In this document: positions 1-64,000 of the stretch, one piece after another | Layout: every line of letters begins with the position of its first letter | Position numbering within the stretch: position 1 is the stretch's first letter | DNA from: Plumapathes pennacea | Lineage: Eukaryota; Cnidaria; Anthozoa; Antipatharia; Myriopathidae | Direction of reading: 5' to 3' | NCBI GenBank assembly: GCA_964036295.1 | Contig: OZ038463.1 | Location: forward strand, 5,509,274-5,573,273 | DNA: 64,000 nucleotides | The notes under the pieces: generated by a model | Seen by the model: the letters and a program-made list of their open reading frames with translations, nothing else | Databases searched by the model: none | Told to the model about the DNA's origin: nothing | Position numbers and translations under genes: made by a program

Positions 1-8399
<8,399 letters not shown>

Positions 8400-8597
8400 G
8401 GCTCAGATCAAATGAAGGACGCCTTCTCGTTGCAAAAATGGACGGGGACGCGAAGACGGGACGCGGTTGTGGTAATTTGATGCGTTGTCCCTGATGCGTT
8501 GACACGGAGTGATGCATGACAGACACACAATGATGTGAAAGTCACAAAAGACAAATAAAGATTTCGTAATGTAGGATGATTCGAAGTTACTCAGAAT

Positions 8598-9191
8598 CCG
8601 GGGGGGGGGGGGGGGGGTATTCAATAGGAATTTGGGTAGGGGTGTTCCGCCGACTCTATAAAACCCTGACCCTATTCAAGACAAAAATGGAAATTTTGCT
8701 ACCCTGTCTAAAGCTGGTGTTACACTGGCCGATTTACAACGACGATTTGCAACGCCGATTTGCTCCAAATCCACGCAACGGTGTTGCAAGTTTTTGAATC
8801 GCTTCCAAAAACTTGCAACGCGTTGCAGCACTGCAAACATCGCGAAAAATCGTTCGCAATAGGGTGTTACACCTCAACAATTTTTAGCGCAACATCGTAT
8901 CGTTGCAAATCGTCGTTGCAATCGACCAGTGTAACACCACCTAAGACAAATTATATTCCAGTCAGCTTGCGTTGCACGCGTTACCACTGGAGCAAACGAA
9001 GAAATCGCGCGAAAAAATGGCGAGTGCAAAAAATGTGGTTGAGGGGGGAGGGAAAGAGGAGAGGATCTTGAGCGACAATGTAAAATTTGATACCCTTTAA
9101 GACAGAAGACCCTGAAAATGATACCCTATCGGGCGGAGCATCCCTATATAGGAAATATATGGGAGTACCCCCCCCCCCCCCCCCCCCCGGG
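8598..9191. mobile_element. hAT-like non-autonomous element with poly(G)/poly(C) ends, split by a nested MITE
   Basis: The left end is CC followed by a run of G; the right end is a run of C followed by GGG. Sub-terminal sequence is inverted between the arms: CCTATTCAAGACAAAA versus CCCTTTAAGACAGAAG, and GTGTTCCGCC versus GGCGGAGCATC. An 8-bp direct repeat, CTCAGAAT, flanks it at 8590-8597 and 9192-9199. An 8-bp target duplication is typical of hAT transposons. No transposase is encoded. Confidence 0.8.
8712..8941. mobile_element. Harbinger-like MITE nested in the hAT-like element
   Basis: A 230-bp element with terminal inverted repeats of the type GGTGTTACACTGG followed by the inner motif AACGACGATTTGCAACG in both arms. 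TAA flanks it on both sides (8709-8711 and 8942-8944), fitting the 3-bp target duplications of PIF/Harbinger elements. It interrupts the outer element, so it is the younger insertion. Confidence 0.75.
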
Positions 9192-9492
9192 CTCAGAATA
9201 AGCGGCCGTTCACATTGGTATCGTTGCCGTTGGTTTTGACTACTCACTAACCGGAGGGTGACAAAGTAGAAAAACTCGAACATTGATTCTCAAAGGTCTG
9301 TTTACGAGATATGAGTATTTGCGATACTAATTTGTCTGTACTTTGGTCAGATGGTCGCTACACTGGTCTCATAGCTTTTCCTCCGAGGAGCTGTCGTCGC
9401 AAAGCGGCGAGCGAAATACGAAGGGGAGAGGAAAAAGCAAACAGCAAACAACCGCACCCTCCCCTCCCTTCTCGACTTCATCCCATATATAA

Positions 9493-9674
9493 ACAATAAA
9501 CTACTTTTGGCTTCGGAAATATGCACGGATAATTGTCCGAGGATATTATCTGTTCCGAGAAGCGAACAGTTGCCCGAAAGCGAAGCTCGAGGGCAACTGT
9601 GAGCTTCGAGGAACAGATAATGTCCAAGGACAATTATCTGTGCATATTTCCGACGCCAAAAGTACTTTATTGTC
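9493..9674. repeat. Foldback (long inverted repeat) element
   Basis: Two arms of about 75 bp are near-perfect reverse complements, running from ACAATAAACTACTTTTGGC on the left to GCCAAAAGTACTTTATTGT on the right, with a small centre near 9580. A degraded half-copy of the same sequence lies at about 17355-17450. The transcript would form a stable hairpin. No gene inside. Confidence 0.85.
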
Positions 9675-11241
9675 TTTATTATCCTTCAAATATTTCCTCT
9701 TGCAGCGAAAATAACGGCGCGGAAACTGTGAAGCTTTTTAGTGCTTTCTGGAACTGCTAATTGATACTGATAGTTCGGTCACGTGTCACGATTCTACCAG
9801 TTACGCGCGGGAGGAAATATTTGATGGGTCATAAGTCGGGTTACTTCCGCGTTCAAGCACAAATGCACTGGCTCATTACAAATATTAACTTTAGAGTGGT
9901 CGGCTTAGTTACAACCACTCTAAAACATAAAGTCAGACGTAAACTCCAACTGGGAATGCTGCAGTCGGATTGACCGAAGATTCAGTTTCGACAACCAATA
10001 AGGATGTGCGAAAGTCTGTTCACGAAAAACCGCAGAGTACTACACTCCGACATGTTAAAAATAAGCTTTCGCCAGTTCGATTCGTACCCGTGTCAAACTG
10101 TAAACTATACCAAACTTGTTCGACAAAAGAAAATGAAAGGTCGATGTGTCACCTGTATATTACGGGGGCCAGCTGTGTAACTTTATACTAAGCCAGTCGC
10201 ATTGTAAACTACAAACGACCCCTGTTTTCCCTCCAAGATCGTGTAGGGAGCGCCAAGAAGCGAGTGGCGGAGGGGTCGACCATTCGCGCTCACTTTTAGG
10301 TGCTCGCTTAGCTTCACAATCTTGGAGAGGAACTGCTTAGTCGCACAGTTCAAGGCATTGTGCAGCATGGAACTTCATAAACACGCCCCTTGGTTACACT
10401 AAGCGGCCACATCTCAGCACGAATTTCCGATTTAAACCAAGACACGAAACGCGCCTGGGCAGTTCCAGGTACGGGTTTCCCTCTCTTCACGTATTTTACG
10501 ATTCTGAACTTTAGAAAAGTGGACAAAAGGTTTATAAAAATTTTAGTGAAGCTGTTCAAGGTCAGAAAGGAAAGGAAAGGTTGGTATGAAAACGCACATG
10601 TAGGCTGTGGGAGCTGTTACGAGGTGGTGACCGGCGGTTTATATTATATATAGATATAGTCAATCCTGAAAAGGTTGTCCAATCCAACTATATAAATATA
10701 CAATTATATCTGTCACGCGACAACATAAAACTCAGTATCGTGTTTTGCAGAGGAAACACTCCAACTGATATTGGATTTACCTGGTAACTGTAAAATTACA
10801 TAAACATGCCGATATAATGTATTTCTTAATGGCTGTACGGTATTTATTTGTACTTGATCGAAGCCACTGTGTGTTTTAAAAGTTGTATTGGAAACCAACA
10901 AAGCCGTTATTATAAATGCGTTAGTTTAGTGCTTTTTCTAACTTTCATTTAAATAGAGGATATTACTTGGTCGCGCGGAGTATCTCCAAGCGGCCATGTA
11001 ATGTTCTGTTTATTACACATATCTCACAGCCTTTTTCCTGTCAAAACGTGCTGCCTTAAGAAATCGCGCGCAGAGTGATAATGCCATTTATCTTCCACGT
11101 GTGAGGATATTGCGCGCGATAAAAATTCATTGTATTTCATCGATATCTATATAATAAATATCTAACTTTCTTAGTGGAAGGAAAGTAACACAGTCAGTGC
11201 ACCAAATCGTATCGTATTTTCGACCGTACCTTCGACCGTAC
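9675..11241. other. Intergenic or intronic DNA, no gene recognised
   Basis: This is intron if exons 1b and 1c belong to the aminopeptidase. Around 10220-10330 an imperfect inverted repeat pairs CCTCCAAGATCGTG with CACAATCTTGGAGAGG. Only short ORFs without recognisable domains are present. Confidence 0.4.
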
Positions 11242-11398
11242 CTTCGACGTAGTGAGCGCGACCGTCCGCTTCGTCTCGTTCTTTAGCCTTTTCGTGGCCA
11301 AGTACTGCAGCTAGGATGATTATTACAATTACAAGAGCCACAAGAACGATGGCTGCAAGAACAGCCTTTGTCTTAGAGACAATCAACGGAGTTGTCAT
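11242..11398 (-). CDS. Putative alternative first exon 1b of the aminopeptidase
   Basis: A minus-strand ATG at 11398 opens a short tail, a Lys-rich boundary, a membrane anchor ending LAAVLGHEKAKERDE, and a short acidic stalk. The layout and sequence are clearly paralogous to exon 1a: both share SKTK before the anchor and LAAVLGH after it. The exon ends at a GAAG/GTACGG donor in phase 1, as exon 1a does, so it could splice to the stalk exon at 7058. A second identical donor lies 12 bp further on and is also in phase. No other aminopeptidase body exons follow it, so an alternative promoter of the same gene is the simplest reading. A stranded first exon from a lost tandem gene copy is the alternative. 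Confidence 0.65.
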
Positions 11399-12035
11399 GG
11401 TTGAGGAATTAACAGTGACCAGAGGACTCTGTTATCCGAAGCGGAAATAAAGTCAAAGTGACAAGGGTCTGACTGACTACGCGATTATGTAAATACAGCT
11501 GTCCCTTTGAGTAGTGCATGGATACCATGGGGGGGGGGGGAGGGGGGTGCGGGTGCTGGTACTGCCACATATAAGCCGGGAACGGAAGCATACTGAACCC
11601 CAGCACATAAAACACGCCGATGTTAATACGCAGCTCACTGACTGTGTTCTGCTAAGCGCTTCATCTACAGTGTGTTGCCGCCGCTTAAGGGTAGACACAC
11701 GTCCACTGACTCACCGGATCTCTAAACAAGCACTCCTATCGCGTGACCGTGGCCTTGCAGCCGCCAACGACTCACTGTGTACTGTAACAACTGCGACAAG
11801 TTTCCGGAATTGCCGTTTACTCAAGAACAGTAAGAACATTGTTTGAAAACTTCTTCCTTACTATTTGTTGGAGTATTAAAGTTCAACAAGACTTGCGTTT
11901 TGAGGACACTTTAGCATCGCGTGTGGCCAAGCACCTCACACAGGCTTTGTGGCTTACCAGAAGAGGGTTTTATGTTACGCCATACGAGACTGATTTATTT
12001 CAAATTAGGCAATGTAATCTCTCTTCCTTGGATAG

Positions 12036-12068
<33 letters not shown>

Positions 12069-12294
12069 AGGTTGCTAGGCGCACTTGCAACTGTAAACGT
12101 ACATATTAAAGTTCGCTGGATCCACGGCTGTTTCTATAGTTGATCCAACAGTTTTCCGGCCTGTCTCAATTAATGAGTTTCTAAAGGTAAAAATATCTTT
12201 ATCTTCATTTCACTTTTTCATTTCATACACTATTTCCAGCCACGTGAGGTCGAATTTCCGGAATTTATTAGGCCTCGGTTCCGCTGTGATCTGA

Positions 12295-13160
12295 GGTTGT
12301 GTTTTCACTAGCGAAATTTACTGGCGTAATTTTCCTCGAGGGTTTTGTTTGCTGACCAACTAACACTAAGTGTAGGCGCGCCACTGTTTTCACCACTGAA
12401 ATCAGAAGTGTTAAGTTGACATATGATCTGTCATCACAGTTCCGTTTTCTACAAAGCACATGTTTTGAAAGATGGCGGGAGAAGAGAATGCGGTGTTTGT
12501 AATTCTGTTGCTTGTCGCGGCAGTTCGTAGTCTCGCTCGCTTGCGACGACGAAGGCGACAATTTCACCGATTAAGGCAGCATTTACTGCAAAATCGGAGG
12601 CAGCAGATAGGGCATTTATATCTGTACGTAGACAAGTTGAGCCTCGGAGAAGAGCCAAAGCGGTATGGGTTCGTTTCAGACCTCAATTTTGGTTTGAGCA
12701 AATGTTGCTTAACCAGTATGAGGACAATTTGTGGCGTGAACATTTTCGTGTCAACAGGGATACATTTCACTTCATTTGCGGACTGGTTGGTCCACACATA
12801 ATGCGACAAGACACGATTTTACGCCAGGCAATAACTGTAGAAAAGCGAGTGGCTGTTGCTTTGTGGCGCTGAGAAAGACGTCTTGATTTTGTTAAAGTTG
12901 GGTGTGTACAATATTTGACAACTTGGCAGAAAATGGAGCGCTGCAATTGGCTACGCTTAAGTACACACCGCGTTACACCATCTTTTCAGGTCGTGTATTT
13001 TTGCTCGGTTTCCGGTAATTATAACCCAAAAATCCCGGTGAAAACACTTTGCAATTTACACTAATGAAAATTTACGCGAGTTACATCCTGGGTGTTTTCA
13101 TTAGAACTTCCGGGATTTTCGCGTTACACCAGTGTAAAGTGTCATAGTGAAAACACAGCC
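12295..13160. mobile_element. PIF/Harbinger DNA transposon, internally deleted
   Basis: Terminal inverted repeats are GGTTGTGTTTTCACTA on the left and, read inward, GGCTGTGTTTTCACTA on the right. The trinucleotide TGA is duplicated at both borders (12292-12294 and 13161-13163), as expected for Harbinger. At 866 bp it is much shorter than a full Harbinger and holds only the start of a transposase gene. Confidence 0.88.
12472..12872 (+). pseudogene. Harbinger transposase N-terminal fragment (HARBI1-like)
   Basis: An ATG at 12472 opens an ORF rich in Leu/Arg. From about 12597 the recognisable part continues in the frame two bases on, with the motifs AKAVWVRF, FRVNRDTFHFICGLVGPHI and TVEKRVAVALWR, ending at TGA 12870-12872. 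This pattern (a poly-basic segment, then a helical region about a Phe-rich core, then EKRVA..LW) is that of the N-terminal domain of HARBI1-type transposases. The catalytic DDE domain is absent and a frameshift separates the first 42 codons, so it is not an active enzyme. Confidence 0.75.
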
Positions 13161-13416
13161 TGAAAGGGTTTTTATTTAGGTTATCATATTGGTTGAACCA
13201 CAATTCGAATTTTGGATGACTAAAACAATAATCTTAAATTTGTCACGCCGAGATTTCGGTTGAACTCGTACTGACGTGCTGACAGATCCGGACTTATCTT
13301 GTAGGATAGTTTCCTCCAAAGCCGGAAAAGCGGCAGATTTCAGAAGATTATCTCATTTTGTCAGCTTGATTCCCCACAAATAAATAATAATGATAAAAAT
13401 CAAATTCGTTGCTAAT

Positions 13417-14131
13417 GCATGGGTCGCACTTAAACAAAGCTGCCGTCTTTGTCGGCGAAAATAAGCACAAATGTTTGCAACCGCAACCGGAAGGGAAAAA
13501 CTTTGACAACTGATTAGGGTCGCGCTTGTCGGAGGTCTTATCAGATGAAGTCAGATGTTTCGGATGATTCTGCTTTCCGTGCCTCTCGGCTCTCGATGCG
13601 GTCAAAATTTTCCGTCCACAGGTCGATCAACATGTTTTCTTCTTCGGTCGACCAGCGATCGTATAATCTTCTCCCCTCTGATCCGGACGACGACGGCGAT
13701 GAAGGGGTTGAAGCGGTCACTGGCGAGCTCTCCTGTGAATTAGCAGCCTGTGGCACGGGATACGACGGAAACTGCTGCTGGAGAGGATGGTCAACATAAT
13801 ACGCCTGGAATTGTGGAGCGGGGTAATAGAAACCACGACGTCCGTCCATTGCTGCAGAACGCGGGCAAATAGAAATCCCGCGCTTTTCGAAATATAACAC
13901 TGACAGGACGACAGACTTGACAGCTACCGCTCAGATTGCCATTGTTCAACTCGATTTTCGAAAGATCTGCCTGCCCCACCCAAGCACTACGGCCTCTTTG
14001 ATGTTTCGGCCGGTTTGCAAAGTTTTGCCAAGCTACAAAACTTGGGGTCGCATTTCGCGACGGGCGCCGCTGACAGATTTCAACTGCAGAGTAAACAAAT
14101 CCTTACCAAACTTTGCTAAGTGCGACCCATG
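13417..14131. mobile_element. Inverted-repeat unit carrying a Myb/SANT ORF
   Basis: Inverted ends read GCATGGGTCGCACTTA on the left and TAAGTGCGACCCATGC on the right, about 700 bp apart, with further similarity (ACAAAGC against GCTTTGT-like sequence) inward. A clean target duplication was not found. Its cargo is the minus-strand ORF described next. It probably mobilised a Harbinger-type Myb accessory gene. Confidence 0.55.
13541..13849 (-). CDS. Myb/SANT-like (trihelix) DNA-binding protein, truncated, transposon-borne
   Basis: The ATG at 13849 starts a Pro/Gln/Tyr-rich N-terminus of about 60 residues with a Ser/Pro spacer. The first helices of a Myb/SANT-like domain follow, with the motif DRWSTEEENMLIDLWTENFD. 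Sequence then runs into a low-complexity tail and stops at 13541, before the second and third Trp helices of the domain would be complete. Harbinger elements carry such a Myb-like accessory gene that helps transposase bind the ends. The 866-bp Harbinger nearby may be related, though the termini differ. An intron after RKAESSE cannot be excluded. Confidence 0.55.
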   Translation of the reverse strand: MDGRRGFYYPAPQFQAYYVDHPLQQQFPSYPVPQAANSQESSPVTASTPSSPSSSGSEGRRLYDRWSTEEENMLIDLWTENFDRIESREARKAESSETSDFI

Positions 14132-15311
14132 CCTTAACCCAATCTTTATTGCTAACAATTTCTTTATTAACTATTTTCATTGCTAACGGCGAAAGAAAGT
14201 CCCAAACAGACAAGAACAACGCCATTTAAACCATAAGTGAAGTGTACCTACACATGGAGGTTTGAACGGCATAGACCCCTTCACGGTGAAACATGGTGAC
14301 GACGCATGCGGGAAGTCTCGGTTCAATAGTAACTTTAGTCGCTCACAGTTAGAACTACTGAAAGCCAGCAAATGGCAATTTGGAATGTTTCGAAGTTTCA
14401 CCGATCAGAAAAAAACAAATGTATATGTAGATTATTTGGCCTGATTACCCATCAAGATACATTCAATACCGTGAAAGGGTCTATTTGGTGCATTTAGGAT
14501 GATTTCAGAATGCGCTCTCTCACTACAAAGACCGCGTGGTCAACCGCCGAAGGTACAATGTTACAAAGGGACCTGTTCGAACAAGTTATAGTCGGTCATT
14601 CAGCATATTGCAGGGTCCAGGTTTTATTTACATCGATCCTTATTACATCACCTTCTCAGAACAAAAAAAAAAAAAAAAAAAAAAAAAGAAAGAAAGAAAG
14701 AAATTAGATGACCGCTTGTTTCGTTTCGTAAATTAAATTGCCACGCTGTATTGTTTGATTGTTTCGTTTTGCAAAATCACATTATACCATTTAGTTTTTG
14801 TTTCGTCGCTGCATGCTTCATTTTGCAAATTAAGCGCACATTCGTGGACATATTGGATAGAGGATAATACACTGACGAGCATCCGTAAACAAATAAATTA
14901 ATACATTCTTACATTACATGTTGCAGCGGCCGATCGAGCATCGAAGTTTACTCGGCCCACTTTGCACCAGACAAGTCACATGACGAAACCCCTTCCCACG
15001 TGACTGAACCACATCACCTCAGTGGCACAAATGGAAAGAGTGTGAAAATTATGTACGAAGCAAAATATCAGGCTCTCAGCATTTAGTATCGCTTTTGGCA
15101 GCATTTTGAAATCCTACAATTATATTAAAAAGATCTGTATGGGAAGAGCTGCTTGCGTACCAGCAACTTTTCCCATACAAATCTTCTTGAACTTTCAAGT
15201 CCTGCCAATTGATGCATGTAAACAATGCTAAGAACACGAAATGTGCGTTTCTACATATTTTTCGATGCTCTTTCCATTTCGCGCACTCCGGTGCAAAGGG
15301 CCAGAAATAAG
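14132..15311. other. No gene recognised; A-tract and AAAG microsatellite at 14662-14703
   Basis: AT-rich sequence with a poly(A)/(GAAA)n tract. No ORF with a recognisable domain on either strand. Confidence 0.4.
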
Positions 15312-15574
15312 TACCGTAAATGCTATAATGAGCCCCCTTCTACAAGGTCAATTTGTTGAAATAAATTAAGCCCCCTCCCTCTATTTCATTCTGTAGACTG
15401 AGCAACAAAATTAGTAGAGACACGACAAACTAGTTACATTTCCCACATCTAACTTCACATAGTATTTTGTTGACCAAGAATACAGTGGGTCCTATTGTTG
15501 TCATCCCCCCTCCCATCTCTACAAGGTCATCTTTTTTAAATAAGCCCCCGCGGTCTTATAGAGCATTTACGGTA
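15312..15574. mobile_element. MITE with TACCGTAAATG termini
   Basis: Inverted ends TACCGTAAATGCTATAATG and, read inward from the right, TACCGTAAATGCTCTATAA. Sub-terminal matching CTACAAGGTCA and GCCCCC segments also occur. The target duplication is not clear. Length 263 bp, non-coding. Confidence 0.7.
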
Positions 15575-16157
15575 TATAACCCTCACCAAAAACCCCTGCT
15601 CGACCCATTTTGCCTTGCAATAAAAAATGATTGAGGGTATTTTATACGAAAGCTCGCTTCTGGCCTTCTTTTACGAAAGACGGCCGCTCGTCACGCAGTA
15701 TTTGAATGCGTGACATATATTCAAGATGAGACAGGTGCAGTATCGCGAGTACTGCTGACTTGTCAACATGCTTCATTGCACTGCAAGCGTGAATCCAGTT
15801 TCACTTCTTGGTTGCTGCAAAATTTTACCACGAATCTTCTGGCTATTCGGAACTTTTATCCCTTACATTTACAGTTACAATGCTGAATCAACGAATCAGT
15901 TTATATATCAGTGAATGCTGCAGCCAAAATGCAAATTTTATTTATCAGGCGTTAGATGAATTCACTAAAAATTTTAATATCGTGGACCGTAAAGTACGAA
16001 GTAATAACAGGTATAGCTCAAAACAAATCGGAATAACATAATAGTTCAGACAAGACTGTCGTCAGTGACAGTGACTTACCTCCTTCAGTGCACCATGCAA
16101 AGCGAAAATTATCAAGCAATATCAACTATAGAATGTGACAATAAACATTATACCAAC

Positions 16158-16416
16158 CGAATTGCTTTCTTTCAGATTCATCGTCATGAGTTCTGCTGCC
16201 ATGTAGGGATTTATCGTGATGAGCCTTGGCGAGTAGGATCCCCAGAACAATCACTGTCACCAGCAACGCAAGAAACAAAATGGCCGCGATAGCTCGAACT
16301 GTCACTTTTTTCGAGGGGAACAAACACTCGACAGATTTTGTCTCTGCACCACGAGTTCGTTTCGATGACTTAGGAATATAAATATGCAGCAAAGTCTCAT
16401 CGCTATCATCTTCCAT
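16158..16416 (-). CDS. Putative alternative first exon 1c (long acidic tail plus signal anchor)
   Basis: A minus-strand ATG at 16416 encodes an acidic start with a DETLL dileucine-type sorting motif, a basic stretch, then a membrane segment (about residues 54-75, Ala/Ile/Leu/Val rich) and a His/Asp/Glu/Ser stalk. A donor after 16158 would leave phase 1, matching the stalk exon at 7058. A better-looking donor, GTATAA, 4 bases further on would leave phase 2 and would not fit. The topology equals exons 1a and 1b but the sequence differs. It may be a third promoter of the aminopeptidase with different endocytic sorting, or the first exon of an unrelated type II membrane protein. Confidence 0.5.
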
Positions 16417-18588
16417 GACCTGAGACTGCTGCCTCAGCAAGTCAACACATCGTTCTTAACTGGGAAGCTGGGTTGTAGTGACTTTCCGTGCTTTCGTGCT
16501 AAAACTTGGCACCAGCCTTTCACGACCATACTCGCACCAACAAACCGCTGAACTTTCCAACTTATGAGCATTGTGATTTCAGTGAATTCTTTCACCATGG
16601 GCTCTTTTCGGCACTCCTTGCTATAAATTCGCCTGTCCAGTCTCTATATCTTGATCTTCAAAGCTGTTCCTAAACATATTCACGGAAATTTAAAATACAC
16701 TGCACTCGTGAGTGTTGGCCGCAAACACGTTCTTGAAATTTGTGGCAAGGGTATAGCACTCTGACAACAACCACACTAAATATGTTTCGTAGTTATACCC
16801 GTACCTGCACACAAACAGTGGCCGAAGTTCGGTCAGCTGTAGTATCTTGTTTTAGGCAAAGTTTTGCCGCAGTGACGTTACCCTGGGCACTAGCGGTTAT
16901 TTTCCTCTTACCGCGTGTTGAGAATGTAACCTCTGGTACCCAGGCCGGGAACTTTGCCGGTTTGTGATCTGACACTGATGGTTCGCTGAAAGTTGCTTCC
17001 GGTACTACAATTAGAAAAGCCAGCTTGTTGAATAATTTAGTTCGATTTGCGAGTAGCAAAAAACCTAAACCAGTCGTTGAATATTCAGAATGTGTGCAGT
17101 TCAACCGCGATCTGCGTTTGGGAGAAACGAACACTGCTAGTTGCATTGGAATGGGACGCGAGGAAGGGGAGCGCAGGGGATGGAGAAATACTTACATCAC
17201 AAAAAGAGTATTCAAAAAGGGCTAAGTAAAGCCACTGTTGAAATATAAAGCATTTTTAAAAACGACACAAATAGTGACAAGAGGTCCTTGTAACGCGAAA
17301 TGCTCATGACGTCACAATGGTTACCGTGAAGACGCGTATTAACCAATTAACTTCCAGCTTTGCAACTCGGGCAACTGTGCGCTTCTCGAAACAGATAACA
17401 TCCTCGGAAAATTATCAATGCATATTTCCTCGCCAAAAATGTAGTTTTTTTTTTGTTTATAGAGTTCCTAGTGGTTCCTTTGTTGAGAGTCTGTGCTATT
17501 TTCTAAGTGGTCACTTTGGGGAAAATTCGATCACATTTATAATAACTGTTCAAATTAATAATAAAGTGCGGTTCCATAAATAAAACAAAGAAAATTTTAT
17601 TTAGTCCTCGATCGTGCATATATATTAGTTTTCTGATTCTGTTATGTGATCGCAGTATCGCAATCAAAGCAGCAAGGCAGCCGTAAGCTCGCGAATTTGT
17701 ACAAAGGACTTTTTTTTTGCCAAAGTAGCTATTTATAGAACTGGCTCAATTCACCACTTCGTGGTGAACGCGGGCTAAAAAAGTGTTTTATAAGAGAGAA
17801 AAGAATTATCGACGCGGTTTTCACGGGTCACGCGACCGCAGCACTCTCCAAAATAACAGATTGCACCTTTTTGGCTCTAGAACTAAAAAGAGCATGCCTG
17901 AATTAGTCCAGATGCTAATTTTGGATTGTCTAGGCTTCATTTTGGCGAAGCAGCGGCAATTTGTTTTTTTAAGATTTGATAAGAGTTTGTATGCGGCCGC
18001 CATGTTAGTCGAACTCGGAACACGAAATGAAGTTGATCTGTGACTCAGCTTGATGTTTAGTTACTTCACATCTTTCGCAGTGCCAATTTTAAATTGTTTC
18101 GTGATGGAAAACTTTGTATTTCAGACACAAGCACCGATCTAGTCGGTCAGGAGCGTGTCACACGGCTTTGTTGTCACGGTATTCAAACGTCCATAGATCC
18201 CGGTAGATATTTTGTATCGACTCAGAATTTTGCTTTAAGTCTTAAGGCATGATAGTCTTGAACATATCAATGTATTGGACTTATAGGATACGTTACTTTT
18301 GAGATGGCTTTTTATGACGTCACATGCAAACCAAGAATTGAAATACCTGACTAATTTGCATACTTATGAACTTGTAAACATTCACCGGAAATGGATCTTT
18401 TTGGTTTTTTTAAAGCCGAGATTCAATATCGTTCGGCCTAGTATCTTCCAAGCCGCATTTACTGTCACTACAGAAATTTTGGCGGATATTAAACCAACGG
18501 CTTCAGATTTGTTTGCGATAACGCCATCGGTGCCACTGATTGTTTGACCTTCATGGCACCGCGCCAAAATGTCGCAATAACAACGCAA
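16417..18588. other. Non-coding stretch with repeat fragments
   Basis: Contains a half-copy of the 9.5-kb foldback (about 17355-17450) and a roughly 90-bp segment at 17660-17755 (AGCAGCAAGGCAGC type) that also occurs at about 4875-4970 and, shorter, at 59495. A TTCACCACTTCGTGGTGAA palindrome lies at about 17750. No gene was recognised. Confidence 0.45.
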
Positions 18589-18589
18589 A

Positions 18590-18905
18590 ACACAACAGAG
18601 TGAAATACAACCAAGCTCAGAATCAATGGCCAAACAAACTTCGAACGCATGACAAACCTTCAAAATAAGAACACGTTCAGAACAAAAATATGGTCGCAAC
18701 AACTACGACAACATCTTGCTTTTAAACTGCGTTGTTCGACACACCTTGTTACGCGCCTTCTTCATGCCCAAATTTAGAAAACTGCAACTGCTTTATTTGG
18801 AAATCCATTGTTGACAACAGAGGGAATAGGGGAGCAGGGAAGTAGGGAAGTAGGGAAGGGAAAGTGATTACTATACCTCGCAAATCCCACAAAGTGGGAT
18901 TCGCG
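18590..18905. repeat. Fragment related to repeat R1
   Basis: Shares the landmarks AATGGCCAAACAAACTTC, TTATTTGGAA and TCCATTGTTGACA with R1 copy 1. It is followed by a small palindrome, CCCACAAAGTGGGAT. Confidence 0.55.
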
Positions 18906-19548
18906 AGCTAAAAACGTGTTAGTACATATCTTTGTTGTACATTTTTGAAGCTATTTGCAATATGCAAATAGCTTCTATGTCGGCGTTTGGGCGATAGTTG
19001 AATCGCCGTTCGGCCCATCTCATTAGGTCATTAAAATGCTCCCCCTCTAGGGGGCAAAAACTACTGAGTGGGGAGGAGCATGAAGTGTTATCCATATAAA
19101 AGCCGCCGTGGTACAGGTCCTGTGAGAAAATTTGTCTTTTATTATCTACTTAACACAAAGAATGCACACAGAGATTTCCAGTGAAGGGTTTCCGTGCTAA
19201 TGTTATAACTTTGCGACAGAATGTCAGAAGCTAAATTACCTCTCCGGGGAGGGGTTTTCTAAATATAATTGGCTCTCTAGCACGTGGAAGTCATTATTTA
19301 ATGGCGGCTGTGAGCGTTGCCGATTCTTTGGTTGCATGTGGAAATCTGCTCCCCCTTCAGACCCCGGCTGACATATCCGTAGTATCTGGCAAACAGGCGA
19401 CACAGATTCACATTTAGAGCGACATTTCTGGACACATTTGCGAATATACGCTCCGCTCACAAAAGAAGGAACACAGCTGTATGGTGTGATCATGACATAT
19501 GTTTTGGCAAAGGTAAAACCTTATTCCGAGTTTTTTTGCGTTCGCTGA

Positions 19549-20033
19549 TATGTTTGTTGACACATGATTTCATACCATAATTGCAAATGCAGATCGACTG
19601 TGGTATGTCTGAGTTGTTTGTTTATAAAATTGTCTTAAGCGGATTCTGTCACTAATGAAAAATCGACAGGAAATTTTACTGTGAATCCTTTTCACCACCG
19701 TTCGAATAGCACGAGAAACAGGTTTGTTCGGCTGGAGTGTGTTACGTTACGAAACTATTATAACGAGTCAAAATCTGGTTTACCTCGCATATGTTTGTTG
19801 ACACATGATTTCATGACCAGATCGACTGTGGTTTGTCTGAGTTGTTTGTTTACAAAAATTGTCTCTAGCGGGTTTTGTCGCTAATGAAAAATCGACTGAA
19901 AAGTCGACAGGAAATTTTACTGTGAATCTATTTCACCACCGTTCGAAGAGCACGAGAAACAGGTTTGTTTGACTGGAGTGTGTTACGTTAATACGAAACT
20001 AATAGAACGAGTCAAAGTCTGGCTTACCTCGCA
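19549..20033. repeat. Two-copy tandem duplication, unit about 240 bp
   Basis: Units 19549-19788 and 19789-20033 share nearly the whole sequence from ATATGTTTGTTGACACATG through CCACCGTTCGAA to TACCTCGCA, with small indels and substitutions. Non-coding. Confidence 0.85.
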
Positions 20034-20035
20034 GA

Positions 20036-21249
20036 AATTTACAGAACGACTTGAAATATTTTGGCAAGCTATACTTTCCTCCTTTTATGTCGATCAGCTC
20101 AAAATAATCATATAATAAACTGTCATGTTTGTGCATTTGTGTTTGGTCATGCATAGTACGTAGTTGGCATAGTAGAACATAGTGTAAAACCCCGATCAAA
20201 CGGTGATAATATTCGATAATAGTTCGTGCCCCGTTGTAACACGAACTACCTATCATAGACTATCATCAACTAGCAAATAGCTTCACGTACGCTTTGCGGA
20301 CCTATGTTTATAATAAACTATCAATGATTAATGTGCGTACGCGATGTTGAATTATTCTACCAAAATAACAAAAAGTTAGAGGCGAATGTTTTTTTTAAAT
20401 ATTTACATTCGTGTAAAAAAAATAAGTGCTATTATAACAAACTAATGAGACTAACGCTGCACGCAATTCAGAAAGATGGGTCCGTTTCCAAGGTGAGTTT
20501 CTACGTAGAAAGAATCAGTCTCAGCTATTAACCATATGAGAAGCTTAAAAAAAGGAAGAAAAATTCAAGCTTCTACTGGATGTAGTCCTGGGTTTGAGTA
20601 ATGAACGGGCGGGCAGTTGTTAGATAAAGAATACAAGCTCTCTCTGCGGTGTCGTCTACGGGCATCTACATCAGTGGACAAAATATGTTGAGACAAACTT
20701 GAGATCAATGAATTGTTACCCTGGGATTTGCAAATACAACACGTTAAGATGGATGACCCATGTGGACAAACCCCCTTGAGACTATTTCTTACATTTGAAA
20801 GGTCACGGCGGTTGCATTCTTTGTCCTATGCTAGTCATGCGCACAAATTTCAATTAGGAATTTTTAAAACAGGAGTGTTTCGACGTAGTACCATGCCTCC
20901 CATGGTACGCTATAAATATCCCAAACAGCTGCATGGATAGCCTGCTCCGCTTATTGGATGCGCCAAGGATACTGCATGGATGGCAATCCTTGGCAACCCG
21001 TTTCAAAAGGAAGAGCACAGTTGGAAAATACATTCGACATCACTTGAAACAACGACACATGCAGGTGCTGCTCGGTGAGTGGGAATTCTAAACTTCTCCC
21101 AAAAAGCTTTCTTCAGCCAGATTCAGGCACCTTGAACTGCTTCGTTTGTTTAAGGATCCTCTTTTCTTCCACTGAAAAGCGAAAGTCTTCGACAATGCTG
21201 TCAGTACGTACTTGCCACATCGGAACGCGAAAATCCATTGTCGACGAAT
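20036..21249. other. Intergenic, no gene recognised
   Basis: An imperfect palindrome around GATAATAGTTCGTGCC...CACGAACTACCTATC occurs near 20205-20270. An ORF at 20713-20940 has no recognisable domain. Confidence 0.4.
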
Positions 21250-23107
21250 TTAAAGAGCACATAAGCCTTCAGAGGATACATTTTTATACGAAATTAGGAA
21301 GTAATCTAAGCAACTTATGCCCAAAAGAAAGCCTTTCCTAAGCGTTCTTATATATATATTTTTTTCACGCGTTTGAAATCGGAAAATAATATAAAATCCA
21401 GGCCGCGCAAAGTAGGAGACTGGGACGGTGACGTCAGAGGAGTGGCGCGTTTCGGCTCGGCACCTCTCCACAGCTCTTATTTATCAGGTTTGTCTACGTT
21501 TTTCTCGCTATTTTCCCGTGTTTTTGGACTCGTACGGCAATGGCGAGCTCTAAAAGCGATGAAGAAAGCGTTATATCTGATATATGAATTATATTACATT
21601 GATTCCGCGTGTATACTGTACGATATCCACTATGAAGTCCAACCCGTGCGCTGACAAGAGCTACTTGCTGACCAAGAATGGCATGAATCGTAACAGAAAG
21701 GAAAGGGAGGGAAAAGAACAAGAACCATAACACTGCAAGATCGCTCGGAAAAAAATTTTGGAGCCAGTAGTTGGTAAGTGTAAAATATGTCCAAGTTTTG
21801 GATTTGCTTACGTGGTACATCTGTAATTGCTTCTCTGTTTTTTACTCATATTTTAGGTGTTCGTGTGGGAATTGCAATGTTGATGTGCTACGTCAGCATC
21901 GGCATTTACAAGTATTGAGATTCTGCGGATGTCTCACGAAACTCTCGCTCGGGATTTCGACTGAGAGCAGTTGCGTAATTCGTCACAGCAGTTGACCACG
22001 GTCAGTTATATTTGACTTCGATAGAGCGCGGCTCTTCTGAAAACTCCTGGAATGTACAAAAACAGTCATTCTAAACTTCCCTGTACGGGTAGACAATAAA
22101 GTATTACACGTTAATTGCAGTTTATGGCGCCCTTCTTCACCGTTTGGAGGATTTTGCTTTCGCCGCGGTGGATCAACAGACGGGCGTACAACTTCAGACC
22201 AACTGTCAGCAGTCAGCACGACTCCTAGCCTTTCGGAGTTTGCCAAAAATTTCCCACTTCTGCGGCCGCCGTCTAACTTCGGCGATGTGGAAACCAAGTT
22301 GCTTGAGTAAATATGTGCCGCAATCCGGCACACGATCGACTATAGCCCTAGAAAAATCTAACCATCTTTCGCTCGGTTTCAAACATGAATTGCAGTGTGT
22401 CGCAGTGTGACCTCATCGACCATAAACCTCCGGCGAACGCGATGGTTTGCTCACATTTAATATTCGATACCTACGATAGAAAAGGTATCAATTTTCCCAC
22501 ATCTGAATATATTTTGGATTAAATATAATTACTTACTACCCGACGATTACTCGGTCAATCTCTCCCCTTCTTATCAACTTTGTACTACAATACCGAGATT
22601 GTCTTTTATCAGTATTCGTTTATTGTCGATTCCATGTAATGTCAAAATCATCTGGTTTGAAATAAGCTGAGCAGATCCGGAATTGATCATCAGCTTCCAT
22701 TTCACACGTTTGGCCTTGACAAGCTGGACCATTTTCTCTTTCGCTTCCTCGCTTCACCTCTTTGGTCATTAGGAACTGAATCATATAAAATGCAAATCCT
22801 TGCATGATCTGGCTCCCTGGAGCAGGCTCCAACAACACATCTATAAGGAATTTCGGAGTAAAACCGGTGAAAACTCTGTTCGGAGTCGAGACGCCACTCC
22901 TCTGACGTCAAAGCCCAGGCCCTTGATCGATCATCTTACGCGGACAAAATCTAAACCGGAAGTCAAAATGGCGCTTTTTCGCATGTTTACCGGGCGAAAA
23001 AAAATAAGAACGCTTCGGAAGGGCTTTCTTTTGGGCATAAGATCACTTCCTAATTTCGTATAAGAATATATCTTCTGAAGGCTTATGTGCACTTTAAGCT
23101 CTGCTTG
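21250..23107. mobile_element. Kolobok-type DNA transposon, degenerate
   Basis: Long terminal inverted repeats of about 200 bp start AGAGCACATAAGCCTTCAGA on the left and AGTGCACATAAGCCTTCAGA (read inward) on the right. They stay aligned as far as TGACGTCAGAGGAGTGGCG. TTAA lies at both borders (21250-21253 and 23104-23107). A TTAA target site together with a THAP domain inside is characteristic of Kolobok elements. Confidence 0.82.
22620..22911 (-). pseudogene. THAP zinc-finger remnant of the Kolobok transposase
   Basis: The minus-strand ORF from about 22911 has CVVGACSRE, the first zinc-binding pair of a THAP domain. It then has a basic segment (RKRKRKW) containing the conserved Trp. The next part, ICSAYFKPDDFD, lies in a shifted frame. 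In THAP domains this last motif is normally CxxHF, so the zinc-binding His has become Tyr. A frameshift plus a lost ligand mean it is not functional. A further piece of degenerate reading frame lies at 22333-21983 minus. Confidence 0.65.
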
Positions 23108-23489
23108 AGGCATTCATTACTGGATTCTTCTTAACTGTGACACTTAGCGCATGCACTCGTCACGAACAACAAACTTGCAGAACGCGTCGCCAAAATGGAA
23201 AGAAATGAAATTCGTACTCCCCCGTGGTTGTGGTATAAAGAACACACACACAAACACCCGAGAAAGTTAGTGGTCTATGAAATTCCCCGACCTCCCCCGG
23301 AAGAGAGAGAGGGTCCGAAAAATGTCCGGGGAAAGGGACCGCATTTGCGTTTCAATTTAGCTCTCTCGCTAGGATTTCTGGAATATAATGCTTGGAAAAT
23401 GTCGAAGCTGCTCAGTCTTCACTGATAGAAACTCGCCCCTCTCCCCAACAATGTTCCGCGCTCGGGAGGAGGAGTACACATATAAGCCT

Positions 23490-23640
23490 ATACAGTGGAA
23501 CCTCCCTGAGCGACCACCTCCCGTGAGCGACCACCTCTCTTAAGCGGCCACTTACCAAATGACCGATTGGTCACTCAGTCAAATTTCTATTAGTGAAACC
23601 TCTCGTAAGTGACGAACTCGGGGAAAAGGGGTGGTATAAA
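23490..23640. repeat. Repeat fragment with iterated GCGACCACCTC motif
   Basis: Starts ACAGTGGAACCTCCC, the kind of end seen in short hAT-like repeats, and repeats (G/A)GCGACCACCTC two to three times. A similar GACCACCTC segment occurs at about 41188. Ends not defined. Confidence 0.45.
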
Positions 23641-23711
23641 TTGTTCAAATCTATTTTTAGATTCGGCTTCTGGTGTTGTGTGAACCAGTGATATTGTAAT
23701 AGTTGTTGTCA

Positions 23712-23923
23712 TTAACCCTTTCACTCCTGAGCCCATAATACAAATTCTCCCAACCATTCAAGAAGAAAATGTATGAGCAATGTAGTGAGAATTGATAGGC
23801 CAATCAGCTTTTATCTATAAGCAAACTATTAAGTAGCAAACTATATGCTGTATGATACATCTCTGGTCAATGAGAGACTGAAGTAGAAAATTGAAGTTAA
23901 TCACTCAGAAGTGAAAAGGTTAA
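23712..23923. mobile_element. MITE, family A
   Basis: Ends TTAACCCTTTCACTC and GTGAAAAGGTTAA. Internal match to the 1244 and 44845 copies (AAATGTATGAG, AGCTTTTATCT, TTAATCACTC). TTAA at both ends suggests the target site. Confidence 0.78.
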
Positions 23924-24332
23924 AAGCCTTTTAAAGGTTCACCTTTGAGCACGGATTTCTTTCCTTTATTCTCTACTGCATAGTGTAGATGCAGTGAATG
24001 CCAATTTCTGGCTTCCTGTGTGATCTTAATTCCTCCATTTTAAAACATTTGTTGACTTTAGAACGACGGCAGCTTTCTTCCTGTGTGAAGTACTGCGCCG
24101 CCGCTCATAGAAGATATGGAATTTAAAATTTTCAGTCGATACAAACTGTCCTAAATTGAGCGTGTGAGGCAAAACAATTCTTAGTGTTTCACAAATCTAA
24201 ATGGTTACTGTTGTATAAAAGAATAGAAACAAAAGAAAATCTCCGTTAATTAAAAGTTACTAACTAAAATTGAGTGAATGTGCAATCATGAAAAGTTCGT
24301 TTACGTAATGGAAGTTGTCATTGTTTGTTTAC

Positions 24333-24515
24333 AGGTTCTACTGAGCACGAGGGAGGACAGATTGCCAACGAGTTTAAACTTCCTTCCGACCGCATCACGT
24401 GTAATATCAGAATTAACAAGAGAGCATCCTTTATTACTGTTTGCAAACAAAGTAACACTTTAAATTGTTGCGACCTTAAAGTGCGCGTTCCCAGTCAAAC
24501 AAGCACAAGACAAAG
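24333..24515 (+). promoter_or_regulatory. Possible 5' UTR exon of the VioB-like gene
   Basis: A strong acceptor, TTGTTTGTTTACAG, ends at 24332, and the sequence is unbroken up to the coding start at 24516. This suggests an upstream non-coding exon splices here. The first exon and promoter were not located. Confidence 0.35.
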
Positions 24516-26369
24516 ATGTATTCATTGAACGTCGTCAAAATGAACTCAGTGATTTTAGCAATGCCGCTTTTTATTATAATTCTGGGAAGTGTAGTAGTAA
24601 CTGCTTTCTCAAAGCCTGAAGACGACATGGAAAACGAAAATCTTGGAAATACACTTTCAGAGAAGCTGGAAGAACAAGGTAAGGTTAATATTGAACATGT
24701 ACATTTTCACATTCAACCGTGGAGGATAAATTGAACATTTCTTCTTATTGTGGTTCTTCTTCGCTTTGTTTGATATATTTTTGACATGTCATTGTAGTCT
24801 CCATTTCAACCCAAGCAAAGAGTTTGAGTGAATACGTACGTAACTGAACAGTTTCTAAATTTGATCCAGGGAAAGTCAGAGCAAACTCTGAACCATATAA
24901 TAGTGAAATAGAGTCCAATCTTCTCATTGATATGCGCGTTGCCGGTATTCTTTTGATAGAATGGTAACAAAAAATAGTGAGCAATGTTAGTTTTATCATA
25001 CCACCCACCAAAGTAATGCTTTTCCATGAAGTTGTTTTACTCAAACTAATTTTTAAAAAATTTAAGCGCGATTATTTTTTATGTGGAACTTCTCAGTGTC
25101 TAACACCAAAATAGTAATTTAGAAGATTAATAAAGGCATTATGAAAGTGTAACTTGATTGTGTTATTAGAAATGAAATCAAAAAAGTAAATATGACAAAG
25201 GAGCAGCTGCCGATGTCAATGTGAAACACAAAATTCACTCAACCGAGAGAATGAACTTCTGAACAGTCAAATGAATCTAAAGGGGTGTAACTATCCACGT
25301 GAAAGCATCACCGAGAACACTAATAGCAGTATTTGCGTTGTTTTTTTTTGAGCGGAATTAAGGCTTATATCCACTCACAAATTTAAATTTCGACATGAAA
25401 CCATGGCTGTGAAAGATTTATAAAGGGCACACTTTGCTTTCAATTACAGCCAAATATAATAAAAAATGTAATGACGTTTTCCATTGTAAAAGATAAATGA
25501 ATCACAAACTCACATGAAAGGAGTTTTTCTTTATATATTTTTCAATATGTGCTAAACTTACGTGCGACTGTAGCTGATGTTATCAACTCTTCCGGAACAC
25601 CGGAACGAATATTGATGAAAAAACACTTTGAGGACCGAGTACTATTATACCTGGCATCAATCTGACCTCCACGTTTCTTGTTATCACACCATGGCCCACT
25701 GAATTTAATTATTTGAACTGCTTATATGATATATGTTTTTCGGAACTAACATGTCAGCTGCAGGTCTCAGTCCTTCAAGCTGTGTACTTTCTCGCTCACG
25801 CGTCACGCTGGCGCGAACTAAAAGATTGACACACAGATTGCAACTCTACCCTTCCAAGCAAACAACACTTTGTTAGCTGGAACAGATGAAAAAGCTGTCA
25901 CGAAGCCCTCAAAAATGAAACGCTTACTGCCAGAAACACACAGGGCGAACCTGAAATATGTTGTCACAAAAATCTTCCCCATGCCGTTGTTCTTATTTGC
26001 TTGGATAATTGTAATTTGGGATGCGGATTTTGCTGGTATATAAAATGTACGTACTGTACCGCCACAATCACCGGACACAGCGCATCGACAGAAGCAAATC
26101 AAATCTATCTATATACCGCTTCTTTAATTGTAATTTTTTAGAAACAGGATACTTTGCTGTTCCTACACTGACTAATGTCCACTAGTTCTCAGCATGAAAA
26201 TATCTCTATGAATAGTGTCCTCACTATGATGCCACTCGTTTTGTCAGTTCAATATTTTGCTTTTATATTTCATGCAACAAGCGCATAAAATGCAGGTCAC
26301 ATACTACTACTACTACTACTACTACTAATAATAATAATAATGATAATAGTAGTAATAATAATAATAATA

Positions 26370-26449
<80 letters not shown>

Positions 26450-29400
26450 AATAAATGATAATAATACTAATAATACTAATAATAATATAATACTTTTCGT
26501 TTTACCAAAATGTACGCAAGTCATGTAAACTATTTCTAACTCCTCGCACTGTATCTTTTCTATGCAGATAACTTGTATAAAAGCAACCCTTTCATATCAT
26601 ACCTCGACTGGCCCCGATTGCATTTCACTGGCCAGTTCCAGGCCGACACGGCCACGGTCAACAACGACGTCAGAAATTACAACCTATCAAATTTCACCGC
26701 TTGGAACCTGTTTCCAATGCCTGATGGAAACGGCCAATGGAATCCAAATGGGACTGGGACCTTTCGACTAATTGGAGGCAAGGTCACCAGTGTCTGTTAT
26801 GTAACCGGAATCTGTATTGCGGCCCAAGGTCAGGACCCAATAATTGGTAGTACTCTACAAGGTAAAGTGTTTAGTATTGATTATTCTTCTGATAAAACTA
26901 AAACCAAGGTAATTACAGCGCCAATTAAAGAGGCAGTAAAATCGCTAACGAGAAAGTCACATTATTTTAGTGAACGCCATTTAATTAGAATATCAATTGA
27001 TTGGCTAAACTCATAGGGCCGATTTTTTAAACAAGGTTTAGACCGCGGTTAAGATAGTCATGGTCTAAGCATTAGGTTCAAACCATGCATATCGGAACAC
27101 AGCTATAACGTGGTATTTATAAACCGACAGGGCGACCCTGGTTCGCTAAAAATGCAAACTAGCTTTTGGCAAACCCTGGTTTACAGACTCCGTCTAACCT
27201 TCAATTTAAACATAAACAGGGTCTAAGTTAGGATTCGTTTAAAAAATCGGCCCATAGAGTGGGGACTCGCTGACCTCTGAGGAACAAGCGTTCATAAAAT
27301 GAACAGAAATTGACAGAGGACACAGTAGAAAATATAAAGATTAAGTATAAATAAGGTAGTTTTTACAATTTCACAATTTCCTTAGAACGAGGAACACGGA
27401 CATCCGCCAAAATGGTCGACCTGGACCCCCAGTCGATGGACACCAGTACCATATACGGCTGGCAAGTAAGCATCGGCCATTTCTTTACTGCTGACTTTCG
27501 TCCGGCTCCACTTACACACCTGTGGCAAAAAATGCGTGACGACTCATCTGTCGATGGAGATAGAGCGCTGGGTGCCAGTTACCAGTCCTCCTTGAAAAAT
27601 ATCACATGGTTCGATGGTGCGGGAAGTTCATCGTTTATACGTCAACTCCGAAGGTCCATGGCCGCGTGCAATTGCAAAGAATTATCTATTCGGTTCCATT
27701 TGGATATGTTCAACCCGGAGACCTCGAGTGAGCAGTTTTTGTTGGGGCGCATAGTTGGAACCATTGGGGTGTTAGGCTCCCGGACTCCTCTCTTGGCAAG
27801 CCCAAGTCGCAATCTCGAAGCAGCGTACCAAATTGTCAGAGATGCGCCTTTCGTTCTAGACCAACAAAACAGGAAGATCCACGTGGATTTGGGCAACAGT
27901 TTGCCGATTACAATGAATGGTAGTCATTATGTCAGATGCCTCGGGACTTTGGCTGTGGGATTTGCTAATAACAAAAAACAAAGTTGCTTTAACGATTTTG
28001 ATTGGATTGGAATCTTGCCATATCGTACTGATGATTGGTACACATTGACAGCTGGGGTACAGTCTTTTCCAAGGTTTGGACGAATGACGAGGATGCAGGT
28101 GCAGAAAGCAGCGGAAACTCCCCTGGTTATCGCCGAGGTGAGTGCAAAACCTCCCGAGAGTGAAATATTTTTTTTCTTTTTGGTCCCTCTTTGAAGGCAT
28201 AACCATACAACACACAAAAAAACCTTACAGAGAAATATGAAAGCTTCACAAATCAGAATTCTAGCGTAGTGGATGTGATGCTCAAATTGCGCGAAACACT
28301 GTGTAGGGAGTTTTGTAAATTATACTTTAATCTTTTCGCGCTTGTCTTGTCTATAATACAATTATTGTAACAACAATAGTAAGATTATTTTTAGGTAAAA
28401 AGAAAAAAACATCTTGAACTTATTCACTCACTTACTAACTCTTTCGTTTGTTTGTTTGTATCAATCTTCTGCTGATACAAGTGCATGCCTTTTAACTCCA
28501 CTATAGCTACGCTTTTGCCGTAAACGAAATTCTGACCAGTAATACACATTATTTACTGAACACCAAGTGTCTATTTCAAGACCTTTTTAAAAGTACCTCT
28601 AACCTATGCCCCCTTTTCAATCTTCAGGTTCAAGGCACATGGCCCAATATTTCCTGTAAGAGAGTGCTTCTAAGGGAACCTTCAGATGGCCTTCTAATTC
28701 GTCCACAAGGAGACTGGGTCTTTCGACGTGACGCCATGGAACCTGTTCATTTTGACTTATTTGCTACCGAATTCGGTAAGGCTGTCAGCAATGTGCCTGT
28801 GATTATTGGAACAGCTTCAAGATTTCTAAGAAATTTGACAAAATCCTTGAAAACGGGTGACCACTTTGCAGAGCCAGAACTTGATGTACCACCACTGAAG
28901 CTTCCCCAAGTGCCAATTATAACAAATGGCAGCGGAATCGCATCAATCTCAATCCAAACGCGAGATCCCGGAAATCCGAGAAAAATTATCGATGGGCAAA
29001 TCTATCGCATTTCTTATAACCTGCCCTATCATCCTCCCAAGAAAGAGTACGTCATCCGTATTCTAGTTTGGGACAGCTATCATTACCAATCTCCGCCAAA
29101 CTGGAAGGACAATGTGTTTCCCATTTTCAAACTCTACGCTAACCTGTTTCCTGTCATGACAAGTGAGTTTATTGATCTTGGAAACTTTCACCAAGTAGTT
29201 GAGAACAGACGGTTGATTAAGATGGCAATGAGTCTTCCCACAGAGCATCCTAACTACATGCCCGTCAGTAGAGACCTATCTAAAGCAAAGATGAGAATGA
29301 TCGTAGAATGGCTTTCGCAAGAGCAACCTTTATTTGACGGCGATAAGAAGGAATCGGCTGGAAGTAGTCATAAATCAAAACCTCTTAGAAACAACTACAA

Positions 29401-32400
29401 GCAATTGAGTAAATCATCTACCATATTTGAAAATTCGATTTCACCGCATCCATCTCCAGAGGTTCTACTGGACAAGCACAAAACACACCGATTTTACCCA
29501 ACAGATCAGGTACGCAAAGATTTACCACCAGATGTGATGCAAACCAATTTACCTTCAGTTAGTTATGGACGGCGTCGTGCTCACACTAGGCCGACAATTT
29601 CAAATATCTCGAAAGCGTCGGCCCTACCGATCCGTCAGCGTAACTCTTCTACCCATACGTCAACTAGCTTAAAAAAACTCTTGCCAAAGGCAGCTATCAA
29701 GAATACGGAGACATTACGTAAAATTAAAGACTATACTTTCAATAACAAACCTCGCGTTGAATCTAAAAGAGATTCAAAGTTTTTAGCAAAATACTATTCG
29801 CTAGAGCAACTCAGGGCTGATCTTCAAACAGCGCTCGGGTTAGAACACGCTACTATTCCGCCTTATTTGACGGCTTTAGCATCGATCAAGAAGGAACACA
29901 ACACGGAGGTGAAACAAGTACTCAATACCATCCTTGTGCAAGAAATGTTACACATGGCTCTCGTGTCGAATTTGCTAAAAGCCATAGGCGGGAAACCTTC
30001 TCTCACTCATAGTGGATTTGTGTTAAACTACCCAAGTGTATTACCAGGGGGAGTGCACCAAGGCTTAGTTATTCCACTCGAGAAGCTGTCTAAGAAGCTC
30101 ATCAAACATGTTTTTATGAAGATAGAAGAGCCCACACTGACAGTGACAGCTTTGGAAGATAGAAGATTGATCATTGAAAACTTGGAGAAGGATTACCAGG
30201 GGTACAGTCATCATGAGTCGCGTACGTCGAATAAAAGTGGCTTTTCTGGAACTCCGAGCAAGCGAAACCCATTCCACGAAGATCGCAACTCAGAAACCGA
30301 AGAAGACGAGTATCGCTGCCTTTCGCACGACAGCTTTATAAATTTTCATTTTGCGGAAGAGTCGATATTTACACGGCATAAAAACACGATAGGCATGTTC
30401 TATAACCACATCCTCAAGACTATAGGCTATCTGACAAAGTGTGGAAAGGACAACAGCATATTCTCCGGAAACCCCATTGAGCAGTTAACTTCAGATCATT
30501 GGTATGCCCGCGATTCTTGTGGCCATGGGGAAGTCATCAAAGTGACCGATTACTCCAGTGCTGTAACAGCCATTAGAGAAATAGTGGAAGAGGGGGAGGG
30601 GAGCTCTCCATGCATGCCAGCGGCGGCCAGTCTGGAAATTGCCGACTTGTCTCATTACTTTGCGTTTTATTCTTTGTATGCCGGGAGGGTCGTTAGCCTT
30701 CGTGATTGGACTGGAAAAGAGCGACCCAGGGATATGTCGTACACCGAATTAATTTGGTGGAAGGTACATATAATTGGGGCTTGAATAGAGCCGTTTTCGG
30801 ATGACTGTCGAAAACCAAAACCAAAGTAATCACACAGGCCAATCACAGAGACTGAGAGAAAACAGTTCAGCCAATCAGAAGCCAAAGTAATTCACGTTTG
30901 GTCTTGCGTTTGGTTTTACTTTCCAATCAGTAATGCGAGTACACGCCATCGCTTGCGTGAGAAGTGTTTGGTTTTGGTTTTGGTTTTGTTCCTGATTGGT
31001 TGAGAATGCTGACAAACTTGTTTGGACCAATCGGAAAGCGTAGCAAACGCAAAACCAAAGCAATCACACGATTACTTTCGACAGTCATCTGAAAACAGCT
31101 CTATTTGTGATTGTATCCATACATTCACCTGACATCTACCAGTCATCAATGATCCATAACTCGTTTTATTATATACATACTGAGACATACTCACGAAAAA
31201 GCCATATCGTAAAACTTCGTACGCAAATGAGTTCTAGCCAATGAGAGGCCGCGAACGACGCTTTTCACACGTGAAAAAAATCGTTCGTCCAATCACAAGC
31301 TGCGAACGACGATTTTTCACTACTTTTAAAGGGTTTCCCGGTCCCATCATAAATGTCTCAGTATGTATATAATAAACAGAAAACATCATGGAAAGTGCTT
31401 TGTATAGTTTTTATTCACTCGTTGTTTCGTATCATAAAACTCACTCGCTCGCAAAGCCTCGCTTGTTCGTTTTATGATACTTCACAACTTGTGAATAAAA
31501 ACCGTACGCGCGCACTTTCCATGAAGTAATCTCTATATCCCTTATTTTGCCTGATGATTTAGATTTTTATTACAAGAACGTATGACTACCGTTATTCAAT
31601 CATTCACATACCTCCGTCAAAAGAAATGTTACAGGCAAATTATTTATTACGGCCAACCTTTGAAGATGAAGTTCAAACAACCTTACGAGTGTTCAGAACC
31701 TCATTCCATCTCCCAACTATCGGAAACGTGTAGGAAGAAGTATGTTCTGCTAACAAGCTCGACTATCTCTCTTGAACATGCACGAGCCCTATGTGACTAA
31801 GCCTGTGGAAGCCTCGTTTCGCAGTTTCAGCAGTTTGCACACCGACCCGTACGACCGGTGTACTGAGACAAAAAGAAACTCAATAAAGGAAGTCTAGACG
31901 TTGGCAGAGTCTCCGACTTTTACTCGCAGGCTCCGCCAGCAGTAGCTTGTTCCAGGCTCTCGTGATACTGAAACGGCTGCAAAAAGTGGCGCGCAAAAGA
32001 CTGGGGCGAAGGAGGGAGGGAGAACTCCCTCCCGCCTTCGCCCCAGTCTTTCGCGCGCCGCTTTTTTGCAGCCGTTTCAGTATCACGAGAACCTGGAACA
32101 GGTTATGTCAGCAGAGTACTGTAAGTTCAAGCGCGCACAAAAAATCAATCGTGCAAGAGTATCCAAATAAGAGGCAAATGCAGTGTTAATAGATATTGAC
32201 AAAAATGAACGCTAAAGTTAATTTGCTATTTAGAGTCGCCTTCGCCTATATATGATATATGCTTCTTCTAATTTTAGAGTCTTCGACCATTTGCGAACAT
32301 ACACTTCTTCTCGCTTTAGGAACTGCTAGTGTTCTAACCCTAATAATTTTGTTGTTGTTGTTGTTGTTGTTGTTTTTTTGCATACAGGTCTGTAAAAGCA

Positions 32401-32720
32401 TTTACACGTTTGACGGTAACGAGGTTAGGTTTGACCCTGAAGGAGTCTGGCCTCTCTTGCCAAATGCCCGGATGTCGGACTATATCCCATGGAGTCGACC
32501 CTATCTGTTGTCCTACACGTTCAACGTTGCATACGCCAAGCTGCTGGCCTCGCTTGAACACGTCTTTAATGGTCATCCCAATGACATCAGTGACGCCATG
32601 GGACTTATGTTCTCCGTTTATTTACAAGCGAAGGAACTAGTGCGCACGCCCATTCATCTACACGGGAGCCCGGATGTTGGGCCCACCGCTGGGCCAACGT
32701 TTGAGATGAGGAGAGTCTAA
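24516..32720 (+). CDS. Secreted VioB-like (iminophenyl-pyruvate dimer synthase family) ferritin-like protein
   Basis: Five exons: 24516-24678, 26568-26861, 27386-28137, 28628-30763 and 32388-32720 (stop TAA). All introns are GT-AG, phases 1, 1, 0 and 0, giving 1225 residues. A signal peptide covers about residues 1-32; a second Met at 24540 may be the true start. The N-terminal half follows the bacterial VioB plan: LDWPRLHFTGQFQADTATVN near residue 66, then KMVDLDP and MFSVYLQ-type elements, and the conserved YMPVSRDLSKAKMR near 610. A basic Ser/Lys/Pro linker (about 640-790) precedes the ferritin-like domain: first helix Glu809-His810 in LGLEHATIPPYL, second helix QEMLHM with Glu842 and His845, then TIGMFYNHI, and SHYFAFY with His1079. 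Bacterial VioB couples two indole-pyruvate imines in violacein synthesis. The animal protein's substrate is unknown. Several N-glycosylation sites (e.g. NLSNFT) fit secretion. AATAAA occurs at 32744 and 32849. Confidence 0.85.
26304..26490. repeat. (CTA)n/(ATA)n/(GATAAT)n microsatellite
   Basis: About 185 bp of imperfect trinucleotide repeats ending 78 bp upstream of the second coding exon of the VioB-like gene. Confidence 0.95.
27017..27252. mobile_element. MITE with GGCCGATTTTTTAAAC ends
   Basis: A 236-bp element in intron 2 of the VioB-like gene. The left end GGCCGATTTTTTAAAC is the exact reverse complement of the right end GTTTAAAAAATCGGCC. CATAG is duplicated at both sides (27012-27016 and 27253-27257), or a shorter ATA core if the extra G/C belong to the element. 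Confidence 0.85.
29800..30720 (+). other. Ferritin-like domain (VioB type) within the fourth coding exon
   Basis: Covers about residues 795-1100. The first pair of helices keeps the di-metal signature Glu...GluxxHis (Glu809, Glu842, His845). A Ser/Glu/Asp-rich insert of about 50 residues (about 928-978) separates it from the second pair. In the second pair the motif is IGMFYNHI, and the last helix reads LSHYFAFYSLYAGR, where bacterial VioB has a Glu seven residues after the aligned Ser. Function as a metal oxidase is therefore plausible but not certain. Confidence 0.75.
30784..31106. mobile_element. MITE, family B (ATAGAGC...GCTCTAT)
   Basis: Inverted ends AATAGAGCCGTTTTCGGATG and, read inward from the right, AAATAGAGCTGTTTTCAGATG, followed by ACTGTCGAAA in both arms. 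It starts only 20 bp after the donor of the fourth coding exon of the VioB-like gene. A fragment of the same family lies at about 42778. Confidence 0.8.
31166..31376. mobile_element. Palindromic MITE (TACATACTGAGACAT ends)
   Basis: Ends TTTATTATATACATACTGAG and CTCAGTATGTATATAATAAA are reverse complements. Inside, GCGAACGACG motifs occur in both halves. Lies in intron 4 of the VioB-like gene. Confidence 0.8.
31387..31523. repeat. Palindromic repeat (CATGGAAAGTGC...GCACTTTCCATG)
   Basis: A 137-bp foldback with paired segments TTTTTATTCAC/GTGAATAAAAA and GTATCATAAAAC/GTTTTATGATAC around a centre rich in CGCTCGC. Directly follows the 31166 element. Confidence 0.85.
31948..32100. repeat. Near-perfect 153-bp hairpin
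   Basis: The arms are almost exact reverse complements from TGTTCCAGG to CCTGGAACA, with a GGGAG-AA-CTCCC centre near 32020. Lies in intron 4 of the VioB-like gene. Confidence 0.9.
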
Positions 32721-32854
32721 GTAACGCGACTTTAATTGATAATAATAAAAACTCAGTCCAATTCAAGATAAAATATATAGTTGCAGGTTACATGTCTTAA
32801 TTCTCGGACGTAAGCTAAGAGACTAAAATATATATAGTTGTTGTGTTCAATAAA

Positions 32855-33131
32855 TATAATTATCTGGACAACCCTTTGGCGGTCGTTGTTGTATCGCTCA
32901 TCGGCCATAACCCGCATGGGATATTTAAGAATATTACTGTGCAAGGGATTTTAGAAACATGATTTTAACAAGTCGTTATTATTTAAATCAGTTTTCTACG
33001 CACGGACTAACCAAAGTCGGTAACTTTTTTCTTCCAATAATTCGACTTGGCCAAGAAACAAGACAAAAACCTCATTCCTCAATTAATTGCATGTCACCTT
33101 AGAGGTGTGTCCTGACTCTCCTTCTCCCCCT

Positions 33132-33163
<32 letters not shown>

Positions 33164-33469
33164 GAACTTTAAGTGTTTGTTAGTGCAAGTGACTACTTGC
33201 CACTCAGGATAAGGAAGGCACCTATTTAATCTCCCCCAAATACAGGTTTTTAATTTAGAGCATGCACTGCCCATTCCTTACTCCTAAACCTCAGAATGCT
33301 CAACATGCAATTTGTATCAGCTTAGTCACGCCTGATTTGTGTGACCGCAGGTCAACAATTGAGGTCCAATCAAAAACAAAGCAGAGTTATATAACTTAAG
33401 CTTTACTTATGTAGACATTAATTCTCGTCAGTTTGGTTTCTATGTAACCACTTTTAAGGTCACCCACGA
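32855..33469. other. Intergenic; (CA)n microsatellite at about 33134-33162
   Basis: Follows the putative AATAAA signals of the VioB-like gene. Nothing else recognised. Confidence 0.5.
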
Positions 33470-34308
33470 AGTGGGGCGAGCTTAAAGGAGTCGTGATGTC
33501 CCTCCAGCCTTTCAGTGTCAACAATGAACTTCCAAATAAGGATTTTGTCAATTCCAAATTTGGGCATTATCGTGTTACGCGTTATAATAGCAGTTCTCCA
33601 AGTAGGTTTTGTGCGGAGCTTTTCTGGAACTCGTTGTCATTCTGGTGGTCAAGCATTCAAAGTTTGTTTGGTCACTGAGCCTAAAAGTTTCCGCGAATGT
33701 AGATTACATTGTGATTATTAAGGCACGAAAATATAACGCTGTTGAGCGCGGACGCTGAAGACACTGAAATTTATAGTCAAACTGCATGGCTATACTGTTA
33801 TCATGAAGTGCAGCCATTTCGTTGTTTTTAAACGAAAACCAGCCGCTGAATGAGGGTGCAACAGCAGCTTGTGAACTTGAAATGTTTGACGAACGCTCGC
33901 GTTACTATTTAAACGCGGTGGTAAATAAAGTCGATTTATATTCAGAAGCGACTCGACCAGAGAACCCGGCCGTCGCATATTCTTTTACGCAAATTTCGAA
34001 GACTCTTGGAAAAAAAGAAACAACGTCACTGTCACTTGTTGAAATTGTTATATTCCACAGCAATAAAAACTGTACACAAATGGAAGAAGAATAATGCGTG
34101 ACCGAAACCGCAAGTCATGTCCTTGAACTTGAAACTCAGCCAAAATAAGAAGGGCATAGTTTTTATTGCGCACGTATTTAGTTTGGATGCAGCCCAGACT
34201 GGAATATCATGGTCTCTGATAAATATTGATGTGTCGAAAATATCACGGATAGACCTTTTTTCTTTGCCGGCTTGGGAAGTTCCGTCACGGTTCAGAGTAC
34301 TAAATGAT
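33470..34308. repeat. Dispersed repeat R1, copy 2, first part
   Basis: Inverted relative to copy 1 at 5003-6055. Broken at 34308 by the THAP/SAP transposon and resumed at 36734. Confidence 0.78.
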
Positions 34309-34803
34309 AGGCCACATCGAAGTTTTCGACGCCATTTTGTTGAGTAGGCAACACGTCTCTGGCGCGGTTACAAAGCCCCATACAAACCTCTCTTGGACCG
34401 GCGGCCCGACTACGATGCCTGCTAAATAAAGTAAATTTTGACACGCTTACAGATCAGGTCTTCAAGGAGCCGCTCAGTCAGTTGAAGGTGAGTCCATTAC
34501 TTACATTTTGTGCGATTTTCCGCCAGGTCCGATGGGTTTGAAGCATGTTTCAGTCAATTTTCCCGTGCTGTTTACATCACTCCACGTAGTTGATTCAACT
34601 GTGTCAACAGTTGGTTCACTTGTTTAAATTGGCAATAAAACAACACTTGTGCTATTTAAACCCTATTTCAAATGCTAAACCTTATTAATTGCAACTTTAC
34701 GATAAAAGATGAAGAACAACTCAGATATTTGAGTACATGTGAAAAAAATGACATGATTAGGTAGAAAGAGCTCCTTTTCGGGTGTTTTTTCGTTTTCATG
34801 CAG

Positions 34804-35700
34804 AAATGTTCGAGAAATCTAAAAGTACAAAGAAAGCACATTGCTGTGTTGGAGGATGTAACAATGATAGAAGATACCCCCAAGCATGGAAAGTCCACTC
34901 CCATGTTAGAAATGATTTTTTTCAAATTTACAAACAATAAATTGAAAAGGCCTGTGTGGATAGCAAAGATAAGCAAAGGACATGCAGAGTTCAGTCCTGG
35001 GAATGGAACATTTGTCTGTGCTAACCATTAATTGGAAGGAAGACCAACAGCAGGAAATCCAAATCCAACATTGTTTTTGACACCCACCGAGAACAAGAAT
35101 GACAGCAGCCCCAAAAAGAAAGCACGAACAGAAAGGTATCAAAGCTGTGAAAGTTACAGCTCTGCAGGCTCTGTAACTGTCACAGTAACAGACACTTCTT
35201 CTAAAATTGAGCCCATTGTTTCTGATGTAGGAGCTATTAATCATTCTGGAGATGTCCCTGCAGTGCCTTGCCGACCAGATTTGACTTTTGAACAGGTCTC
35301 CAGGGAGGGTGAAGTAAGATTCTATACAGGTCTCAATGGAACAGAAATGTTCCAAGAATTGTTCGAACATCTTAGGCCTAAAGCTTCCAATGTGACCTAC
35401 TGGAGGGGAGAAAAAAGGAATCTAGGAGAGCAAATACAAGAACGCAACTCAAATTGGATGTCTTAAATATTTAATGTATATGAAGCAGCTGGTGCTGATG
35501 CACCAACTCTAAAACGTGGACCAAAGAGAAAATTGGAGCTCGAACAAGAATTTCTTTTAACTTTGATGAGGCTTCGACTAGGAATGCTCATTGAGGATCT
35601 GTCCTTTAGATTCAAAATAGCCCATACTACAACAGTGCAAACATTTAGCACTTGTGATGTTGCTTTCAGTAAACCAGATAGTATCTACAAAATTACTTCT
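34804..35700 (+). pseudogene. THAP-domain transposase remnant
   Basis: One frame from about 34806 gives the THAP start CCVGGCNNDRRYPQAWKVH, with the first Cys pair. A frameshift near 34930 leads to GTFVCANH, an in-frame stop at 35029-35031 and then LEGRPTAGNPNPTL, which is the THAP end. A second in-frame stop (35464) divides RPKASNVTYWRGEKR from KRGPKRKLELEQEFLLTLM, the helix-turn-helix segment found before DDE_Tnp_4 domains. The DDE catalytic core is not present. Broken by a frameshift and two stops. Confidence 0.75.
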
Positions 35701-36073
35701 CCAGTATGAGAATGCCTTCTGATCCTTATACTTGCCAACATACTCTAGATCAAACTCCTTCTTGGCCATGATGTAAGTAAAAAGTTTTCCCAAGTCTACT
35801 GGTGGCCATTTAGTAGTGTTATCTACCCAACTGGCAGGAGGAATTTTTTGGGGGTCTTGTAAACCATACTCTTTCAGCCGTGATTCATGTTCACTTCTCA
35901 AACTTGCAATGTGCACCTCGGGGTACCTTGATGGGTAATTTCAGGTCACAAGCTGAGAAGGCTTTTGCTACCAATTCAACCTTCAATCCAGAAGTAGAAA
36001 GACCCCTCAATGCAAGGTAGTCTTTAAGATTTCCAACACTAAGTGATAAGAAGTCATCATATGTTTCCATCAC
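35578..36073 (-). pseudogene. SAP-domain accessory protein of the transposon, broken
   Basis: From about 36073 the protein has a SAP-type helix-extended-helix (LSVGNLKDYLALRGLSTSG, with the Leu/Gly pattern). It then has a one-base frameshift near 35905 and continues as SLRSEHESRLKEYGLQDP and WPPVDLGKLFTYI. In other cnidarian repeats such a segment precedes a YqaJ-type nuclease domain; that nuclease domain is missing here. The coding strand converges on the transposase. Confidence 0.6.
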
Positions 36074-36733
36074 ATGCAGATCTAAAATAAGAAATCACAT
36101 CAAAGTTTTCAATGCCTACTCAACAAAAATATATTTTTTAATGACAATGAAATCTATTGTATTTCCTCGTTCTTTAACAAAGGGCTTTTTGTGTGTGTGT
36201 CAGTAGGTGCGGGGCATTCTGTAGTTAGTCCGGACATGCTCTTGATAGAGTGTGAGGTCAAGCAAATTGACAAGGACACCAAAACAAGCCAAATCGTCTT
36301 CATGGAGGGATCAACAGAAGGGCCGAATATTGACATGCCCTTGTTGCGGGTTGTCCACAGTTGAAATTAAGTGAAAAATTACAGTATCAGAGAGTTTTCT
36401 TTTACTACAAGATGGCTGGATGACTGTAGACTTCCTTCACAAGACAGATGGTAAGATTACACTGATGTAAACAGCACGGGAAAATTGACTGAAACATGCT
36501 CTAAACCCATCGGACCTGGCGGAAAATCGCACAAAATTTAAGTAATGGACTCATCTTCAACTGACTGAGCGGCTCCTTGAAGACCTGATCTGTAAGAGTG
36601 TCAAAATTTACTTTATTTAGCAAACATCGTAGTCGGGCCGCCGGTCCAAGAGAGGTTTGTATGGGGCTTTGTAACCGCGCTAGAAACGTGTTGCCTACTC
36701 AACAAAATGGCGTCGAAAACTTCGATGTGGCCT

Positions 36734-36905
36734 ATTGCCGCAGTGTTTTGGAGATAAATCTAAATTCTCTCATTTCGAGCGCCACATATAGTTTTCATCC
36801 TCTGCCGCATTGTAAATGGAGGGTTTTTAAAACTAAGACGTTTTCGAATACGCAGTTTAGCAAAAGTGGAGGCCCGCGGAAGCGGTTCCGAACTTCCACA
36901 TGGCT
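36734..36905. repeat. Dispersed repeat R1, copy 2, second part
   Basis: Resumes the R1 alignment after the transposon, matching the inverse of about 5003-5170. Confidence 0.75.
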
Positions 36906-37172
36906 GCAGAGAGGCATGCTAACCGCAGTTTTTATGCAAAGTGACTTTTCAATTAGGCATAGAGTAAACATTGTTGCACTGAGCATCGCATTGGTCGGAA
37001 TTGTTGTTTTTATTACCAATGGCTAAACACATCACCAAGCCCAATATTGTCATGTAAATTTGGGCATATTTTCGAGTCCTGAACGTGATCAGAAATTATA
37101 GTCCAGCTGGAGTGAACGCTGATCTTAGACATCGAACTTGCAAAGCAATCACTGCTGTTGCCGCCAAAAACT

Positions 37173-40100
37173 ATGAAGATGAAAATTGCTGTCGTTGCTG
37201 TAATGGTCCTTGCCGCTGTTGTGTATGGTATGTTTTCCCTCCGTTGATCCGAGCTGCATATTTACCGTGGGTTTTATCGTGTTTATGTCAGAACTATAAC
37301 TGTTGCGTGAATTTGGCATTTGATCGTGAATTTTGGCAGCATCATGGTGCCAGTTTCCTAGCAGCGGATTTTATCCCCTCAGAAAGAATCCGTTATATCT
37401 AGCGGATTTGCGGTGAGGTTATTGTGGTTTATATTATTCTAATATGGCATTTAATTGAACTATCTGTCGATCAGATCTTTTTGGATTCTTCTGTACCAAA
37501 GTTTCTCTCTCCAAAAGGTAATTGTACTCAGTTGAAAAGTGCGGCTGAGTTTCGTTGCCATTGTAACAGTTTCGGTTTTGAGATTGCGGAGTTTGTCTTT
37601 ATTGTGTATATAATCCTCGTTGCCAGGTGTCTCAGTAATTGTGGATAAGCTGGGTGGTCTGCACGCGATCCATCATAAACTCACGAACAATGTTTGCCGC
37701 ACAGCCAAAAAAGTCAAACATACCTATAATCACAAAGGACGTCAAATAGAAGTGCTTTTTGTGAATGTGGCACGATATTTGGCAGATTTTTCTGCTTTAA
37801 AATATAAAAGTATTAAATGGCATTGGAAACTGTTAATTGCAGCTCTTAGTTGGGTTCATTTTTTTCGATATTCTAATACAAAGGGGTGGTGTTTTAGCTT
37901 GTTATACGTCAAATAACTGAAGCGAAATCAATTGGAACAACAACATACATATATCAAGTATTAGCAATATGCGTCGAATTAAGTTACACTCCGGGTCGAC
38001 CAAAATTAATTCAGTTTGACTTTTGAGTCAAACGTAGATCATAGTTCAGTCGACCCCGAAATTCAGTCAACAGAGAATTGCAAAAAAAATATAAAAATAT
38101 AAAAATTAGAAAATTGTTATTTATGAATTTAGTTCAACGCAATGATAATATAAGATCAACGTTTAACCCGACCTGCATCAATGCGAACAGCTTTTAAAAC
38201 CTAAATAGATCGTCGTTATGGAAACTAGTGTCATGCACTAACATAACAGCTTGTAAATAACATCTCTACAGAATATTAGCTGAGGCCTCTGGAACCTTAA
38301 CTATTGACTTGAACTAAACAGCAAGCAGGAGTTTTCAGTTTTTATATAATTACAAAAATTTCCACCACAAAGAAAAACACCGAGAACACTGAAGTAAATA
38401 TTATTCAGCTTCTCTAGTGATAATCAGTTCTGGTTCGGATCGCATTTCACTCCTCTGACAATAGATATTGCACCGTGGGCGTTTCATTGTCTACTTCAGA
38501 ACTATATAACTGATGCGTGAATTTGGCATTTGATTGTGAATTTTGGCAGCAACACTACGCACGCCAATGTATGGTGCCATTTTCATTGCCAAGGGTTTTA
38601 TTCCCCCAGATACAATCCGTAATATTAATATTATTACGGCATTAGTCAGACTATCTGTGCACAGAAAATATCTGCTTTCGAAGGGTAAATAGTCAGTTGA
38701 AAAGTGCGACTCAGTTTCGTTGTTGTAATAATTGTAATAGTAGGTTTCGGTTTGGAGTTGTTTGCAGATGTTCTGTTTTTTATTGTGTTTTATAATTGTA
38801 TTCTGCGTTGCCAGTAATGTCAGTAATGTAAACACTTCTTGAACGACCTCTGGCATTATAAAGCAGCCACAAAAACCTGCCAAAAACACTCTTATTTGAT
38901 CAGATTTTCTTTTCTAGGTTGTATGACATTTTTTGGCAAGTTTATTACATATCATGTCGAAGATTACCTGTAAGGCAAACGTTCAAGTATATGATGGATA
39001 ACATACAGACAGACAGACTTTATTTGCATGACCCTAAAATACAAGAGTATTGCTAAAGCTAGTATAACCGTAACAAATAAATATGAAGATAAGTACATAT
39101 GTAGACATATTTTGTGGATAATACTAACATTTCTTGTAACTTTATTTTAGTTTTCTCTTAAGTTGAAACAGTCAATTGTGAATTTAGAGAAAATTCGAAT
39201 TATTGTTGAATTTTTGGACTTCAGCATCATAATGAGAAATTTGGTTTCATTATGTAACATGTTTGAATAATTTGTCCCTGAGATTGTTGCAACGACTATA
39301 AGATAATTTATTAATATATGCTATGAAGCTAAATGTTTGCATTTGTGCATACTTTTCGACGTCCTTCCATTTCGGGCACTAAAAATACCTTACGTTATGA
39401 ATTTTCAGTCACGTGGTAGATTTTGGTCATGTGACCAGTCTGATTCAAAGGTTCAATCATATCACTTCAGATTTGCATGAAATTGAACACGTGAGTTCAG
39501 TTGAACTCCTCCGCTCACGTATCTGATCAAAATTCCAGCTGTGGAAAATAAAACGGCCACTAATATAAATTTGAATTAGCAAAAGGTCATTATTATAGCA
39601 ATAAGAAAAATTATATGAATAAGTATAAACATATATGGCTGATGGCAGGTTTCATCTAACTGCATAGAACAATTACCAATAAAATGCCACAAAGTGTGAA
39701 CAAATACAGGACTAGACAAAACAATAAACTCCACGTAATCAAACGAAATCATTGTTATAATTATCTCCGCCAGGCCACGCACTGAAGTGCTATACCTGTA
39801 GCTCGGATGAAGGCTGGAAAAACTGCACTGTGGGGAGTGGTGCCAATGCAATGGTTTGCGACGATAAGAAAGAAACATACTCTGGGTACTGTATATGATA
39901 CGACTTTGAATTTACCCACATTTTGCAATATAGTACGAAAGATCAGTTTAGTAGAGTTCATGTAGAAGCTAATGTAATTTCAATACAGCGAGAAATAAGG
40001 GTGGGACTGGAAGAAGGGTTTCATGCACACCACCCCTTACCTGGGTAATTTCATTGCCATCTTTTACAAAAGTGTGAAATACAATCACCCTATCAATACA

Positions 40101-40739
40101 TGGATGTAAAATCAAAATTTTCAAGGTGCATGCGTTTGTGTATGTTTGTTAACTTTGTTTGTCCTGCTGAACAAATCTAAAGTGGGCATCGGTTGGTCTC
40201 AAATTCTAATGGCCAGTCGCAGGACTTAATAATGAATCATTGGTGAAATAGACAAGAATCCCGCATCCCGAAAACTTATTTGGATGATAAACGTACCTTC
40301 GTTCCAGAACTGATAGTCATGCTGGAAATTGCAACAATATTGACAGGAGTATATACTGGCGAGATCAAGCCTTGTTCTATATCTATTGACGCTTAATAGG
40401 CTTCGGTTGCTAAACGTTGAATGTTTTCTTTTCTCAGTTTCTAACCTAGTTTTTCGGAAATATTTATGACGTTACTAATTCAACAACATCATTTTTACAA
40501 AATCCAGATGCTTTAAAGCTGAGTTAGTGTATGACAAGACGAAAATATTTGCCCGTGGCTGTGGAGTCAAGAGTCATTGCGATGATTTGGATAAAGTCGA
40601 AGCAGTTAAGAAATGCAAGGATGCCGATGGAAAATGTAAAGTTAGCTGCTGCGACGGAGACCTGTGTAATGCAGGTGCAGTCCCTGTGGTCAGCGCCATC
40701 CTGATCCTGTCATGCTTCATTTTATCAGTCCTCCAGTAA
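37173..40739 (+). CDS. Ly6/uPAR (three-finger) domain protein, probably GPI-anchored
   Basis: Three exons: 37173-37227, 39774-39885 and 40508-40739 (stop TAA), phases 1 and 2, 132 residues. The first exon encodes the signal peptide (Met-Lys, then Ala/Val rich, ending VVYG). The second starts the mature domain with LKCYTCSS and further Cys. The third has FARGCG, HCDD, KKCKD and the C-terminal signature CCDGDLCN, followed by a hydrophobic tail (about 20 residues) that fits a GPI attachment signal. The Cys pattern CxxC...CC...CN defines the LU three-finger fold, as in CD59 and Ly6. Partner unknown: ion-channel or receptor modulation and complement control are both known for the family. A possible AATAAA is at 41032. 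Confidence 0.85.
37265..37626. repeat. Duplicated segment in intron 1 of the Ly6 gene, copy A
   Basis: From CCGTGGG to GTTGCCAG. A second, diverged copy lies in the same orientation at 38473-38814 in the same intron. Shared landmarks: GCGTGAATTTGGCATTTGAT, GTGAATTTTGGCAGCA and AGTTGAAAAGTGCG. Confidence 0.8.
38473..38814. repeat. Duplicated segment in intron 1 of the Ly6 gene, copy B
   Basis: Diverged tandem partner of 37265-37626, with indels. No Ly6 exon lies beside it, so the duplication involved only intron or carried an exon since lost. Confidence 0.8.
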
Positions 40740-42777
40740 GTTTGAAAGTTATGCTCCAGCCTCCAAGAAAGGATTTAAGATTAGATAAAACTTTAGCAGC
40801 ACTGGCGTATTTTTTTTCCTGGAACTGCCTCTTTTTACAATTCTAGTGCGCAGGCATATACCGCAACAGGCTATGTGAGTTACTTTTTGTCAGCTTATTT
40901 TTCACGATCCGTTAGAATTTTAGTTTGTATGCGTGTTTTTGCATTGCTGAAGATAGAAACGTGTTTTCATTTAATTCTCGGATCTTGCACAATCATATTA
41001 ATATATACTAACTGCACATCATTTGTCAATTAATAAAACTTACACTAAAGCAATTGTTGACTGGTGTAAGAACTTTACAGATTGCCGCGTTTTGGGTGAA
41101 ACTGTTAAAAATAAAAGTTGCAAAGTTTTACATTATACAACTTCGCCGCTGTTAGGCCGCGCATATGCAGTCGAAGTTCTCGTAAACGACCACCTCGAAA
41201 AAAGTGGTCGCAACTTAAGAGCTTCTGTCTGTCAGTCTGTCAGTCTCTGCTCCATAAATTTCCATTAAAATCAAATATTACAAAACCGGATATAATCTTC
41301 GTTTGCCTGCAAAATTTAAGACAGATTCACCAAAGAAAACTCGAGAAAAATGCAGAGAAAAACTTGATATTTTACGTGCGTATTGCGCCATCAAATGCAA
41401 AATAATGACTCAACAAGATCGACAAGTGCGCATGCGTTAGCCGTAATTGTAAACACGAGGAGAAAGCGGCGATCGCAGGCCAGCAAGTACAGCAAGTTTT
41501 CTTGGTGCGAAGCTAAAAAGAAACACCATGCAATTCCTGAATTTCTGTCTTGAGAAGCTCGTACTGGATATGTTAGCCACGAATTATGCTGTGCGAACTA
41601 CTGTTGGCGAAGTATTGAACAAGTTGAGGGTAATAGCTGTTCAACAACTCAATCCTTTTCAATACAAAGTCGTGAAGACGGTTCGAAAGTCGTTAGTTCA
41701 AGCCGTCGTATGCTAGTCCACTAGCTCCCAACAAGTTTGTTGGCAGTTGTGTCCCATCAAGTTCATTCATACTTATTCAGTACAGTTCGTGAATATTTGG
41801 TTTTGCGACTGCTCACCTGAGATAATATGCCAGACTGACACGGGATCAAACTCTGCAGGTTAGCAGGATTTGCAAAGCTTCATAGTAACAACGCCAATAA
41901 TTTCTGTCTAAGTTTTCTTACTTCCAAGAATTGCTGTCAGTGTTGTGACTAGGCCGAATGTGCTGGTTTGTCCATATTGCAACTGATGATTGCCGAAATG
42001 ACCGTTCGAGCCGCGTTTGTCACGGCTGTTCATTTCAAAGTCAAACAGAATAAAATCTGAATTGTAGAACTTCTTCATCGTGTGTTGCTTGTTTAGTTAT
42101 TGGCCTGACAGGATGTGCAGAAACAATACTTTCAAACTAATTCAATAGAGTTACATACAGTCGAAGGTAAAGTGATAAAGATCGGCGATCAAGTAAAGCC
42201 GGCGCGTACTTAGTTTGATTGAAAGGCTTGCAAGTTTGGTTTCTTCGTGACACGAAGAACTGTGCACACATCGTAAACGGTTTTTATTCCGAGTTTTTAG
42301 AATTTCCTGTTAAATTCAGATTTCCTACAAAGAATTACGAAAGTCGGGTTTTTATTTCATTGTGATTTTGGTGCCCACGCGAAAATGTCTGAAAACCCTA
42401 TGGAACCACCTTAAAATCTCCAAGCGGAAATTGGAAATGGCGCGCAAGGCTTACCCTCAACCCTAATCCTATTCTCAATCCTACTCCCAAGACAGGCTTA
42501 ATATAGCTAAATCCAACAGCTTAGGGTTAGGTTTGAGGCTTCTGGTTTTGGTAGAAGTTAAATATATAGTATCTTTGTACGGCGACCTTATCTGAAGTCA
42601 TGCGACATTTCGGTGTACTTGGTTTAAACGTTCCGCCCTCATACATATACATAGTCAGGTACATGTGCATTCACATAATCCAAATACAGCAAATTCGACG
42701 AATGCAAATGTCACCTCGTATTCTTTTAATGCACCAGTCAATTGTAACGCGCGTAATATCATAATTATTTTAAATAT
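40740..42777. other. Intergenic, no gene recognised
   Basis: AT-rich. Short ORFs (e.g. 41118-41405, 41528-41716) show no known domain. A GACCACCTC-type repeat fragment lies at about 41188. Confidence 0.45.
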
Positions 42778-42935
42778 AGAGTACTTTTCGGATGACCGTC
42801 GATTGAAAACCAAAACCAAAGCAATCACAGAACACTCTGAGGCGAGGAGAAATATAATGTCCGCGACCAATTAGAAGTACAAGAAAAACCAGAACCAAAA
42901 CCAAGCCCGCAATTGCTACGTCGTGCTTCTCTTAC
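42778..42935. mobile_element. MITE family B, truncated copy
   Basis: The left end ATAGAGTACTTTTCGGATGA and the AAAACCAAAACCAAAGCAAT segment match the 30784 element. The right end is not found. Confidence 0.65.
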
Positions 42936-43791
42936 ACCTCTCGAGTGTTCTTTCAAATTATCGCGTGCTTCTGATAACTCAACACTCTGCCGGATGCGTG
43001 CTCTATTCCTTCCATAATTAGTTCTCACAGACACATATGACTCTGTTGGTTACTAAGCTAAGGGTAAGATCTATAAATTAGAGACCCCTGTTATTCTCAG
43101 CGGTTCCGTTTCATTTGCTTCAGCATAGTTTTCTTTGGTTCATTCAGGTATTGAAACAAAAATCAGCTAGGCATAATAGACTCGACTAGCAATTCAAGTG
43201 AGAGAATGACCTCTTCTACCGCAAGAATGCATGCAGTCCTAAATTAAGCTCCACCCATCAACAATTATTTACAAACGACTGAAGTTTTTGTCACACCATC
43301 AAAATCCCTCGTCCAACAACAATAATTCAGCGTCTGTTCAAAATCACATTTACAAAGATTCTGCAGAAATTCTCATGGTTCGCGATGAAGCGTACCAAAT
43401 TTACAGCAAACCTTCTTGTCTTCTTATATCAGCTGAGTGTACGATGTGCCAATTCACTGACATTGCACGGTGCCACCATTTTGGATTCAAAGCAAGGCTT
43501 ATCTGACACGAAATTTGCCAGACATGAAACAAGAGAGTCAGGCGTTTCCCAGAGTTTCATAATTCCAAAGGTAAACCCTCTCAGAAGAGCCTCGCTTTAA
43601 AGCCAGTTTCCGTACTTTACGACGACACCATCGTGTACATCGATCGGTCGACAAGAGGGACTTGAAGATCCCATAGCTAACAAGATACTTCAAAGCACAA
43701 TGATGGTTGTAGTTGCCATACAAAGATACAAACGTTTTTTTTTTTAGTTTTTGCTGCCGACGATAGGAGGCAGCGACACTAATCCTGCTTT

Positions 43792-43903
43792 GTGACTCAA
43801 CTCATGGATGTCGGTCTGGATGATCAGTCATGTGACAACTGACGTTGCTGTTTGTGACTCGACTCACGGATGTCGGTCTGGATGATCAGTCATGTGACAA
43901 CTG
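43792..43903. repeat. 62-bp tandem duplication
   Basis: Two units (43792-43853 and 43854-43903 onward) share GATGTCGGTCTGGATGATCA and GTCATGTGACAACTGA. Confidence 0.9.
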
Positions 43904-44639
43904 ATGGCCAATTGAACGTAGACATAATGCTCAGGGGACCGTGAGAGTGTTTTTCTCCGACGTCACTCGAAAGTCGAAGCAAGGACTTTTTGAGTGTTCC
44001 TTCGTTGTAACGAATCGAGTATAGAAGTGAAACATCGCCTGATCTTCCTGATGATCTCTGCCAAACAACAACACGTTACATTCGCGATGTACCGGCTACA
44101 AACGGTATGTCTTTCGTGTCAATGCATGTGCCCCTCAATGTTTATCTGTTTCATCATTTGGCTTTACATTTGGTGACCCATGTGAGTAAAAAAAAAAAAT
44201 AAACTGCACTCTGACTTGAGATAACAATTTGTTTTTGTCGTTAACGCTCGTTTCTTCGCTGTTAGTCGAGTCATACCGCGTTGCGTTACTCACGATTAAA
44301 TACATGTTGCGAGGCGTCAATCACGGGCATTCACTGCTGGCAATCCATTTCTTGTGCAAAATTCAAAGCAGTGTGGACACATGTATTTTGTGTGGAACGA
44401 TTTATCGAGGCCCACGAGGTTTGTGTACATTTTACGCTGTTGACACTTCTTGAAACCAAAACCTGATCCTACCTGTCAAAGCAAAGGAATGTCGTGGGAA
44501 AATTACGCAGTTTTCATGTCCGTACAGCCCGTAGACCCAGGGAAACTCAAAACAATCAAACCAAGTCATTGTACTCGGTGGCTTTTGAGCCTACTCAGAG
44601 CCGATCGATGGAAATGTGTACATGTTTTTATCCATTTTG

Positions 44640-44740
44640 CGCGCGCCAAGAACGCCTGAAGCAGGCTCGAAAATATAAAACCGAATCGTAAAAATACGCC
44701 GCCGCATTGCACTCCTTCCCGTGTAATAACCTCTTTGGAG
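44640..44740. repeat. Dispersed repeat fragment shared (inverted) with about 58200-58300
   Basis: Both contain CTTCCCGTGTAATAACCTCTTTG (in inverse sense at 58.2 kb) next to an A/T-rich AATAT(A)AAACC segment. Confidence 0.5.
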
Positions 44741-44844
44741 CAACTATAGAATACCCGGCCACTTATTAATTTTAAGGGACAACTATAGAATACCGACACA
44801 TGCAAAGTCGACACTTTGTTATTTTCCACTGTTCCTGTTACTTA

Positions 44845-45031
44845 TTAACCCTTTCACTCCCAAGTTCAAAATGCAGATTTTACCAACCTTATGTAGCGAG
44901 AGTTGATAATTCAATCATGTTTAATCTGAGCAAGTTATTAAAAGCCAAGTTCTGCTGCTTGTATGATATATTTCTGCTAAGAAACTAAAGGAGAAAATTG
45001 AAGTTAATCACTCTTGGGAGTGAAAGGGTTA
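44845..45031. mobile_element. MITE, family A, best preserved copy
   Basis: Ends TTAACCCTTTCACTCCCAAG and CTTGGGAGTGAAAGGGTTA are inverted repeats. Internal sequence matches the 1244 and 23712 copies. Confidence 0.85.
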
Positions 45032-48000
45032 TTGAATGTAGTAACTTGTTGAAATGAAATGAAAATCTTTTCATATTTAGCACTTATCTTAACAAATGGC
45101 AGCATTTCACTTCTATTACTTCTATTATCCTAGTTTATTTTTTATTTTTATCAATTGCTTCGACCAGATAATTGAAGAAATATGGATTACTTACCGCGTT
45201 CTTAACAGGACGTCAAACACCCGACTTTCGCGTTCTGGACGTGAGCATGACGCGGCACAAGTTAGAGCACGCATGTGCAATGACTAAGGCCGACAATTTA
45301 TTTCCGGCGGCGTCTTACAGCTGTCGCCTCGTCGGATCTTAAAGTCCCTAATTGTATGACGACAGTCGTACTTGTATCGCAAACGTCAACTTACGAAAGT
45401 GAATTCTCGGCTCAACTCCCGTACTCGTTTTACAGCGGTTGGGAGGCAACCAGAATTTGATTGTGGAACTTCGATAATTAAGAAGTAAACTTGGGAGTGC
45501 ACAGTGACGGGAATACTTCACCGAGTGACTCAGCTGTTTTTCAGACTTATTGAGTGGGTGCGAAACAGTCAGATTACTTAATACTATATTTCCTTTAAGA
45601 ATTGTACTTGCTGTGTGGCACTCCGGGGTAATGACATGCTGCGGTAGTGCTTGCCCTTTGCTTTTGACGGTGTCAGACGGTATGTGACCTGAAAGGATGC
45701 CGGCACTTCCCGTACTCAATACTAAGGGGAGTTTCGTAAGCTAGACAGCTGCCAAGTTGCTCAGCCGTTGAAATGTCAGCATTCAATATATTACGTGCTT
45801 GTAACTTGAGATTCTTTTGCGTCCAAATTGGCGCATACTTTTCCCATATTTGAAGTGTTCACGAAAACCCGTTCGTGATTGAGACCCAGTAGTGAGCAAC
45901 TTAGGAGCCTGTTGTGGATACACAGTGTTCCTTTCCTTCTGACTCCATCTTGGGCAGAAAAGTAACTTGTTAGGAGGTATACCGATCGGCACATTAGGTA
46001 TGAGTATATTTTATCTCTATATTTTGGTTAATGGCGCGCTTCACGATATACAAAGTAACATGCCGCTGTGCGAATATTATAGTTAAGAAAGTTGTGAAAA
46101 TCAAAGTATTTTGAAATAAGCTCCCAGCTTGCGCTAAGCGGATCATATGTGAAGCCTTTCCTTCGTTGCAAAAACGAGTAGTATATTGAAAACGGTTTGA
46201 TCCTCTTGTGCATTTTTCTATCACGAAAGTCGAACAGCTCAGGGTAGAAGTCAGTTACGTTTTACAGTGAAGGGTTTTTAAGAGTAACGCATCTCAGCCA
46301 AGAAACAATCCTCCGTTTACTGAGGTTTTTATTCATAATTGAGGATTTTGACACCATAAGTTTTATAAACGGAAAACACAATGGGGTATGCATGCAAATC
46401 AGACAAGCACTTGAAATTTACTTATCATTATCAAGAAAGTCGAAATGAGATGTCTGTTCAACTTATATTTCAACTCCCTATATACCCTCTGTATCTTATA
46501 TCATCACGATATTCCTATTTGCTTTAATACTTAGTTTGTTTTTTCTTTTCTGGCTTTTTCCTCTTCCTTCTCGTTCCTTTTGAACTGTGACTTACAATAC
46601 AAGAATAATATGAACAATGTAAGAATATCACACCATGCAAGACTAAATACGGCTTATCAAAAGGCATGAATCAAATTCAGGGGCCATGATGACAAGTCCA
46701 ACTCAGCACCTAGTTTAGCTTGAACAGGCAACCGCCCAAAATAATTATGAATAAAACACTGCATCTTAAATTAGATATTTCAACCCGGTTTTTGGCTGTC
46801 AGGTTTTACTCCGTTCGCACACGCAACACAAATAATAATGCATTCATCGAGAGCTTTTGAGTGGTCACACTTTTGACAGCGAACGGGTTGAAAAACAGGA
46901 CGACAAAGCATAAATAATGTCTGCACGTAATAAATTGACCTGGACGCACATTAATATGCATTAAAAATATAATACTGCATTATTCGCGTCACTTGTCACT
47001 ACGCGGAATCTGGAGACTTCCACAACAGGCGGTATGTTGCAGCTATGTTCTGAACGTGTCGGTATTAGAAAAATACAACACCAAGCCAAAGTTCAGACAG
47101 ATGATCAGTTACATATAGCTTACAAATGGCACATGAGTGACCTAAATGTGAAGGTTTCTACTTTGTTAGACGAGCCCATGTATTGTGGCACGAGATGCAA
47201 CGAGGAACTAATGCATGTGCCTCAGAGGTAGATTAACTTACTGCAATACACAAAAGTTTAAAAGTTAGTTGGGGCGCGCGTAATAGTCATGAAGTTAAGC
47301 AGACCAGAGTAGACATACTAAACTGTTTTCAGCAGTAACTGCCAACGCTCTTCATGGCTTGGCTTCTGAGAGACCGTCCGTTTTTGGAAAGATTTGAGAG
47401 GATAATCTTTAAAATTGTGTAATTACAACTGAAGCATCAATATCAGTGCCGTTGATCTAAAAAGTTATATAATGCCACAACAATGGATTGGAGGAAATGT
47501 CTCAGACAGAATATTCCACACTAAAAGATGTTGGCGCAGCAAAGCTAACAATATTTTCGAATAGCACCTGCTGAGAAGTGCTATGTTCAAGGTATTTTAA
47601 AACTTCATCAGCAGCACTATGTCATTGCTTGAAGGGTTGACGCTCTAGATACTTTAAGTAGGACAAGAGGATGATCACCAAAGTGCTGCAGTTCAACAGA
47701 TTAAAAGCCGGAAAATGACTAGACCGATCGGGTTTTAAATTAAATAGAGACGGTGCTTCTGAGAGACCATGATAAAAATGATTTTTTTCCCATTACTATG
47801 GATATTTCTGTGCCCAGAAATTGCTCGAGAACGTGGTCGAGGGCTGATCTGCAAAAATTTCACGCGCGTAGCTCTTAGCTTGGAGTTGCGCAGAGAGGGA
47901 GCCAAGATGAAAGAGCCTGGGAACAAAGTTGGGAGTTGCGAAGGCGTTCTCACGCTTACAGAAGAAGCCAATATTTTTGAGAAACTGCTGTTGATTCTGA

Positions 48001-50650
48001 AGTGCAAAGTGTTTTCGTTGCAAGCACGTCTGTATAGCTGCCAAATGCGCACTTTCAAATATCTATACGGAGTTTCTTAGTCTAGTTACAAAATTTCTCA
48101 AATCATTGGCTTGCCCTATCGTCATTTTAATTAAAAAAAAAAACAAATCAGTCCGCCATATTATTATAGGTAACAGCATTTTTCAAGGAGTTTTGCTTTT
48201 CAAAATTAGAATGATAAAAAAGAACGTAAAGGTGTCCAGCAACTGAACACTGTAATTTTTTCCAACTTTAGTGTTCGCAATTATTTAAATTTCAAACGTT
48301 ACAAAAGAACAATACATACAATACATAACGGACTATATATAACTGACTATACAAACGTTAGAAAGGGGCCATAAACATTTACATTTTTATAATGAATATA
48401 AAAAAATATATAAGAAAACAATGTTAATTGCAAGTATTGAACGCTAAATGCCGTCCTATATTAGAAGTTCACATGACATTTTTGACAAATTCGACAGCAC
48501 ATCGCGTCATTTTGAAATGTAAACTCCATATCCACTAGCAACGTAACTGAAGTTTAAACAACGTCAGGCTTTCAAACCATGGCTGCTCAGTTTCGAGTCA
48601 TGAGGATCCCCAACTTTCAAGCCGGGAGGACGAACCTAAGATAATTTTGCGAGATCTATCGTTCCTGAAGAAAACAGAGATTGAATATTAGTAGCAGTCA
48701 TGTCTTTATGGAAAAGCAAGTCTTCAAATGCTAATTATCTATATTGTTTGATAACAAGAGACCGAAACTAAGATAAAAATTGAACTGAATTCAGCTCAAT
48801 ATGAGGTACAACTGAGGTACAACTGAGGTACAACTGTTGTCCAGCGGAAGTAATTTCACTGTTACGCAGGTAATAACCAATTCAGCTCATTACATTTTTG
48901 AAGATATATTGCGTCTGTTTTTAGACTGAATTGTACGGTAGCTAAGATATTTACAGCTCATCAGTAAGAGCTCTTAAGAACCACATTGCTTCGATATAAA
49001 CGCGGTTCAATGGGTGCGCCTGCAAAATTTCTCGACTCCAAGCAGCTGGACGCGCCACCAGTGCGTGTTAGACCCCACAAATCAGCAGCCAGTATAAACT
49101 CTCTTGGTAAATTGTAGAATATGCTATTAATTCATGTCAATTTAATGAGCTGCTGCCCTCAGGATATTTTTCCTAGGATGGGTTGAAAACGTTGCCAATA
49201 CTGTGACGTCACCTACTTTTTTGCGCCAAGTTCTCAGGTTTTCAGGATGGAGCCAATGATATTTTGTGGGAACTTGGTCCAAATATGACGGACCACTAAT
49301 ACGAAGACTGTGCTCACTTTGTTTTTTTTTTTTCCTTCTTTTTTTCTCGATGACTCCAGACAAATATGAGCTATAGCTACTTACGGTTTGGTTATCATTT
49401 TTGTAGAACTTATACCTGATACGAATGCCGCCACTAGCTTAATTCAATTTTTTGAAGTAAGAGCACCGCATGAGATTCCGGAACGTACAAATAGTTCGGG
49501 ATTGTTCTATTTTTTCTTCTGGTGCATATTTGTTTTCTCATTTTTCCATGAATGAAAACTGGTCATCCTTTAGTTATCTTACAGAAATATAATCATATAA
49601 CGTTTTATAACTAAGTGAAATATCAGTCTCATATACATTTTTCGTGAATGGGATCAATTTTGACTCGTTTGAGTAGTCACGAATAAACTGCTAAGTACCA
49701 GAGGCATCGGCAGTTACAGTCGGGAAAATAACTAAAATTTGGCACAATTGGGTAGTTAAAGAAAACTAAAGATGTAATTTCAACGAGTACCGCTGTCGTC
49801 TTTTGGAATTTTATGCAACTGTGACAGTTATTGGTTTGGAGTTTTGCGTTCGTCTTCACGTGGTTCACCTTATTCTGTTCTTCCTTTACAAAGTCAGATT
49901 ATAATAATTTAAAGACCTCCTCTGAGAGAAGGAACTGATTAGTGTTAGGCTGCAAACATGCAATGCACTGTCATATCTAACACTCGAGTGGTAACTTTAT
50001 ATGAGAGACGTGATGTTATGAACAGTATGATGAGGTTATACTTTGACCCGTTCGTTTGCCGGCTTGTTTCCTGATTTTCCAATGTAAAAAGTACAAAGAG
50101 TGCAAACTTGCACAACAACAAAGTTAACAACTCGAACTTTTGAGAGTACGTCTCATTATTTTGAAAGGTTTGATGCTGCAAGATCACACATTAGCTCAGC
50201 CGCTCAATGGGTTATTTTGCCACCCCGTGCTGACCTGCATGTCTAACCAAGTTAAGCACTGTCGCGACTCGGCTGTTCAATTGACTGAGGAATTCACGTC
50301 CGGATTTCTTAAGAACTAGACTGGCCTTGCCAGTGAGCTCGCGGCGTGAGTTGGGTCGAGACCAGAATATAAAATGGATAGTAGGGGACAAGAGCGGAAC
50401 TCCCAAGAGAGACTTCCAATTTCTCACCATAAAAATATCACACAGTATAGAGAACTTGGCTTTTGACACCTTGCTCTTTTGACACCTTGATTAAACTAAA
50501 AATTATTATTACAACACTCATACACTTGCTTCTTAAAGGTTGAGCGACCCTGCATCTTGAGAATGCGTGACATATCTTTTTATGCACAATCGATTTTGAC
50601 AGTTTGACCTTGACTCATATTTCTAATCAGAGGCCACGATTAATCCAGCC
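45032..50650. other. Long stretch without a recognised gene
   Basis: About 5.6 kb, AT-rich. It contains a diverged, inverted fragment of MITE family A at about 50380-50475 (the best match is AACTCCCAAGAGAG and ACTTGGCTTTTGA) and a three-fold GAGGTACAACT repeat near 48803-48837. Short ORFs only; no domain or consistent splice pattern was seen. Long introns or regulatory DNA cannot be excluded. Confidence 0.45.
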
Positions 50651-51899
50651 TTCGCTTCACTACTTATGTGTTTTCTTTTCTTAACTCAATACGTTTCTTC
50701 TATCAGGCTTTCGAGTATTCGTGCTCTGTAACAAATATAAAATTGAAAGCGAGGAATGTCACACGAGAGATGTTTACAATATTATTGCGGTTTTGTTCAC
50801 AGTGTGTTCAGTCCATTTGTGACTGCAAACTCAATCCTCAGAATTATTTCGGTGTATTTTTCATTTCTGGTATTTAATGAACATTGCGAAACAAAGACTA
50901 CATGATCGAATGAAAGAAACACTTCAACAGGCAATGTACGATACGCAGAAGAATTTTATGAGGCAACAGATGTCATGTACAGAGTAAGGCATAAAGCGTC
51001 ATTGTTTTACGGCTAAAGCTCACCGTAGCTTTGGTTTCTGTTTTCGCCCTGTTATCTTCCCAAAAGTATTTCGTGTCGCCACAGAAAGTTTCGTCGGGAC
51101 TAAATACTTATCGGCGACAGAGATATTTGCAATACCCCAGAAGTACCATCAAACATTTGTTTACGGCTATTCTCAAAGCTTGTGCGGTGAACGCGAGCCA
51201 AAATCTTTTCCTAAAATCCAGTTTATCCATGCCTATTCCACAGAGCCAAATGGCGTTGAATTTGAATGGGATGCAGTTTACTTTTTCGCTTCACTACTTA
51301 TATGTTTTCTTTTATTAACTCAATACGTTTCTTTCTATCAGGCTTTCGAGTATTCGTGCTCTGTAACAAATATAAAATTGAAAGCGAGGAATGTCACACG
51401 AGAGATGTTTACAATATTATTGCGCTTTTGTTCACAGTGTGTTCAGTCCATTTGTGACTGCAAACTCAATCCTCAGAATTATTTCGGTGTATTTTTCATT
51501 TCTGGTATTCACTGACCATTGCGAAACAAAGACTACATGATCGAATGAAAGAAACACTTCAACAGGCAATGTACGATACGCAGAAGAATTTTATGAGGCA
51601 ACAGATGTCATGTACAGAGTAAAGCATAAAGCGTCATTGTTTTACGGCTAAAGCTCACCGTAGCTTTGGTTTCTGCTTTCGCCCTGTTATTTTCCCAAAA
51701 GTATTTCGTGTCGCCACAGAAAGTTTCGTCGGGACTAAATATTTATCGGCGACAGCGGTACCATCAAATATTTGTTTACGGCTATTCTCAAAGCTTCCGC
51801 GGTGAACGCGAGCCAAAATCGTTCCCGAAAATCCAGTTTATCCGTGCCTATTCCACAGAGCCAAATGGTGTTGAGTTTGGATGGGATGCAGTTAACTTT
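50651..51899. repeat. Two-copy tandem duplication, unit 634 bp
   Basis: Unit 1 is 50651-51284 and unit 2 is 51285-51899. They are very similar throughout, from TTCGCTTCACTACTTAT to GGGATGCAGTT, with only scattered substitutions and one deletion of about 20 bp in unit 2 (near 51755). In one frame unit 1 reads through the junction for about 110 codons. The text TEPNGVEFEWDAV and EREPKSFPKIQF recurs in each copy but matches no family I know. Possibly a decayed exon pair, possibly chance. Confidence 0.88.
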
Positions 51900-53917
51900 T
51901 ACACACAAGTAACGAGCAATTCACTGGCCACATCTCGAGTTGTTTAGCGAAGTCAATTACGTCATCGCCCAGCACGTGATAATATGAACCAATCACCGTG
52001 TGCTGATCCTCGACCCACAAAAAGGAAAAAAAAATAAATAAAAATCTCCATTTTTAAGCTCTCGTGGGCCCCAGGCCCCCGCGAGCAAAAAGCAATAACA
52101 CGACAGACTGGCACATGCAATTTTTCGGCTACGCGGACGCGGTATACGGGTTGGTCAGTTATGCATGCAATTGACCTCGTTTTTTGAACAATTTTACACT
52201 GCATACCGCGTACCACGTTGCCAGCCTTTTTCCAGTAATGATTTTAATGTGGTGGTGTATTCTGCAGTTGCTCCTTATACTTAATATGCAGTACACCGTA
52301 AACTGTATCCAAGACGCCCGGTTGCCGGTTGCCACTTGTATTTTACGATTTCTAAATCTCTCGCTTCTTTTCTTGAATACGGCCAACATAAATACGCCTA
52401 AATTATTTACTGACGGCCGACATGTCCGACCATACGTACTTTATGATATGATTATATTAATTTTATGCTTTTTAACTAGTTGTCTGCCAGTTCAGATAAT
52501 CCGATCAGTGTAATGACTCAGTATTATTAATTATGTCAACAATGAACTATGTATAAATTGACGCTCACTTCCCCTGTCATATGAGCTTATAGGTCAGACC
52601 ACAGCACCGGGGAAACTCCCCTGCTCTTTTCGAGAAGCCTGTGAGGTCTTTCCCCAATAATGGGTTTGTGAAGGTTAACTGCTTAACGTCCCCTCCCAAC
52701 GACACCGCGGAAATACGTTTTCCGGTCGTGTGGTCACCTTGCTTTGAGACAGCGGTTATTGAACAAAACCGTGTGGATTCAAGTGCAGATTTTTCAGTAA
52801 AATTTAACGCTCGTAAAATCTCAAGCCTTAGCCCAGAAACTCAATACTTGGACTCAATACTCAACTATAAGTTAGTTCAATGCATTTTCTATAACATAAG
52901 TTGTGGACAAGAAAAACGAGGCTTGCACACTGATGATGTGAAATTTTACCTCGAACCATGAGAAGTTAGATAGCCATGGCGACAAATGCTGACCAACGGA
53001 AGCGACGTCAATAATGTATTTACACGATTTCCCACCCAACGGTCGGTAGAAGAGAAATTCTTCGCACTTATCGATTCTCGTGAAAGCTATGCTGCGGCAC
53101 GTTATATTTGCCAAATTTGGGTAAGAATTAACGGACAGCTGGAAGCAAAGGGACACTACTTGACAACAAATCAACTGTGACTGCCAATACCAATGTAAAA
53201 AAAGTGGTTTAAGTGGGAACGAATACGTGTTTACTGTTCCTTTTCTGCATGGGATATTGTCAGTGAAAAACAGTAAAGCAAAGCCAAAAAATGTAACAAA
53301 TTTAATCAGAGACCCTTTATCGAGTAGTAGTTCCCGCGTGGTGATATAAATCTAATCATCAATTATCCCTTATACTGATTTGTTATTCGATATGGATAAC
53401 GGCCAGTTTCTCGTGTGAAACTCCCTATGGGCTCAGTTACATAAACAGCTAACGGTCCCTCTCCGGGCTTATGAATTTCTGGCTGATGCCCGGGATTTGA
53501 CGTCAATCCGGATCTGAGTTTTTAGTTTGCGGCTAATGATTGAAACTAATCTTCGAATTCAAACTAAATATTTGGACAAATCAGTTATACGAGTTTTAAT
53601 TAATAAACATTACCTCAGTTGTTATATTTCTTTTGTGCTTAGATGCTTAGGATGGATTCAGATTGAACTGCACAGTAATACGTCTATTCTGCCATCTTGG
53701 ATTCTACAATTTCACGGATGCACCAACGCTCACTCGTTATCAGTCTCTGAGTACACTACAGCAATGTGTATACACATGAGTCATTTATTTCTTGGTCGAA
53801 TACGTTTATGTATAGGCAAAACCCTATTAAAAACACCGTTATACGTGAGCACTCCAGGGAACTCTACTCCATTTCTTTTATTGCTCGGAATTCTTTTTTA
53901 GAAAGAAGCAGATTAAA
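51900..53917. other. Upstream region of the TauE/SafE gene; no other gene recognised
   Basis: Several unrelated short ORFs. Any 5' UTR exon or promoter of the transporter should lie here but was not pinned down. Confidence 0.4.
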
Positions 53918-54667
53918 ATGCAGGAAGAAACTCAGGCACCACGTCCCTCTCCAATGGAGAACGATCAGCATCAAACTGAAGTAAGTAAATATTTAAAAGT
54001 GAAATTACTGTTTGATGACATGCGCAATGCGTTATTCAGTTCTGTCGACTAGAAGTAGTCCTTTCCCTCTAAGATCGTACAATAGCGCGAGAAGAATGGG
54101 GCGAGACATTATTATTTCTTTGACTCTACTCTTTCCATGTATAGCTACTTCTACCCGATGGAAGCCAAAATAACAGTGTAAAACAAGAGAAGCCGAAGAG
54201 GTCAATGAAGGACTGGTTTCTAAAGTACTTTCTTGAGGGTAAATAATTTATATATATAATTGCTTTGTTTTTCCTTAGGATTAAAACTTAAACTTAAACA
54301 CAATTTTAAAAATTTTACTTTATTTTCCTGGACTGATTTTTTTTCTTTTTTTTAAAGCACTAACAGTAATTTAACTCCCTTAAAACAACAGGCCAAGCGC
54401 TGAGTGCAACTCAGACTAAAGCATTGGAGGAACTCACTCGCCATGCTCCGTGGCATAAGAAAATGTTGGTACAGCACCGAAGACTTATGGGTCTTGCAAT
54501 CCCTTTCGTATTCTTCCACGTGATTTGGTGGAGCTGTGCGTTCAAGCACAACTTCTGGCAATACTTTCCTGACAAGTACTTCATGTCTATCACCATGATG
54601 TTTGGGTCAATAGTAGCAGGTACCATACTGAATAACACTACTATTACTACTACTACTACTACTATTA

Positions 54668-54699
<32 letters not shown>

Positions 54700-56023
54700 G
54701 AGTGATTTCAATAAACCCGTGAAACAGATACTACACTATTAGAGACTATTAGAGACACATACACACTCCAAGTAGATGTCAGACTATACGGCAATGGACT
54801 ATGTTTATTTGCCACCGAAAATTCTTCTTAAAACCCCTACACAAAACTCACAGTAAACTAGACTCTTGCCCATCTAATGTTAGGAAACAATGTGGGCACT
54901 TGATTGGCGTGTTGAGCTGTGCGAGAGGAGCCTAGAATTGTCATTTTCCGCGTAATTTGCAAACATCGCCAGAAATTTCAGACATCCGGTTGCGCCATCT
55001 CGGAAGAGGCATCAGGTTTCACGCTGACAGCCGCTCAAGAAATAACAAAGAAATGTATGGGATCTGATAATAAATTGCGCTTTTCGCTTAACTGAAGCAC
55101 GTTCGTAAAAATGTCTGGGCAGCATTCGGAAGAGGAAAGCTTCCTAAACACAACAGTACAAAAAATATTTATCTCCAGTAAAATTCGATGTGTACTTTTT
55201 TGAATTTAAAATTTCGGCCGACGTAAGAAGGGATTGATAGCAGAATACGCTCAAAACCGGCTACTGTCACTTTTTAAGCTGCATTTAATACAAGAACCTT
55301 GGGTACAACGCAAAATGTCTACCCCGTACCTGATTGTCGAAGGATTGAACATCTCCTGTAAAGCCTCAGTCAGTCGCCTGGAGCAAATTCGATGTGTACT
55401 TTTTGTGTTTGAATTTGCAGTTCAAAGCCAGCCATGGCGAATACCTCCCGTGAAATACGCTGACTTCGGATGTTGATATTTTGGGCTGGGAAGCTCCAAA
55501 TCGCATGAAAATTGTACCAAACAAAAGCTAATTTCAACTAGGTCGTTCAGCGGCACGTCTCCTAAACGTAGCAGTCTCTTTTTGAACCGGAGAAACCCAT
55601 CCCTCCCCCACCCCACTGAGGCAAAGTACGTAACAATGTTGAATGTGTGAATGGCGCATGCTCATACCGCACGCCGCTGGGAAAGACCGGAAGCAATCGT
55701 GGACGCAAAATGTCCGGAATTTCTGGCGATGACTAATGAGCCTGCATGCACTACTGGCATTTGGTCGGTGAAAGGACAAAAAATTGCCTTGAGTTGACGT
55801 CGACTCGCATGTTTTTAGTGACATTCCGTAGATATGCCTTCAATATATTTGTATCGACGCGGACATTAACACTTGCTAGCTGTCGGATCGCGGCACTTCG
55901 GATATTCAATTTCCCAATATCGCGACATTTTGTTTCGAATCAAAGATATAGACAAAGACTCTCTACTAGATACTAGTACACCCTCACTAATAAAAACTGT
56001 TTCACGGGTTTATTGAAATCACT

Positions 56024-56064
<41 letters not shown>

Positions 56065-59000
56065 CGCCAGAAATTTCAGACATCCGGTTGCGCCATCTCG
56101 GAAGAGGCATCAGGTTTCACGCTGACAGCCGCTCAAGAAATAACAAAGAAATGTATGGGATCTGATAATAAATTGTGCTTTTCGCTTAACTGAAGCACGT
56201 TCGTAAAAATGTCTGGGCAGCATTCGGAAGAGGAAAGCTTCCTAAACACAACAGTACAAAAAATATTTATCTCCGATAAAATTCGATGTGTACTTTTTTG
56301 AATTTAAAATTTCGGCCGACGTAAGAAGGGATTGATAGCAGAATACGCTCAAAACCGGCTACTGTCACTTTTTAAGCTGCATTTAATACAAGAACCTTGG
56401 GTACAACGCAAAATGTCTACCCCGTACCTGATTGTCGAAGGATTGAACATCTCCTTTGAAGCCTCAGTCAGTCCCCTGGAGCAAATTCGATGTGTACTTT
56501 TTGTGTTTGAATTTGCAGTTCACAGCCAGCCATGGCGAATACCTCCCGTGAAATACGCTGACTTCGGATGTTGATATTTTGGGCTGGGAAGCTCCAAATC
56601 GCATGAAAATTGTACCAAACGAAAGCTAATTTCAACTAGGTCGTTCAGCGGCACGTCTCCTAAACGTAGCAGTCTCTTTTTGAACCGGAGAAACCCATCC
56701 CTCCCCCACCCCACTGAGGCAAAGTACGTAACAGTGTTGAATGTGTGAATGGCGCATGCTCATACCGCACGCCGCTGGGAAAGACCGGAAGCAATCGTGG
56801 ACGCAAAATGTCTGGAATTTCTGGCGATGTACTACTACTACTAAAATAATTTTCAGGCGCTATAATGACAAAGCTAAGATAAACAGTTTTATAGGAATGA
56901 CGAGCGAGGGTGGAGGGTCCGTGGCTTTTCCCATCATGACCTTGGCCTTTTCTATTCCTCCGTCCGTGGCACGTGACTTCTCTCTGGGAATTCAGTCCTG
57001 CGGTATGATTGCAGCGGCCTTCACCATTTTCTGGATGCGCGTACAAATAGAATGGCATTCCGTCTTATTTTCTTCCTTGGGAGGGGTCCTGGGCATTGTT
57101 TTTGGCCTCGAGTGGATTGACCCGCAATTAACGCCACCTCAGAAGAAGATGGGGTTCGTTTGTGTTTGGTTCTCGTTCGCGTTTGCTCTGTTTCTCCTGA
57201 ACCGGTACCACAAGCGGAGGACGTTCAAGACCATCCCCGATTTAAAGGCATGGAAATGTGTCGTGCTGACTGTCACAGGTCTGTCTGTCTTCAGTCACAT
57301 TATTATCCGTTTCACTATAAGTTATTTACAACAGTATATTTTCCGCAACACAAGCAACGTACAAGAAAAATGGGGCTTGAAAGCGGCGATGTAACATGTG
57401 AGAGACAGTGAGACGGAGTCCTTTTGCGAGACATACCACATTTATCTTATCCAGAATGTGAGTAAGGCCGACTCACAACGCGCATGTGCTAAAACAAAAG
57501 CCCTATGATTAGACTAATAAGATTTGTTATAAGTTAAACTACAATTGTTTTATGTCATCACAGGTTTTGCTGGAGGTATTTTTACTTCCGTTTCGGGAAG
57601 TGGGCTGGACATCTGTAGCTTCAGTATCCTCACCTTACTTTTCCGCGTCACTGAAAAGACGGCCACACCGACTTCCGTTGTTCTTATGGCGGGAAACACC
57701 GTCGTCGGTTTTTACTGGCGTGTGGTAAGTTTACAGACATAATCTAGATGGGCCTTTCACTGTAGTGTATAGTCATATTTATTTCTAATGTACGCGATAA
57801 AAAGCCCTGTTCTTGAAGTTACATTTAAATGCAAATTAGTATTTTAACAATTGAACGTTGTATATTGAAATCAGGATAACACTATTCTTCAGTTTAGTTT
57901 CTGTATATATTGTAATACGGCCACAGATCTATCAAATGCCGCATTTACATGTCATTGTTTTAACAAATCTGAAGTTTCCGTTGAGTGTAAGGGTGCACAC
58001 AGTGTTTGTATGTGTGAAGTCACTATATGGAATCTTAAATGATAGATAGAGAGAGGAAGCAATGTTTGCAAGATATTTTTCATTTGTCACATTAATTTTT
58101 TATTAGCATGACCCAAGCTGTTTATAGAAGTTATTGTACACTTGGGGCGACAAAGTAAGATAGAGATACTAAAACGAGCAGATAGATCGGCGGAAAAAAC
58201 ACGTGTTACAAAGAGGTTATTACACGGGAAGCCAGTGCAGTACGGCGGGCCGGAGTATTTGCACGAGTTGGTTTTATTTTTTCGAGCCTGCTTCGGGCGA
58301 GAAAAAATAAAATTGAGGAATAAAAATACAGCCGTTTTGCACGACTTTTCGTGTAATAAACTGTTTATTATACGACAGACGAAGCAAACGTTCTCGCCGC
58401 GCGTAAAATGGAACAAAAAATGACGCGTTCGTAAACTTTGATTGCGAAAATTGATCACGTAAGCTAATTAACCAGTTGATCTGGTTCCTGACAAGTGCAA
58501 TACGCTCCCATATTTGCACTCGTTTTGGTCTTTTATTTACACTCGAAAATGTGAAGTTGTGTCATAAACTGACTCGAGAGAGTGAGAGAGTAGATGACAT
58601 TGTTGAGATTGAACTGTCATGACTACCCTATAAATGTCAGTAAGACCCGGGAGTTGATGTTCAAACAGATGGAAAATAGATACACATTTTACACAGCTGC
58701 GCAATCTTCTTGTTCTTCTGAATCTACAGGTAATACAGGGAGGTGTGAGCACGGAGGTGTACGAGTTCATGGCCGTGTGTGTCCCTATCGTGGTCCTCGG
58801 TGCCCCTCTGGGTTCAGTTATCGGAAGCCATTTTCATCGACAACTGCTTGCGGCTCTGGTTTACGTGACGGACAGCACGGCCTTGATCAGCGGTTTTGTT
58901 CTGGTGCCGCAGACTACCGTCCTCATTATTGTGTCCATCAGTATTGTGATCAGCGGTTTCGTGTTTTTTGGCGCCATCTCGTACATCGGCCAGAAGATCA

Positions 59001-59086
59001 TGAACGGGATCCCAGAGGAAGAAGATGAAGAAACAAAAATACAGGCCATTGATATCTTGTCTTGTGAAAGAGAAACGGTATTGTAA
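53918..59086 (+). CDS. TauE/SafE family membrane transporter (putative anion/sulfite exporter)
   Basis: Six exons: 53918-53980, 54145-54238, 54392-54619, 56895-57278, 57564-57724 and 58730-59086 (stop TAA), phases 0, 1, 1, 1 and 0, 428 residues. A polar Pro/Lys-rich cytoplasmic N-terminus is followed by a hydrophobic helix (LAIPFVFFHVIWW). The first family repeat has SEGGGSVAFPIMTLAF and ARDFSLGIQSCGM. After a basic loop (NRYHKRRTFK) comes the second family repeat, with FAGGIFTSVSGSGLDICSFS and TSVVLMAGNTVVGF. Several further helices and an acidic tail (EEEDEE) complete it. The two inverted Gly-rich repeats define TauE/SafE (DUF81) proteins, which in bacteria export sulfite or organosulfonates. 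Substrate in animals is not known. The acceptor before 56895 (TTTTATAG) is weak, but it is the only one giving an open frame. AATAAA at 59219. Confidence 0.88.
54643..54700. repeat. (TAC)n microsatellite, left part
   Basis: Trinucleotide repeat in intron 3 of the transporter gene. Further TAC tracts at 56021-56061 and 56829-56842 are separated from it by inserted elements. Confidence 0.9.
54698..56025. mobile_element. Outer inverted-repeat element in the (TAC)n tract
   Basis: Left end TAGAGTGATTTCAATAAACC; right end GGTTTATTGAAATCACTCTA, its exact reverse complement, extending inward to CGTGAAACAG/CTGTTTCACG. About 1.33 kb including the nested 768-bp element; TAC repeats lie on both sides. 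Confidence 0.8.
54964..55731. mobile_element. 768-bp inverted-repeat element, copy 1 (nested)
   Basis: Ends CATCGCCAGAAATTTC and GGAATTTCTGGCGATG. Nearly identical to 56062-56829. No transposase; an 80-codon ORF inside (55234-55476) has no known domain. No clear target duplication. Confidence 0.85.
56062..56829. mobile_element. 768-bp inverted-repeat element, copy 2
   Basis: Same length and ends as copy 1, with few substitutions. Inserted directly in the (TAC)n tract, whose units flank it on both sides, so the target duplication cannot be read. It ends 65 bp before the following transporter exon. Confidence 0.85.
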
Positions 59087-59224
59087 GAGGAGACCATGTC
59101 ATAGCTAAGCGATATCGCTTAAATTTTGAAGCAAACTTATACACTGACAGAGGCCGGTTTACGCCAGGAATGTATAATTTTTTTTTTATAAATTATATAG
59201 AGTTTCTTAGCTTTTGCAAATAAA

Positions 59225-62200
59225 TTAACCTATCAGCTTATTAGTATGCGATACGCTGTTTTCGTATAGGGACTTGCTAATACGGCCCTCCAATCATTTT
59301 TCTTCAGTTGTACAGGGCGGGACGGTGCATTTATATATATCCATATGATAGAGTTTTTAATCATAGTTTACGTATTTTGGGTTGTGCAGGTCTTTAGAAT
59401 ATGTTGTCGTTAGAAAACAGCCGAGCTTCCTAAAGTTTACTGAGTATATATAATATTTTAACATCATATATCAATCAAAATAACAAAATAATAAACCAAA
59501 GCAGCAATGCCGCTGTAAGGTCGGCTCTCTTTTTGATTGGCAGACTTTGGTTGTGGTCTAGTTCGTACAACAGGCTTGTGTCTTCTAAATTAGGGATTGC
59601 CTTGGGTGAACAGTGGTAAAGTGATGTCACAAAAAATATCCGAATATGGATTTTAGACAATTCTGTGGAATGCCCTGTCTAAAAAAAGTTCACACAAAAA
59701 ATTAGCTCTTTAGCGCATTAACAGCTAAGGTGTGGGCTACTGAGGTTCAAACTGCTCAATACTAAACCCTCTTATTTTGTGTTGGTTCCTTTGATTTAGA
59801 ACTGATGCTAAATAAGAGAGTTCAGTATGGAGCTATCTGGTTGCTGTCAGTAGGGCTAGCGATTTGAAACTTTACACACGTTTGTGCAGCAGCTGTATAT
59901 GTTTAGAGATTTGAATGGGAAATTTTGCAAAATAACGACGTCACGCTTTACCACCACAGTACAGGGAACCCAACACGCTTGCACTCAATCAAGCGTAACG
60001 TGCATATTTAACGAGGCAATCGGCTCCTCAGCTCACAGAGTCAAATAATTGCTCTTTAAACCTCAAAGTGGCCTAATCCTCTCAACTCAAAGCGAACATT
60101 GGCAGGATATATTCTAAAGTGCACAAACCATACCCGCTTTACCGGCATTCAAATTATTTTAAGTGGCGTAACTTCCTTCCAAGCGGTACACATATTCACG
60201 GGTAATCATTAACTCGAATTTCAAATGACGACGAATACAAAATTCTTTCTCAAGAATGAAGTTTATTATAGTCACATGAATGACCTGTTATAGAAGGTTC
60301 ACATTTTTACGGTCTCGGTAATCCAATGAAACAGATAAATATTAACCGGATGACTGAATACGTACACACGTACAAGAATGTGTTGTTTTCTTGCATAGTT
60401 CGTTCGAGCGAATTCTTAATAAGTGTTACTCATTATCAACGAAGAACACCAAAGTAACCTTTCGTTCAAGGGCTTCGGCATACACAATATACTTCAAGTC
60501 TTGCGGTAAGTTATCCACGCAAATTTAAACTGAGGAATGTAAACAACTAAATCGCACGCGTCCACTGCACAATGAGTGTCGATAGAGATGAATGCCGGGT
60601 TCCTGTGTACGGTCAACCGACCGAAACATTGACACAAAATGGTAACTGCACGATCGATATAAAGTCCGTACCGTTACGCCAGTACGAAATGTTTTTTACA
60701 GAGTTTATCAGGAAAATCGGGCGATGCTTGAAACACTCGAGGTATCGGCCAAGAGCAAGTATAAACCTTTGGAGCGTCTTCCGCATTCATACTTTCACCA
60801 AAAGATGTGATTCAAAGGCCGTAAAATTCCGTGCCTTTAAAGTTAATCGATCTCTTGAAATGTATTTCATAGTGCGTAATCGTGCTCAAACTTGGAATAA
60901 ACTTCCGAATTTCGAAGTCTATTGTTGACACAGATGACTGACTGACGGACGGAATGACTGACGGTGTCGTGCCCGCAATAAGGTCGTGCTTCTCACTTTC
61001 ATGAGACGCCGACCTTAAAAACAAGGGTTGAGAATCCTTTCAGCAACAGCTCGACACAGTCATTTCCGTCAAAATGATTTTCTACTGCTAACAGTGCTGA
61101 ACTAATTCTCGATGCTCATCTGCTTAAATAATGTCCACTATTTAGACCAATTTACACCAAAAGCTTTGCGCAAGGCGTCTCTAAAAGACCTATTTTTGAT
61201 AGGGCGATCGGGTTATCACTTGTGTCAATGTTTCAGCAGCAGAAACCGTAAAATGTGGAACACTCATGAATCCTAAGGGTTCGCGTTTTATCAGGAGAAA
61301 TGTTGGACATTTATAGGCCCGCGCAAAATTGCTAGTGGCTACCCCTCAAATACTGACTTTTTCGTAGCAATGGCCGGGGAACCTCACTTACTTCTGCATA
61401 TTGAGCTGCTGCTTCTTAAAACTGACAGAGAGATTAGTTGTTGATAATTCAACCTTGTATCTTTAGATTGTGTATTGAGAACAAAAAAAGAAACGTCACT
61501 TTTTGGCCAATGAGGTGTCAGCGAAGCGCCTCGTGGATCCACATCTTTTTGACAATGTTTAAAGATTAACCAACGTCTGGTGGGGCTGACACTGAGGGTG
61601 GAATACGTGACGCGTTTTTTCGCGTAACGTACACTATCATACGAAAAAATATATGAAATCAATTCAAATCAGCCAATTTAATGATAAAAATGTCTTCAGG
61701 CAATAGAAAATTATATTTTTGTAAGATTTTTTGCTTTATAGACACTCTATCTCGGTTACCCGAGCTGAAATTTCCCATATAAACACACAACCGGGCTGGC
61801 CGGTTGATCAAGCCAGCCCGGTCAACCGGGCTCATATGAAGAGGCCCTTAAACCGGCCGAGCAGCTAGTGAAGCTAATTTACCGTGCCGACTGAAGTGAG
61901 CGATGTGAACGGCACTAAATGTAAACGCAACGTTTGGGAAGCTACTTTGCTATGATTACTTTCTGCTCCACTTGTCCGAGGTCTCGTCCAGAACTGATTT
62001 TGGTGTGGTACAAGTAAATGACCTTTCACAAGGTGTTTTAAGAAATCACGTCAATTTTTCGCCCGACTGAGTTGAACGGATGGGAATGTTTTGCAGTGCC
62101 GTAATCACGTATGTACGTTGTAATTACTTTATGTTTTTTGTTTACACGTATTCCTGAATGGGACTGAGTTTTGATGAACCGACACTTACTGTATTTATTC

Positions 62201-64000
62201 GCATTTGTGGTGTATTAAAGAGGTACCGCATTCATCAGTGAATTGTATTCAGTGGGTCACGAGCAAACGAGATCACAACTGATTGTCACAAATGCTCTGT
62301 AAATTATCGTTCGGTTTTCAATGTTCACTGTAAGTTACCTGTTGCTCAGTTCAACAATTCAGTGGACTTATCCTTTCCGCTGTTATTTCAAAGAAACTCG
62401 AGTGTTAGCGAACTGTTTCTGCCCAGCGCTAAATAATCTTTCATCAATCATTCCTTCAGCTGCCACAATCGCCGTTGCCGTTTCTTTGCTGGAAGCTTAT
62501 AATTTCTTGTTTCTCTCGTAAACCAGGTCAAATGAAGAATCGGGAACTTCACTAAAATCGAGTAGTCCAAAACTTGGCCCACTGCGCAACCTCAGAGCAA
62601 TATAGCACACTTTCCGTGTTACATAGCCTCATGTAAACACGGTTGGGAACCAATCAGAGCGCTCGTTATACTAGAAATACGATAATCGCAGATACCCCTC
62701 GCTCTGTCATTGATTGGACTTCTATTTTGGTACTGCTCAACAAGAGCAGCCTTTGCTTTACCAAAATGTTGACTCAATCTTTTCTTCGAAGTCAAGTGCT
62801 ATACACAGAGGAAAGAGAAAAAGAATGGTGTGTATTATACTTTTGCGTTGATAAAAAGAGTCGATTGCGTGACGAAGTACGTATTTCCCACGGTCGGCAC
62901 GTCAAATTAATTCATACTGTCTGCCAAGCACGTTCTTAAAATTTAATACTAAAATTTAAAGTTGGTCGGCCGCCGTAATGCAGGAAAAAAAAGGAACACT
63001 GATTTTCCATTTTTGTGTTGATAGGCAGTACAATTAAATAGGCTTTTTTTTGCTCTGGACGCCATGCACCAGGCTCAGGCATGCATATTCAATGAGCTCG
63101 AATTGTTTTGTATGTGAACTCGCTCAAAACAGCATAATTCCTCCCAGAATTAAAAAAAAATTTGAACGGTTTACTTCAAATTACACACGGGTTTCAGACC
63201 TAGTCATACTTCACAGGGCTTGTGAACAATTCTCGCTGCAATCACCGCGCGTCAGATTACAGCATTATTTTGTTACTGCTAGTCTTGAAAGAAATAAATA
63301 AGACATCTGACTAAATCATTCAAGACTCCAAGTTCCGATTGCTCTGAGCGAATACAGTGTCGAAACTGGCGACAGAAGCGTATTAAAACAATACTTCGAG
63401 GGAAAATGATCAGCATACAGATTTTATTGCATTCTTGAAGTGATTGAGTTACAAGATGCGGGATAGAATATATTTGTCACGGTGATTGTTTGATTTCCAC
63501 TGACTGACCTTTGTTGCTTGTCCTTTCTGAATAAGTATCTGATCAAAACGGCCTCTGAAACTCCCGATTTGTTTTCAAGTGCCGTTTCCTTTGCGGAGTC
63601 GTTTCTTCAGCACGCTTCTGTTCATGATGCTTTCGGTCATAACAGGATTGTCGTCTTTTGTCGAGACGGATTCCGCCTTGCCCGTGCTTGTTCCCTTCTT
63701 CCGTTCCGTGCTTGTTCCATCTTTCGAAGACAAGTTCCACGAGACTTTTGTGTTTCAAGTTTTTCAGTTTTCAAATGTTGCTTCGTTCAATCTTATTCAG
63801 AGTATCAGTAAAACTACAGCGGGACACGTGATCGATCCTTTATCGTTGCTTAACGCGGATGGCCCTGGTGACGAGGTCGTACGCCAGACAAACATACAAA
63901 CAGACACACGAACAAACTAATATGGAGATGGCGACCCGCTTGGGGTCTTCAAATATGGCGATTTTGCTGCATTAGCATCGTGATTATTACCCTCGCTTCG
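59225..64000. other. Downstream region, no gene recognised
   Basis: Contains an R1-related fragment at about 60640-60930 (TCTATTGTTGACACAGA). A palindromic repeat fragment at about 61745-61860 pairs CCGGGCTGGC with GCCAGCCCGG. ORFs at 62643-62939, 63050-63301 and 63579-63920 show no known domain. Confidence 0.45.

Follow-up and report, generated by a model that had tools for sequence, protein, structure and literature searches.

A spliced and probably secreted family of VioB-like genes in the genome of the antipatharian Plumapathes pennacea

VioB, the iminophenyl-pyruvate dimer synthase (TIGR04492) that takes part in the synthesis of a purple bacterial pigment, and the chromopyrrolic acid synthases of the RebD/StaD type are the described enzymes with which the animal protein reported here is best compared. 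PMC5577590 terms VioB a haem-dependent oxidase, and RebD/StaD are termed haem-containing in PMC10851217. The two-domain order of these proteins is also that of the animal form, as are the six residues of the ferritin-like part considered below and an NAGPP-like end; their start motif, ILDFPRFHF, and their YMPSTRELS motif correspond to YLDWPRLHF and YMPVSRDLS in the animal. What sets the animal form apart from them is its introns, its hydrophobic N-terminal extension and its additional cysteines, together with its place in a separate clade and an identity of 19%. The solved structure 3hl1 is a stand-alone ferritin-like protein whose 317-residue chain, unlike the animal form, has no N-terminal domain; the six aligned residues are also present in it, and the match is confined to the ferritin-like part. 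With regard to gene neighbourhoods, PMC4417212 noted in 2015 that fungal PF12902 genes lie beside lodA and lodB-like genes, and PMC6282210 links the Nostoc ebo genes to the export of scytonemin precursors; the words VioB and ferritin are absent from the main text of two ebo papers (PMC6282210, PMC5133447). A search of one literature collection rendered no title on an animal VioB-like gene.

The window, by which we mean the whole 64-kb stretch of DNA analysed, spans positions 5509274-5573273 of contig OZ038463.1 of Plumapathes pennacea, a contig of 37.9 Mb that is called C2 here and belongs to a genome whose 24 contigs add up to 290,015,204 bases. A gene of five exons (24516-32720, + strand, as are all the features below), separated by four GT-AG introns of phases 1, 1, 0 and 0 in order, encodes 1225 residues followed by a stop, with no internal stop. 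Exon 1 (24516..24678) carries the start codon, the hydrophobic N-terminus, which is likely a signal peptide, and the beginning of a short linker. After intron 1 (24679..26567, phase 1), the VioB-like N-terminal domain begins in exon 2 (26568..26861) with ISYLDWPRLHF and includes C131 and C137, and it continues beyond intron 2 (26862..27385, phase 1) in exon 3 (27386..28137), which includes C353. Intron 3 (28138..28627, phase 0) is followed by exon 4 (28628..30763), which holds the end of the N-terminal domain (MPVSRDLSKAKMR), a linker at about residues 640-793 and the PF12902 domain at residues 802-1087. Exon 5 (32388..32720), beyond intron 4 (30764..32387, phase 0), encodes the C-terminal tail, with DVGPTAGPTFEMRRV at its end, and the stop. 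Two poly(A)-type hexamers lie downstream of the stop, one at 32849..32854, 129 bases past the stop, and another 24 bases past it. Identical exons were returned by a spliced-alignment script with the 1225-residue protein as query and the genomic DNA as target, so that the structure proposed in a first-pass annotation of this DNA (start, stop, four GT-AG introns and 1225 residues) was reproduced by translation and by spliced alignment, and the motifs listed in it, LDWPRLHF, MPVSRDLSKAKMR and a C-terminal ferritin-like domain (PF12902, E 1e-51), are all present.

That annotation had described a single gene, which turns out to belong to a family. The 28 matches to PF12902 in the animal genome were grouped into 16 loci on five contigs (three on C2, one on C5, six and a C-terminal fragment on C7, one on C9 and four on C10), and the N-terminal domain was found at 11 of the 16, with none detected on C10; six full-length loci are consecutive on one contig. 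In the C2 copy at 6.977 Mb the N-terminal domain lies about 14 kb upstream and was joined by script assignment. Models of the paralogs were obtained by spliced alignment of the window protein with a script of our own, and their small exons are unsure. Nine of the 11 full-length models have an intron that agrees in position and phase with intron 2 (window residue 153, phase 1); in two it lies at 145 or 149. The intron at residue 403 (phase 0, intron 3) was matched in place in 9 and lies 2 residues away, at 405, in 2. Seven models agree in position and phase with intron 4 (residue 1115, phase 0), and for the remaining four the script called 1117 or 1097. Given that paralogs on other contigs have the two-domain plan as well, and introns in corresponding positions, the window gene is, on the evidence of its sequence, a genuine spliced animal gene and not a chance arrangement.

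The only Pfam family found in the window protein was PF12902, at residues 802-1087, with 176.4 bits against a cut-off of 22.3. The NCBIfam model of VioB, TIGR04492, reached residues 569-635 with 20.1 bits, far under the cut-off of 1250 for membership in that equivalog, and in BLASTP at E 1e-4 neither of two true VioB proteins matched the window domains. A comparison of profiles with hhalign, however, aligned the animal proteins with the VioB/chromopyrrolate-synthase-like ones over 834 columns (probability 99.8%, E 9.3e-29, 19% identity), and with 18 fused bacterial proteins over 889 columns (E 7e-198, 35% identity). Judged by these profiles, the window protein is related to true VioB from end to end, as had been proposed, and its collinear two-domain homology, its PF12902 score and its E/ExxH/E/E/H set place it in the VioB superfamily. 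By the same token of sequence, it is not VioB proper and should be named VioB-like: the TIGR04492 score is that of an outsider, and in trees a long branch separates the clade of true VioB. For these two reasons the coupling of two tryptophan imines, which the first-pass annotation had brought in from VioB, cannot be transferred to it.

Bacterial relatives were sought by scanning contigs with two peptide patterns; the 144 stretches obtained rendered 96 relatives, and the best 80 of these 96 were kept, a biased sample for which alone the bacterial counts given here are valid. The bacterial kin consist of an N-terminal domain (about window residues 63-640) and a ferritin-like C-terminal domain (about residues 794-1221), encoded in one open reading frame or in two neighbouring ones. 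From the 80 loci, 79 units with both domains were assembled, 20 of them fused, and one domain only was seen at four loci (L090, L099, L117 and L123). These bacterial VioB-like proteins have the whole plan in common with the animal form; locally, identity is about 27-35% across the N-terminal domain and 28-53% across stretches of the ferritin-like part. In trees they are nearest to the animal proteins, the fused ones foremost. Of the 11 genomes searched for true VioB, 2 contain it (1855.6 and 1851.1 bits with TIGR04492), and in both the VioB-like genes are separate loci. A true VioB query rendered a match at E 1e-8 in 20 of the 293 genomes of the order of one of the genomes searched (G008), some of them weak and partial. 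Ten strong matches are called chromopyrrolate-synthase-like here by their 34-39% identity to VioB and with RebD/StaD in mind, not by a family model; 10 of 12 chromopyrrolate-synthase-like loci were used.

Neighbouring genes were counted at 73 of the 80 loci, the other 7 being without a recognised core gene. Two or more of the ebo-type genes A, B, C, E and F lie within six genes at 13 of the 73 loci, and three or more at 9, in counts that derive from BLAST clusters each named by one representative. EboE in L064 scored over its NCBIfam cut-off, EboA in L108 over the domain but under the subfamily cut-off, and EboC in L091 under its cut-off; clusters B and F are presumably ebo-type, to judge by their Pfam families. 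A cluster with a LodB/GoxB-like representative, which scored 251 and 255 bits, under cut-offs of 400, was found near 5 of the 73 loci, in four of which (L069, L086, L117 and L123) LodA domains are also nearby, the LodA_N match being partial in the lone-domain loci L117 and L123. In Streptomyces (L069), a fused gene is accompanied by LodA and LodB-like genes and by EboB, E and F-type genes. The ebo-type and LodB-like neighbours, present at a minority of loci, would fit an oxidative amino-acid chemistry. The bacterial side is also of note, as a VioB-like family, fused or in two genes, that is sometimes found beside ebo-type and LodA/LodB-type genes; what gives the window gene its interest is that its family is an animal one.

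In the animal, bacterial-type LodA and Ebo partners appear to be absent, since neither LodA_N (PF17990) nor EboE (NF035939) had a match in the genome. Amino oxidases of the VioA type (PF01593) have 37 matches, four of which form a tandem array of long open frames at 17.35 Mb of C5; the nearest of the 37 is 1.5 Mb from any PF12902 locus, so that among them no VioB-type partner amino-acid oxidase gene lies within 1.5 Mb of these loci. A Pfam scan of the window frames of at least 75 residues (142 of 178, a length at which short exons fall outside the scan) found three families, PF01593 not among them. These data bear on whether the window gene could encode a true imine-dimer synthase, coupling two oxidised aromatic amino acids outside the cell to give a pigment or defence compound of bis-indole or similar type. 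The homology from end to end, the six residues in common with the VioB/chromopyrrolate-synthase-like proteins and the PF01593 matches, with their tandem on C5, would be in accordance with it; the score of 20.1 bits against 1250, the long separate branch of true VioB, the distance of 1.5 Mb to the nearest PF01593 match and the absence of PF01593 from the 25 most frequent of 75 families (90/109 immediate bacterial neighbours) speak against it, and we regard it as quite unlikely. The related and broader proposal of an animal counterpart of bacterial bis-indole-type biosynthesis, in which an acquired, secreted and expanded coupling enzyme would join oxidised amino acids into dimers that serve for colour or defence, seems to us unlikely as well, if a little less so.

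The residues E809, E842, H845, E903, E1060 and H1079, all encoded in exon 4 (28628..30763), are candidates for a metal site. All six are kept in 10 of the 11 full-length animal copies, the sole exception being the C9 copy, without E842 and H1079, as well as in the 18 fused bacterial proteins that were aligned (of 20), in the 12 VioB/chromopyrrolate-synthase-like proteins and in 2 of the 4 C10 copies. A PDB sequence search with exon 4 matched the ferritin-like protein 3hl1, in which the six positions correspond to E, ExxH, E, GEG and H, and the ferritin-like part also aligns with bacterioferritins; true VioB had no match of weight among solved structures (one hit, E 0.95). By analogy with the ferritin-like family, the six residues probably bind a metal pair, which would probably be iron. 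They may be less than the whole active site, since VioB and RebD/StaD have been described as haem enzymes. It could also be the case that the protein belongs to another kind of ferritin-like oxidases or metal proteins, such as oxidases of amines or phenols or secreted proteins for metal storage or antioxidant functions, and retains the fold and the metal but performs no coupling. The alignment with 3hl1 and the bacterioferritins and the two C10 copies in which all six residues persist and no N-terminal domain was detected would agree with this. The large N-terminal domain, however, has persisted in 11 animal copies and 79 bacterial units, which counts against plain metal storage because storage would not need it, and we see this explanation as possible but rather doubtful. 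An ordinary ferritin is ruled out by the whole two-domain plan; the best matches are not to ordinary ferritins only, an outcome that the first-pass annotation had allowed for, and VioB-like matches extend over both domains.

The most hydrophobic stretch of 17 residues in the window protein is located at residues 12-28 (Kyte-Doolittle mean 2.94) and resembles a signal peptide, consistent with the one previously proposed there. Five of its 12 cysteines, C131, C137, C353, C413 and C1065, are each present in 11 of 11 animal copies, whereas in the 18 fused bacterial proteins they are found in 4, 0, 0, 0 and 0, respectively, and none of the five is found in the 12 VioB/chromopyrrolate-synthase-like proteins. 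Cysteines per protein range from 9 to 23 in the animal models and from 2 to 9 in the 18 fused bacterial proteins, and sequons from 6 to 20 (counted without overlaps) and from 0 to 7 (with overlaps), respectively; the window gene had 10-11 in the secretion test. In the bacteria, the methionine closest to the PR motif precedes it by 6 residues at 34 of 77 loci, which leaves these with no N-terminal extension of the animal type, in a test that is crude and in which many of the remaining loci scored poorly. From the N-terminus, the invariant cysteines and the sequons, we infer that the animal proteins are probably secreted.

A quick tree of 102 rows with a midpoint root (11 animal, 79 bacterial VioB-like and 12 VioB/chromopyrrolate-synthase-like) placed the animal proteins in one clade (support 100) and the VioB/chromopyrrolate-synthase-like ones in another (100), on a branch of 1.59; across the trees the branch of the latter is of about 1.6-1.8 changes per column. 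In this tree the animals are placed next to all 79 bacterial VioB-like rows (87). A mixture-model tree of 35 rows chosen among the 102, with VioB and its kin as root, rendered an animal clade with 100/100 that groups with 12 fused rows (100/99) to the exclusion of the two-gene rows, and in quick single-domain trees of the same 35 rows the animal and fused group had 91 (N-terminal domain) and 98 (C-terminal domain). With the two lone-domain C10 copies added, 8 animal rows form one clade (100/99) within the fused group (98/97). In these trees, then, the animal copies are monophyletic among the rows sampled, and their nearest sampled kin, in the comparison with bacterial proteins that had been suggested, are the bacterial VioB-like proteins, the fused ones foremost. 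The animal family most likely descends from one bacterial gene by transfer, and the simplest reading would be that a fused gene was transferred once and then duplicated, and that the copies on C10 lost the N-terminal domain. A tree in which the 25 bacterial VioB-like rows form one clade, apart from the other 10 rows, was not rejected by an AU test (p 0.084). Because of this value and of the differing order in the 102-row tree, nesting and the direction of transfer are favoured, not proven; of the old horizontal transfer put forward in the first-pass annotation, the bacterial affinity is borne out, with the animals joining the fused rows, and the transfer itself is not proven. Vertical inheritance of an old eukaryotic gene, with common ancestry and losses elsewhere accounting for the likeness to the fused genes, would agree with the outcome of the AU test, in which animals outside all bacterial rows were not rejected, and with the PF12902 genes reported in fungi in PMC4417212. 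Since the two-domain tree and both single-domain trees, whose eukaryotic rows are all of this animal, unite the animal rows with the fused bacterial ones, we consider it quite improbable.

A scan of viral contigs for a possible carrier gave 37 pattern matches, none of which is a relative. The protein sequence, being bacterial-like, could also suggest an assembly chimera or bacterial contamination, which had been named as a possible objection. This is ruled out by the four GT-AG introns, the contig of 37.9 Mb and the paralogs on five contigs, beside which there are a Peptidase_M1 N-terminal match within the same 64-kb window and 63 matches to Wnt (PF00110), a family not known outside animals, in the genome, with 0 in 14 prokaryote controls; we therefore hold such an artefact to be vanishingly improbable. 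The GFP model (PF01353), used as a cnidarian marker, had no match in the genome, a result of little weight as the controls had none either.

The explanation that we favour, and that as a whole we consider moderately probable, is that the product of the window gene is a metalloenzyme, secreted and belonging to the VioB superfamily in its wider sense, and that the gene derives from a transferred fused bacterial one. An ancestor of the animal would have taken up one bacterial VioB-like gene with the N-terminal and ferritin-like domains in a single chain, and this gene would then have gained introns, a signal peptide, glycosylation sites and cysteines that could pair in disulfides, and multiplied to the 16 loci. 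In the protein, E809, E842, H845, E903, E1060 and H1079 would hold the metal pair, probably of iron, and the N-terminal domain would form the substrate site; outside the cell, and with oxygen or peroxide, the enzyme would oxidise a small substrate derived from an amino acid, perhaps coupling it. An oxidase acting on such a molecule is suggested by the kinship with VioB and the presence of the same residues, by the bacterial neighbours at a minority of loci and by the presumed extracellular location. If this is true, the superfamily to which a bacterial pigment enzyme belongs is represented in the animal's own DNA by an expanded set of secreted, metal-dependent enzymes, which would offer a testable gene for small-molecule chemistry made by the animal itself.

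Not all members of the family need be functional. Stops occur within PF12902 matches on C7, C10 and C2, and one is found in a spliced C7 model, built by a script that can bypass stops by calling an intron; conserved residues are missing in C9 and in two C10 copies. Several animal copies may thus be damaged, as far as their sequences indicate. In six pairs of young copies dN/dS is about 0.34-0.57, and between the C9 and C2 copies dN is 0.313 and dS 1.548. The closest paralog of the window gene is the C5 copy, with 54-57% identity over shared columns, a dN of 0.46 and a saturated dS, and among the eight exon-4 proteins aligned the long linker was found in the window and C5 copies only.

Among the 73 bacterial loci with a recognised core, VioB-like genes are adjoined by at least three ebo-type genes (EboA, B, C, E or F, counted from BLAST clusters each named from one representative) in nine, namely L062, L065, L069, L083, L102, L108, L124, L126 and L128, which come from Bacteroidota, Pseudomonadota and Actinomycetota. 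The Streptomyces locus L069 combines, at 3468-15720, a fused VioB-like gene with genes of the EboB, E and F types and with LodA and LodB-like ones. Another neighbour cluster, with ABM and glyoxalase-like domains as read from its representative, has members no more than two genes away from VioB-like genes in 11 of the 73 loci (L114, 8115-8858, and ten further loci).

In the genome of P. pennacea, four copies of the ferritin-like domain were found at G000:C10:3382574-3402755, with the N-terminal domain undetected in all four; two of them have lost residues of the putative metal site (E809, E842, H845, E903, E1060 and H1079 in the window protein). Elsewhere on the same contig, Wnt-family matches, some with stops, are densely packed at G000:C10:6999896-7097607, and this dense run suggests a tandem Wnt cluster. 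At G000:C5:17348372-17360621, four frames of the amino-oxidase family (PF01593), each roughly 490-530 aa long, follow one another in tandem. Each matches nearly the full family length within a single open frame, and the four look intronless.

Within the window, two frames match the Peptidase_M1 N-terminal family, one of them an open frame at 6718-7191 on the reverse strand, and an open frame at 56741-57391 on the forward strand weakly matches the TauE/SafE sulfite-exporter type, scoring 34.9 bits where the cut-off is 32.6.
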